Source: Caenorhabditis elegans (lineage: Eukaryota > Nematoda > Chromadorea > Rhabditida > Rhabditidae). From it: a stretch of DNA of 64,000 nucleotides. The stretch is taken from NCBI RefSeq assembly GCF_000002985.6, contig NC_003280.10, positions 3,530,501 through 3,594,500 of the forward strand, written 5' to 3'. This document shows positions 1-64,000 of this stretch, piece after piece. The notes under the pieces were generated by a model. The model was not told the origin of the DNA, ran no database searches, and saw only the letters and a list, made by a program, of their open reading frames with translations. Position numbers and translations under genes: made by a program. Position 1 is the first letter of the stretch. Each line of letters starts with the position of its first letter.

Positions 1-901
1 GGCCTGAACTTCAACCGGGCGTAACTTTGCAGCCGACAAATTTTTTCAAAAATTTTCAACTACAAAAATGTGTAAAATCTTGAGCTTTACAATTTTGTAG
101 TTGAAAACTTTTTGAAATAACACCACATTGAAAAGTTATCGTACAGTACATATTTCTTAGAAAATATGTGTTTTTTTTTATTTTTTAAAGCGGCAAAATT
201 GTGGAGCCCAGGCCCCATAAGCCCTAGATTAAAGGATCTCAAAAATAAAGAAAAAGAAAAAATAGAAAAAAATCCTACTGAAAAATAGAAAAATATCTTT
301 CAAAATTCAATTAGTAAAATATAAAAAAGAGTGTCTTCTTTTTTATTCCACCCCCCCTTACATTTGCTCATATTTTCGCGGCGAGACCCAGAGAAAAATG
401 CAAATATCTTTATTTTTTCAGTGCCAACTGGGACACTCAAATCGCAATTAATTACTGGAATAGAGATGATGAAGCTCATATAAGAAAAATATATCTGAAA
501 AATCGAAATTTTTTGGGAAAAAATTTTTTTTTTGAAGAAAAAAAAACAGATAGCGAAGAGGAGAAAAAGGGCGTGAAAATTTCCATATAAAGAGAAAATA
601 TTGAAAAATGGAAAAACGAGGAGAAATTTGGGAAATTGAGAATTGAGGGATACGTTTACGAGTGCTAAAATGTGGAAAACATACCGAGTGAAAATTGACA
701 AAAAAACTTTTTTTTAAATCTGAATTATAAAAAATCGATAATTTGAAACTTTTTCTCATTATATAGGTACAACTTATTTTTAGAATAATTTTTTTTCAAA
801 TTTTCTATAAATTCGATGCTGAATAACTATTTATCAGTGTTCCAAAAAAAAGTAATAGAATTTTGAAAAAAAAAACGTACTCATTTGAAAAATATATGTA
901 T
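1..901. other. AT-rich intergenic repeats
   Basis: No gene is supported here. Bases ~38-120 form an imperfect hairpin (TTTTCAACTACAAAA against TTTTGTAGTTGAAAA), a common nematode foldback motif. The long minus-strand open frames at 300-759 are Phe/Lys/Ile low-complexity translations of AT-rich DNA in overlapping frames, with no domain and no splice-consistent partner. Confidence 0.6.
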
Positions 902-1380
902 CAGGGATGGGCGGCAAACGATTTTTTCCGGCAAATCGGCAAATCGCAAATTGCCGGAATTGAAAATTGCCGGCAAATCGGCAAACCGGCAAATTGCCGA
1001 TTTGTCGGATTTGCCGGAAAAACGGCAATTTGCCGAAAATTTGAAGCAAATTCTATAAAAAAATGTTTAAAAAAACCGGAAAAAATTCAAAAAGGCACAG
1101 TTTTAAGAGTTTCCGTCTTAAAAAAAAACCCTCTAAACATTTCCGGCAAATCTGATATCCGGCAAATCGGCAAATCGGCAAATTGCAGGAATTGAAAATT
1201 GCCGGCAAATCGGCAAATTGCCGAAAATGAAAATTTCCGGCAAACGGCAAATGGGTAATTTGCCGAAAATGAAAATTTCCGGTATATCGGCAAATCAGCA
1301 ATTTGCCGAAAATGAAAATTTCCGGTAAATCGGTAAACCGGCATTTTGCCGATTTGCCGAACGGCAATTGCCGCCTCCTG
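902..1380. repeat. Foldback element rich in GGCAAATTGCCG, copy 1
   Basis: A 479-bp block built from variants of GGCAAATCGGCAAATTGCCG interleaved with GAAAATGAAAATTTCCGG. It begins CAGGGATGGGCGGCAA and ends TTGCCGCCTCCTG, so its termini are near inverted copies. A second copy with matching ends lies at 41364-41990. Open frames through it are repeat translations, not genes. Confidence 0.85.
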
Positions 1381-2389
1381 ATATGTATTGATTTTTCCAT
1401 TTTATTGAATTTTTCCAAAAAAAGTATTGATTTTTTGAGAATTTCCTCAAAAAAATATCGATTTTTCCGAATTTTTAAAAATTTTATTCGTTTTGAAAAA
1501 AGTCATTGACTTTTCTGTACTTCCTGACAAAGTTATCGATTTTCCGGGCTTCTACTATTACCGGTACAGAGAGTGTAGATAGTTAGAGAATGCCAGACAT
1601 CCGGGACCCAATGGGGCGGGGCGCGCGGAACAGACGATTTTGTGTCGATTTACGAAATGATGACAACGAGGGAAATGTCGTAAATCGAGAAAAAATCGTC
1701 TCTTCCGCGCGCCCCGCCCCATTGGGTCCCGGATGTCTGTCACTCTCCAACTATCTACACTCTCTGTACCGGTAATAATTTATTCGCAGATTTTAAGAAA
1801 AATTATCGATTTTCGGGAGTTTATTGATTTTTTCGATTTTTTTTCAAAATTTCCCTGATTTTTTGTTACCTATGATTAAAAATATCGATTTTTCTACAAA
1901 TTTTTTTGAAACATTTCTAAAAACTAAACAAAAAAATCCAAAAGTTCAAAAAGTTTCTCTCCCCGGTCAAATCCGATCCAAGAAATTCGTCTCAAATTTC
2001 TTCTTTCCCTGAAAATTCTACTAAATCTCATACATATTATTTATTCAAGTTCTCACCAGTATTGACACAGAAAAATAAATTAGAGTTTCTTTTTTTTTTT
2101 TGAAATTTTTTGGGGATGTAAGTAGGGGGAATAGGTGAGGATCTTGGTGTAGAAATTAGGATTTAAAAATGTTGAAAAAAAAATCGAAAAATTCGGAAAA
2201 TAAATTAATAAAATTAAAAATTCACAACCTTAAGCAAATTTGGAATGGAAAAAAATGATGACAAAGTATAGAAAAAATCACAATTTTTAAGAAATAAAAA
2301 AATGCAAAAAAATACACAAAAATTCAAATTTTAGGGGGGAGATGAGCACAAAAAAAAAAGAGCAGCAATTGGGGTGATTATGAGCATTT
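1381..2389. other. Intergenic and 3'-flanking region of apd-3
   Basis: Contains the 1558-1775 MITE and otherwise AT-rich sequence. On the minus strand an AATAAA hexamer lies near 2039-2046, about 350 nt past the apd-3 stop. It is a plausible poly(A) signal for that gene. No coding exon is supported. Confidence 0.55.
1558..1775. mobile_element. 218-bp palindromic MITE with TA target duplication
   Basis: Starts TTACCGGTACAGAGAG and ends CTCTCTGTACCGGTAA. The two halves are near-perfect inverted repeats centred at about 1666, including a very GC-rich stretch (GGGGCGGGGCGCGCGG) that stands out in AT-rich surroundings. It is flanked by TA at 1556-1557 and 1776-1777, as expected of a Tc1/mariner-type target. 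It has no coding capacity. The mirror-image 61-codon frames on both strands come from the palindrome. Confidence 0.88.
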
Positions 2390-5300
2390 TCAGGCTCGAG
2401 CGCAAATCTCCGAAACGTCTTGAATTATCGATTGAATTAGTTGCTCGTCGCCAGCTTTTCCGTCAATTTGAACACCGTCGGACTGAAAAATTGGGGGGTT
2501 TTTTGGGTGGAAAATTTCTAAAATAGGGAAATAATTCTTAAAAAATTGAACTATAATTTTCTGGCTAAAAAACTAAAATTTTGAAAAAAAAATTGGTTTT
2601 TTTTGCATTTTTTTTTTCAAAAATAGTGGAATTTTAATTCAAAAAAAAAATCGATTTATAATTTTTGAAAAATATTTTTTTCTTTTTTTCAATTTTTTTT
2701 TGTGCAGAACCTCAAAAAATGCCAAAAAGGTTTTCCAAACAATTTCAAATTTTCAGCTAGAGATTTTTGGTTAAAATAAAAACCTTTTTACCCAGTTTTT
2801 ACAAATTTTTATTGATTTTCTATTAAAAAATTTTTTTAATGAAAAATAAATAAGCACTGAAAATCACCTAAATAAAAATTTTTTTTTTTTTAATTTCAAA
2901 ACAATTTTTTTTGAATTTTAAAAACGTTTTAACTGTTTTAATTTTTGATTTAAATCTCACTAAACCATTTTTTTTTCTAAAAATACACCTAAACTTCCCT
3001 GAAACCCTGCTTACCGTTTTCTTAACCAACAAACAAATTGGCTCTCCACCAACAGTTCTTCCAAACAACGAAGCGGCTTTCGGCGTCTCCTCGACAATTG
3101 AAAAATGAGCTTTTCGTACAATTTGTGTGAGCACCGTCTTCAGCTTCACTTCTCCGGTTGCCACATTCTGTGTGGCTCCAAAATCCACGTCATCAGAGGC
3201 TAAAAGTGCCGAATAGTCGTCTTTTCGAATGCTGGAGTTGGGCATTACAAAGACTGTGGCGGGAATTGGCAGACGGAGATCAAGCTTGTCGTCACGTGTT
3301 CCTTCGTCGTCCTGGAATTTTGGGGAAATTTCGGATTTTTCAGAAAAAAAATTGGGGAATTTTTTCTTCGATTTTTGTTATTTTTTCTGCATTTTAAAAT
3401 AATTTTTTGAATTTTTTATTTCCATTTTCCAAATTTTCACTATTTTTTACGACATTTATGCGCATTTTCTCGAAATTTAAACAACTTTGAGATTTTCCAA
3501 ATTTTTTTTAATTTAAAAAAAAATTAAATATTCCATCAAATTTTTATGGTAAATTTCAAAATTTTAAAGAATTTTTAGCAAGAAAATTTTTTTTTCAAAT
3601 TTAGATTTTTCACAACTTTTTTCAAATTTTTTGTAACAAAAAAAAGGGGTTTCGATTTTTTTTTTCGGGATATGGTTTTAAAAATTAAAAATTTTGGGTT
3701 TTTTTCAATATTTTTCCGGAATTATTTTTATTTATATTAAGAATTCTATTTTTTGGGAAAATTCTGAAATTTTGATTTTTTTTTGGATTTTCAAAATTTA
3801 GGATTACATTTTTGTGAAATTTCTAATGAGATTTTCAAAAAAAAAAATTTTGAAATTTTTTTTCCAGAAAATCAGAAAATTCCAGGTATTTTGGCTAACA
3901 AATTTAATTTCCAAAAAATTAGTAAAAATTTTGAGAAATTGTATTTTATTTCCTATTTTATAGATTTTTTCCTAATCTTCAAAAAAAATTTTTTAACTGT
4001 TTTTTGAAAATTTTTCTGTCTTCCGGAAATTTAGCCAGTTTAAATTCAATTTTTCCATTCCCGTACCACTAAAAAGTAGGTCAGTGTTCCTCTCATTGTC
4101 CGTGACACGTTGGTAGCGGTAACCTGCACATCAAACGAAGCTTCTGATGACGTGGCATCCGAATCGAGCTCCTCGGCAAGCAGAATCGGGTCCTGCAACG
4201 ATGTTTTATCGGTTTTAAGGGAGAAAAAAATTCTGAAAATTTTTATTTTTCAAAATTCTGTAATTTTCAGTTTTTCTAAAAAAAAGTGTTTTTTTTTTAA
4301 ATTTTTAAATACAAATTTTTCTCCAGAATTTTTAAATTTTTTGTCTAAAATTATCTATCAAAAAATAATTTCTGAAGTTTAAAATTAATTTTTTTCTAAA
4401 ATTTTTATTTAAAAAAATTTGGAATTTTTTTTTTTCTAAAATAAATTATTTTTTGAAATTTCCATTTTTTAAAAATTTTCTGAAATATCCAATTTTCTAT
4501 TCAATTTTTTAAATTAATTTTTTTCTAAAAAATTCAAATTTCCCGCTACCTCCGACTCCTTGAGCACTTTCGCATTCAACGTATCCACCATATTCAGCTC
4601 AATTTTTCGAATTTTCTCCTTATGCTCCTTCCTGGAAACTCTCAAATGCACAGTGAGCCGCCCATGATCCAGCGGATCGCAGTTGGGTCTCGCCACGAAA
4701 TCCACGTAGATCGTCTTGTTGGCGGCGAGTCTACAGTACTCTGATGACGTGGCGGCTTCTGAGTCAATTGGGCTCGGTTGATGGGGAATTGATGGTGTAC
4801 AGACGCCTGATGTCTCCTCGTATGCCTCGCGGACCTTCTTTTTTGAAGAAATTGCCGATTTTTTCAGCTTTTTCGGCTTTTCCACCTGGAAAATTAGAGG
4901 AATTGGGATTTTTAAATTTTTTTTCTGTGAAAAAACTTTTTAAAAACTCCTTTTTTTGGCTCTATTTTTACTTTAAAAAAGGCTCTTTAAAATAAAAATT
5001 TCAGATTTTTACATGCAAAAAAACTAATTTTTCGATTTTTTGTATTTATAAATTGGGTGAAAATTCCAAAGAATTGCAATGGAATTTCAGCAAATGTTGA
5101 GCAAATTTTAGAAAATTGCTAGAAATTTTCTGAAAATGCTCAAAATGTTCAAAAATGCTCAAAAATTGCTTAACATTTTTAAAAATTTCTCCAAAATGTT
5201 TGCCATTTTTCTTGAAAAAATCTATAAAATACTTAAAAAATATTTAAAAGAAAATGCTTAAAATTGCTCAAAATGCTCCAAAATGTTCAAAAATGCACAA

Positions 5301-8300
5301 AATGCTTAAAGAAGGAGTATCCTGAATGGGGAAATTGTTTTAAAATGTAGTATTCATGCTCAAACATACGTATATAACAAAAGAAAAACGGGAAAAATCC
5401 GTTAACATTGAGCATTTTAAGCCAGAAAAATCGGCGAAAAATCTTTAAAATTTGACTAGAAAAATTCTAGGCCAGGAGGATTGTCCGCATTTTAATTCTG
5501 TCGTGTACTGTATTTTTAATAAGTACTTAATACAATTCTTTCTTCTCAGTTTTCTTAAACTTTTTGAGAGAGAAAAATTATTTGAAGTTTGAAAAATAAC
5601 ATTTAAATCAATTTTTTGTTGAACGAATATGGCCTAGGAATCGCGTGGCGGCCTAGGATTCATTCACGCGGGAATTTGAAATTAATCCGCTTTCCTCCGC
5701 TTTTGTCGATTTTAGTGGCGATTTGCTCAATGTTAACGGATTTTTCCCGTTTTTCTTTTGTTATATTCGTAAGTTTGAGCACGAATACTACATTTCAAAA
5801 CAATTTCCCCATTCAGGATACTCCTTCTTTAAAAATTCTTTAAAGTGTCAAAAAAAAAGGCTCCATGCTCAATAATGCTTTAAAATGCTCTTAAAAGCTC
5901 AAAAATTGAGCAAAATTCTCAACTTTTGTTTTAAATGCTCAAATTTGCTCAAAACGCCCAAAAATGCTCCAAAATGTTCAAAAATGCTCTAAAAAGTCCA
6001 AAAATGCAATAAAATATTCAAAAATTGCTTAAAATTTCTCAACATGTTCAAAAATAATTTAAATTTCTAAAAATGCTGTAAATTGCTAAAAATTCTCAAA
6101 AATGCTCCAAAATATTCAAAAAGCGCTCCAAAATGCTCAAAAATGCTGGAAAGTCTCAAAAATCGCTCAAAACTCCCTAAAATAGTCAGAAATGCTCTAA
6201 AATGTTCAAAAAAGTCTCGAAAATTGTGGAAAAGTCCTAAAGTCGCTCAAAACTCCCAAAAATGGTCCGAATTTCTCAAAAATTTTCAACGTTTTCAAAA
6301 AATTCTAAAAAATGCTCTAAAATGTTCAAAATGTTCATAAATGCTCAAAAGGTTCAAAAATGATTTAGCCTACTCTAAAAATTTCTGAAAATGCTCAAAA
6401 GTGCACAAAATGTCTAAAAATGCTCAGAAATGCTCTACAAAGCTCAAAAATTTCAGAATTTTTTCCAGAAAAATGTCTGAAACTCCAGCCGTCATTTTCC
6501 CTTACATTAAGGGTACTCTTCATCTCCAAAGTACTATCAATTGGTACATTTCCATTACTTCCATCCAACCAATCATCCATATTAAATAAATTCGATTTCG
6601 AAGCCGACGATTCTGGAAGGCTCTTCTTTTTCTTTAATTTCGCCACCGCCGTCGCCGTCGTCGTCTTTTTCCCAGTTTTCTTCTTCTTTTCCTTAACTAA
6701 TTTCACAGCAGGTTCCTGCTGCTGAGCAACAAGTCTCGGCTCAAACGTCGTGGGTGGTCTTGGAACAAGTGGGCCTTGTTTTTGTTGAGATGGATAGACA
6801 CGGGTGTAGGCTTGAGGAGCTTTTACAATCTCATCGGGCCGGAGCGGGGCGTCTAGGTCCATGTCAAGGGCCCGGAATTCGTCGATTGAGGTTATCTGGA
6901 AATTTTGAAATTGATTTTTTTTCGGTTTTTTCGGCTTTTCTACTTTTTTATTTATTTTTTTTCGGCATTTTTTGGAAAAAATTTGACTTTTTTTTGGTAA
7001 AATTTGGAGATTTTTTCTGTAAAAAATTGGCATTTTTTTGGGAATTTTTGGTAAAAAATTTGACATTTTTTGGTAGAGTATTGGCAATTTTTTTGGGATT
7101 TTTGGTGAAAAATTCGGCATTTTTGGGGTTTTTTTGGTAAAAATTTGACATTTTTTTGGTAAAATATTGGCATTTTTTTGGGATTTTTTGGTAAAAATTG
7201 ACATTTTTTGTATACATTGGACATTTTTTTTTGGCAAAAAGTGCTTTTTTTTTGTAAAAAATTTGACATTTTTTGGTAAAAAATTGGACATTTTTTGGTA
7301 AAAAACTGGTTTTTTTTGTTGTAAAAACTGGACATTTTTTTGGGATTTTTTGGCAAAAATTGGCATTTTTGGGTTTTTTTGGCAAAAATTGGCATTTTTT
7401 GTATAAATTGGACATTTTTTTTGGCAAAAATTGCATTTTTTTGGTAACAAATTTGACATTTTTTGGTAAAAAATTAGGAATTTTTTTTTGGAATTGTTTG
7501 GTAAAAAATTGACATTTTTTAGGTTTTTTTTTGTAAAAAATTTGCATTTTTGGGAAAAAAGTTTGACATTTTTTTGGAATTATTCGGTAAAAAATTGACA
7601 TTTTTTTGGCAAAAATTGCACTTTTTTGGTAAAAAATTTGACATTTTTGGTAAACAATTGACTTTTTTAGGTAAACATTTTTCGGCAAAAACTGGACATT
7701 TTTTTTGGTAAAATTCGACATGTTTTGGATTTTTTTGTAAATATGCCAAAAATTGCCCAATTTCCCAAAAAAAAAATTTCCCTTTTTTGGACAATTTTTC
7801 TCCAAATTTCTCTGAAAATCCTCAATTTTCCGTACTTTCTCATCCTCATCATCCGTTGACTTGGCTCCTTCAGGCATTTCTCCATCATTTCGATTAACTT
7901 TATGCACAATTCGATCCTCTTCTTCACTACTTGTACTCGTTGTTCTTCGCTTTTTTCCACTTTTCTTCCCATTCTTTTTTCCATCTTTTTTCGTCGATTT
8001 CTTCTTTTTTCCACCACCAATTATATCATCCTCTTTCGCTTTTTTCCAGCTCAACGTCGAGTCTTGTTGCTCCATATACCGGTGGAGCCCAACTACACCC
8101 GGAATTTCCAGTGGTGATTGAATTTCTTTTTCTTTTTCGACAATTTCTACGCGTTCGAGAGGGTTGCCGAAACGTGTTGGACGTTTTGGAGCAGTTGCTG
8201 AGCCCTGGAAATTTAGGAAAAAATTGTAGAACTTTTTTTTCGAAATTTCAGCATTTTAGGAGCCAATTTATGGAATTTTTCATTAAAAATGCTCAAAAAC

Positions 8301-11300
8301 TGTTTATTCTGAAAATAAAAAATCGATAAAATATCGGAAAAAAATTGAAAAATGTCACAAAATTTAATATAATTTTTTTAGAATATTTTTTTAATCTAAA
8401 AAAATTTCCTCCATCCATTGAGCCAAGTACTTCTTTATCTTTAAAAAATAGCCTTATAAATATAAATTTTTAAATAAAATACTATGAAAAAATCGATGGA
8501 AAACTCCTGTTACAGTACTCTTTAAAGGCGCATGCTCGTTGGTATTTTACAAAAAATTGTCGTGCCGAGACCGGGTACCGTAATTTTGGCGCGAAAATTC
8601 AAATTTTATAAAATGGTTCAATTTTCGACAAGAAAAAAAAACTTCCGGCTGGAATTTCGAGAATTTTGGGAATAAATTTCCAAAATGTTTACGATTTTTT
8701 AAAAAATATTCTGACATTTTCCAAGAAAACTGTATTTTTTTCCAGATTATCGCGTTTTTAAATTAAAAAATAACGTTTTTCTTGCAATTTTTTTTAGTTT
8801 TCCGTTTTTTTTTCGAGAAATTTCCAAAAGGTAGTTTTTTTTTTTACTTTTTGGCAGAAATTTATATATTTTCTTGTGGTTTTTATTTGTTTTTTTTTTC
8901 TATTTTTTTCAAAAAATATCCGAATTTCACCAAATGTTTGAGATTTTCTCTGAAAAAATATATCGGAAAATTAAAAAAAAAATTCCAATTTTTTTTCTAA
9001 AAATATCCGATTTTTCACCAAATTTTCCAATTTTTTCTGAAATTTTTTCGATTTTTTTCAGTAAATTTTCCGATTTTTCAATGAATTTTCCAATTTTCTC
9101 TTTAAAAAAATACCGGAAAATTCGAAAAAAAATCTGATTTTTTCGAAAAATTGCAGATTTTTCACGAAATTTTCCGATTTTCTCTGAAAAATATCAGATT
9201 TTTCAGTAAATTTTCCAATTTTTTTCAGAATTTTTTCGATTTTTTAAAGAAAAATATCCGAATTTCGCTAAATTTTCCAATTTTCTCTGAGTAGAAATAT
9301 CGGAAAATCAAAAAAAAATTTCCAATTTTTTCGAAAAAATGGCAGATTTTTCAGTAAATGTTCCAATTCTTTTCTGAAACTTTTTCGATTTTTTTTCCAA
9401 AAAATATTCGATTTTTCAATGAATTTTCCAATTTTCTCTGAAAAAACATCAGAAAATCAAAAAATATCAGATTTTTTTTTGAATTTTTCGATTTTTTTTC
9501 TGAAATTTTCTCGATTTTTTAAAGAAAAATATCCGAATTTCACTAAATTTTACGATTTTATCTTAAAAAAAATATCGGAAAATCGAAAAATGTCCATTTT
9601 TTCACTAAATTTTCCGATTTTTTCTGAACATTTTTTTTGATTTTTTACCTTAACATAATAGGGATTATTCTCAATCTCCTGTTCCCTCAACTTCCGTCTT
9701 TTCTCAATTTCCTCTTTGCTCATCGCAATTTCAGCCCCATTCTTCCCCTTTTTCTTCTTCCCTCCACCGAGCTCCTCCAGGTCCTGCACCACCGGCTCCT
9801 GCTCCTCATTCTCGAGCATTTTCGGTCGGGTAGCCGGTGCTCCGAACATCTCCTCAATATCCGATTCATCATCCGATTCGTCTTCAGAAGCAGCGGCCCA
9901 CTCCTCACCAATCCATGCATCTAGATCCAGGCCATCCGGTACTGGAACCTTTCGCTGAGCTTTTGTAGCCACTGGATTAAGCTCCCCATCATAGAGCTTC
10001 TGAACTTCGGAGCCCATTTTTTGACGGTCTTGGTGGAGCTTCTCAACGATCCGTATGATAGCCATCAGGTTACAGGCTCTCTCCTGAGCTTCTAGATGCT
10101 CGGAGAGCTCGAATTGTGGAAGTTTCGAGAGCATAAGGTTGTCGAGACTATCTATAGCATCCCAATCGTCTTCCTCTTCGGCTTGAGACATTAGGGAGCA
10201 GTAGAGTTTTCCAATGTTCTGAACGTAAACCGACAGAATGTGGCCGGGCATCACGGATGGTTTCGCTTTGAGCATTGATTCGAGCACACCTTGTTGATTA
10301 CGGACGTGTCTGAAAAATAGAAATTTTGGTGAAAAATTGGAACTTTTTTGGGATTTTTTGGTAAAAAACTGGAATTTTTACACATTTTTTTTAAAATGAA
10401 AAACTCAATTTTTTAGGATTTTTTTCAATAAAAAAATCGGATTTTTTTGGGAATTTTAAGTGGAAAAATTTGATTTTCTGAATGATTTTTTAAAATTTTG
10501 AATCGGATTTTTTTGGGAATTTTTGGTGAAAAATTTGCAATTTATAGGAACTTTTTTAATAAAAAAAATTAGATTTTTTCTCGGCTCGCGGATCCACTTA
10601 CTGGCTATATTCTCCACAAATCCAAGCGGCCGCTAGGAGCACTTCACACATATTGCTCCGTTGTTGAGCCGAGCCGGCGAGCAAAACATGAGCATTTTCG
10701 ACGAGAAGAGCCATTTGAGAGACGGAAAAGTGACGAATTGACTCGACACGTACGGTTACATCTTGGATCTGGAAAATTGGGGGAAAATTTTTGAGAAAAT
10801 TGGAAAAAAATGGATTTTTCTGAAAAAAATTTAAAATTTGGTCTAAATTGACAGTTTTTGGCGAAATTTGATATTTTTTGACGAAAGTTGGTGGAAATTG
10901 ATGATTTTTGAAGAAAGTAGACATTTTTTGGCAAAATTTGGGAATTTGTGGCGAAAATTGGTGATTTTTGACCAAAGTTGGTGAAAATTTGTAATTTTTG
11001 GCGAAATTTAGCAATTTTTTGGCGAAAGTTGTCGAAATTAAACAATTTTTGACAATTTTCAACGAAAGTTGTAGAAAATTGCCAATTTTTTGGAGAAAGT
11101 TGATAATTTTCAGCAAAAGTTGGTAAAAATTGGAAATTTTTGGCAATTTTGGCGAAAATTGACAATTTTTAACGAAAGTTGGTAAAAGTTAGTCATTTTT
11201 CGCGAAAGTTGGTGAAAATTGGCGATTTTTTGGCCAAAATTATCAACTTTCGACAACTTTTGGCAAAAATTGACTTTTTCGCCATTTTTCCTTTTTTTTT

Positions 11301-14300
11301 CAGCAATTTTCTATGCATTTTCTCCACTTTTTTCGGCAATTTTTTGGCAAAAGTTGTCAGTTTTTGGCGAATTTGGCCATTTTTCGGCGAAATTTGTCGA
11401 AAGTCGACAACTTTCCGGCGAAAGTTGGCAAAATTTGACCATTTTTGGCGCAAGTTGTCGAAAATTGGTAATTTTTAGCGAAAGTTGGTAAAAATCACAC
11501 TTTTTTGGCGAAATTTAACCATTTTTTGGAAAAAATTTGACATTTTTGGTGAAAGTTGACAATTTTCCTCAAAATTGCCTTTTTTCACCAACTTTCGCCA
11601 AAAAAGTGCCCACTTTTGACAACTTTTGGCAAAAATTGGCAAAAATTGGTCTTTTCACCATTTTTCCTCCTTTTTCAGCAAATTTTTATGCATTTTCTCC
11701 ACTTTTTCGGCAATTTTTTGACAAAATTTGGCAAAAGTTGTCAGTTTTTGGCGAATTTGGCAATTTTTCGACGAAAGTTGCCGAAATTTGACAATTTTTG
11801 GGGAAAGTTGGTGAAAATTGGTAACTTTTCGGCGAAATTTAGCAATTTTTACGAAATTTGACATTTTTTCGAGTAAAGTTTTCGAAAGTTGACATTTTCT
11901 GCGAAAATTGTTTATTTGAACCAACTTTCGCCCAAAAATTGCCAACTTTCCCCAAAATTGCCTTTTTTCACCAACTTTCGTCGAAAAATTGTCAGCTTTC
12001 GACAACTTTTTGCAAGAATTGGCAAAAACCAATTTTTTCACAATTTTTCCTCCATTTTCAGCAATTTTCTATGCATTTTCTCCACTTTTTTCTAGATTTT
12101 TCAAAACTCTACCTGCTCGGCAATCTTCGCCCCGTGCTCCGTTCCCTCCACCTTCGTGAGCTCCACGAGCACCGAAATATACCATTCAAAATTGGTAATA
12201 TATTGATAGTTGCTCCAACTACATATTCCAATAATTCTGCTCAGAAGCTCATCTCGATAATGACTTCCTTCGGCAGCTTCGACGTGTTCCATTAGTTTTT
12301 TGACAATTTCCACAATATTCTTCTTACTAACCATTCCATAAAGTAGATCAAGACTTCTTATTCGAATACTTTCATCTTTATCATCAAGGCATCGGAGCAC
12401 AATGTCCTTGTGAGCTTGGACGGCTTTTGGGTGGGTTTTTAGAATTTTTCCCATCGCCAGGAGCCCCAAATATTTCAGATTTTGGTCGGAATCTTCGATG
12501 AGAACGCCGAGTTTTTGGACGCAAAGTTGAATGGAAGCGGTGTGGTCTCCGCCGGCTGAGATGCTGATTAGTACTGAAAATTGGGAGGTTTTAGGTGGAA
12601 AATTTGGAATTTTTTAGCTTTTTTGGGCGGTTTTGGTGCAAAAAATTATTTTTTCGTCAAAGATTTTCAAATTTCTGAGCGATTTTCAGCCGATTTCAGC
12701 GAATTTTAAGCTAAAAAGAACTGAAATTTATTTTTTTTTATTTAAAAAAATTAATTTTTTTTCCACTGGCTCATTTAAATTTAGAATGTTTTTCGAATAT
12801 TTTGCTAGATTTTTTTTTAATTTTTTAAATTTTTTTCTGGCACCTTTGACAAATTTTGAAGCTGAAAAATACTGAAATTAAAAATTATTGATTTTTTTTC
12901 ACAGAATAAAAATTTTTTAATTTTTTTTTCTATTTTTTTGAAAAAAGTACATTTTACCTTTTTTGTGAGTTATTTTTTTCGATTTTCAAACATTGAAAAA
13001 AAAATTAATTTTTGATTTTTTCGAATTTTTTTTCACTTTTTTCCAAATAAATTTTTTTTTTAAATTTTTGTTTTCAAATTTTCGTAAAATTTTACTTATC
13101 TAGTATTCTAAAATTTGAAAAATTCCAATAAAAAACTTTATAATTTGAAAAAAAAAATTGTTTCGAATTTTTTAAATTTCAAAAAAATTTTTTTTCATAA
13201 TTTCCTAAAAAATTATATCAAATTTTAATATCGATTTTTACCTGCTATAACAGTATTAATACACTCGTAGAGCAACGACATTGCTGACGTTGAATTGATG
13301 AGATTTGTGAGCGGCTCCAGGAGCTTCTTGCCAAGTCGGGGCTCCAGTGGGACGAGGGCTCCGAACTGAAAATATTATTCGTTTTTTTTGGGAACTTTTT
13401 TCGAGATTTAATAATAAATTACAATCAGATTTTTAATGCAAAAAAATTTAAAATTAAAAAATAAATTTTTGGAAAATTTTTATTTTATCTCTTTTTTTTC
13501 CTTTTTGTTCATTTTTTTCTAACACATTGAAATTTTAAAAACTTATAAATTTTTCGAATTTTTTGCTTCATTTTTTTCCTAAAAAGTTGGTAAAAAAAAA
13601 TTTTTTTTTCATTATTTTTCCAAATTTTTTCAGATTTTTATTTTTTTTTTGCGAAAAATTCAAAAAAAATTCGGAATACTTCAATTTTTCAGAAAAAAAA
13701 ATTAGCTTTTTTTCTCAAAAAAAAAATCTGAAAATTTCACTTTTTTTTAGAAAAAAATCGAAAAAATTCAATTTTTCTCCAAAAAAATTCTGAAAAAAAA
13801 ATCGAAAAAAAATCCGAAAAAATTCAATTTTTCTCCAAAAAAATTCTGAAAAAAAAATCGAAAAAAAATCCGAAAAAATTCAATTTTTTCTCTAAAGAAA
13901 ATCGAAATTTTATTATCATTTTTTTCGAAAAAAATCCAATTTTTTCGCTTAAAATAATCGAAAAAAATTCAATTTTTTCGCATAAGTAACCGAAAAAAAA
14001 CGATTTTTTCGGAAAAAAAATCAATTTTCAACCGATTTTTTCCAATTTCTGCCTCGAAATGTCCGTACCAATTTAATAATTTTAATAAGCATCCAATTAT
14101 TCGAAGAAGTAGTCATTAATTTAAAGAAAACCGGTGCCAGTGTCAAATAATTCTTCGGATTTTTCCTCGCCAGCTCACAAATCACATTAACCGCCGAGCT
14201 CTGAACTCCCGGATCCGGATCTTCCAATTTTTCTTTCAATCGGGGAAATGTTGGTCGTAGAGCGTCTGGATACTTTAAAAATATCTTATAAAGCAGCAGA

Positions 14301-15921
14301 ACCGCCCGTTTTCTCGTATAATTCCGCGAGCAAGAGAGCAAATTTACAACGTCCGCTGCGAGATCTCGAGCCAAATCTGGAGTTACGAAGCAGCTGAGAC
14401 CACCCAATGCGATACCGCTTTCGTACATATTTGAGCTGAAAAATTGAATTTTTCGTGATTTTTTTTTTGAAAAAAATTGGAACTTTTTCGATATTTTGAG
14501 GAAAAAATTGATTTTTTGGCAAAAAAATTTTTTTTGAAAAAATATTATTTTTTCCAGTTTTTTTTTCATTTTATTTTGGAAATAAAATCTATATTTTTCC
14601 TTTTTTTTGAGAAACAACCGAATTTTTTCCGTTTTTTTTTAGAAAAAATTGGATTTTTTATCAATTTTTAAATAAAAATCTATATTTTTTCTTTTCCCCT
14701 TTTTTTGGGAAAAAATCTGAACTTTTTCGATTTTTTTAGAGAAAATAATGGATTTTTTATCAATTTTTTTCAGAAAAATCTAGATTTTTGCCTTTTTTTC
14801 AGAAAAAATATGCATTTTTTATCAATTTTTTAGATAAAAAATTGTATTTTTTAAAGCAAAAATCTGAATTTTTTTGATTTTTTAGAGAAAAAATTGTGTT
14901 TTTTATCCATTTTTTAAAAGAAAAATCTGGATTTTTGCCTTTTTTTCTGATTATGGTTTTTTATCGTTTTTTTAGATAAAAAATTGAATTTTTTGAGAAA
15001 AAAATAATTTTTCAATTTTTTTTTCAGAAAAAATGATATTTTTCGGTTTTTTTTATTAGAAAAATAAAATTTTAAAAAGATTCTAATTTAAAAAAATGAA
15101 ATTTCATTTTTTATTTGTAAATTTCCAGAAATTTCTTGCCAAAATCCAAATTTGCATTTTTTCAACATTTCCAACATCAAAAATCGCATTTTTTAGCTCA
15201 AAATTGGCGAAAATTTGTATTTTTTCCAGTTTTTCACACTTTTTCGCCCAAGAACCTTACCTATTCACATCTTTTCTTATCAAATTCGTCGTCAACATAA
15301 GGACATCAGTCTCATCGTGGAAGCTTTGTGCAGCGGCGAGATATCTGAAAAATTATTGATTTTTTACTGAATTTTCGGCTTAAAATCATCGAAAAATACG
15401 TTTTAACCGGAGTTTTTAGGTCAAAATTCAGCAAAAATCGAATAAAAACCAACCCTATTCGCTTTTCCGTGTATTTTGTAGAAGCCATCACTTCTATCAC
15501 GTTGAACGAAGCCCATGAGATGTCATAACCGAGCATTTGGAGCTGAAAACATAAAAAGTCATGGTTTTTACAGATTTTTAAGTGAAAAATTCAATTTTTC
15601 GTGTTTTTCTTCATTTTTAGAGCGTTTTTCCACTGAATAGAGGCTAATTTTCAAGTTTTTCGGCACGCCGGAACTCACATAGGCCAACTTTTCAATTGCG
15701 TTCGCCTTCACATAAATCGAGTCTTGTCGGAGCTCCTGCTTGATCTCTTCCATACATTGAGTGATGTATCGGGACTGAAAATATCAAAAAATTAGATTTT
15801 TTCCCGGAAAACCAATAAATCCCACCTCATTATCCTTATTATTGCGAATTCCGCGGATCAAGTCGGTCAGAGACTTGTCAAAGATCCGGTCAATGTTGCT
15901 ACGCACCTTGCGTAACGCCAT
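2390..15921 (-). CDS. apd-3: AP-3 complex subunit delta (delta adaptin)
   Basis: Large subunit of the AP-3 adaptor, which sorts cargo from Golgi and endosomes to lysosome-related organelles (gut granules in worms). Fifteen exons on the minus strand: 15921-15826, 15774-15679, 15542-15454, 15344-15261, 14435-14069, 13365-13242, 12573-12113, 10768-10602, 10309-9649, 8204-7836, 6895-6506, 4885-4550, 4192-4067, 3311-3015, 2482-2390. They sum to 3756 nt, an uninterrupted frame of 1251 residues. The start is MALRKVRSNIDRIFDKSL, and LQMLGYDISWASFNVIEVM follows at about 62-80, both typical of delta adaptins. Residues ~30-600 form the HEAT-like adaptin trunk. Acidic and Lys-rich hinge stretches (for example KKKKSTKKDGKK) lie at ~760-920, and a C-terminal appendage follows. 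Length matches the family. Several introns exceed 900 bp and are filled with tandem repeats. The exon-10 donor (GTACGG) is the least certain boundary. Confidence 0.96.
4886..6505. repeat. TGCTCAAAA-type tandem repeats in apd-3 intron 11
   Basis: Both sides of the embedded palindrome (5306-5832) are dominated by degenerate units such as AAAATGCTCAAAAATGCTC and AAATGTTCAAAA, running from ~5090 to 5300 and from ~5860 to 6450. The array is confined to this intron. Confidence 0.75.
5306..5832. mobile_element. 527-bp palindromic element with TTAA ends in apd-3 intron 11
   Basis: Left end TTAAAGAAGGAGTATCC mirrors right end GGATACTCCTTCTTTAA. Inverted homology continues inward (AAACGGGAAAAATCCGTTAA against TTAACGGATTTTTCCCGTTT). 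TTAA sits at both outer edges, consistent with a TTAA target. There is a central spacer and no transposase frame, so it is non-autonomous. Confidence 0.85.
6896..7835. repeat. TTTTTTGGTAAAAAATTTGACA tandem array in apd-3 intron 10
   Basis: About 900 bp of units of roughly 20-45 bp around TTTTTTGGTAAAAAATTTGA, with substitution and length noise. It yields long open frames on the minus strand (Pro/Lys/Asn/Phe repeats up to 375 codons) that are translation artefacts. The real exons 10 and 11 flank it with good splice sites. Confidence 0.85.
8205..9648. repeat. TTTTCCGATTTTTC-type repeats in apd-3 intron 9
   Basis: Positions ~8890-9640 are a degenerate array of TTTTTCCAATTTTCTCTGAA and AATATCGGAAAATC units. 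Positions 8520-8600 hold a separate motif (TTTAAAGGCGCATG followed by CCGTAATTTTGGCGCG) that looks like a dispersed repeat fragment. Confidence 0.7.
10769..12112. repeat. GGCGAAAGTTGGTGAAAATTGG tandem array in apd-3 intron 7
   Basis: About 1.2 kb of units of ~30-40 bp built on GGCGAAAGTTGGTGAAAATT. Inverted stretches (CCAACTTTCGCC) occur near 11590 and 11930, so parts can fold back. A ~150-bp segment containing CAATTTTCTATGCATTTTCTCC recurs near 11290-11340, 11670-11710 and 12050-12090, which indicates a higher-order duplication. Confidence 0.8.
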
Positions 15922-16812
15922 TTCTTCGAATCTGAAAAAATTTTGCTTTTTTTAAAGTTTTTTTCGTTTTGGGAGTGAAAAATGACACGCAGAAGGGTTC
16001 GGTGAGGTGATTTTTGTGAAAAATATTTTTAAAAAATTTAATGTTGTGATTTTTGTGACAAAAACAACAAAAAATCTTGGTTAAATAGAGAAAAATTGCT
16101 TTAAAACCGTCAAAAAATAAAATAAAATAATCTTCAAAACTATCGCCTCGAGACCCAAACTAAAACTTCCTCCATGTACCTTTAAAGAAGGCATACGGTT
16201 TTTACCATAATTTTTCAGAATTTAAGCACGAAATCTGATTTTTTCTCCACGAAAACAATAAAAAGTGTTTTTAAAATTTCATCAACCTATTTCACAATTT
16301 CTTTAATTGAAAAATACAAAAGAGTCAACCTGAACTCGCACAAAACAAAAACTCGTGTCAAAACCCAACAAAATCTTGATGTCATGCGCCTTTAAAACAG
16401 TACTCGAATAAATCGATTTATTGAAGTTTTTATCGATTTTTATTGTTTTTTCTTGGTAAAAATGAATAAATTAATCACGAAAAGCCACAAGAAAACCGGA
16501 AATGTTTAAATGAATTAATTTTGGGTAGCATTTCTGTAAAATCCATTCTAATTTCGGTTTAGATGGCCAGAAATAGAAGAAAATCCGAAAAAAATAGGTA
16601 AATTAAATTCTAAATTTGCTTTAAAACAGACAAATTAATGTTTTTCAAAATTTAAAAAAATCTTTAAAAAAATTTCACAATAAAATAAAAACCTTAAATT
16701 CGCAGGAACTAACATGGTGCAACATGCCTCAAAAAAAAACCCGAAAAATTCCAAAAAAATGTCCGAAAAGCGCGGGTTTTTGTGGGGAAAAGGCGATAAA
16801 ATGAGTGAAGGA
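15922..16812. other. Upstream region of apd-3
   Basis: AT-rich. Around 16130-16400 there are dispersed-repeat fragments (CGCCTTTAAAACAGTACTC resembles the motif at 8515-8535). No coding exon is supported. Confidence 0.5.
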
Positions 16813-16941
16813 TTAAATGGGGACGTCGTCCTCCATCTCTTCAGCTTCTGCGTCAGTTCCAAACACAGAAGGGCTCCTAAAAGAGGACGAAAAAGACGAC
16901 GCATCTTCTTCCCTCCTCGCCCCAAAGATAGAATCAAACAT
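16813..16941 (-). CDS. Candidate small acidic protein (42 aa), unproven
   Basis: A 42-codon frame starting MFDSIFGARREEDASSF and ending EEMEDDVPI. It is Ser/Phe- and acid-rich, and its GC content is higher than the flanks. It lies ~0.9 kb upstream of apd-3 on the same strand. The ATG follows a pyrimidine-rich stretch (TTTCCCTCATTTTCTCTCC) that resembles worm core promoters. Which family it belongs to is not recognised. It could be a real micropeptide gene, the last exon of a longer gene, or chance. The plus-strand frames overlapping it look less protein-like. Confidence 0.3.
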   Translation of the reverse strand: MFDSIFGARREEDASSFSSSFRSPSVFGTDAEAEEMEDDVPI

Positions 16942-17188
16942 AGAACGTGCGGAGAGAAAATGAGGGAAATAGAGCGGGCAGGGGTCGAGACGCAGACAGG
17001 AAAGTAGCGGCACAGAGGGGTGCAGCAGCACAGCTTGCGGAGACGGATATATCGACCAAAGGCACTGAAGAATTATTAAGGACAACGACAAGTGTTGGAG
17101 GGACTAGAGGGAATTCTAGGCCAGAAGTTTGACCTAAAAAAGGAAATTGGAACGTTTTTTTTCGAAATGTTCATCTTAAAACCTTCTA

Positions 17189-17240
17189 GAAAGCGCGCTC
17201 TAATGAGATTCACCGATAATTCGCAATAGAGCGCGTTTTC
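17189..17240. repeat. Short GAAAGCGCGCTCTA inverted repeat
   Basis: GAAAGCGCGCTCTA is mirrored by TAGAGCGCGTTTTC 24 bp later (13 of 14 positions match). It is GC-rich within AT-rich flanks and is probably a MITE remnant. No gene is supported in the surrounding 16942-17533. Confidence 0.6.
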
Positions 17241-17533
17241 ATCTGTTCAATCTTTTTTTTCAAAAACTCACAACTGAAATGACGTCTGCGCTAGGAGAAA
17301 CCCCTGATCGGCTCGTCGATTTCTCAGACTTTTTGAATTTTTTCGAACCGTCGCCGCCGCCTCTTCGAAATGTGATCGCATGGAATTTTCAGACAATTTC
17401 AGACAAAACATTTATTATTATCTAGCAGAATCATAGAAGACTAATAACAACTGGAGGAACAGTACGAGCGGGAGACAGACAGATAAGAACTAAAATTATC
17501 TTATCAATTTTAGTCAGCGGCGAGCACAAACTA

Positions 17534-19070
17534 TTAGGTCGTTCAATAAGTTTTGTCGTTTTTTTCCAGTTTTGATTTTTTCTTGGATATTTTTTTGCGG
17601 TTGTATAGAGGACTGTTAGTAATGACAAGCCCAACGATATCAGCCATTTCGGTCAACTTCCAGGTTGTTTAAAACTCCGAACTATGACAACGAAACAAAA
17701 TTTTTTTTTTCGATTTTTTTTATTTCCTCATGAAATCAAAAACTTTGTATGCGTAGATGTATTAGACAGTTAGTTAAATAAAACTGAAAATTTTCAGACT
17801 CAGGCATAGCTTATTGGTAGCGCTACATCTGTTGGAAGTGCCTAAAACGCTTGCAAAATTGTCTTTTTTATTTTTGAGCGGTGCTAACTTTGAAACCATG
17901 AGAGATATACAAAAGTAATGTATTACAACATTAATGTACATATTATAAGCTACAATTTATCAGTTTGGTGCAACGTTGGATCTCCTCACGTTTCTGAGTT
18001 ACAGTCGATAGAAGTGCGCTTGGTCCAATTTTCAAAAAATCCTAATTTTTCATGTTTTTGCCAGTAACTCCAAAACCAGGTGTCTGATCAAAAATCTTTA
18101 AATCAAAAAATAAGTGCTTTTTTATTATTAACAGGTATTCAGTTGACCGTTTTGTTATATCTCATATGTGCGCAAAGATATGAATCGTAAAACAGCAAAA
18201 AATGCATGATCAGAAAAATATGAAAAATATTGCAAAAAGCCATTTTATTCTTCTCGAAAACAACATGGGCGTCTAGAAACACATTTAATATTTTGACTAT
18301 CAATTAGTTTATCATAATCAAAAAACCATTAGGAGTTATCTTTCAAAAAAATTTTTCGGAAATTTTTTCCCGATGTTTTTTTAAATTTTTCAGAAATTTC
18401 CGCAACTTTTGTTTTACGATTCATATCTTTGCGCACACATGAGATATAACAAAACGGTCAACTGAATACCTGTTAATAATGAAAAAGCACTTATTTTTTG
18501 ATTTAAAGATTTTTGATCAGACACCTGGTTTTGGAGTTACTGGCAAAAACATGAAAAATTAGGATTTTTTGAAAATTGGACCAAGCGCACTTCTATCGAC
18601 TGTAACTCAGAAACGTGAGGAGATCCAACGTTGCACCAAACTGATAAATTGTAGCTTATAATATGTACATTAATGTTGTAATACATTACTTTTGTATATC
18701 TCTCATCATTTCAAAGTTAGCACCGCTCAAAAATAAAAAAGACAATTTTGCAAGCGTTTTCGGCACTTCCAACAGATGTAGCGCTACCAATAAGCTATGC
18801 CTGAGTCTGAAAATTTTCAGTTTTATTTAACTAACTGTCTAATACATCTACGCATACAAAGTTTTTGATTTCATGAGGAAATAAAAAAAATCGAAAAAAA
18901 AAATTTTGTTTCGTTGTCATAGTTCGGAGTTTTAAACAACCTGGAAGTTGACCGAAATGGCTGATATCGTTGGGCTTGTCATTAATAACAGTCTTCTATA
19001 CAACCGCAAAAAAATATCCAAGAAAAAATCAAAACTGGAAAAAAACGACAAAACTTATTGAACGGCCTAA
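17534..19070. mobile_element. 1.5-kb palindromic mariner-like element
   Basis: The left end TTAGGTCGTTCAATAAGTTT is mirrored by the right end AAACTTATTGAACGGCCTAA, with TA at both flanks (17532-17533 and 19071-19072). The ends resemble mariner terminal repeats. Inverted homology continues for about 650-670 bp per arm, to ~18200 and from ~18404, around a spacer of ~200 bp. There is no transposase frame, so it is a non-autonomous foldback derivative. Confidence 0.88.
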
Positions 19071-19128
19071 TACAAGGCAGAGTGCTTTTTAGCGAAAAAA
19101 AAACTACAAAATCGTGAAATCAAAGCTA

Positions 19129-20030
19129 CAGTAACCAGTTTTCGTTGCGAGACCCCAACATTGTTGCATGCAAAATGGGGGTCATTCAAATGCTGAGAAC
19201 ATGGATAAACTTAAAATCAGCTTGAAAAAAGTCAGAGATTCACATTTCACAAGTTTTCAGCGTGCTAAAAATCTGCTACACAGTCGAAACAAATGCTACA
19301 GTAACCCGATTTTGTGGCGGGACCAAAAAATTTTTGGAGGCAAAATAGTGTTCATTTGAAAGCGGAGAATACGTATAAACTGAAAATCTAATTGAAAAGT
19401 TTCAGAAATTCAAATTTTGAGAGTTTTCATGGCTTCCAATGCCTCTCACACAAGTGGAGTTAGTGCTACAGTAACCCGATGTCGTGGCGGGACCCTGAAA
19501 TTTTCGGAATCTAGTCAAAATTGAGTCTATTTAAAAGCGGAGAGCACGGACAAATTGAAAATTTGCTTGAAAAATTTCAGAAATTCAAATTTTGAGAGTT
19601 TTCATGGCTTCCAATGCCTCTCATACAGCTGGAGTTAGTGCTACAGTAACCTAATTTCGTGGTGAGACCCTAAATATTTACAGGCGAAATGGGGTTATTT
19701 GAAAGCTGAGAGCACGGAGAAGCGGGAAATCTGCTGAAAATTTTTCAGAAATTCAAATTTTGAGATTTTTCATGGCTTCAAATAACTCCTACACAGCTGA
19801 CGTTAGTGCTACAGTAACCAGTTTTCGTGGCGGGACCCTACACTTTTTGCAGGCAAAATGGAAGCCATGCAAAAGCGGAGAGCATGGAGAAACTGAAAAA
19901 ATAAAATCTGATTAAAAAAATTTTATAAATACAATTTTGAGAGTTTTCAAGGCTTCAAGTTAATCTTACACAGCTGAAGTCAAAGCTACAGTAACCAAAT
20001 TTCGCGGCGGGACCCAAAAATCACAGTAGA
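19129..20030. repeat. ~172-bp tandem repeat, about five copies
   Basis: GCTACAGTAACC followed by a CGTGGCGGGACCC-like motif recurs at about 19129, 19299, 19466, 19640, 19808 and 19986, a spacing of 167-178 bp. Each unit continues with an AAATGGGGTCATTTGAAAGC-like stretch and an AAATTCAAATTTTGAGAGTT-like stretch. The array ends about 140 bp before the next gene. Confidence 0.88.
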
Positions 20031-20171
20031 GTCTGTCTATAGGCACAGGAAACTCAAAAAATAATAAATTTTTCCAGAAATTGCTTGTCGAGCTACCGCT
20101 CTGTGTCTCCACAACGGAGCACTGACCACCAACTGATAATTGATAAGACTCACACTAATCATTCAATCAAT

Positions 20172-22895
20172 ATGCGCCTTTTTGCACTAATATTCTCAAG
20201 TTTTCTGTGCTCTTTAATATCAGCAGAACATGTCACTGTGACATATCATTTTTGGGAAAAAAGTTTGGATTTGAAAATAATTTTTTTCTCTGAAAAATTC
20301 AAAATTTCAGACGAAAAAATCGTGGAAAAAGTGGAATGGTTCACGAAATTTGTGGCGAATTCGAATCGATTTTGGACGAGCAATTTGGTTTTTCAACAGC
20401 ATAATGAGAAAATCGATAGGGTTCAGATTTCAAGGTAGGTGGCCGTGGAAGAGAAAATTCGGCCACCGTTAAAATTTTAATAAAAAATGGAAAACAACTC
20501 GGCCACCGATTTTTTCTCTTTTCTTTCTACGTGGACGAGAAAATAAATTGGTGGCCAAGTTTTTTCTAAGTCCGACTTTTGTCATTAAATATAGTTATTG
20601 AAACCGACTTTCAAAATCTTTTTGCAAGTTTTAAACATACTCGATTATCACAACCTTTTGACAATTGATGGCCGAGTTTTTTCACGGCCACGTCCAATTT
20701 TTATAGCGAAAGCTGGAAATCTGCCGTCATCGAGGAGCCGGTCACCTTCCCGTTGGACACATTTTTCGTAGAACTCTTCCAAAAATTCGCCGACAAACTT
20801 TACACCAATCTTGCCTTGGATAGCCTACCGATTTTCGACGCCGGAGAATTGAAAAAATCGTTAAAAAATTTTGAAATTTTCGAAAAAGACGAGACGGAGG
20901 AGACTTTTCCATTCGATTTTTGGATGAAAATTGGCGAAAATGAGCTGAAAACCAGGAATCGCGATCGATTTGTGCTGTTTACTAGGGCAGGTGAGAAGCT
21001 GGAAGAAAAAGAACGCGGCCGCGGAAAAAAAAAACTCGGCCACCATGTTTTTGCGGCCATCACATAGCTTTTTGTGATGGTGGCCGAGTTCTCATTTATT
21101 TCTAGGCCACGCCGTCATTTCCCCCCTTATTCCAGATTCCTTCGAACACTGGGAGGCTATTTCTCACTTCCTAGATGCTCTGAAGCGTAGCAAACAGATT
21201 GGTTATGTGGTGGACTGTAAAAAGTAAGCTTTCCTCTGGAAAATTTGCTGAAAAATCTGAAAATTCCAGTGAAAACTCTGGTTGTTGGGCTCACGGAGTC
21301 GATGAGAATCCGACGCTTTTTTCGTTCAAACTAGATAATTTTGACGATCATCTCGAGGCAAGATTCCGTGGAAAATTCCAGAAGGATCAGGTTTATGACT
21401 GGATTTTGACGTAAGATTTTGACGTGGCCGTGGGGGATAAAACTCGGCCACCAAATGAAATTTCTCTTCCAGAACCAAGCAACCCGAGGTAAAACTGCTC
21501 AACGAGGAGCTGGTGCCGAGCTACCGTAGTGGAATGGTCCCAGGATTTGATCGCGCGCGGGAAACCGTAACAATTCTGTTTATTGACACGAAAAAGTCGC
21601 AGATTTGGAGGAATTACGCGAAATTTGCGCGGGAAAATCACGGGCGGTTCCATTTGACAGCGCTGGTGTCCGAGGAGGTCAAGAAATGGTAAGAATTGGT
21701 GGAGAATGTTGTTCAAAATTTGATTTTCCGTAACTTTCCGGGTCCTACCGCGAACGAAAATTTCCAACTACAGTACCCCACATGGTAGCTCACGTGGTGC
21801 CAGGCTGTCTCATTGCGGTTTGATCTACAAAAATCCAGGAATTTTTCCCCTAGCAAAGAGTGACGTCAGCACGTTCTTAACCATGGGAAATCAATTGAGA
21901 ACTCTGCGTCTCTTCTCCCGCATTTTTTGTAGATCTACGTAGATCAAAAAGGAGACACTCTGACACCACGTGGTAGCTGAGAAGTTTTGTTCGTGCCAAG
22001 ACCCAAAGCATGGATTTGATCGAAAAAATATTATGCCAGTCCGAGTTTTTAGTCGTAATCGCAACTTTTTGGGTCCTGCCGCGAACGTAACTTTCCAACT
22101 ACAGTACCCCCACACGATAGCCAAATTCGTTCGTGCCAAGACCCAAAACTGGGATTTTGGCTAAAAATGTATTTTTTTTCAGAAGAAATTGAATTTTAAC
22201 GAGAAAAATTGGTTTTTTTTTCCTGGAAATTTTCGAATTTTCCAAATTTCAAATTTCCCGATCTTTCAGGTCCATCTACCCTGCCTTCATCACGATGAAG
22301 CCCTATGACCCCTTCGTAAAAGCCTTCACACTTCATAAGGATCTCAACTGGAATCGAATGGTCGACTACTTGGAGGACGGTGTACACCCGGGCTGTCATC
22401 AATTGTCAAGTCCCTCCGATTTCCTCTTCGCCACCGGAACCCAGAAGCCTCTGGTCGTATTTTTCGACCCACTGGACTCTAAAAATTCTGAAGGATTCAA
22501 AAAATCTGCTGCCGAGCAGCAAAGCGGCGATCGAATTGCTCATTTTTCGGCTGTAACCGGTTTCGACCTGTTTGGACTGTATGTGATGAGCGTTTTTAAT
22601 GTGAATTCCCCGAGCTATATTGTCATTCGGCGACAGGTACTTTCACTTTTTAACTTCAAATTAAATTCATTTTTTCCAGGAAAAAGGATGGTGCATCCAC
22701 ACAAAACCCGCTGAAAACGACAATTTCACTGGAATTCTTTCATGGGTTCGGAATTTGGAGCCAGTTCACTGCCAGGAGCTCATTGAAAACTTCAAGTTCC
22801 CAATTGCTCGTTTGAATCTGTTGGAGCGGTATGATGACGTGGAAGAGCTAGAGAAAGGGTTCACGGCCGTGGAGTGGACTAGGGACGAGCTATAG
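20172..22895 (+). CDS. Predicted ER-lumenal protein with RDEL tail (thioredoxin-like fold suspected)
   Basis: Eight exons: 20172-20262, 20311-20434, 20707-20990, 21136-21223, 21270-21410, 21473-21688, 22270-22636, 22680-22895. They give 508 residues without interruption. An N-terminal signal peptide (MRLFALIFSSFLCSLISAE) and a C-terminal RDEL indicate ER-lumen residence. ATG 20172 is chosen because it gives the signal peptide directly. The first intron is only 48 nt and in frame, so unspliced reading looks falsely continuous. No CxxC redox motif is visible. Hydrophobic strand segments such as VTILFIDT and PLVVFFDPLD look like thioredoxin-fold beta strands, as in non-catalytic PDI-family members (ERp27 or TXNDC16 type), but this is inference. 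Introns 2, 3 and 5 carry CTCGGCCACC repeats. Confidence 0.85.
20435..20706. repeat. GTGGCCGTG / CTCGGCCACC dispersed hairpin repeat in intron 2
   Basis: GTGGCCGTGGAAGAGAAAA and its inverse AACTCGGCCACC occur several times here. They recur in intron 3 (20991-21135) and intron 5 (21411-21472) of the same gene. Confidence 0.7.
21791..21973. mobile_element. MITE with CACGTGG ends, copy 1 (intron 6)
   Basis: Begins CACGTGGTGCCAGGCTGTCT and ends AGACACTCTGACACCACGTGG. Internally it contains TTGATCTACAAAAA and its inverse TTTTTTGTAGATCTACGTAG. Related copies are at 24577-24735 and 43591-43750. It is bracketed by a direct duplication (GTCCTACCGCGAACG near 21745 and GTCCTGCCGCGAACG near 22073), suggesting insertion into a pre-existing repeat. 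Confidence 0.82.
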
Positions 22896-23335
22896 GAATT
22901 TTAAAAAATTGCTCTGTTGTAATTTGGTAAAAATAAATAATTTAATTTGTTTTAATTTGATGTTTTACAGATTAAAATTGCATTAAAAATTTATATTTAA
23001 GAATTAATTAATTTTCCCTGCTCGTCATTTTAAATGCCAGTTCCGCAGGTACACCGCCACGGTAGATTGCGGACAAAAGAATCCTTTTTTTAGCTGTTTT
23101 AAGGAAATAACAAGAAATTTCGATGAAAATTTTCAGTTTTAAGCTTTCATACTAAGATTTAATAAAAAACAGACAATTTTAATGTAGAATTGCAGGCGAT
23201 ATCCTAGTTTCCACACTGAAAATCACTTGCGCGTCAAATAAAATGCAAAGTACGCATTGACACCGTCACGTCCCATTGCACACAATTTCTCAATTATTAT
23301 TTTTCTTTTTCGATCTTTTGATTTTAAATCTGAAA
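22896..23335. other. Intergenic region
   Basis: An AATAAATAA near 22932 is a plausible poly(A) signal of the upstream gene. A short upstream ATG at 23276 is in frame with the next gene but adds a low-complexity Phe/Leu stretch. Nothing else is recognised. Confidence 0.5.
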
Positions 23336-24047
23336 ATGGACATGATCGAGCTTGAAAAAAAGATTTCTGAAATTGAAGAAGTTCTAGGAATCGATGATCT
23401 CACCACGGTAAGCTTTTTTCGCGCAATTTCCAATAAAAATGCCAATTTTTTTTCCAGAAAACATCAATTCCCTCTCAAATCGAGGCTCTTCAATCCAAAT
23501 TACGAGATGATTGTAAGGCGAATCTGCTAATGTCGATTCCCATTCAAAAGCTGGAGCATTTGAGCAAAATCGCCACGGAAGTACGTTGGAAAAACTGAAT
23601 TTTCTGTGAAAAATCGATTTTTCAGACATCCGGCCCATATGGATCGCTGACTGACAAAATAGAGTCTGTAAAATACGCGGAAAAGCTGATCAATGAACGA
23701 GCGGAACGGATTAAACAATTTTCAGATGCTCTTGAGGTCTTTTTTTGCGATTTTTCAGAGAAAATTGAAGAAAAATAAAAAATTTCAGCCCTGCCTCGAC
23801 CAGGAGCTCTTCTCAAAAGTGGCTGCACTTCAACCGGAGCTTGACGCTGAAATCGAAAAATACGAGAAGGCCCTGGAGGACTGGACCAAGTAATTGCAGT
23901 TTTTAAAGCCTAAAAATCTGAAATTTCCAAAATTTCAGAACCTACGGAGAATTCCAGACACTTGTCGCCGAGCGGTCAATGATCAACCAAAAAATCACCG
24001 AAAAAGTGCTGGATCTGCAGACGAAAATCAACGCAAAAGCTAAATAA
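23336..24047 (+). CDS. dnc-3: Dynactin p24/DCTN3-like coiled-coil subunit
   Basis: Five exons (23336-23407, 23458-23580, 23626-23736, 23789-23889, 23939-24047) encode 171 residues, close to the ~186 of human DCTN3. The protein is almost entirely helical heptads: ELEKKISEIEEVL at the N-terminus, a central EPCLDQELFSKVAALQPEL, and a C-terminal QKITEKVLDLQTKI. The central Leu-Asp segment followed by a long helix matches the layout of p24, which sits in the dynactin shoulder that supports dynein. The family call rests on pattern and length, not an alignment. The symbol assumes it is the single worm p24 orthologue. The exon-3 donor (GTCTTT) is weak. The start at 23336 avoids a low-complexity in-frame extension from 23276. 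Confidence 0.62.
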
Positions 24048-24299
24048 TTAAATATTTTTTCGCTGGATTGTAATTTATTTTTATTTTCTTTGTTTTCCTG
24101 TAAAAATTGAAATTCTACAAGTTTTTTGTTAGACAGAAAGACGAATTGGCAGCAATTATCGACTTTTCGAAGTGGGCAAGATGATGACGTTGTTTCGGGA
24201 AATTGGAAAATTTGTTTTTTTCCAATTTTTTTCCTCGCAAGAAAAATAGTTTTCTCTCCATTTGAATTACTAGATTTTTCAAAAAATTTGAACTTTTCT

Positions 24300-24930
24300 C
24301 CGTGGAGCGCGCTTGCATTATTAGATTTTACGAAAATTTGAATATTTCTCAGTGGAGCGCACTTACACCTCACTTTTTTCCAAAATTTTTAGTAATTCTC
24401 GATGGAGCGCGCTTGCAGCAAGGTAATTTTCAAAATTTTCCCAAAATCTCTATGTAGCGCAGTTGTAATCCAAAATTACAGCTAATTACCAGTAGAGCGC
24501 GCTTGCATCAGTATTTTTAAAATTTTTTTGAAATCAATTATCAGTGGAGCGTACTTGCATCCCAATAAATTTCATATAGTGCCAGGCTGTCCCATTACAG
24601 TTTGATCTACAAAAAATTCGGGAATCAGCACGTTCTTAACCATGCGAAATCAGTTGAGAAACCTGCGTCTCTTCTCTCGCATTTTTTGTAGATCTACGTA
24701 GATCAAGCCAAAATGAGACACCCTAACATCACGTGAAATTTCAAAATTATAGACAATTCTCTGTGGAGCGCGGCTGCATCGTTATATTTTTCGAAATTTT
24801 TACAAAATTCTCTGTGGAGCGTACTTGTAACACTAGCTTAGCCAAAAATTCCACCAATTCTCTCTGGAGCGCGGTTACACCGCTAGATTTTTCAAAATTC
24901 TACTAATTCTCCGTGGGGCGCGCTTGCATC
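24300..24930. repeat. ~50-bp tandem repeat with GTGGAGCGCGCTTGCATC core
   Basis: The core recurs near 24301, 24350, 24402, 24452, 24492, 24543, 24763, 24814, 24866 and 24912, about every 46-52 bp, joined by AAATTTTT-rich spacers. A MITE at 24577-24735 interrupts the register. Similar single cores occur at ~47052 and ~47199. Confidence 0.85.
24577..24735. mobile_element. MITE with CACGTG end, copy 2
   Basis: Contains GTGCCAGGCTGTCCCATTAC, TTGATCTACAAAAAAT and the inverse ATTTTTTGTAGATCTACG, and ends ATCACGTG. It lies inside the 50-bp tandem array, so it inserted after the array formed. Confidence 0.8.
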
Positions 24931-25368
24931 ATTATTTATGTTTTCCGCCCATCCCCATATCCCTCACAACACTATCATCTTCTTATCATCATTACGTCGT
25001 CTCCTCTCATTTTCCAAATTTCCATCTCGCTGCTAATTTCGTTTCTCTAGAAAAAAATACAAAAAAATCTTGTTTTTCTCTGCGTCTCTCGTTTAAATTG
25101 ATCCCTCCGTCTCTCTCACCTGCCTAAATGTACTTGACTGTTTCAATAGGAACTTATATTAGAAAGTGGTAGTGGTGGTGGGCAAATTGGTGTTCCACCC
25201 CTTCCCCCGTAGTTTTCAGTTTTCATTTCGAATTTCGAATTACCATTTCATTTTCCATTTGTTTAGAGTAAAAGCCGGTTTCATCAGCTTTTATCAGTCA
25301 GACTTTTACTTATTGGTAGACAGAAACCTTCGTATCTTCAAAACTAGCATAGATTTTGGAAAACTTTC

Positions 25369-26010
25369 AACTAACAAAATGTTTATCTTAAAATTCTGCC
25401 CATTTTGATAGTTGTAAGTTTTTTGATAGCTTACACCGTTCTTGAGATACAGGCTTTTCAATATCTAATACTCTCCGTCTCCTCTTTTCTCGTTTTGATC
25501 TACGTAAAACCTGTGTATCTCGGTAATGGTTAGAGATACAAAAAAGTTGAAAACTAACAAAATATTTATTTTTAAATTTTGCACAGTTTGTCAGTTAATA
25601 ATTTTTTGATAACTCAAACCATTCTTGTGATATAACCGGGCAAATACATTGGTTACCTGTGTCCCCTCTTCCCCTCCTAACTTTAAACGTATATAACTCA
25701 GCTAAAATTGAAGGTATTAAAAAGTTGTCAACTAACAAAATATTTATCGTACAATTTTACACATTTTGTTAGTTGGAAGTTTTTTGATAGCTTACACTGT
25801 TCTTGAGATACAGGCCTTTCAATATATAATACTCTCCGTCTCCCCTTTTCTCCTTTTGATCTACTTCAAACTTGTGTATCTCGGTAATGATTAGAGATAC
25901 AAAAAAGTTATTAACTGACAAAACGTTCATCGTAAAATTTTACACATTTTGTTAATTGTAAATTTTATAATAGCTCAAACCATTCTCGAGATACACGCGC
26001 TCAAAGTTGT
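25369..26010. repeat. ~181-bp tandem repeat with AACTAACAAAATATTTATCG motif
   Basis: Motifs like CAACTAACAAAATATTTATC occur at ~25369, 25550, 25731 and 25913 (spacing 181-182). Units 1 and 3 are closer to each other (TTTTTTGATAGCTTACAC, CAATATCTAATACTCTCCG-like), as are units 2 and 4, giving a ~362-bp dimer. GAGATACA recurs in every unit. Confidence 0.82.
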
Positions 26011-26989
26011 GAGACCGTAGTGGTAGGCGTCTCCCCCTCCTCCACAGTTTTTTGCGATTCCAACTCTAACAGTCTCTAAATTTTTGGCAGTAATAATAAT
26101 CTTTTTGTAAAAATAGACAAAATCAAAACACAGAAAAGCTTTTCAACAATAAATTCGCCGGATATTAACACATAGTGACACTAAACTATAAATCAAATTG
26201 ACCCGGTACGTATCCAAATAAACCATTTTTTGTTCAATCGCCAACACAACTGATAACATCTCCTCCTCATCTTATCACATATCTTTCCACATCATTCCGT
26301 CCGTTAGCCTTACGTCTTTTCACTAATTCGATTAAATTAATCAGCAGCAAAAATATTCGCGGTGGGGGAGAATTGGATTCCTTGCGTCTTTTTTTTGTTT
26401 TTTGGAATTTGGAATAAGGAATTAAATTTCATTTTTAGGAAGGAATTTTGACTCAGAAAGTATGAAATTCAATTTCAGCTGTTAACATTAAGGCTTTTAA
26501 GATGTTTTTATTCTTGGATAGAGTGAGAGAGAGGTGGAGACGCAGAGGTAGGGTGTTCGCCCGCGCTTCCCTATTTCAACTGCCCCTATCTCTGTAACGG
26601 TTAGAGAAATTAAAAATTTTCAAATTGTTAGAATGTTTAAAATTTTCTGCTTAACAATTTGTTAGTTGACCAATTTTTTATATCTTTAATAGTTTTTGAG
26701 ATAAATGCGTTTAAAATATAAAAAAGGAAAAAAGTAGCATACCTACTTCAAACGCTTGTATCTCAATAACGAAAGGAGCTAATAAAAAGTGGTCAACAGT
26801 GAAAATGTTTCAAATTTTATGCTCAACATTATTACAGTTGACAACTTTTTTGTATATCCTTTTGCTCCCGAGATATATGTACCCAAGTGTGGAATCAGAC
26901 AGTCGTTGTCAAATCTCTGTAAATCTCCAACTCTTCCCCTGAATCCCCACCAAACCAACCAAATAAATTCCAGATGCACCCGTCACAAA

Positions 26990-29900
26990 ATGCCACGTCA
27001 TAACCATTTCATCCTTCAATGCCTACTCCTCCTCTGCCTCCTCTTCACCTGCCTCGACTCCAGACGACGTGGCCAATCTGGCCGAACATTTGAGGACTCG
27101 AAAGCCGAAGAACGCCATTTCGATTTCAAAGCGGCTCCTGGCGAGGAAGCTGCGGAGGAAGTCGAGGAGAAGCCCAAGATTGTGCTCGCGTCGAAAGGGG
27201 ATAGTGGGAGTACTGTAGCGACTACGGTAGCTCCGAAGGTAGAAGTGGAAGAGGAGGCAACGACGCAGTCCACTGAAGATTGTGAGTTTTTGAGACCATA
27301 TCGGTAAACGATAGTTGTTCTGCTGTCAGATTAACACCAGCCATCCTATAATCTAAAACTCGCGAGAACGTTGAAAGAGCTTTAGAAGTGCTCCAAGTGA
27401 TGTTTGACAATGCCAGTATACATGAAGGATTTTCACTGGAAACACCTAAAACCATGGAATTTATTGTGAAAATTGTAGGGGCAGAAATCTAAAATTTTCC
27501 TTCTTTTGATTTTAGGCTCGGGGACTGGGGAGAAGATTGTAGTAGAAGAAAACTCAGGGAAGATGAAATATGGGTTCATATCGGTTTCAATGACGTCTGG
27601 AAGTGATATTTTTTGTAGTTTCAACACGCTTAGCGGACCAAATAACAGCCTAAACTCGCTAAACTGAGTATCCCCAAACAGGCATATCTCGAAAACTACA
27701 CGTCTAGGAAACAAATGTTCAACTAACAAAATAATTTAAAATATTTGTTCTTTCTATTGCATTAATTTTTATTTTAATACACCAACTTTTCGCAGAGTTA
27801 CACAAAGTCAAAGCCACTTTTCCAAAATTCACAAAAAAATTTGAGAACTCTTTTGTTGTACCCGTAATAACCCAACTTCCATTGAATTTCAAAAAACAAA
27901 TGTTGTTGAATAATGAGTAAAAAATATTTCTCCACATTTTATTAGTTTTAAGATTTTTGATATTATCATGTTCCGCCAAGTTACAGACAGTTTTCTGAAA
28001 AAATCCATTTTTGCTCATAAAACTCTTCATATCCAACGTAGAAACTTAAAATTTTGAAAAATGCTCTTTTTTTTGAGGTCTCTACAATGTCCTAAAAAAT
28101 CTTTCAAAAAATCCTGTCCATCTCCAAAATCGTCCTTCGCTCTCAAAAACGAAAGTGGACCTTTGCCTTCCGAAAAATGGGCGAAAAAATTAAAATGCGA
28201 TTTTTTGGTCGAAAAAAATATTTTTAGAAATCTGAGAACACGCTATTTACGAATTTTATGTTCATTTTAGGAGATTCCTTTTCTGAAATGACCTAAAAAT
28301 TAATCAAAAAGAACATAATTTTAATTCTCACGTGTAATTTTTTTAAATTTGCATTAAAACAATTGAAGCACTGAGCAAATTACCAAATAATTACACGTGA
28401 GAATTAAAATTATGTTCTTTTTGTTTAATTTTTAGGTCATTTCAGAAAAGGAATGATCTAAAATGAATATGAAATTCGTAAATAGCGTGTTCTCAGCTTT
28501 CTAAAAATATTTTTTTCGACCCAAAAATCGCAATTTCGTTTTTTCGTCCATTTTTCGAAAAGCAAAAGTCCCTTTTCTTATTTTGGAGCGGAGGACGATT
28601 TTGGAGATGGACAGTGTTTTTTGAAAGATTTTGTAGGACATTGTACAGACCTCAAAAAAGTGAACATTTTTCAAAATTTCAAGTCGATACGTTGGATATG
28701 AAGAGTTTTATGAGCAAAAATGGATTTTTTCAGAAAACGGTCTATAACTTGGTGGAACATAGGAATATCAAAAAATTTTCAACTGGTAAAATGTGGAGAA
28801 ATATTTTTAACTTATTATTCAACAAAAGTTATTTTTTGAAATTTAATGGAAGTTGAGTTATAAAGGGTACAACAAAAGAGTTCTCAAAATTTTTTGTGAT
28901 TTTTGGGAAAATGGCTTTGACGCTGTGTAACTCTACAAATAGTTGGTGTATTAAAAGAAAAATTAGTGTGCAAGAAAGAAAAAATATTTCTAAACATTTT
29001 GTTAATAAAACAATTGTTTAGTAGACGTGTAGTTTTTGAGATACGCCAGTTTGAAGATACTTAGTTTAGCGAGTTTAGGAGCTTATTTGGCCCGCTGTGC
29101 ATTTTTTCCTATACTTTCATTTTTTCAAAGTACCTTCTGATGCCCGATGACGTTCACCAATTTATTTATTTGAATACGTAAAACACATAAAAATTTATTT
29201 ATCAACTATCGCTCTTCCAACTTACATGCTCCAATTATTGTGTTGAGTGCTAGATTATTCTGGAAATTACTAACATATAATTTTACATTTTAACACTCCT
29301 CAACCCTCTAACCTTCTTGAACCCGGTCCACATCTCTGCTCCACATGTCTCCGTGATCTCCTTCTGCATGCACCCATGCTTCCCGAAAAAGTTCTCACAC
29401 GCCACTTTCTGAATCTCTGCCATTTTCACCTTATCCGGAATCTCTTTCGGGTAGGGATTCCAGTTTTTAGAGCACTCTGATGCTCTAGCGTCTAGTAGTA
29501 TTTGGCAAGGGATAAACTGTTTTGAGAAGAACTGAACGGTATCGCAGAACATGAGGGTTATGTTGACAGCGTAGACGAATTTTTGTTCGATCAGGCAATC
29601 GAGTGTGCGGCGGCAACGGTTGAACTTTCCACAGTTTTCGATCATTTTTGTGGTGCTGGTTTTGTTGGAGATATTGAAGCCTTTTGCGTTGTCACCCAGT
29701 TCGATGAAAACATGAAAAGACTAATGTTGAGTATTTTTAAGACTGCTGCAACCTAGTTCCTTCTGTTTTTAGGCTAATCTTATGGAATTATTCAAGTAAT
29801 GTCACCAAATGTCGCGAAATGTATTTCAAAATTTTTTAAAAATTTTTCCACCGCCCAGCTTCAGCCTGAGACTGAGCCTAAGCCTGAAACTTCCCATCGA

Positions 29901-32900
29901 ACGTGACTGATTTTTCACAGAAGTTTTTTCAACTCAAGCGACATTCAACGAATAATTTCGAACACGTCAAAGTTACCATACTTTTCTACGAATTTAATTT
30001 AATCAAGTTAAGAATGCCCAACTATATCTGGAAACTGATAAGATTTAGGTTACTTTTTGGTGAAAATTAAAAAACAAATTAAAATCTTACCTCCAAGCAT
30101 TTCACGGCCTTTGGACCTCCAGGGTTTGTACAATTTAGGGCTTCAGATGTCGCCGCCACAAATATCAGAATAGTCAGAAATGTTACAAACATATTTTCTT
30201 TCACAAAGCAAAAAGTGTCAAACACTTCGGTCAACAAGTTTTATACACATGATATGGTCAGAAAGGGATAGATCAAAGACTGTCTATCAGTTGATGACTT
30301 ATGACGAATTGATATCAACTGATTCATACGTTGCTATTTATCATTTCCGTAAGATATAATAATAACAAATTTAATATTCAATGATCTTGAAACTTGCATG
30401 CTCCCAATGCAGTGTTGAGTGCGAGCAGAATCTGCAAATTATAATATAACTACAAATTTATTTTTTTATCTGTAAATTCTGAAGATGAAGCTCACCTTCC
30501 GGAACCCGTTCCACATCTCTGCTCCGCAAATCTCCGTGATCTCCTTCTGCATGCAATTATCTTTTCCGAAAAAGTTGTCACATGCCGTTTTCCGAACCTC
30601 AGCCATTTTCTCCTGATCCGGAGTCTCTTTTGGGAAGGGATTCCAGTTCTTATTGCACTCGGAAACTTTAGCCTCAATCGTAGTCTGACAGGGGACAAAG
30701 GGTCCGGAAAAAAACTGAACGTAATCGCAAAACATGAAAGTTACGTTGACAACGTAGACAAATTTTTCTTCGGTAAGGCAGTCGAGAGTGTGATGGCAAT
30801 GGTTGAACTTTTCACAGTTTTCAATCACTGTCTTGGCGCTTGTCTTGTTGGAAATATCGAATTCTTTCGAGTTTATAGCAATTTGTTTTAAAACCTGTGA
30901 GAAAAAATTGTTTAAATTCAATGTTCGATATCTAAGCTTCTCTTTCAATCTAACATACAAAAGTCTCAGTGATAACAGTTTCGAATAACATCTTCCATTC
31001 AAGACCACATAACTTACCTCCAAGCATTTTGTAGGTTCTGGGCCTTTGGTACAATCTGAATCTTCACACGTCGCCGTCAGAAACATCAGGATAGGAATAA
31101 ATACTGCCAAATGTCGACACATGTTTAGTTCGAAACGTGAAAAGTGAATGTTGAAAATCTTCGGGCAACTAGTTTTATAGACATGATATACCAGACCAGG
31201 AACAGATAGATCAAAGAATGTCTATCACTTGATAACCTATGGCAACTTGATATAAAATTATTCATTTGAAAAAAAATCAATAGGCAGGAGTGTTTACGTT
31301 TTAAATATGGTGCTATTAATTATTTCGGTATGGTTATTTCCTCTCCAAACTTGCATGTTCCCATAAATGTCTTCATTGCTAGAGTGTTCTAAAACATCGA
31401 AAGTATTATTTCACTTAACAATTGAAACTTCAAACTCACCTTCCGGAACCCCTTCCACATCTCTACTCCGCATGTCTCTGTGATTTCCTTTTCTAGGCAA
31501 TTGTCTTTCCCGAAAAGGTTATCACATGCCTCTTTGTGAATCTTTGCCATCTTCTCCTTATCCGAAATCTCACTCGGGTAGGGATCCCAGTTTTTAGAGC
31601 ACTCGGAAGCTTTGGCGTCAATCTTGACCTGGCAAGGGACGAATGTATCGAGGAAGAACTGAGCGTACTCGCAGAACATTAGGCCTGTGTTGACAACGAT
31701 GGCAAAAACCTTGTCGGGTTGACAATCGAGTGTCTGGCGGCAACGGTTGAAGTTTATACAGATTTCGATCACTTTTGTGGGGCCGGTTTTGTTGGAAATA
31801 TCAAGTCTGATTATGTTTTCACCAAGTTCCTTAAATATCTGAGAGAGAAAATATATTTAACATATCTAATTTTTCAAAAAAAAAAACCATTTCAAATACT
31901 AACCTCCAAACATTTCGTAGTTTCTGGGACTTCAGGATTTGTACAATCTAAAGCTTCACACGTCGCCGTCACGAATATCAGAATAGCCATAAATACTGTC
32001 AATTTACGACACATAACGTGAAAAGTGACTGTTAAAAATTTTCGACCAACTAGTTTTATAGACATGATATGGCCAGGAACAGATAGATCGAAGACTGTCT
32101 ATCACTTGATAACCTATGGCAACTTGATATCAAATTATTCATTTAAAGAAAAAAAAAATCAAAGGGTATTTATTTCGGTATGGTTATTTCCTCTTCAAAC
32201 TAGCATCCTCCCATAAATGTCTTCATTGCTAGATGGTTCTAGAAAACCAAAGATATAATTCAATTTGACATTTCAAACTCTAAACTCACCTCTCGGAACC
32301 CCCTCCACATCTCTGCTCCGCAGGTCTCTCTGATTTCCTTTTCTATGCAATTGTCTTTCCCGAATATATTATCACATGACTCTTTCCGAATTTCCGCCAT
32401 CTTCACCTTATCCGGAATCCTATCGGGAAGGGATTCCAGTTCTTCGTGCACTCGGAAGCTCTGGCATCCAAAATGATCTGGCAAGGTACAAATGGCTTGG
32501 AGAAGAAAGCAACATACTCGCAGAACATAAGAGCTGCGTTGGCAACGCCGACGAAAAGGCCGTCGGTTCGACAACCGAGTGTGTGGCGGCAACGGCTGAA
32601 CTTTTCACAGTTTTCGAGCATTTTTGTGGTTCTTGTCTTGTTGGAAATATCAAGCCCGTTCGCGGCTTCACCAAGTTCGTCGAAAATCTGAGAGAGAAAA
32701 TATATTTAACATACCTAATTTTTCAGAAAAAACCATTTCAAAAACCAACCTCCAAGCATTTTGTAGCTTCTGGGCCTTCAGGTTTTGTACAATCTAAAGC
32801 TTCACACGTCTCCGCCACAAATATCAGAATAGTAAAAAATACTTTCAAATTTCGACCCATATTCGGTCGGAGATGTAAAAAGTGACTGTTGAAAATCTTC

Positions 32901-35900
32901 AGTGAACTAGTTTTATAGACATGATACGGCCAGGAACAGATAGATCAAAGAATGCCAATTATTACGATGTATTGATAACAAATGTTCGACTTGAAAATTA
33001 AGATGATAAAAGTACTAAAAGTAAGATATTTATTGATGTTATCACACTTAGCGCGTTTGAATTCAATAAATAAACCCAAATAGAAACGTTATTTCAGTAG
33101 TGAAAAAGCTGTTGGAAGGAGTCTTCGACCTGGAGAATCTCACCAAGATCGTAGAGGAAGAGCACGCAGAAGCCTTAGATGAAGCCACCAATCGCACAGT
33201 TTTATGGATTGACACAAGCTACAAGGCCATGGACTACAATCTATCGACTGATGACTTTGAGGAGTGTGCCACGTGGCAAAAGTATTGGAATTTGACGGCC
33301 GAGCTGGAGAAGAATAAGGTAATGGGATCTAGAGTTTGAATTGGAAGTTGAGATGTAAAATTAAATTGATTTTTAGGACCGGAACCTGTCAAGTTCGGGG
33401 AATGACACCGAAGATGTAGTTTCAGAAATTGACGAGCTGAAAGAAACCGAAGAAAATTTGAAGCAAACAGAGCTAGTGAATACCAAAAACAGGCTCAAAG
33501 CTCTGGGCCTGAATCCAGAGCTTCTGGTGGCTTACAAGGTGAGTTTTCCTCGGGAGTTTAAAATAAATTCTAAGCTTTCAGGCCGTTGGCCTAGTCTACC
33601 GGGAGATCTGCGGTAATCATGGCCGGACGTTATGGTATCGTACTCGGGAAGACGCAAGTCTGATCGGGGTCGACTCGTTCTCTCCGATCTGTGAGCCGTT
33701 CAAGGTGAGTTGGGGAGATTTATAGTGATTTTTGATTTCGCGGGCAGAACTTGTGCAGAATAAAAAAGGTTTGACGTCACTCAGTGGGCGTTGTGTGACG
33801 TCACACAAGTAAACTTGCCGCAATTTCTCGAGATCAAACTGTTGCTCGGATCCTCTGAATACCCTACCCTATTCCAGGAACAACTAAACCCTGACGAGAG
33901 CACCCTATCCCAGCTGGCTCTAAAACTCAATATACTCATCCAAAACGTCACTGAAGGTTTTGAGCCGGCTCTTAGACGTGGTGGAGGTGGTAATACGACA
34001 TCAACAGAGGATGGTGAAATTCAAAACTCTACGATGCTAACTTCCAAAGAGCCCGAAGCGGTGACATCTGACGATTCAGTGAGTTAAAGACGGTAGACTA
34101 AAGGTAGTAGATAGATAATGTTAGATAGTGCTTCTCCCAAGCTCAACCGACAGTTCTAAGGAACAGCTGACTACTTCACATCCTGCACATCATCATCACC
34201 ACCACCATCACCATCAGCATCATCAAACTCCACCAGCTCCCTCCACTGAGACCCCTGAGACCCCCACAACAGCTCAACAAGCAGACTATGAAATCAACGA
34301 CGATGAGTATGATAACAGGGTTTTCTCGTCAGGGCTCCCACCAGAAGAGCCCACTACTACAACGGAGCCAACCACTACCACTACTGAATCAATATCCGAA
34401 GTTGAAGTTTATGACGATGATGTTTGGGATTACAGGGATATGGAGTAAGTTTCTAGAAACTCTCATCATTCTACCTTCGACGTTTTTCTTTAGAAAACGC
34501 TTCAAAGTTCGTCACCAGGTAGTTTTCGACGGAAATGAGATCGGAGAGGATGAGCTCGACGGCTCCTTCCCAAGCATCCACCAAGCTTCCAACCGGAAAC
34601 GTAGACGCCATGTTGTCCTCAAAACAAAAATCCGAAGAAGAAGAAGAAGAAAAAGAGCAGCTGGCTCCGATGAAGAGGACGAGAAGAAGAGTAGCGAGAC
34701 TGTGATTGATGTGCACCAGGATAGTGGGGAAAATGATGAGGACTGGTTGAATGTGGTAGGCTACCTAGGTTATCCGCGAGTCTTCTTCAAGATCTTGAAT
34801 TTCAGCGCCAAGTGATCAAGACCACGGATGGTGAGACTACTGTAGCAATCATTGAGGAGAGGAGCCACTTGTTGGATGGAAATTCCACCGATGTGCGCGC
34901 CTGGATTGAGATTGATGCTTCGGATCTTATCAAGTACGTTTTGATAATCTAATACTTCCGTTCCTAAATACCATTTCAGCCCGACCCTGCTAATCTCCTC
35001 CCCAGAAGCCGTAGCGGCACTCGGCCTGGAGGTAGAGGCAACAGCGTTTCAAAGATTTGAGAACGTTGGGTTATACCTCCCGGGGATTTGTTCAGAGTAT
35101 GTGCCAAAAGCTATCGATGAGTTTAACAGTAGTAGTTTTGAAGGTGAGTTGGGCCTCTAAACTATCAGATAAAGTTGAAGATCGTTTTTTCTAGGAATTG
35201 AGATCGAAGGCCCGATTGGTGTGAATATAACTGCTCTGGAGCTTGCTGGGGTGAACCTGACGAGCCTTGCCGATAAGCTTAGGAATGATACAGAAGTTGA
35301 CGAGATCCTCTCGAGGACCAATGGATCTACGAAGTAAGTTGGGGGTTTTTTACGGAGCTCTTTGATGTTCCTACTCTTCCAGAAACCTGGGCGGAAGCTT
35401 CATCCTCCCCGTGTTGAACAAAAACCAATACGACCCATTCTCGGCGCCGATCGTCTTTCAAGGTTCCGCAGTTGTCGTGCGATTCGGCATCTACATCGAG
35501 TCGATGAGTAATTTTCAGACGAGTACTATGGTTTGTTAACACCCACGCATTCTGTGTACCTATAACATTTCAGGATTACGACATGGACATCTACCTGATG
35601 ATGTCGTGGCGAGACGCTCGACTGGTCAACCCGTATGATAAACCGATATTGGTGAAAGAAGAGGATATTCTGGAGAAGATTTGGAGGCCCGATCCGTTTT
35701 TTGCGAATGCGAAGGAAGCCGAGTTTCATGAAGTCACTTTTTTGAATTTTCTGATGAGAATCTTCCCGGATGGGCTAGTTTTATACGAGACAAGGTAAAG
35801 TTTCTTTTTAGTAAATACCAGACTAGGCCTGGGCAGACCTAGCCTAGGCCTGGAAGAAGTGGGCCGGCCCCCACGTACCAGACCATTACCCCAAGAAGTA

Positions 35901-36846
35901 AAATATTTCAGAGTGAAAATCAAGCCGTCTTGTAATCTAATCCTCTGCAAGTATCCTCATGACAAGCAGACGTGTGATTTGCTCATTAAGTCGTGTAAGT
36001 TTTTGGGAATTTAAAAGTCAGGCTTTCATAGCGACCGACATTTCACGAGTTTTGTTTTTAGTCGCCTACCCCGTCGAAACTGTCCGATTCGAGTGGTTCA
36101 CGCGGCGAAAAGACGCCATCGACAAAAATCCGGACGTAAAGCTCCCCGAGCTATACATTGATCGCTATGAGACCACGACATGCCCGAATGAACGAAAATC
36201 TGGCGCATTTTCTTGTCTTCGAGCAGTTTTCCGTCTGAAACGAGATGTCGGATTCCATATTGCTCAGACCTACATCCCGACGAGTCTTGCGCTGATGTTC
36301 TCGTGGGTAAGTAGATCTGCAATTTTGTTGAATTTTTTCATTTAAAAAATATAAAAATACTTTTCTAGGTTGGTGTATGGCTTCCCGAAGAGTTTATGGA
36401 AGGTCGTATTGGAGTGGCTATTACCGTACTTTTGACGCTTTCGACCGAATCTGCTGGAGCTCGAGAGCATCTGCCAAGTGTGTCGTATTTAAAGGTACCT
36501 ATTACTTTAACTATTCATACAATCAACAATTTTTTTTGAGGCAATCGACTTATGGTTCGGTTTTATCACTGGATTCGTCTTTTTTACACTGCTTCAGACC
36601 CTTTTTGTCATTGGTTTTGATAAAAGAGCAAATCAGCTCAAAAAATGGGCTGGTCGAAAGACAGCAGACATCACTGAAGAAATTCGAGAAGCTCTTCTAC
36701 AAAAAGCTACACGATACCATAAAACTGGACGATACCTTGATAATTTCTGCCGTGTCTTTTACCCATTAAGCTTCATTTTATTCCTTTTGATGTATTATTT
36801 CGTGTTCACAGAAGGACGCCAAGATGATTGTATGAATCGCCGATGA
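26990..36846 (+). CDS. Cys-loop ligand-gated ion channel with very long extracellular N-terminal region
   Basis: Sixteen exons: 26990-27281, 33098-33318, 33377-33538, 33582-33704, 33878-34078, 34125-34444, 34494-34755, 34806-34933, 34980-35143, 35195-35333, 35383-35530, 35574-35794, 35912-35994, 36062-36306, 36369-36494, 36541-36846. They join in frame to 1046 residues. A signal peptide covers residues 1-24. The canonical receptor starts near residue 672. The Cys-loop CNLILCKYPHDKQTC has the correct 13-residue spacing. A second Cys pair (CPNERKSGAFSC) resembles loop C of glycine/GluCl-type receptors. M1-M3 are clear (M2 about GRIGVAITVLLTLSTESAG), and M4 precedes a short tail. The usual PAR motif before M2 is replaced by EEFMEG, so ion selectivity cannot be called. 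The first 650 residues include acid-rich, poly-His (34188-34220) and Thr-rich stretches. Joining exon 1 across the 5.8-kb intron is phase-consistent but not proven. The exon-6 acceptor is weak. Confidence 0.88.
27625..29100. mobile_element. ~1.5-kb palindromic element in channel intron 1
   Basis: The left end has TAGCGGACCAAATAACAGCC and CTAAACTCGCTAAACT. The right end carries the inverse (AGTTTAGCGAGTTTAGG, TTATTTGGCCCGCTGTG). Inverted homology runs inward almost to the centre near 28365 (CATAATTTTAATTCTCACGT mirrored across a ~50-bp spacer). There is no transposase frame. Open frames at 27719-28036 and 28614-28856 are the two mirrored arms. Confidence 0.85.
29206..30192 (-). CDS. DUF19 (T20D4.11-like) secreted protein A
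   Basis: Exons 30192-30091, 29720-29313 and 29259-29206 give 187 residues. The signal peptide is MFVTFLTILIFVAATSEA. The mature part carries the family's conserved cysteines, the segment CSKNWNPYP, and the FFGKHGCMQKEITETCG block before a last exon supplying the final Cys (IIGACK). DUF19 proteins are nematode-specific, secreted and of unknown molecular function. The exon-2 acceptor differs from its paralogues. Where they have TCTCAG, this copy reads TTTCATG, and the frame is kept only by using an upstream TTAG at 29721-29724. The gene lies nested, antisense, in intron 1 of the channel gene. An AATAAA follows the stop. Confidence 0.82.
30230..30325 (-). promoter_or_regulatory. Conserved DUF19 promoter block A
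   Basis: On the minus strand: a GATA-type cluster (ACTGATAGACAG, TTTGATCTATCC), then ATATCATGTGTATAAAACTTG about 40-50 nt before the ATG. The same block precedes the three paralogues. GATA sites would fit intestinal expression (established for worm ELT-2 targets), which is inference here. Confidence 0.6.
30378..31122 (-). CDS. DUF19 (T20D4.11-like) secreted protein B
   Basis: Exons 31122-31018, 30894-30496 and 30431-30378 form a clean frame of 185 residues. The signal peptide (MCRHLAVFIPILMFLTATCE) is followed by DCTKGPEPTKCLEV, then the DUF19 core with regularly spaced cysteines (ENCEKFNHCHHTLDC), CNKNWNPFP, and FFGKDNCMQKEITEICG. The last exon ends ALGACKFQDH. All splice sites are canonical, so this is the best-preserved reference member of the four. 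It is nested antisense in the channel gene's first intron and preceded by the shared TATA/GATA block. Confidence 0.88.
31166..31265 (-). promoter_or_regulatory. Conserved DUF19 promoter block B
   Basis: Minus strand: AAGTGATAGACATTC and TTTGATCTATCTGTTCC upstream of CATGTCTATAAAACTAG, with the TATA-like element about 50 nt before the ATG at 31122. It is clearly alignable with blocks A, C and D. Confidence 0.6.
31320..32014 (-). CDS. DUF19 (T20D4.11-like) secreted protein C
   Basis: Exons 32014-31904, 31838-31440 and 31388-31320 give an intact frame of 192 residues. The signal peptide is MCRKLTVFMAILIFVTATCE. The core shows EICINFNRCRQTLDC, CSKNWDPYP, LFGKDNCLEKEITETCG and a final-exon MGTCKFGEE. 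The C-terminal tail is longer than in A and B. Intron positions and phases match B exactly, so the copies arose by tandem duplication of the whole gene including its promoter. It is secreted and its function is unknown. It is nested antisense in the channel intron. Confidence 0.88.
32046..32145 (-). promoter_or_regulatory. Conserved DUF19 promoter block C
   Basis: Minus strand: TTATCAAGTGATAGACAG, TTCGATCTATCTGTTCCTGG, then CATGTCTATAAAACTAG just upstream of the ATG at 32014. It has the same order and spacing as the other three blocks. Confidence 0.6.
32200..32860 (-). pseudogene. DUF19 (T20D4.11-like) copy D, frameshifted
   Basis: Exon 1 (32860-32750) encodes an intact signal peptide and the DCTKPEGPEATKCLE segment. 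Exon 2 (32687-32290) is 398 nt against 399 in B and C. One base is missing just after CTKNWNPFP, near 32425-32435, so the frame runs into a stop a few codons later. The downstream conserved part (FGKDNCIEKEIRETCG) continues in another frame. The last exon (32238-32200) ends early at TAG, where paralogues have AAG after the final Cys. Two independent defects favour a pseudogene. A base-calling error could explain the deletion but less easily both. Confidence 0.8.
32906..32990 (-). promoter_or_regulatory. Conserved DUF19 promoter block D
   Basis: Minus strand: CTTTGATCTATCTGTTCCTGG then CATGTCTATAAAACTAG upstream of the copy-D ATG. The distal GATA-like part present in A-C is shorter here. Confidence 0.5.
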
Positions 36847-37109
36847 TCTCACTTTATTTTTTTAAATAAATAAATATTGGAAAAAAATACGATCGGCCAA
36901 ATTTTTCATAATTTATTTTTGATCTACTTGTTGAGCTTGACTCCGCCCCCGATCTTGCTGCCGTTGTTATTTTTTTGTGGCTGTCTTGTCGAAGGAAGGG
37001 GCGGAGTCAAGTTCAATAGGTAGATCAAAAATAAATTATGAGAAATTTGTGCGATCGTATTTTTTCGATGATATATATTTTTCTTTTTTTTTCTGCAAAA
37101 AAATTTCGG
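36847..37109. repeat. Inverted repeat (36883-37065) between channel gene and tRNAs
   Basis: AAAAATACGATCGGCC and TTTTTGATCTACTTGTTGAG on the left are mirrored on the right by GTAGATCAAAAATAAATTATG and GCGATCGTATTTTT. The central part has CTTGACTCCGCCCC against GGGGCGGAGTCAAG. It is a ~183-bp MITE-like hairpin. AATAAATAAA at ~36864 just before it is the likely poly(A) signal of the channel gene. Confidence 0.75.
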
Positions 37110-37181
37110 TGCCTCATGCTGGAATCGAACCAGCGACCTTCTGTTTACTAGACAGACGCTCTGCCACTGAGCCAATGAGGC
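37110..37181 (-). tRNA. tRNA-Thr (anticodon AGT)
   Basis: 72 nt on the minus strand. The acceptor stem is GCCTCAT/ATGAGGC. The A box is TGGCTCAGTGG and the B box GGTTCGATTCC. The anticodon stem TCTGT/ACAGA encloses the loop CTAGTAA, giving AGT. It is followed on the minus strand by a T7 run (RNA polymerase III terminator). No intron. Confidence 0.95.
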
Positions 37182-37263
37182 GATGATTCTTCAGTTTTAA
37201 AAGGATTTCACAAATTTTTTGAATTATTTCACCACCTAAAAATATAGATGGTAGTAAAAAGTA

Positions 37264-37336
37264 AGCCCAATGCGGGGCTCGAACCCGCGACAACCAGATT
37301 AAGAGTCTGGTGCTCTACCGACTGAGCTAACCGGGC
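37264..37336 (-). tRNA. tRNA-Lys (anticodon CTT)
   Basis: 73 nt on the minus strand. The A box is TAGCTCAGTCGG and the B box GGTTCGAGCCC. The anticodon stem CCAGA/TCTGG encloses the loop CTCTTAA, giving CTT. The acceptor stem pairs GCCCGGT with ATTGGGC (one G-T pair, one mismatch). A T5 run follows as terminator. Confidence 0.95.
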
Positions 37337-37616
37337 GGCGTTGTGACATAGATAACAGGGTAGTTATGAACCTTTTGTGTAGTAGACGCAGGTGAGGAAA
37401 GACAGCAGGGGTAACTGGGGGTATAACACGAAGAACGGCTGATTGCGCTAACTTTTCAGCGGTACATGGGTTAAATTTCCATATTTTACAACGAAAAATC
37501 TACAGCTGCCGACATTTTGCGGGATCGCCTTTCAATATACAAGAAGTAAGAGTATATAGATGCCAATATTAAATATATTTCAAAATCAATTTTAACAGAA
37601 GTAAAAAAATAAAATA

Positions 37617-38718
37617 TTATGTAGGTCTCATTCCACAAGCAAATCCACGTGTCTTTCGATTCATATTCCCCGTAACAAAGGTCGCGACACAGTTGACATC
37701 TTCAAATGTGGCCGCATAATACCGTCCCCTTGCATCAATAAAGGGATCGATTGAAGCAAGAAAAAGTGCACAATTTTGATTCAGTCTTCCGTTATCAGGC
37801 TGTCCAGTTTGGAATAAAAAACCATCTGTACCGGTTGCCGAGTTGTCGGTCCATTCGAAGGCGGTAGTTCGGCTACACGTTGCTGTAAGAGGCTGCCCCA
37901 TGCATCTCGCGGTTCTCTGAAGTCCAAGCCATACCGACCCGCTCTGTTGTGGAATTAGAGATAGAAGTGATTCTGGAACAATTTGAGTGAGTAATGTGAT
38001 AAGGTTTCGTATAGACTACTTTGAATAAAAAGGGCTTCTTGCTTGTTCTGAAGCCCGGTAAGAGTTGTACCGATTGATCGGCATGCTTCCTCAGCATCAG
38101 CTTGAGCAGCATGGTGCCCAATGAAGACCTGAATATGAAAATGGAGTTATATAAGAATTTGAAATGAACTCACTTTAATACACCATTTTCCTGATGGTCG
38201 ATTGAAAGTTGCCCAACCATAGGGACAGACTTTGACTCGAGGCTTTGTCATAGGCCGAGGCTTTGTAGGACGAAGTGTTGTAGTTGTAGTTTTTCGAGTC
38301 GTAGTTGTTGGGATTGGTGTTGTGGTTACTGTAGTTGGAAGTTGTGTGGAGGGTACTGTAGTTGGAATTGACGTCGTGGTTACGGTCGTAGGAATATGTG
38401 TAGAGGTTACTGTAGTCGGAATAGGAGTGGTTGTTACGGTCGTCGTTGTTGACGTTGTGGTTACTGTAGTCAGAATAGGCGTGGGGGTTACGGTACTAGC
38501 AGTTGTAGAAGAAAGTGTTGTCGTTGCTTGACAAGCTTGAGCACAAGTCTGCTCTTCATCAATTTCGCAGTCCTCGTCGCTCTGAAATAACTAGAATGTA
38601 GTGTCAGAAACTGTGAAATGCGGAGAAAACTCACCGTGTCCGCAAGCAGAGTTGTTATCTGTCCAGACATTCCGACAGCGAGTAGAGTAAATATTAAGTA
38701 GAATTTTAGAGACAACAT
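37617..38718 (-). CDS. C-type lectin-like protein with Thr-rich stalk (clec family)
   Basis: Exons 38718-38635, 38581-38174, 38128-38020 and 37972-37617 give 318 residues with intact phase. A signal peptide is followed by a short Cys-bearing segment (DEDCEIDEEQTCAQAC). Then comes a ~90-residue Thr/Pro-rich, mucin-like stalk, likely O-glycosylated, and one CTLD. The CTLD opens with GWATFNRPSGKWCIK at an exon end, continues with VFIGHHAAQADAEEAC, and closes with TDNSATGTDGFLFQ, GQPDN and the final Cys pair (EDVNC, GFACG). QPD is the galactose-type Ca/sugar motif of the family, though binding is unproven. It is probably secreted. Confidence 0.88.
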
Positions 38719-38929
38719 TAAACAGTCCTCAAAATATGAAATGAGCGGAGCAATAATAAAACCATTTGTTATGTGCTTCTGCCTATAGTGTCGTGGCATA
38801 AAGTTTTCTGAATGCTTGACTTTATAAGTTACGGTTACGTCACTAGAACAGTCAATTCCCAAAAACAAATTTATCAAAAAAAAAGTTTTAACTGATAAGG
38901 CAATTCACACATTATTTCAATATACTTTC

Positions 38930-40527
38930 TCAACCTCGTTTTCCACAGGCAAATCCACGAGTTCTACGAGCTTCATTTTCTGGAATAAAGTTTGCAACAC
39001 AGTTCACATCCTCCAGTGTAGCCGCATAATATGTTCCTCTTGCGGTAATGGTCGGCGTTTCCGAAGCAAGAAGTAGTGCACAATTTTGATTCAATCGGAT
39101 GTTGTCAGGCTGCCCAGGTTGGAATACAAAACCAGCAGTTCCGGTTGCCGAGTTGTCGGTCCATCGGAAGGCGGTGGTTCTGCTGCACGCGGCAGACGGT
39201 GGCTGATTCATGCAAGCAGCCGTACGCTGAATGCCAACCCATACCGAAGCACTGCGTTGTGGGATTTGGCCGAGAAGAGACGCTGAAAAAAAAAGAAAGT
39301 TTGGCTAATTGGTTATTTTGAATATTTGAAGCTATAACTCACATTGAATATACGCAGCTTCTTGTGGATTTTGAAGCCCGGAGAGTGTTGCTCCAACAGC
39401 TTGACAAGCAGCTTCAGCATCAGCTTTTGCTGCATGGAATCCGGTGAACACCTAGAAAAATTAGAAAATGTTAGAAAGTCGATAATATTTTTAGCTCACC
39501 CTGATGCACCATCCCCCAGAAGGCCGGTTAAAGAATCTCCATCCAGGTTCACACCGATTATGCCTTCCACAAGCATAACCGCGCGTTTGCCGAGCTATGT
39601 TTGCCGGAATAAAAGTGGCAACACAGTTGACATCTTCAAGTGTAGCCGCATAATATGTGCCTCTTGCGGTAATGGTCGGAGTTCTCGAAGCAAGAAGTAG
39701 AGCACAATTTTGATTCAATAGGATATTGTCAGGCTGTCCAGGTTGGAAAACGAATCCGTCTGTTCCGGTTGCCGAGCCGTCGGTCCACTCGAAGGATGTG
39801 GTTCTGGTGCAAGCGGCGGTGATCTGCTGTCTCGTGCAAGCCGCGGTACGCTGAATACCAACCCATACGGAAGCGCTGTTTTGTGGGATTAGGGCGAGAA
39901 GAGATCCTGAAATTAGATTTATGGATCGAAATAAATCTGAACTCACTTTGAATGAACAACGCGTCATCCCGGTTCTGAAGTCCTGTAAGAGTGCCACCCT
40001 TAGCCGCGCAAGCTCTTTCAGCTTCTATCTTAGCATCGTGGATTCCTGTGAAAACCTGAAACAAAAAAAAACATTGGTACTGTGCTTATCTCCAAATTCT
40101 CACTCTCATGCACCATCCTCCAGAGGGTCGATTGGTAAATCTCCAACCGGGTAGACATCCAACGACAACTGCTGGAGTAGGTACGACTACTGGCGCCGGG
40201 GTAGTGACGACAACGACAGGAGGGGCTGTAGTTACTACCACCGGTGGAGGAGCAGCGGTTGTGACTACTACTGGTGGAGCAGCAGTTGTAGTCACTGCCG
40301 CCGGGGTAGTAGTAGTTGTCACGGTAGTTGTGGAGACCGTAGTTGAGGCCATATCAAGGCAAGCTGCACAAAACTCAGCATCTCCATCCAGTAGACAATT
40401 CGCCATGCTCTGCACCGACAAATTTCTATAGTTTCCTTCCAAGACACTAACTTACCAATGGCGTCGTCTGGGAGTGGACTCCCATTACGAGGAGAACTAG
40501 AAAAATGTAACACCTTGAAGCAGACAT
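38930..40527 (-). CDS. Tandem two-CTLD C-type lectin, frameshifted in second domain
   Basis: Exons 40527-40456, 40409-40104, 40055-39947, 39906-39500, 39451-39343 and 39283-38930. Signal peptide, a segment with CLLDGDAEFCAACLD, a Thr/Val/Pro-rich stalk, CTLD1 (GWRFTNRPSGGWCMR to GYACG), then directly CTLD2 (CEPGWRFFNRPSGGWCIR onward). Both domains have GQPDN. In the last exon the C run at 39238-39241 has four bases where the CTLD1 paralogous exon has three. Exon length is therefore one over phase, and the reading frame before and after the run does not match. As written, CTLD2 is broken. It is either a true frameshift or an error in the sequence. Confidence 0.8.
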
Positions 40528-40990
40528 TGTTCAAGGATGTGCTATTCTTCAATTACCATGCCGCTTTTTATACTAGAAATATTTGGAAAACATTTTTCAT
40601 GTTCTTTTAGGTCAAGTCGTATAAGCTCACGTACTCAGTTTAGTATTGTACTAATTGTTTTGCTGAAACTATAGGGTGCTTGAGAAAGTTCACTAAAATG
40701 TTATTCAAAGGTCAGTTTGTTAGTACAATGCACATTGATAGTGGGTGTTGCAAATAGTTAGTTGTTATGTATGATTCGTTACACTTTTTTTATTTTCCAG
40801 AAGGTCTTTGCTCATCCTCATCGATAAGTCGATCAAAGTTTGCAAAATAAAATTCTCCGTTCTTTTATGTGCGAAACCAGACCAAAGAATAGCATTTTTA
40901 AAAACCAGACAAGTTGGAAATTCTCATGGCTAAATTGCTTCCCGCCGAATAAAAGTATGGCACAATTCAGTGATCTTCCAAATTCCACAT
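40528..40990. other. Divergent promoter region between two clec genes
   Basis: Lies between the minus-strand two-domain lectin and the plus-strand lectin. GAATAAAAGTATGG at ~40946 is a plausible TATA-like element about 40 nt before the ATG at 40991. The corresponding position upstream of 43056 has CTGAATAAAAATGCG. No further feature is recognised. Confidence 0.4.
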
Positions 40991-42383
40991 ATGTTGGGCA
41001 AAACTGCACTACTTATTTCAGTTTGTCTAGCTCTATCAGCTGCTGACTGTCCAGCAGCATGGAAAGCAATTTTGAACTCCCAGGCCGAAGAGAGTGAAGA
41101 TAACGGATGTGAAGCTGGTTGGAAGTTTTTCAATCGGCCATCTGGAGGATGGTGTATGAGGGTGAGCACTAGGGAGGAATACTTTAAGCTAGGCTAACTA
41201 ACAATTTCAGGTATTCGAGGGGTTCAATGCAGCAAAAACCGACGCCGAAAAGTCCTGTAAATCCGTGGGCTCAACACTTTCTGGGATTCAAAACAGGAAC
41301 GAGGCATTGTATATTCAGAGTGAGTTTCCAGTACTGAAACCTGAGTCGACATAGACTTCTGAACAGGCGTGGGCGGCAATTGCCGTTCTTCCGGGAATTC
41401 GGCAAATCGGCAATTTGCCGATTTTCTGATCTGCTGAAAATTTTCATCTTGGCAAATTGCAGATTCGCCGGAAAAATCGACTGTTTGAAATTTTTTTCCC
41501 GTCATATAATTTGCCTACTTCTCGAAATAGATATGGGAACATTCATAAGATGCGTTTTTACCGGCAAATTGGGCATATCGGTAAGTTGCCGGTTTGCCGT
41601 TTTGCAGTAAATTTTCAATTCCGGCAATTTGCCGATTTGCCGGAAATTTTGAAAACCTGCAATATCCGGAATTGCCGATTGCCGGAAATTTTGAAAACCT
41701 ACATTTGCCGATTTGCCGATTTGCCAAAAACATTCAATTTGCTCAATTTGCCGATTTGCCGATTTGCCGAAAATTTTGAAAACCTACGTTTGCTGATTTG
41801 CCGAAAAATTTGAAAACCGGCAATTGCCGAAATTGTCGAGTGCCGGAAATTTTGAAAACCTACAATTGCCGAAATTGCCGAGTGCCGGAAATTTTGAAAA
41901 CCGGCGATAGCCGGAATTGCCGATTGCCGGAAATTTTGAAAACCTGTAATTTGCCGATTTGCCTGAAAAATCGTTTGCCGCTCACCCCTGCTCTTAACTA
42001 CAATATGACATCTCTATTTCTTTCCAGCTGCCCTCCTCGCCCAAATCGCAAGATCAAGTGGCTCCGTCTGGGTTGGCATGCAGAGAACCCAAAAATGTCT
42101 GAAGCAACCAAAATCGGACACCTGTTCAGCTCTCACAGCTTTCGAGTACACCGACGGATCCGTGACCGGTACCGACGGATTCATCTTCCAGGGCAATCAA
42201 CCAGACAACAAGGAGTTGAATCAGGATTGTGCAGTTCTCCTAGCTTCCAAGGCGGCAAGTGTCTCGACTAATGGCCAATTCTATGCAGCCACGTTGGATG
42301 ATATCATGTGCGATGAACAGGTCGATGACAACGGGCCACGTGTCATGCGCGGATATATTTGTGGAAAGAAGGCCGCAAAATAA
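40991..42383 (+). CDS. Single-domain C-type lectin, secreted (clec family)
   Basis: Exons 40991-41161, 41211-41319 and 42028-42383 encode 211 residues. The signal peptide MLGKTALLISVCLALSAA is followed by DCPAAWKAILNSQ and a single CTLD split over three exons: GWKFFNRPSGGWCMR ends exon 1, VFEGFNAAKTDAEKSC opens exon 2, and exon 3 carries TDGSVTGTDGFIF, NQPDN and the final YICGKKAAK. QPDN is retained. Intron 2 (708 bp) is inflated by a foldback GGCAAATTGCCG element. There is no stalk. It pairs closely with the gene at 43056 in sequence, exon lengths (171 and 109 nt) and orientation, so the two are a recent tandem duplicate. Confidence 0.92.
41364..41990. mobile_element. Foldback element rich in GGCAAATTGCCG, copy 2 (intron)
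   Basis: Starts CAGGCGTGGGCGGCAATTGC and ends GTTTGCCGCTCACCCCTG, inside intron 2 of the lectin gene. The interior is TTTGCCGATTTGCCG and GCCGGAAATTTTGAAAACC units. The end sequences match those of the copy at 902-1380, supporting a discrete element rather than a simple satellite. Confidence 0.85.
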
Positions 42384-43055
42384 ATGTTCTAACAAATTTC
42401 ATTTTTCTATTATATCGCTTGAAGTTCGAATAAAACAAATTTTGTTATCTAGGGGTTTCACCCTAAATTTCAGCACATTTTAAAAAAAATTTTGGTCCGA
42501 CGATATGATATCTGGTAATTCAAACAAAACCCGTAGTGCCGTTTTTTAAAATCAAATTCGGCAAATCGACAAATTGCCTGTTTGCCGAACATCAATTTGC
42601 CGAAATTGTTTAGATGGTTTTTATAAGAAAAACATATTTATAAGAGTAGCACCTAAAACCGTGCCATACTTTTAAAAATAAATGTAGGAACATTCATAGG
42701 ATGCGTACAATTTTGCCGGTTTGCTTATTTGCCGGAAAGTTTCAATTCCGGCATATTACCGACTTGCCGGAAATTTCAAAGATGCGTTGATTGTCGGATT
42801 ATCTGTTCTTTATGTGAGTCTAAGACGGATAAAGAAGGTGAACTGGTAAGAATTCAGAAATTGTAGAAGAATCGGGGTCTTTTCTACCACCAGGTTTGCA
42901 AAAAATATATTCTCTTTTCTTTTATGTGAGAAGTAATGAATTTTGCAAAATTTGGACCGAAGAATAATTTTTTTAACGATAGAAAATTCTCATGGCACAT
43001 TGCATCGAGCTGAATAAAAATGCGAAACTTTTCCATGCAGTTTTAAATTCCAGGA
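42384..43055. repeat. Intergenic region with decayed GGCAAATTGCC repeats
   Basis: Positions ~42556-42800 contain scattered TTCGGCAAATCGACAAATTG, TTTGCCGGTTTGC and TTGCCGGAAATTTC units, a degraded relative of the element at 41364. AATAAAACAAA at ~42430 may be the poly(A) signal of the preceding gene. Confidence 0.65.
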
Positions 43056-44152
43056 ATGTTCTGCAAAACTGCACTTCTTCTTCTCATCTGCTTGGGTTCA
43101 ACTTTTGCTGATTGCCCAGCAGCATGGAAGACGATCTTAAACTCCCAATACAAGGAGAGTGAGGACAATGGATGTGAGCCTGGTTGGAAGTTCTTTAATC
43201 GGCCTTCTGGAGGATGGTGCATGAGAGTAAGTATGGGAGGAAGGCTCTTGGAATATGAGAAGAATTCCAGGTATTCGCTGGGTTCAACGCAAAAAAAGCT
43301 GACGCTGAAAAGTCTTGTCAAGCCGTAGGATCGACACTTTCTGGAATTCAGAACAAGAATGAGGCATTGTATATTCAAAGTGAGTATTCTGTAGGTACTA
43401 ACTGCTAAGCACCAGGTAGCTTTAAAAAAGTCGGAATTTTCCGACTGTAAGGAAACCTATAAAGTTCTTGACTATTGGATGGCGCAATAAAGCCAAAGGA
43501 TCCGGTGTCAATGCTCCCCTTGCCAGTCGTATCATTTTCTATCGAAAAGTTTGACAATTTGACGATTTCCGTGGTATAAAATTATAAATCCACGTGGTGT
43601 CAGAATGTCCCATATCGCTGTGATCTACAAAAAATGCGGGAATTTAAACGCAGACTTCTCAACTCATGTTGCATGGCTAAGAAAGTGCTGACGCCACATT
43701 TTTTTGGAAAAAATTCCCCCAATTTTTGTAGATCAAACCGTTATGGGACAGTAACTAAATTTGTGTGAACCTCTTCCACATTTCCATGTTTCTTTCCAGC
43801 TGCTCTCCTCGCTCAAATCCCACAATCCAGTGGCTCAGTATGGATCGGAATCCAAAGAACCCAAAAATGCCTGAAACAAAAACTCACTGCTGCCTGCTCA
43901 GCCCTCACCGCCTTTGAGTACACCGACAAATCGGTAACCGGCACCGATGGATTCGTCTTCCAGAAATATCAACCTGATAACTCACAATTAAACCAGAACT
44001 GTGCACTTCTTCTAGCTTCAAAAACCCCGACTATCCTGAATGACCAATATTTTGCAGCGACGTTGGACGATACAAATTGCGATGGAATGCTCGAAGGTGA
44101 TGCGGCACGCGTTCTTCGTGGATATATTTGTGGAAAGAAGGCTGATAAATAA
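43056..44152 (+). CDS. Single-domain C-type lectin, secreted (clec family)
   Basis: Exons 43056-43226, 43271-43379 and 43800-44152 encode 210 residues. Signal peptide MFCKTALLLLICLGSTFA, then DCPAAWKTILNSQ and a CTLD: GWKFFNRPSGGWCMR, VFAGFNAKKADAEKSC, SSGSVWIGIQRTQKC, TDKSVTGTDGFVFQ, YQPDN, and YICGKKADK at the end. All phases are consistent. It is the close tandem partner of the gene at 40991. Intron 2 contains a MITE copy (43591-43750) in place of the foldback element seen in its partner. It is likely secreted. The sugar ligand is unknown. Confidence 0.92.
43591..43750. mobile_element. MITE with CACGTGG end, copy 3 (intron)
   Basis: Begins CACGTGGTGTCAGAATGTCC. It contains GTGATCTACAAAAAATGCGG and the inverse TTTTTGTAGATCAAACCGTT, and ends near TATGGGACAG. 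It is a diverged relative of the copies at 21791 and 24577. Confidence 0.78.
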
Positions 44153-44200
44153 AAATATGATCCCAATAAAAACGTTTATTTCAATTGTACAATTAAAAAA

Positions 44201-45701
44201 TTAAGCACGTTTTCCACAAACAAATCCAAAAGTTTTACGATCTTCAAGTGATGGGGCAAAGTTTCCGACACAGTTCACTAGATCCAATGGAGCCGTGGAA
44301 ACAATTGGTGCTCTCAAAAACAGAAGTTTTGCACAGTTTTGGTCGGACGATGTGATAATAGTTTTTCCACCTCGAAAAACCAATCCAGCAGTGCCGGTTG
44401 CCGAATTGTCGGTCCATTCGAATGCGGTATTTTTGCTACAATCGGCTGCCATTGTCTGATTCATACAATCCGCTTTACGTTGAACGCCAACCCATATCGA
44501 GCCAATGTCTTGTGAAACTTGCCCAAGATAAGACGCTGAAATTTTTTTTAACCAACTTGACTATCTTAAGAACTACTGAAGCTAGCTTACATTGAATATA
44601 CACTGCTTCTTCTGGGGTTTGAAGCCCTGAAAGTGTGGCTCCAACATCTTGACAAGCTCTTTCAGCATCAGCTTTTGCTGCATGGAATTCATTGAACACC
44701 TGAAATTGAATATTACAAAAAAAATTATAAATGTTCCAAAACTAACTTTCATGCACCATCCCCCCGAAGGCCGATCAAAGAATCTCCATCCAGGTTCACA
44801 AATATTCCGCTTTCCGCAAGCATATCCACGTATTTTCCGAGACTACTGGAATGGGAAACGGAGTGACACAGTTCACATCGTCAAGTGTAGCTGCACGATA
44901 TGTACCATTTAACACAATTTCAGGATCTTTGGATGCTAAGAGAATGGCACAACTTTGCATTATATAGTGATTATCAGGTTGTTCATGTGTGAACAGAAAT
45001 CCGTCAGTGCCAGTTGTGGAGTTGTCAGTCCATTCAAAGGAGTTAGTTATGGTGCAATTGACGGTAATTGGTTTGTTCACACAAGCTTTGGTACGCTGAA
45101 TACCAATCCACACGGAGGCACTGCGTTGTGGGATTTGGGAGAGGAGAGCGTCTGAATGAATAGGTAGATCGAGAAATTTGATGTATCAAAAATTACTCTG
45201 AATGAACAATGCGTCAGCTTTGTTCTGCAGCCCAGTTAGAGTCGCACCAACAGCTGCACAAGCTCCCTCAGCATCAACTTTAGCGTTGTGGTTTCCTGTG
45301 AAAACCTAAAAGCACACATTTCATTTCATTCATGATATATCGCCAAAGCTCACTCTGATGCACCATCCCCCAGAAGGTCGATTGAAAAATGTCCAGACGG
45401 CTCCGCATCCATTATTGACAGGAGAAACCGTGGTTCTGGGCACTGCTGCTTGAGTAATTTTTGCAGTAGTAGCTACTGGGGTAGTAGTAGTTATAGTAGT
45501 CGTTGTGGGAGCCTTGGTTGTTACCATATCGAGGCATGCCTTACAAAATTCTGCATCTTGCTCCTTAAGGCAACTGGACATACTCTGTAACTCGATCTCT
45601 TCGACAATCAAAACCTCAGTCCCAACTTACTCTGTTTTCGAATAAACTCCCACCAAAAGAATAATAAGGAAAATACAACATCTCATTGTAAACAGGAACA
45701 T
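44201..45701 (-). pseudogene. Tandem two-CTLD C-type lectin, disrupted in this sequence
   Basis: Layout parallels the gene at 38930. Exons ~45701-45631 (signal peptide), 45584-45354 (CLKEQDAEFCKACLD, Thr-rich stalk, start of CTLD1), 45305-45197, 45151-44747, 44699-44591, 44535-44201. The third CTLD1 exon is 405 nt against 407 in the paralogue. The frame slips near 44824-44845 and meets a stop at 44796-44798, just where CEPGWRFFDRPSGGWCMK would lead into CTLD2. CTLD2 has also lost QPDN, which is replaced by a diverged, shorter loop (GGKTIITSSDQNC). The exon 1-2 join needs an acceptor shifted by 2 nt. It is best read as a decaying paralogue, though sequencing error at one site cannot be excluded. 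Confidence 0.75.
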
Positions 45702-46544
45702 TGTTCCAGTATGAGCTTTCTCTCAATTCACCAGCCTCATTTTATACTAACCTCACCCAGAAAACATTCAACATGCTCTTTTAGGTCAAATCGAATAATG
45801 TCTGCAGACGCAAGTAGCACTTGTTGTTTTGTTTCACATGTCAACGATTTATGTTATTCAAAATACAGTTTAGTTAGTGCATTTTTCATATTGTTTTTCG
45901 GAAGAACTATCAAAATATCACATCACGTCTATAACAAATTGAAAAACATTGTGCATGTAGCCAAAAAATCTGAAAACACCGGACACTAACTATTTCAACT
46001 TTGCTTTTTGACAAAACATGTCGGCAAATATATTGAAAAATGTCTGAAGTTTTGAATTACTTTTGTAAGAATGTCTGAAAACTGGATTTTCCTATTCTAA
46101 GAGGTCTGAATTTTTGAACCTCCAATTTATAAATGTTGGAAGTCTTAAATTTCTATGCAAAAATTTAAGAATTTCCCACATAAAAATGGCTGTAAACTTG
46201 AATTTCATACGCTAAAATGTCTACATTTCTGAGTTTCCTGTGTATGTAAAAATGCCTGAATTTTTAAACTTCTAATGAAAAAATGACTGTTTATTTAACC
46301 AACATTTTCTAAATGGGCCGCCTGTCACGTGCTAACTTTCAGTATGGCTTAAACTTCATATTAAGCTGTATTCATAGCGAACATTTTTCCCACATCTTGA
46401 GACGATTAATTTTTAAAAGTCAGAAGAGCTGAACTTTTGGACTTTTCGCAAAATTCCAATCATGCACTTTCCCACTCCAAAACGTCCCGATGCTTGTATA
46501 AATAGCCCAAAGAATTCAAACTGCACACAGTTATCTTTTCAAAT
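45702..46544. other. Intergenic region; TATA box before the next lectin
   Basis: AT-rich. ~46020-46320 has loosely repeated AAATGTCTGAA units. TTGTATAAATAGCCC at ~46494 is a good TATA element about 45 nt before ATG 46545, with a GATA-like GTTATCTTTTC between. No gene is supported. Confidence 0.55.
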
Positions 46545-47610
46545 ATGTTGAGCAAAACTGCACCTCTTCTTCTTCTACTTCTAGCTTCTTGCGTGGCACT
46601 GTGCTCCGCAGATTGCACAGTAGCCTACAAATCAATATTGAATGCTCAACTGACGGAAAGTTTGGCGAATGGATGTGAGCCTGGCTGGAAGTTTTTTAAC
46701 CGGCCATCCGGAGGATGGTGCATGAAGGTTTGGGCTCAGAAGTTTTGAAGATTAACTTTAAATTTTAAGGTGATCAATGAGTATAAGGGAGCAAAAGCTG
46801 AAGCAGAGAAGGAGTGTAAAGCCGTGGGATCTACACTTTCTGGAATTCAGAATAAGGCAGAGGCTTCGTATATTCAATGTAAGCTTAATTTTGTTCTGAA
46901 GCTTTATTGCTGTCCCAGCTCAGACTGCCAATTTTTCGTTTGATCTACGCAACGCACTTTTTAAGTGACCTATGCACCATAAGAGGAAGTGGAAGAATAT
47001 AGTGCCTTTATCCGTTTCAAAATATCCTAAAACCTATAGGAATCAGTTCAGTGGAGCGCACTTTCTCCAACTAATGTCCAGTACCGCGGTTCCGGTAGCT
47101 CAGAAACTTAACGTCCAAGCTCAAGCTGAAAACCTATATTGACTTTTGTTGTACAAAAAGTTTTGATTAAAAATCTACCAACTTGGGAAATTTGGTTTGG
47201 TGGAGCGCGTTTGCCTTTGGTTAGCATCGTACTGTATAATTTCACTTTCAGCTGCTCTCCTCGCCCAACTTCCAGCTTCAGTGAACAGTGGCTCTCTATG
47301 GGTTGGAATTCAGAGAGTCAAAAAGTGCTTGGCACAAAAACTATCAGCCACATGCTCAGCCCGCACCGCCTTCCAATACACTGATGGATCAGTGACCGGC
47401 ACTGACGGATTTGTCTTCCAGAAGGGGCAGCCAGATAACATGTACGGCAAACAGAACTGTGCGATTTTCCTGGCCTCCAGGACACCTACTATTGTGAGTG
47501 GAAGCTTTTTCGCTGGAACACTGGATGATACGGGTTGCGAGGGAAGGATCAAGAATGAGAATCCACGTGTCATGCGTGGATACATTTGTGGAAAGAAGGC
47601 TGCTAAATGA
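46545..47610 (+). CDS. Single-domain C-type lectin, secreted (clec family)
   Basis: Exons 46545-46727, 46770-46878 and 47252-47610 encode 216 residues. The signal peptide is Leu-rich (MLSKTAPLLLLLLASCVALCSA). The CTLD follows the cluster pattern: GWKFFNRPSGGWCMK at the end of exon 1, VINEYKGAKAEAEKEC in exon 2, and GSLWVGIQRVKKC, TDGSVTGTDGFVFQ, GQPDN and YICGKKAAK in exon 3. The frame is intact. Exon 2 is the family-standard 109 nt. The exon-1 donor (GTTTGG) is non-ideal but forced by phase. It is secreted, probably with a Ca-dependent galactose-type site by motif only. Confidence 0.92.
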
Positions 47611-47920
47611 TTATCTTTCATTTTGACTCGAATAAAACAATTTCATTATGAATGTTGTTGAAATTCTCAAAATTTTTAACAATATTTTTAACGTTTCAAA
47701 AAACTCTAGAAACATCAGCTGTCAAAAAGATGTTTTGTATCTTTTCTTGAAAAAACAAAACCTATTTTCTATCGTCATTTATTGACTCAATCTTTACGCT
47801 TCCTAGGACAACGTTCAGAATATTTATGAGCGCTTCTCAGGCTTTATATCACTGTCCTGCGTCACTATTTCTGAACGACTTTCCCTTAAAAATGCTCACT
47901 TCCCGAGCATCAGTCTAAAA

Positions 47921-48531
47921 ATGAAGTCAGCTCTAGTCCTCCTCGTTTGCTTTGGCTCTGTGCTTGCAACAGTACCAGTTGCCACTAAATGCCCAGACAC
48001 CTGGAAATGGTTCAAGAGATCCAGAGGCGGTTGGTGTATGAAGGTAAGGAAGGTTATATCGACCTTAACTAAGATCTACTTCAGGTCTTCGCCGCGATTG
48101 GAACTCAAGCAGACGCTGAAGCCAAGTGCAAAGCGGAAGGAGCAGTGGTGGCAGGAGTTCAGAACACTGAGGAGATCAAGTGGATGTCAGCAACTCTCCA
48201 ATCCCTCCAAACAAATCCCGTAGGTACCCTGTGGGTTGGCGCCAAGCGTACCAAACCGTGCATCTCCTCTGGATTAACCAAGCAGTGCTCCGCGATCACC
48301 TCCTTCTACTGGTCTGACCAGTCTGCCGTCGGTGTTCAAGGATTCTTCTGGCGGGCGGGAGAGCCAAACAATGCACTAGGCGGGCAGGGTTGTGCCCAGG
48401 TGTACTCCACCACTAATGATATGGATGATGTTGGGTGAGTGGATCAGATTGTGTTCACTAGAGACTTTGGTAGTTACAGATGTGGATCTACAAATCAAGG
48501 ATACATTTGTGGAAAGGTTGCGACGTTCTAG
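47921..48531 (+). CDS. Short C-type lectin with EPN motif (clec family)
   Basis: Exons 47921-48043, 48085-48434 and 48480-48531 encode 174 residues. The signal peptide is MKSALVLLVCFGSVLA. One CTLD follows: CPDTWKWFKRSRGGWCMK, VFAAIGTQADAEAKC, LWVGAKRTKPC, then GEPNN and MDDVGCG, ending GYICGKVATF. EPN is the mannose-type counterpart of the QPD found in its neighbours. The exon pattern also differs: the second and third CTLD segments are fused into one exon and the last ~17 residues are split off. It is therefore an older, separate branch rather than a recent duplicate of the adjoining genes. Confidence 0.92.
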
Positions 48532-49582
48532 TGGAATAATCTAATTGTTCATGTTGTTTAAATAAACGTTGAAAAATGTTAGAAAATGTTGGGTTTCTGA
48601 TAACAGCGTAGCCGACATATAGATCAGGGGAGCCGCCTGAGAGTTGCGAGGGAGATTGCTCCTGTGAGCGTTTCCTGACTTTCATACCGAAGAACTGAGA
48701 TTTGGAAAATAAATTCCAGCGTCGAGAATCGATATTTCGTCAGATTCAATTTCGACGCTTCAGTTTCCGGTTGGGAGAACGTCGGAATCCACTAATAAAA
48801 ATCGAAAGGGAATGCCCCCATAGCAGCACTAGATTCCAGATTCATCCTAGGTTAAGAAGCATATGTATTACTCAATTTTCTTAATTGATTTAAATAGGGC
48901 TCCCATGAGGTCGCCGCAACGGTGCCTGCGCCAGCCTCAACGGTCGCAACGCCGCATTTACACGGTACCACGGACCCGCTGGCCTAACCCGCACTTCGCG
49001 CCTCATTCAGCTGGGAGCCCTAGATCCAAGATCTCATAGATGCCAGTGACTCCAAGTTTATCCAGATTTGAGGTGTTGAAAGTTGATTCATTTCGTTCTT
49101 TCGCCTATCTACCTTGGCCAGACGTGGGCTAGAACCTTCGGCATTGCCCCATACATTGGATCTGCCTTTTAAGAGTTCTCGAGAATCTGCGGGAGTCGTC
49201 GAACTTCTACCTAATCTTTGAGGGAATGTAGTTCCAAAATGTAGACAACGAGGAAAGGGAGAGCGATTAGATTTGACAGGGCTCTGAACAATTGCGTGCC
49301 TACAGAGTAGACCAAACTTGCCTTGAAGCCTTGAAGATGACGTTTGATGAAACAGCGGAGACCTTCAAGTGGATGGTTAATGAGGCTCAGCAAAGAAAGA
49401 TCAACGGGGAAGTTCAACAAGGAAGTTCAAAAATATTACAGTTCCTTATCGAGAACACCGACAGCAGAACTAGACCGATCAACTATGGGAGCACAATAAA
49501 CTACGAGATCAAAAAGATTCCTATAAAAAAGAGCGGATAGACGCCAGTATCTTCACCAAGATTCTGGGTCAGACCTCCAAAT
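48532..49582. other. Intergenic region of unusual, less AT-rich composition
   Basis: From ~48590 the base composition changes from AT-rich to near-balanced, without the usual A/T runs. A 125-bp segment is bounded by inverted GGGCTCCCA (48897-48906) and TGGGAGCCC (49011-49020). An 82-codon frame at 49292-49540 (CLEALKMTFDETAETFKWMVNE and following) is not recognised. It could be a decayed retroelement or gene fragment. No family is claimed. Confidence 0.4.
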
Positions 49583-50933
49583 ATGAGGATCTTCCTGAAT
49601 ACTGTTCATTTATTTGCACTTTGTGCTGCCGCAGCAATTGCTACGGAGGAGAGTACTGTAAGTTCGGCAGCTATGTGCCAATATATTCCTGATATAACTT
49701 CAGACCCCTAAGCCCGCTTCCTGGAAATTCGGAACCATCGCAGGAGAACCCGATGATTATACCAACTCGACAGCAGTCCAAGTCAACAACTTCAAAGAAT
49801 GCATTGCAAAATGCTCGGCAATTTTCGACTGTATTATCGCAAGCCAGAAGAGCAAGTCGGAGCCATGTAACTTGTTCCTCTGGAACTCTGTGACAAAAGT
49901 GAAACGTGCCGAGTCTGGAGGTGAAGGCCAAACTGCGTTCCGAGTTTTCACAGAGCAACCGAGATGTAAGCTCAGTATGGATGAGCTTTTGAATGGAAAG
50001 AAATATGTGAGTGAAGGGATTGTGGTGTAAGCAAATAATGATGGGTTTCAGCAAATTTATAAAAATGACACTGAGCATTACATATGGACAATCAACAAAA
50101 CAGAGGATGGCTGGGCTATGGAATACAGTAAGAGTTTGCTTTTAGAATTAGGAACCATTATTAATTTCCAGGCAAAACTATTTTGAATAATATCATCCAC
50201 TGCAATGACCCCGACGCATATAAATATCCTGGAGTGCGTGGATGCTATAAGGTTAACCTCTTTTCTTAAAACTACTTGTTCATTCGACAAATTTTCAGAT
50301 AGTCTTACCATTTAAGGAAGACAAAAAATGGGAGTCAGGTATGCTGTCATACCCTGAAGCGGTCGGAAATTGTACACTTCTCGGAGGAGACGGTCTTATG
50401 ACAATACCTTCGTCGGATTTCGCCAGTCAAATAAAACAAAATCAAAACAGTACTCAGAGTTCCACCGTCTATTTCATTGGACTTACGAGACCCGATGATT
50501 CTTCTGTGAGTCCATTTTGATTGGCTCGTAGGCACGTAGGCACGTAGGCACGTAGGCACGTAGGGGGGTGTGTTTCAGAAGATTTTAAAAGACAATCAAA
50601 ACTGAAGTAATGTATTAATTTCAGAACGACAACTGGGTATGGACGCTTCCCGATCTGAAAATTGACTCCAGCCCATTACCTCCTTGGAGTTTTCCTCCTT
50701 CACTGAATGTGGAAGCGATTTGGGCCGAGTTAGTCTATTCAATGTTTAAAAATATGTTTTTAAAATCACTTTTAGGAACTGTGCTTTAGTGTCTATTGAG
50801 GCAGACCCGACGAAATCTCTTTTGCACGCTACACTGTAAGTTTCAGTTGAGAGCTATAACCTGTGATAATTAAATTTTCAGATGCCAGCAGTGGAATAGA
50901 ATGTCAGGCTACATTTGTCATTTTGCCCAATAA
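49583..50933 (+). CDS. PAN/CW-domain plus C-type lectin secreted protein (clec family)
   Basis: Eight exons: 49583-49657, 49704-50006, 50052-50127, 50172-50251, 50299-50505, 50625-50728, 50776-50835, 50882-50933. They give 318 residues in frame. A signal peptide (MRIFLNTVHLFALCAAAAIA) precedes a PAN-3/CW-like domain at ~28-125 (WKFGTIAGEPDD, FKECIAKCSAIFDCI, CNLFLWNSVTKVKR, GQTAFRVF), as in many nematode CW-lectins. A divergent CTLD occupies the C-terminal half, ending CQQWNRMSGYICHFAQ. No QPD or EPN motif is seen, so Ca-dependent sugar binding is doubtful. Intron 5 carries a small CGTAGGCA tandem repeat. Confidence 0.85.
50527..50565. repeat. 8-bp minisatellite CGTAGGCA
   Basis: Four perfect units plus a partial one, running into a G run, inside intron 5 of the PAN/CW lectin gene. 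Confidence 0.9.
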
Positions 50934-51551
50934 GTTTATTGATTGACTCATATTTCTCAATAAATACGTCAATTTTCTTACTTGAATCTGATAAAAGATT
51001 TTATGATTTTTTATCTTCTCGGAGTCACTTTGAGTATCATATAGTGTTTTCCCATTTTCTTGTTTTCCCATTTTCCAAACAGGGAAAATGGGAAAACAGG
51101 GTCTTTTCCTAAAACGTCATTTATTACTGACTTTTGTTGAAATCAAAATTGTTTCTGCAAAAAATATTTATTGCAAAAAACTAAAGCAAGAAATTTTTAA
51201 GCGAAAATGGAAGAAATCAAGAAACAAGAAATTTGCCTTCCTGCTTCTTTTGTGTATAACTGAAATTTTTAAATGCACGTAATTTCTCTGGAAATTAATT
51301 TTTTAATTTCCCCCCAGTTTGCTCAATGAGCATGAAGTTTGGTGGCGGCAGCTGGAATTTTTTAATTAAAAAAGTATCATTTCTGCAAAATTGGAAATGA
51401 ACTTGTATTTTAGTTCTATTAAATTGAGCTCTAGCTAGTCGTCACTCAAAAATTTTTTAAAGAACTTGCTGAATTTTTATGTTTATATTTTTTTCGTATA
51501 TTAATTCAATCATCCGGTTTGTCTGGGTTATTTACCATATAAAATTATACA
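50934..51551. other. Intergenic region before the chemoreceptor cluster
   Basis: A short hairpin lies at ~51055-51100 (TTTTCCCATTTTCC against GGGAAAATGGGAAAA). CATATAAAATTATACA immediately before ATG 51552 is shared with the paralogue at 53947 and is a likely TATA element. Confidence 0.45.
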
Positions 51552-52957
51552 ATGAGTTGGCCAGACCTTATCAATACTACCTGCCGGGAAAACTACACCT
51601 ACTTTGACTCTTCGGATTACCTACGCAATGCATATCATGTCACAGCAATATTTACAGTCCCTCTTTCAATTCTGGCATTTTATATAATATTAAAAAAGAC
51701 TCTAAGTAGAATGAAAACCATGAAAGTGCCTCTTTTAATATTTCATTTTTGGAGCACAAACCTTGATTTAATGTTCACCGTATACACGGCTCCCTATATA
51801 TTCATCCCGACCGCTTCTGGGATAACACTCGGAGTTCTAGGATGGCTGGGTGTCAGAGTCAGATGGCAGGCCTACTGGGGTCACTTTTCTGTGATGAGTA
51901 GGTGACCAATAGGCTCTAGGGAAACAATTACGCTGCCTTAAAAATTTTCAGTGCTCGGTGTGAGCTTCATAATATTGTATGAAAACCGACAAAGTCAAAT
52001 TTCAACGGTGAAGTTTAAAATCCAAGGGAAACAAACTCGTATATTATATTTTGCCTTTAAAAGTGTATTCTCGTTTTTTATATTGCTTCCATTCTATATA
52101 AATAACTCGGATCAGGTGGAGTTGAGGAAAACCGTGTTAAAGGTACATTCAGCGGTTAGCAATCCCCACATTTTTTGATTACAGCAAATACCGTGCCCCA
52201 CGATCGAGTTTTTTGACTCCAAAACATATGTCCTATTGGAACCAGACGAAATCCTCCCGTTATTTTCTAATATTATCGGATTTGGGGGTATTCTTGCTGA
52301 GGTGCTTTTCTTCCTATTTCACACTGTATACCATCTGACGATGGTAGGGAACACATCAATTTCAGAGTCAACAAGAAAAATGCAGAGGAAGTTTTTGAAA
52401 TATGTCTCGTTACAGGTATGTTACAGGATGATCAGTTGTTGTAATTAGTAGGTCACTGTGTTAACTAGTTTTTAAAGTACAAATTCCCAGTAGCCCTACA
52501 TTTTCACAGTAGTCCAGTTTATAATGTGCACATAGGACCTTCTAAAATATGTTTAACCAGAAATCTAAAACAAGGTAGTTTCAGATCTCAATTCCCTTGA
52601 TAGCAATTGTGTTCCCAGTCTTATTCTCTTTGTATGCGGGCACGATGAGCTATTATAATCAAGGTAAGCTTTAAACACGGAAGTTTTAATGGGTTCGACG
52701 TGAAAAACTGATATTTTTTGAGGCTTTACTTATAATTTAATCTAGATGGATATTCCAATAGGAACAGGTGAATTTTAACGTTAAAGTTTTCAGCAGCTAA
52801 CAACAACGCGATGATAATTATGGCTAATCACGGATTGCTGAGCACCTGCTGCACACTTTCCATCTATCAACCGTATAGAGGTTTTATTTTGGGCAAATTA
52901 ACAGGAAATCCGGTGGAAGTATCCCCAGTGAACATAATACCAGTTATTTCTTCATGA
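51552..52957 (+). CDS. Srh-type chemoreceptor GPCR, copy 1
   Basis: Five exons (51552-51897, 51952-52142, 52185-52415, 52585-52663, 52794-52957) encode 336 residues, the usual length for serpentine receptor class H. N-terminal NTTCRENYTYFDSSDYL is the extracellular start. TM1 follows (FTVPLSILAFYIIL), then KTLSRMKTMKVPLLIFHFW between TM1 and TM2. Later come a conserved PCPTIEFFDSKTYVLL loop, MQRKFLKYVSLQISIPLIAI before TM6, and the TM7 region ANHGLLSTCCTLSIYQPYR. The PYR ending is typical of the Srh/Str superfamily. These genes are usually chemosensory; the ligand is unknown. The frame and all splice sites are intact. It is the first of a tandem series with the same exon lengths (346, 191, 231, 79, 164). 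Confidence 0.92.
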
Positions 52958-53273
52958 TTAACAATTTATAAATGATTTTTGAATTAATGAATCTTTATGT
53001 GATGATTTTTTTTAGTTGATCGGACGTCGAACATTTGATGTAGAAAGAAAAACTTTAAATTTTGTAAATTCTCTCGAAACTGTTTTCATTTTTGAATTTT
53101 ACAGTCAGTTTTCTCAAAAATTGGGCGTGACATTTGTCGGCGACAGCTGAAAAAATTTGAAATAAACTTAATTTTTAGTCTAATTAAGTTGAGCTAATGT
53201 TAGTAGCTACTCAAAAAATGTCAAAGTTTTGACGCGCAAATGAGACCAATCAGCAAGACCAACGTCGCTGATT

Positions 53274-53591
53274 GACTTTATCAATACTACCTGCCGGGAA
53301 AACTACACCTATTTTTTCAATTCCCCGGATAGCAGTCGCTTTACTAATTTTTATTCAATGTACGTAGATAAGACGAACTATTACAATCAAGGTGAGGAGT
53401 TTGACTAGATCCTTGCTTTAAAAAACGTTCCAGCTCTCAACAACCGTGCTATGATAATTATGGCGAATCATAGATTATTAAGCACCTGCTGCATTCTTTT
53501 TATTTATAAACCCTATCGGAATTTTATTATCAGTAAATTAACAAGGAAGCTGGTGAGAAAACGAAACGGGACATCAGTTACTTCTTTATAA
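53274..53591 (+). pseudogene. Internally deleted Srh relic (exon 1 start fused to exons 4-5)
   Basis: Begins with the exon-1 motif INTTCRENYTYF but passes abruptly, near 53314, into exon-4 sequence (TCAATTCCCCGGATAGCA), which ends at 53391 with a donor site. A spliceable exon 5 follows (53434-53591: LNNRAMIIMANHRLLSTCC, IYKPYR). Everything from TM1 to TM5 is missing, and the original ATG context has been lost. The break is a direct join within a few bases, indicating a single deletion of ~1 kb in a once complete copy. Confidence 0.88.
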
Positions 53592-53946
53592 CAATCTTTA
53601 TAACAAAATTTATATGCCCCTAAATAGTGCTTTCAGAAAATAGCAAGTATTCTTGGAATTTTTAAATATTAAATGCAGGTAAATTCTTTCGAAACTGATT
53701 TTTTGATTTTTCCCCCAGTTTTCTCAAAGAGTATGTGTTTTAAGACGCTTCCATGATGTTTGTAGGCGACAGCTGAAAAAATTTTGAAATATAAAAAATG
53801 AATTCTGCAAAATTGGAAATAAAATTAAATTGTTCAAATAAGTTGAGCTCAAGTTTATTGCTACCTAAAAAATTCATATGTATTTGCTGCATTTTTATGC
53901 ATTTACAACTGTTTTCTCTTGGTTATTTGCCATATAAAATTATACA

Positions 53947-55549
53947 ATGACTTGGCCAAACCTTATCAATTCTACCTGCCGAGAAAACTACACCTACTTT
54001 GACTCTTCGGATTACCTACGCAATGCATATCATGTCACAGCAATATTTACAGTCCCACTATCAATTCTGACATTTTATATAATATTAAAAAAGACCCCGA
54101 GTAGAATGAAAACCATGAAAGTGCCACTTTTAATATCCCATGCTTCGAGCACAAACCTTGATTTAATGTTTACCGTATACTCAGCCCCCTATGCATTTTT
54201 CCCGACCGCTTCTGGAAAATCACTAGGAGTTCTAGGATGGCTCGGTGTCGGAGTCAGATGGCAGGCCTATTGGGGTCATTTTTCTGTGATGAGTAGGTGC
54301 CCAGAGGCTATAGGGAACAAACGTTATGCATTGTTAAATTTTCAGTGCTCGGTGTGAGCTTCATCATTTTGTATGAAAACCGGCAGAGTCAAATTTCGAC
54401 GGTGAAGTTTAAAATCCAAAGGAAACAAACTCGTATTTTATATTTTGCCTGTAGATATTTATTCTCGTTTGTTATATTGCTTCCATTCTATATAGATGGC
54501 TCGGATCAGGTCGTGTTAAGGAAATCCGTGTTAAAGGTACATATCAATCAGCAGTCTGGAGGTCGCGAGTTTAAGTCCGGCCTCACCCCCTAGGTTCACC
54601 CAGCCTCTATTGGGAAGTGGAGCAATCCACGACTGGATTATCGGCCACAGTCCCCGGCTAGGACGTGGCTTAAATTACAGCCCAGTGGGATCACCACCAG
54701 GCAGTGTACCTGAATCCCAGATCCGCAGTGCATAGCACTTGAAGGACGGATCGTCCTTTAATCCTTTAATCCTTTAATTTTTTATTTCAGCAAATCCCGT
54801 GTCCCACAATTGAATTTTTTGATTCCCAAACCTATGTCTTATTGAGACCAGACGAAATCCTCCCGCTATTTTCAAATATTATCGGATTCGGGGGTATTCT
54901 TGCTGAGATCTTTTTCTTCCTATTTCACACTGTATACCATCTAACAATGGTAGGGAACACATCGACTTCAGAGACAACGAAAAAAATGCAGAGGAAGTTT
55001 TTGAAGATTGTCTCGTTGCAGGTAGGATCAGTTGTTATTGCCTATACATTTTGATAATTCATAATAGTCACAGTGTTAACTAGTTTTTAAAGTAAAAATT
55101 CCCTGTAGCCCTTCACATTTTCTACAGTAGTCCAGTTGTGTTTAATCAGAAATCTAAGACGAGGTAGTTTCAGATCTCAATTCCCTTGATAGCAATTGCC
55201 TTGCCAGTCTTATTCACTTTGTATGCGGGCACGATGAGCTATTATAATCAAGGTAAGCTTTAAACACGGAAGTTTTAATGGGTTCAACGTGAAAAAAGTG
55301 ATATTTTTCTTGAGTCTTTACTTATAATTTAATCTAGATGGATTTTCCAATAGAAACAGGTGAATTTCAACGTTAAAGTTTTCAGCTGCTAACAACAACG
55401 CGATGATAATTATGGCTAATCACGGATTGCTGAGCACCTGCTGCACACTTTTTATCTATCAACCGTATAGGGATTTTATTATGAGAAAATTAACAGGAAG
55501 TCCGGTGGAAGAAATACCAGTGGCCACAATACAAGTTATTTCTTTATGA
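53947..55549 (+). CDS. Srh-type chemoreceptor GPCR, copy 2
   Basis: Exons 53947-54292, 54346-54536, 54791-55021, 55174-55252 and 55386-55549 give 336 residues, in frame throughout, with the same exon lengths as copy 1. Motifs: NSTCRENYTYFDSSDYL, KTPSRMKTMKVPLLISHASS, QIPCPTIEFFDSQTYVLL, MQRKFLKIVSLQ, NHGLLSTCCTLFIYQPYR. Intron 2 (254 bp) is enlarged by a retroelement-like insertion (54549-54780) that leaves both splice sites intact. The upstream region and ATG context match copy 1. The function is presumed chemosensory, from family membership only. Confidence 0.92.
54549..54780 (+). mobile_element. SINE-like insertion with tRNA-type B box and TTTAATCC tail
   Basis: Absent from intron 2 of the paralogous genes. 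Near its start it has GGTCGCGAGTTTAAGTCCGG, resembling a polymerase III B box. It is less AT-rich than the flanks and ends in a short tandem tail (CCTTTAATCCTTTAATCCTT). The tail and composition suggest a non-LTR (RTE-like) or SINE 3' end. The exact family is not recognised. Confidence 0.6.
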
Positions 55550-55988
55550 TTAACAATTTATCAATTATTTTTGAATTAATAAATCGTTATGGGATGATTT
55601 TTTCAGTTATTTGCACGTCGGACGTCGAAGGTAGAAAGGAAACATTAAAAATTTCCCCAGTTTTCTCAAAGATTGGGCGCTCTTGATGTCTGCACTATGG
55701 CCTTTGACGGCGACAGCTGAAAATATTTCAAAGTAAATGTAAGAGAAGAATGTCTGCATAATCTGAAATAAACTTAATTTTTTTTCATAATCTGAAATAA
55801 ACTTAACTGGGATGAGCTAATGTGAGTAGCTACTCAAAAAATATCAAAGTTTTGACGCGCAAATGAGTCAACCAATCAGCAGGGCCAACGTCGCTGATTG
55901 GTTGAGAATTTTTCGCCAAGATATTTTGAACTAAATTTTTATGTATTTTCTACATTTTTTTCTAGTTTTCAGATCATTTAAATAAACA
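55550..55988. other. Duplicated spacer between Srh copies
   Basis: Contains GGCGACAGCTGAAA, AAATAAACTTAA and AGTTTTGACGCGCAAATGAG, followed by an inverted pair CCAATCAGC...GCTGATTGG. The same blocks lie upstream of the relic (53130-53275) and in part before copies 2 and 4, so the duplication unit included the 5' flank. Confidence 0.65.
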
Positions 55989-57449
55989 ATGAATTGGCCA
56001 GACCTTATCAATTCTACCTGCCGAGAAAACTACACCTACTTTGACTCTTCGGATTACCTACGCAATGCATATCATGTCACAGCAATATTTACAGTCCCAC
56101 TATCAATTCTAACATTTTATATCATTTTGAAAAAGACTTCAAGTAAAATGAAAACCATGAAAGTGCCACTTTTAATATTTCATTTTTGGAGCACAAATCT
56201 TGATTTAATGTTTACCCTATACTCAGCCCCCTATATATTTTTCCCAAGCACATCTGGGACACCACTTGGAGTTCTAGGATGGCTGGGTGTCGGAGTCAAA
56301 TGGCAGGCCTATTGGGGTCAGTATTCTGTGATGAGTAGGTGCACATAGGCTATAGGGAACAAACGTTATGCATCGTTAAATTTTCAGTGCTCGGTGTGAG
56401 CTTCATCATCTTGTATGAAAACCGGCAGAGTCAAATTTCAACGGTGAAACTTAAAATTGAGAGAAAACAAACTCGTATACTATATTTTGCGTTTAAATGT
56501 TTATTTTCGTTTGTTATATTGCTTCCATTCTATATAAATAACACGGATCAGATGGAGTTGAGGAAAACCGTGTTAAAGGTATATTTAGTGGTGAGCAATA
56601 GGCTTCCGATTGGTCACTTTTTCATTATTACCACATATTTTCAATTCAACAAATCCCGTGTCCCACGATCGAATTTTTTGACTCCAAAACATATGTCCTA
56701 TTGGAACCAGACGAAATCCTCCCGTTATTTTCAAATATTATCGGATTTGGGGGTATTCTTGCTGAGATGTTTTTCTTTTTATTTCACACTGTATACCATC
56801 TAACAATGGTAGGGAGCACATCAATTTCAGAGACAACAAGAAAAATGCAGAGGAAGTTTTTGAAGAATGTCTCGTTGCAGGTAGGATCAGTTGTTGTAAT
56901 TAGTAGGTCACTGTGTTAACTAGTTTTTAAAGTACAAATTCCCAGTAGCCCTACATTTTCACAGTAGTCCAGTTTATAATGTGCACATAGGACCTTCTAA
57001 AATATGTTTAACCAGAAATCTAAAGCAAGGTAGTTTCAGATCTCAATTCCCTTGATAGCAATTGTGTTCCCAGTCTTATTCTCTTTGTATGCGGGTAAGA
57101 TGAACTATTATAATCAAGGTAACTTTTTTTCTAATGTTTCTACCCTCTTTCTAATGCTTGGAAGTTTCAACGGTTTTGACTTGAAAAATGTGATATTTTC
57201 TTGAGTCATACCTTATAATTGAATCTAGAACAAGGCCTTTCAATATAAACCCCTATCAGGTGAATTTCAACGATAGTGTTTTTAGCTGCTAACAACAACG
57301 TGATGCTAGTTATGGCTAATCATGGATTGCTGAACAACTGCTGCACACTTTTCATCTATAAACCTTATAGGGATTTTATTATGAGCAAATCAATCGGAAA
57401 GCCGGCGGAAGAAAGAATAGTGGCAATAATACCAGTTGTTTCTTTATGA
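55989..57449 (+). CDS. Srh-type chemoreceptor GPCR, copy 3 (intron-2 acceptor lost)
   Basis: Exons by homology: 55989-56334, 56388-56578, 56650-56880, 57040-57118, 57286-57449, each the family-standard length and open. The acceptor before exon 3 is defective. The paralogues have CAG before the exon, while this copy reads TTCAATTCAAC with no AG at the junction. The nearest upstream AGs would leave an intron of only ~20-35 nt. Without a functional acceptor, the message would retain the intron or skip the exon. The coding motifs (NSTCRENYTYF, KMKTMKVPLLIFHFW, PCPTIEFFDSKTYVLL, HGLLNNCCTLFIYKPYR) are otherwise preserved, so inactivation is recent or splicing uses an unusual site. Confidence 0.75.
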
Positions 57450-57782
57450 TTTAAAATTTATCAATTATTTTTGAACCAATAAATGGTTATGGGATGATTT
57501 TTTCTAGTTAATTGGACGTTTGATGTAGAAAGGAACACTTCGAGTTTTGTAAAATCAATGGAAAATTGTTCCCCAGTTATCTCAAAGATTGGGAGTTCTT
57601 GATGTTTGCACTATGGCATTTGTCGGCGACAGCTGAAAATGTTTCAAAGTACACAAAAGAGAAGAATTTCTGCAAAACTTGAAATAAACCTTATTTTTAG
57701 TTCAAATAAGTTGAGCTGAAGTTTGTATTAATGTTGTTTTTTTCTCTATCTTTTTCTAGTTTTCAGATCATTCAAATATACA

Positions 57783-59221
57783 ATGACTTGGCCGGACCTT
57801 ATCAATTCTACATGCCGAGAAAACTACACCTACTTTGACTCTTCGGATTACCTGCGCAATGCATATCATGTCACAGCAATATTCACAGTCCCTCTATCAA
57901 TTCTAACATTTTATATAATATTAAAAAAGACTCCGAGTAGAATGGAACCCATGAAAATGCCACTTTTAATATCTCATGCTTCGAGCACAAACCTTGATTT
58001 AATGTTCACCGTATACTCGGCTCCATATATATTTTTCCCGACCGCTTCTGGAACAACACTTGGAGTTCTAGGAAGGCTGGGTGTCGGAGTCAAATGGCAG
58101 GCCTATTGGGGTCAGGTTTCTGTTCTGAGTAGGTGTCTAGGGAAACAATTATACAGCTTAAAAATTTTCAGTGCTTGGTGTGAGCTTTATCATGTTGTAT
58201 GAAAACCGGCAGAGTCAAATTTCAACGGTGAAGTTTAAGATAAAAAGGAAAGAAACTCGAATATTATATTATGCTGCAAACTATTTATTTTCATTTACTG
58301 TGATGGTTTCATTCTATATACATAACTCGGATCAGGTGGAGTTGAGGAAGTTTGCGTTTAAGGTACATTTGCTGACCATTCAGCGAGGAGCAATAGGCGT
58401 GGATACTTGCGCTGATTGGTCGCCTATTTCATATGCCCACCAATCAGTGACAAGCAACAGGCGTGGCTACCGCCGTTGATTGGTCGCCATCCACCAGTAA
58501 ATATATTTCGTCTCAGAAAATCCCTTGTCCCACTATTGAATTTTTCGATTCCAAAACATATGTCCTATTGAAAAGTGGAGAAGTTATCCCGCTCATATCA
58601 ACTATTAGCGGATTTGTGTGTATTGGTGTTCAGACGTTTTTCTTTCTATTCCATACTATATACCATCTAACGTGTGTCGGAAGCGCAACGGTTTCAGAGT
58701 CAGCAAAAAAGCTGCAGAGGATGTTTTTGAAGATTGTTTCGGTTCAGGTATGATATCTTTAATCAGTAGTAGGTCACAGTGAAAATTGGTTTTTGAAGTA
58801 CTAACTATCAGAAGCTCTAGCCTATATTTGTGAATATTGCTCGGTAGTTTCAGATTTCAATTCCCTTGATAGCAATTGTCCTCCCAGTTTTATACTCGAT
58901 GTATGCGGATAACACGAGCTATTATAATCAAGGTAACTTTTTTTGAAAATTTTACTACCCTCTTTCGAAAGTTCGGAAGTTTTAACTTTTTTGAATTGAG
59001 AAAGTAATATTTTTCTTGACTCATAGCTTATAATTTAAATTAGAACAAGGAAGGTCTTTCAATAGAAATACAACCAGGTAAATTTTGAATTTAATTTTTT
59101 TTCAGCAGCTAACAACAACGCGATGATAGTTATGGCTAATCATGGATTGCTGAGCACCTGCTGCACACTTCTTATCTATAAACCTTATAGGGATTTCATT
59201 ATGAGCAAATTCATTTTTTGA
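57783..59221 (+). CDS. Srh-type chemoreceptor GPCR, copy 4 (left palindrome arm)
   Basis: Exons 57783-58128, 58172-58362, 58517-58747, 58854-58932 and 59106-59221 encode 320 residues. It is the most diverged copy: exon 3 reads KIPCPTIEFFDSKTYVLLKSGEVIPLISTISGF and exon 4 ends YADNTSYYNQ. The last exon stops early after YRDFIMSKFIF, about 16 residues short of its paralogues, but past TM7 and the PYR motif, so it is probably still functional. Intron 2 holds a repeated ATTGGTCGCC/CCAATCAG block. The whole gene lies in the palindrome and has an identical mirror copy at 61551-62989. Confidence 0.9.
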
Positions 59222-60358
59222 TTTATCAATTATATTTGAATAAATGTTCACACAATAACGAAATATGTTGCTCCCGCATGTGTTGCTCCGTACCATCTGC
59301 TGTCTGCGTCTATCGAGTCAGAACTAGTCTCCGCCTTCCCACCGGGCAATGCGTAAAAACAAAGAGACCGGACACTCCCTAGGCCATTCGGTTCTCTGTG
59401 ACTCCTTGTGTTGGGGTCTTGTATTCTTTTTTCCTGTTTTTCTGGTTTTTAAAGTTCTGTGTGGTGTGAAAAAAAAACGAGGTAAGTATTGAATTAAAAA
59501 TGTACATTTTTTAAAGCTATTTATTTGATACCTTTTAATAGTTTTCTTTTGTGGGTTTTTGCTCTAAATGGTAGAATACAGTCCCAATATACTGAATATA
59601 AATGTAAAAAAAAATTCTAAATTTTTTATGATTTTTTAAAAAATTTTGAAACAATTAATTAAAATTTTTTTTTCTTTTTCTTCTTTGTTTTTTTTTAATT
59701 TGAAACATAGTTTGTCAATTTTTCAGACATATTTCAATTAGTTTCGCCGTAAAATGCGAAAATGTCAAAGTGACTCACGGTGTGGATTTTTTAACAAACA
59801 ATCAAAAAAACATGTTCCAAGAATTAATTCATTCTTAACCATTGCGTGACACGTGGCATTTTTTTGAGTTTTTTTATGGATTTCAGCTGTTTTAAATCAG
59901 CTAACTTTCAGCTTTGTTTCAGTTTTTCTTCAATTTTTTTTTTGGATTATCAAAGTTGACAGCATTTTCAAGTAAGACATAAAGAAAAAATTAGAACAAC
60001 ACATTCTGTAATAGAAGAAAACAACGACAAAGTATGTATATCTTGCGCCAGGAAAAGTCCTCTAACTGACCATTGGGCCCACAACTTTTTTTAAAAATTT
60101 ATCATTCTGATAATTAGATGTCTGGTTATAATACTAGCATATTTTTAAAATTTTTCTATGTCTAGTTTTTGAGAAAATGTAGGTAGTTGTGAAAAAATGG
60201 TGGTTCCCCTAACAGGGGAAGGATCTCAAAGAATCCTTAGAAATCTGTTACGTCATAACATATATTTGATAGATGATGATTACAGATAATCACTCCAAAA
60301 AAATTAGCTGTTTTAAAGCAAGTTCAACTAAATTACAGCGTTTTAAAGTTGACTAAAA
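59222..60358. other. Non-genic inner part of the left palindrome arm
   Basis: The boundary after the receptor is abrupt. 59290-59480 is less AT-rich (CCCACCGGGCAATGCG, ACCGGACACTCCCTAGGCC) and ends AAACGAGGTAAGT, which looks like a 5' splice donor of a non-coding first exon. After that the sequence is AT-rich, with GTTCCCCTAACAGGGGAA at ~60203. No reading frame is supported. The mirror is 60414-61550. Confidence 0.5.
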
Positions 60359-61550
60359 TGCGCTTCTTTTGAACAGTAAAAGTGTTGATTTTTTGAATTA
60401 AAATATGAAGACTTTTTAGTCAACTTTAAAACGCTGTAATTTAGTTGAACTTGCTTTAAAACAGCTAATTTTTTTGGAGTGATTATCTGTAATCATCATC
60501 TATCAAATATATGTTATGACGTAACAGATTTCTAAGGATTCTTTGAGATCCTTCCCCTGTTAGGGGAACCACCATTTTTTCACAACTACCTACATTTTCT
60601 CAAAAACTAGACATAGAAAAATTTTAAAAATATGCTAGTATTATAACCAGACATCTAATTATCAGAATGATAAATTTTTAAAAAAAGTTGTGGGCCCAAT
60701 GGTCAGTTAGAGGACTTTTCCTGGCGCAAGATATACATACTTTGTCGTTGTTTTCTTCTATTACAGAATGTGTTGTTCTAATTTTTTCTTTATGTCTTAC
60801 TTGAAAATGCTGTCAACTTTGATAATCCAAAAAAAAAATTGAAGAAAAACTGAAACAAAGCTGAAAGTTAGCTGATTTAAAACAGCTGAAATCCATAAAA
60901 AAACTCAAAAAAATGCCACGTGTCACGCAATGGTTAAGAATGAATTAATTCTTGGAACATGTTTTTTTGATTGTTTGTTAAAAAATCCACACCGTGAGTC
61001 ACTTTGACATTTTCGCATTTTACGGCGAAACTAATTGAAATATGTCTGAAAAATTGACAAACTATGTTTCAAATTAAAAAAAAACAAAGAAGAAAAAGAA
61101 AAAAAAATTTTAATTAATTGTTTCAAAATTTTTTAAAAAATCATAAAAAATTTAGAATTTTTTTTTACATTTATATTCAGTATATTGGGACTGTATTCTA
61201 CCATTTAGAGCAAAAACCCACAAAAGAAAACTATTAAAAGGTATCAAATAAATAGCTTTAAAAAATGTACATTTTTAATTCAATACTTACCTCGTTTTTT
61301 TTTCACACCACACAGAACTTTAAAAACCAGAAAAACAGGAAAAAAGAATACAAGACCCCAACACAAGGAGTCACAGAGAACCGAATGGCCTAGGGAGTGT
61401 CCGGTCTCTTTGTTTTTACGCATTGCCCGGTGGGAAGGCGGAGACTAGTTCTGACTCGATAGACGCAGACAGCAGATGGTACGGAGCAACACATGCGGGA
61501 GCAACATATTTCGTTATTGTGTGAACATTTATTCAAATATAATTGATAAA

Positions 61551-62989
61551 TCAAAAAATGAATTTGCTCATAATGAAATCCCTATAAGGTTTATAGATAA
61601 GAAGTGTGCAGCAGGTGCTCAGCAATCCATGATTAGCCATAACTATCATCGCGTTGTTGTTAGCTGCTGAAAAAAAATTAAATTCAAAATTTACCTGGTT
61701 GTATTTCTATTGAAAGACCTTCCTTGTTCTAATTTAAATTATAAGCTATGAGTCAAGAAAAATATTACTTTCTCAATTCAAAAAAGTTAAAACTTCCGAA
61801 CTTTCGAAAGAGGGTAGTAAAATTTTCAAAAAAAGTTACCTTGATTATAATAGCTCGTGTTATCCGCATACATCGAGTATAAAACTGGGAGGACAATTGC
61901 TATCAAGGGAATTGAAATCTGAAACTACCGAGCAATATTCACAAATATAGGCTAGAGCTTCTGATAGTTAGTACTTCAAAAACCAATTTTCACTGTGACC
62001 TACTACTGATTAAAGATATCATACCTGAACCGAAACAATCTTCAAAAACATCCTCTGCAGCTTTTTTGCTGACTCTGAAACCGTTGCGCTTCCGACACAC
62101 GTTAGATGGTATATAGTATGGAATAGAAAGAAAAACGTCTGAACACCAATACACACAAATCCGCTAATAGTTGATATGAGCGGGATAACTTCTCCACTTT
62201 TCAATAGGACATATGTTTTGGAATCGAAAAATTCAATAGTGGGACAAGGGATTTTCTGAGACGAAATATATTTACTGGTGGATGGCGACCAATCAACGGC
62301 GGTAGCCACGCCTGTTGCTTGTCACTGATTGGTGGGCATATGAAATAGGCGACCAATCAGCGCAAGTATCCACGCCTATTGCTCCTCGCTGAATGGTCAG
62401 CAAATGTACCTTAAACGCAAACTTCCTCAACTCCACCTGATCCGAGTTATGTATATAGAATGAAACCATCACAGTAAATGAAAATAAATAGTTTGCAGCA
62501 TAATATAATATTCGAGTTTCTTTCCTTTTTATCTTAAACTTCACCGTTGAAATTTGACTCTGCCGGTTTTCATACAACATGATAAAGCTCACACCAAGCA
62601 CTGAAAATTTTTAAGCTGTATAATTGTTTCCCTAGACACCTACTCAGAACAGAAACCTGACCCCAATAGGCCTGCCATTTGACTCCGACACCCAGCCTTC
62701 CTAGAACTCCAAGTGTTGTTCCAGAAGCGGTCGGGAAAAATATATATGGAGCCGAGTATACGGTGAACATTAAATCAAGGTTTGTGCTCGAAGCATGAGA
62801 TATTAAAAGTGGCATTTTCATGGGTTCCATTCTACTCGGAGTCTTTTTTAATATTATATAAAATGTTAGAATTGATAGAGGGACTGTGAATATTGCTGTG
62901 ACATGATATGCATTGCGCAGGTAATCCGAAGAGTCAAAGTAGGTGTAGTTTTCTCGGCATGTAGAATTGATAAGGTCCGGCCAAGTCAT
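61551..62989 (-). CDS. Srh-type chemoreceptor GPCR, copy 4' (right palindrome arm)
   Basis: Mirror image of the gene at 57783-59221. Exons 62989-62644, 62600-62410, 62255-62025, 61918-61840 and 61666-61551, with the same 320-residue product and no difference seen in the translated exons or the short stretches compared by eye. The two genes are tail-to-tail across the 55-bp spacer. If the palindrome is genuine, this is a second functional copy. If it is an assembly artefact, this gene does not exist separately. Confidence 0.8.
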
Positions 62990-63322
62990 TGTATATTTGA
63001 ATGATCTGAAAACTAGAAAAAGATAGAGAAAAAAACAACATTAATACAAACTTCAGCTCAACTTATTTGAACTAAAAATAAGGTTTATTTCAAGTTTTGC
63101 AGAAATTCTTCTCTTTTGTGTACTTTGAAACATTTTCAGCTGTCGCCGACAAATGCCATAGTGCAAACATCAAGAACTCCCAATCTTTGAGATAACTGGG
63201 GAACAATTTTCCATTGATTTTACAAAACTCGAAGTGTTCCTTTCTACATCAAACGTCCAATTAACTAGAAAAAATCATCCCATAACCATTTATTGGTTCA
63301 AAAATAATTGATAAATTTTAAA

Positions 63323-64000
63323 TCATAAAGAAACAACTGGTATTATTGCCACTATTCTTTCTTCCGCCGGCTTTCCGATTGATTTGCTCATAATAAAATC
63401 CCTATAAGGTTTATAGATGAAAAGTGTGCAGCAGTTGTTCAGCAATCCATGATTAGCCATAACTAGCATCACGTTGTTGTTAGCAGCTAAAAACACTATC
63501 GTTGAAATTCACCTGATAGGGGTTTATATTGAAAGGCCTTGTTCTAGATTCAATTATAAGGTATGACTCAAGAAAATATCACATTTTTCAAGTCAAAACC
63601 GTTGAAACTTCCAAGCATTAGAAAGAGGGTAGAAACATTAGAAAAAAAGTTACCTTGATTATAATAGTTCATCTTACCCGCATACAAAGAGAATAAGACT
63701 GGGAACACAATTGCTATCAAGGGAATTGAGATCTGAAACTACCTTGCTTTAGATTTCTGGTTAAACATATTTTAGAAGGTCCTATGTGCACATTATAAAC
63801 TGGACTACTGTGAAAATGTAGGGCTACTGGGAATTTGTACTTTAAAAACTAGTTAACACAGTGACCTACTAATTACAACAACTGATCCTACCTGCAACGA
63901 GACATTCTTCAAAAACTTCCTCTGCATTTTTCTTGTTGTCTCTGAAATTGATGTGCTCCCTACCATTGTTAGATGGTATACAGTGTGAAATAAAAAGAAA
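63323..64000 (-). CDS. Srh-type chemoreceptor GPCR, copy 3' (partial, runs off window)
   Basis: Mirror image of the 3' part of copy 3: exon 5 at 63486-63323, exon 4 at 63732-63654, and part of exon 3 from 64000 to 63892. The first two exons and the defective intron-2 acceptor would lie beyond the window edge. The sequence present is open and identical to its partner by translation. It is truncated only by the window. Confidence 0.8.

Follow-up and report, generated by a model that had tools for sequence, protein, structure and literature searches.

Long inverted repeats that carry mirror-image pairs of paralogous genes, in convergent or divergent orientation, were described in Caenorhabditis by Zhao et al. 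in 2007, with arms that are up to 100% identical and that include the intergenic DNA (PMC1803023). One of these, the F44E5.4/F44E5.5 locus, has 2207-bp arms with 99.7% identity around a 126-bp spacer (PMC1803023). Similarly, a table of C. elegans tandem duplicons (minimum length 1 kb, identity above 90%) lists 22 of 31 as inverted; in 17 of these 22 as many bases match as the first copy is long, which we take to mean that the copies do not differ, and for 4 of the 22 the arms measure about 3.4-5.3 kb (PMC2728738 Table 2). Newborn C. elegans duplicates are reported to be frequently adjacent and inverted (PMC2728529), and two laboratory lineages of N2 are reported to differ by two duplications in inverted orientation, one of 5.4 kb and one of 12.9 kb (PMC10634987). 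In the broader C. elegans set of Semple and Wolfe, as quoted in PMC3966223, 84% of adjacent pairs share the same orientation. Outside the nematodes, 11 gene blocks of the springtail Folsomia candida have been described as palindromes (PMC5490193). Based on the inverted duplicates reported in PMC2728738, PMC2728529 and PMC10634987, perfectly matching inverted gene duplicates are ordinary in a related genome.

The DNA considered here, a window of 64,000 nt without any N, ends in a palindrome. Positions whose coordinates add up to 120772 are complementary at 3587 of 3587 positions per arm, such that the left arm (56772-60358, forward strand) pairs with the right arm (60414-64000, reverse strand) without a single mismatch or indel, and all mismatches found in the pairing scan are confined to the central spacer (60359-60413). 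This spacer is 55 nt long, has a GC content of 27%, and is single-copy, its longest exact match elsewhere within the window being 16 nt. The arm length of 3587 bp is a minimum, as the right arm is clipped at the window end, position 56772 merely mirrors position 64000, and the outer boundary lies beyond the window. The first-pass annotation had proposed a palindrome with the same coordinate sum, arms free of indels over 3587 bp each and a 55-nt spacer, and the pairing scan bears out all of these points. A tandem-repeat scan from position 49000 onward yielded four entries, with none inside the arms, and an Rfam scan of the window at gathering threshold found only two tRNAs and nothing in the palindrome. 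ARAGORN, run with bacterial settings, listed a third tRNA at 9284-9380.

The arms carry chemoreceptor genes. Splice models of four full-length copies, here called c1 to c4 in their order along the forward strand, were built from the sequence alone. The copy that lies entirely within the left arm, c4 (57783-59221, + strand), has five exons (57783-58128, 58172-58362, 58517-58747, 58854-58932 and 59106-59221) separated by GT-AG introns, and its model encodes an intact product of 320 aa. This product matches the Pfam profile PF10318 (7TM_GPCR_Srh) with E=3.5e-92, over residues 19-319 and profile positions 1-301 of 302, and the related families match much more weakly (Sri 3.7e-19, Srd 5.3e-12). By this whole-protein match, the best among the related families, c4 is assigned to the Srh family. 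Nine proteins were scanned in all, of which c4, two adaptin pieces and one DUF19 protein were matched and five had no match; both Srh and DUF19 are families typical of nematodes. The shortest introns in the models measure 42-54 nt, and together with the two families they suggest a nematode akin to Caenorhabditis. The identity of the arms places a second, identical copy of c4 at 61551-62989 on the - strand, convergent with the first. The earlier description of the genes as tail-to-tail thus holds for c4 and its mirror (57783-59221 on the + strand against 62989-61551 on the - strand), as does the claim that one receptor is doubled, c4 being intact in each arm, to which at least the 3' part of a neighboring gene has to be added.

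This neighbor, c3 (55989-57449, + strand), enters the visible left arm with its 3' part, from 56772 on, and the mirror of that part occupies 63323-64000 on the - strand, where it is clipped by the window end. Upstream lie two further tandem copies on the + strand, c2 (53947-55549) and c1 (51552-52957), each with an intact model of 336 aa. The profile scan covered c4 alone among the four, and c1, c2 and c3 are assigned to Srh by their likeness to it (76, 79 and 76% amino acid identity, respectively). Across the six pairs of tandem copies the proteins are 76-87% identical, and c4 is 76-79% identical to c1-c3, versus 100% DNA identity between the arms. The acceptor of intron 2 in c3 (56640-56650) reads AA where the models of c1, c2 and c4 have AG; because the c3 model reads through only with an intron that ends in AA rather than AG, c3 may have been recently damaged at this splice site and may be spliced abnormally. 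Two fragments between c1 and c2, at 53274-53315 and 53427-53539, match a receptor start and a last exon, respectively, and by this similarity they are probably the relic of another Srh copy. Relatives of c4 were also sought in collections that are not meant for nematodes: 12 pattern matches to the protein in viral contigs yielded none that tblastn confirmed, and exact searches of viral contigs with a 49-mer of the arm end, and of prokaryote genomes with a 40-mer of arm and spacer, gave no match.

What is unusual about this locus is the very short spacer rather than the identity of its arms. All 22 inverted duplicons in Table 2 of PMC2728738 have spacers of 446-4709 nt, and a spacer of 55 nt is 8 times below the shortest of these (446 nt), with the proviso that the boundaries in that table were set from gene models and that the listed spacers may exceed the true ones. 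In a survey of perfect inverted repeats in 118,019 genomes, arms thousands of bases long are reported to be nearly confined to bacteria, but the survey was limited to spacers of up to 8 nt and hence does not cover the 55-nt case (PMC13155455). A closer match in scale is found in yeast, where inverted junctions are reported to form where inverted repeats of 2-14 bp already exist, the majority of them spanning 40-80 bp (PMC10766183). The 55-nt spacer falls within this range, which applies to the repeat plus its spacer in foldback and ODIRA junctions. A short loop of this kind would suit foldback at a short inverted repeat, whether this occurred in the animal itself or while the library was being made.

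The reading that we favor, with a confidence only a little above even, is that a very recent foldback inverted segmental duplication took place at the downstream end of the tandem Srh cluster. From the exact arms and the short, single-copy, AT-rich spacer, which support this reading, we infer the following mechanism. At a short inverted repeat with a separation of about 55 nt, roughly 1.1 kb downstream of c4, a nascent or resected strand would have folded back or changed to another template; synthesis would then have run in reverse through c4 and into c3, at least part of which was copied. The outcome would be an exact mirror copy flanking a single-copy 55-nt loop, in a duplication that is too young to have acquired any substitution or indel, and the functional consequence would simply be the doubling of the c4 receptor gene. 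Inverted duplications of this type have been described in worms before, and the present one would not represent a new phenomenon.

The main rival is a foldback artefact, in which a chimera that runs out and back along one molecule, either a read or a product of amplification, was assembled, so that the true chromosome would continue elsewhere past the spacer. We consider this a serious contender, if the less probable of the two. On inspection, an artefact and a young duplication look alike: both account for perfect arm identity, the agreement between arms of all 14 homopolymers of at least 7 nt (14/14) would equally be expected if a single molecule had been read out and back, and a perfect palindrome that is nearly devoid of a spacer is also what a foldback artefact would yield, so that these last two properties count against the duplication. 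Foldback reads are reported to account for about 0.55-0.6% of the genomic reads from ONT and to recur at the same places, but PacBio HiFi data are reported to contain virtually none (PMC12870357). Likewise, after whole-genome amplification, palindromes are reported in 40-50% of PacBio reads from Arabidopsis and in 11.8% of those from the gorilla Y, against just 0.5% palindromic reads in an unamplified control (PMC6218980). The near absence of foldback reads from HiFi data and their low frequency in the unamplified control indicate that the artefact is rare outside certain libraries. Further arguing against it, the inverted duplicons of the long-finished C. elegans genome are similar in identity and arm length (PMC2728738). 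The longest string that the spacer shares with the PacBio SMRTbell adapter is 6 nt; the absence of the adapter removes one type of artefact only. The weighing of a duplication against a foldback artefact rests on priors.

The perfect identity of the arms, by itself, is no evidence of a special mechanism. From mutation accumulation in C. elegans, substitutions are put at 1.84e-9 and indels at 0.68e-9 per site per generation (PMC8727991 Table 1), and copy-number gains are reported at 2.64e-6 per gene per generation, as compared to that substitution rate per site (PMC8727991). On the assumption that the C. elegans mutation rate holds for the source species, the absence of differences in 3587 bp caps the age, at the 95% level, at about 227,000 generations when only substitutions are counted, and at about 172,000 generations when 0.32 indels per substitution are included. 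As these rates allow zero differences, the identity requires neither ongoing conversion nor an artefact, but merely a young duplication. The first-pass annotation had offered a recent duplication, arm-to-arm conversion and a foldback artefact as the possible explanations; this set was the correct one, but identity was given too much weight, since zero differences over this length fit a duplication of any age below roughly 10^5 generations, and the 17 inverted C. elegans pairs mentioned above (PMC2728738) also match at every base. An allelic haplotype placed in reverse, a further conceivable source of a mirrored sequence, is hard to square with zero differences and is unlikely.

Identity need not imply youth, either. 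Although its arms are 100% identical, the C. elegans hsp16 inverted repeat is judged ancient by Zhao et al., because the same structure is present in C. remanei, and the maintenance of gene palindromes in Caenorhabditis, hsp16 included, has been proposed (PMC1803023). Modelled on the hsp16 and F44E5.4/F44E5.5 loci and on Y-chromosome palindromes, the palindrome described here could be an older inverted repeat in which arm-to-arm gene conversion preserves the identity of the arms. Conversion is reported to occur between paralogs in inverted orientation (PMC3966223), and there are signs of exchange close by: c1 and c3 are 99-100% identical in two neighboring 100-column windows of their alignment and 75-97% in their others, and c1 and c2 are 99% identical in the next 100-column window. 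In coordinates, 52430-52672 of c1 and 56885-57127 of c3 are 98% identical, versus 85% for the two proteins overall. Because the tandem copies are mosaic in this way, exchange probably acts within the tandem Srh cluster. Conversion tracts that survive in Caenorhabditis are reported as mostly 50-200 bp, with a listed range of up to 2958 bp (PMC3966223), whereas the identity of the arms runs without a difference through introns, intergenic DNA and the entire visible arm. Given tracts of 50-200 bp, 3587 bp without a difference would demand frequent or very long conversion events, and we regard maintenance by conversion as improbable.

The palindrome is not the only inverted structure in the window. 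A search for inverted repeats of at least 100 bp and at least 85% identity was followed by refinement of four that lie outside the receptor cluster, which range from 98.8 to 86.2% identity. The most similar of these has 663-bp arms (17532-18194/18410-19072) that are 98.8% identical, with 8 mismatches and no gaps, around a 215-nt spacer, and is possibly a mobile element. A region of about 1.47 kb (27632-29096) can be aligned over its full length to its reverse complement, at 86.2% identity, and is either an older palindrome or a palindromic mobile element. The other two are found at 1556-1777 (88.4%) and 5306-5439/5701-5832 (90.3%). As the inverted repeats outside the receptor cluster all carry mismatches, the pairing of the palindrome arms is far beyond chance. 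These repeats are inverted structures native to the DNA and as such lend weak support to a duplication, but they may be mobile elements, and their possibly mobile-element-like nature also speaks for a reading in which the palindrome itself is a mobile element, bounded by long terminal inverted repeats, into which receptor genes were captured. The 55 nt between the arms leave no room there for a transposase, the left arm runs unbroken into the tandem cluster, and the central 1.1 kb, its mirror apart, does not recur in full within the window, all of which render a mobile element very improbable.

If the palindrome is present in the worm chromosome, as we infer, it would be a fresh gene palindrome with a center that has not yet been reshaped. 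It could then show how a receptor cluster grows by inverted duplication, and it could reveal how fast such palindromes lose their symmetry. If it is an artefact, the assembly contains a false extra receptor gene that is to be removed. A more speculative consequence would be that transcription across the center yields an RNA that folds into a hairpin, the stem of which could reach 3.6 kb or more, and that this RNA feeds small-RNA silencing of the entire Srh cluster, with its copies of 76-87% protein identity; if true, this would be a natural RNAi switch arising from an inverted receptor duplication. Compatible with this idea, recent duplicates are reported to be enriched among the targets of ERI-6/7 siRNAs, and the same report describes finding no terminal inverted repeats at ERI-6/7 target loci (PMC3213143). 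As an AATAAA is located at 59239, 18 nt past the c4 stop codon, read-through across the center is not expected, and we give the hairpin hardly any credence.

The locus shares different properties with each of the systems to which it can be compared. As in the yeast foldback and ODIRA junctions (PMC10766183), an inverted junction surrounds a short loop; the pre-existing inverted repeat is a feature of the yeast junctions as reported there, and no triplication is seen within the window. The C. elegans duplicons of PMC2728738 resemble it in their mostly inverted orientation and, for 17 of the 22 inverted pairs, in the complete matching of their copies, although no row of Table 2 in that paper shares both its arm length and its spacing. 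The lack of such a row makes it doubtful that the window comes from C. elegans N2 itself, with the proviso that the table was drawn up from gene models. One pair in that paper likewise has 3587 matching bases, which we take to be a coincidence, since the figure is set here by the window end and the published pair has a 1245-bp spacer. With the long inverted repeats of Zhao et al. (PMC1803023) it has in common adjacent paralogs in opposite orientation, within near-identical arms that include intergenic DNA. Compared with those loci, the palindrome described here involves the Srh family, has a shorter spacer (55 nt), and has longer visible arms (at least 3587 bp).
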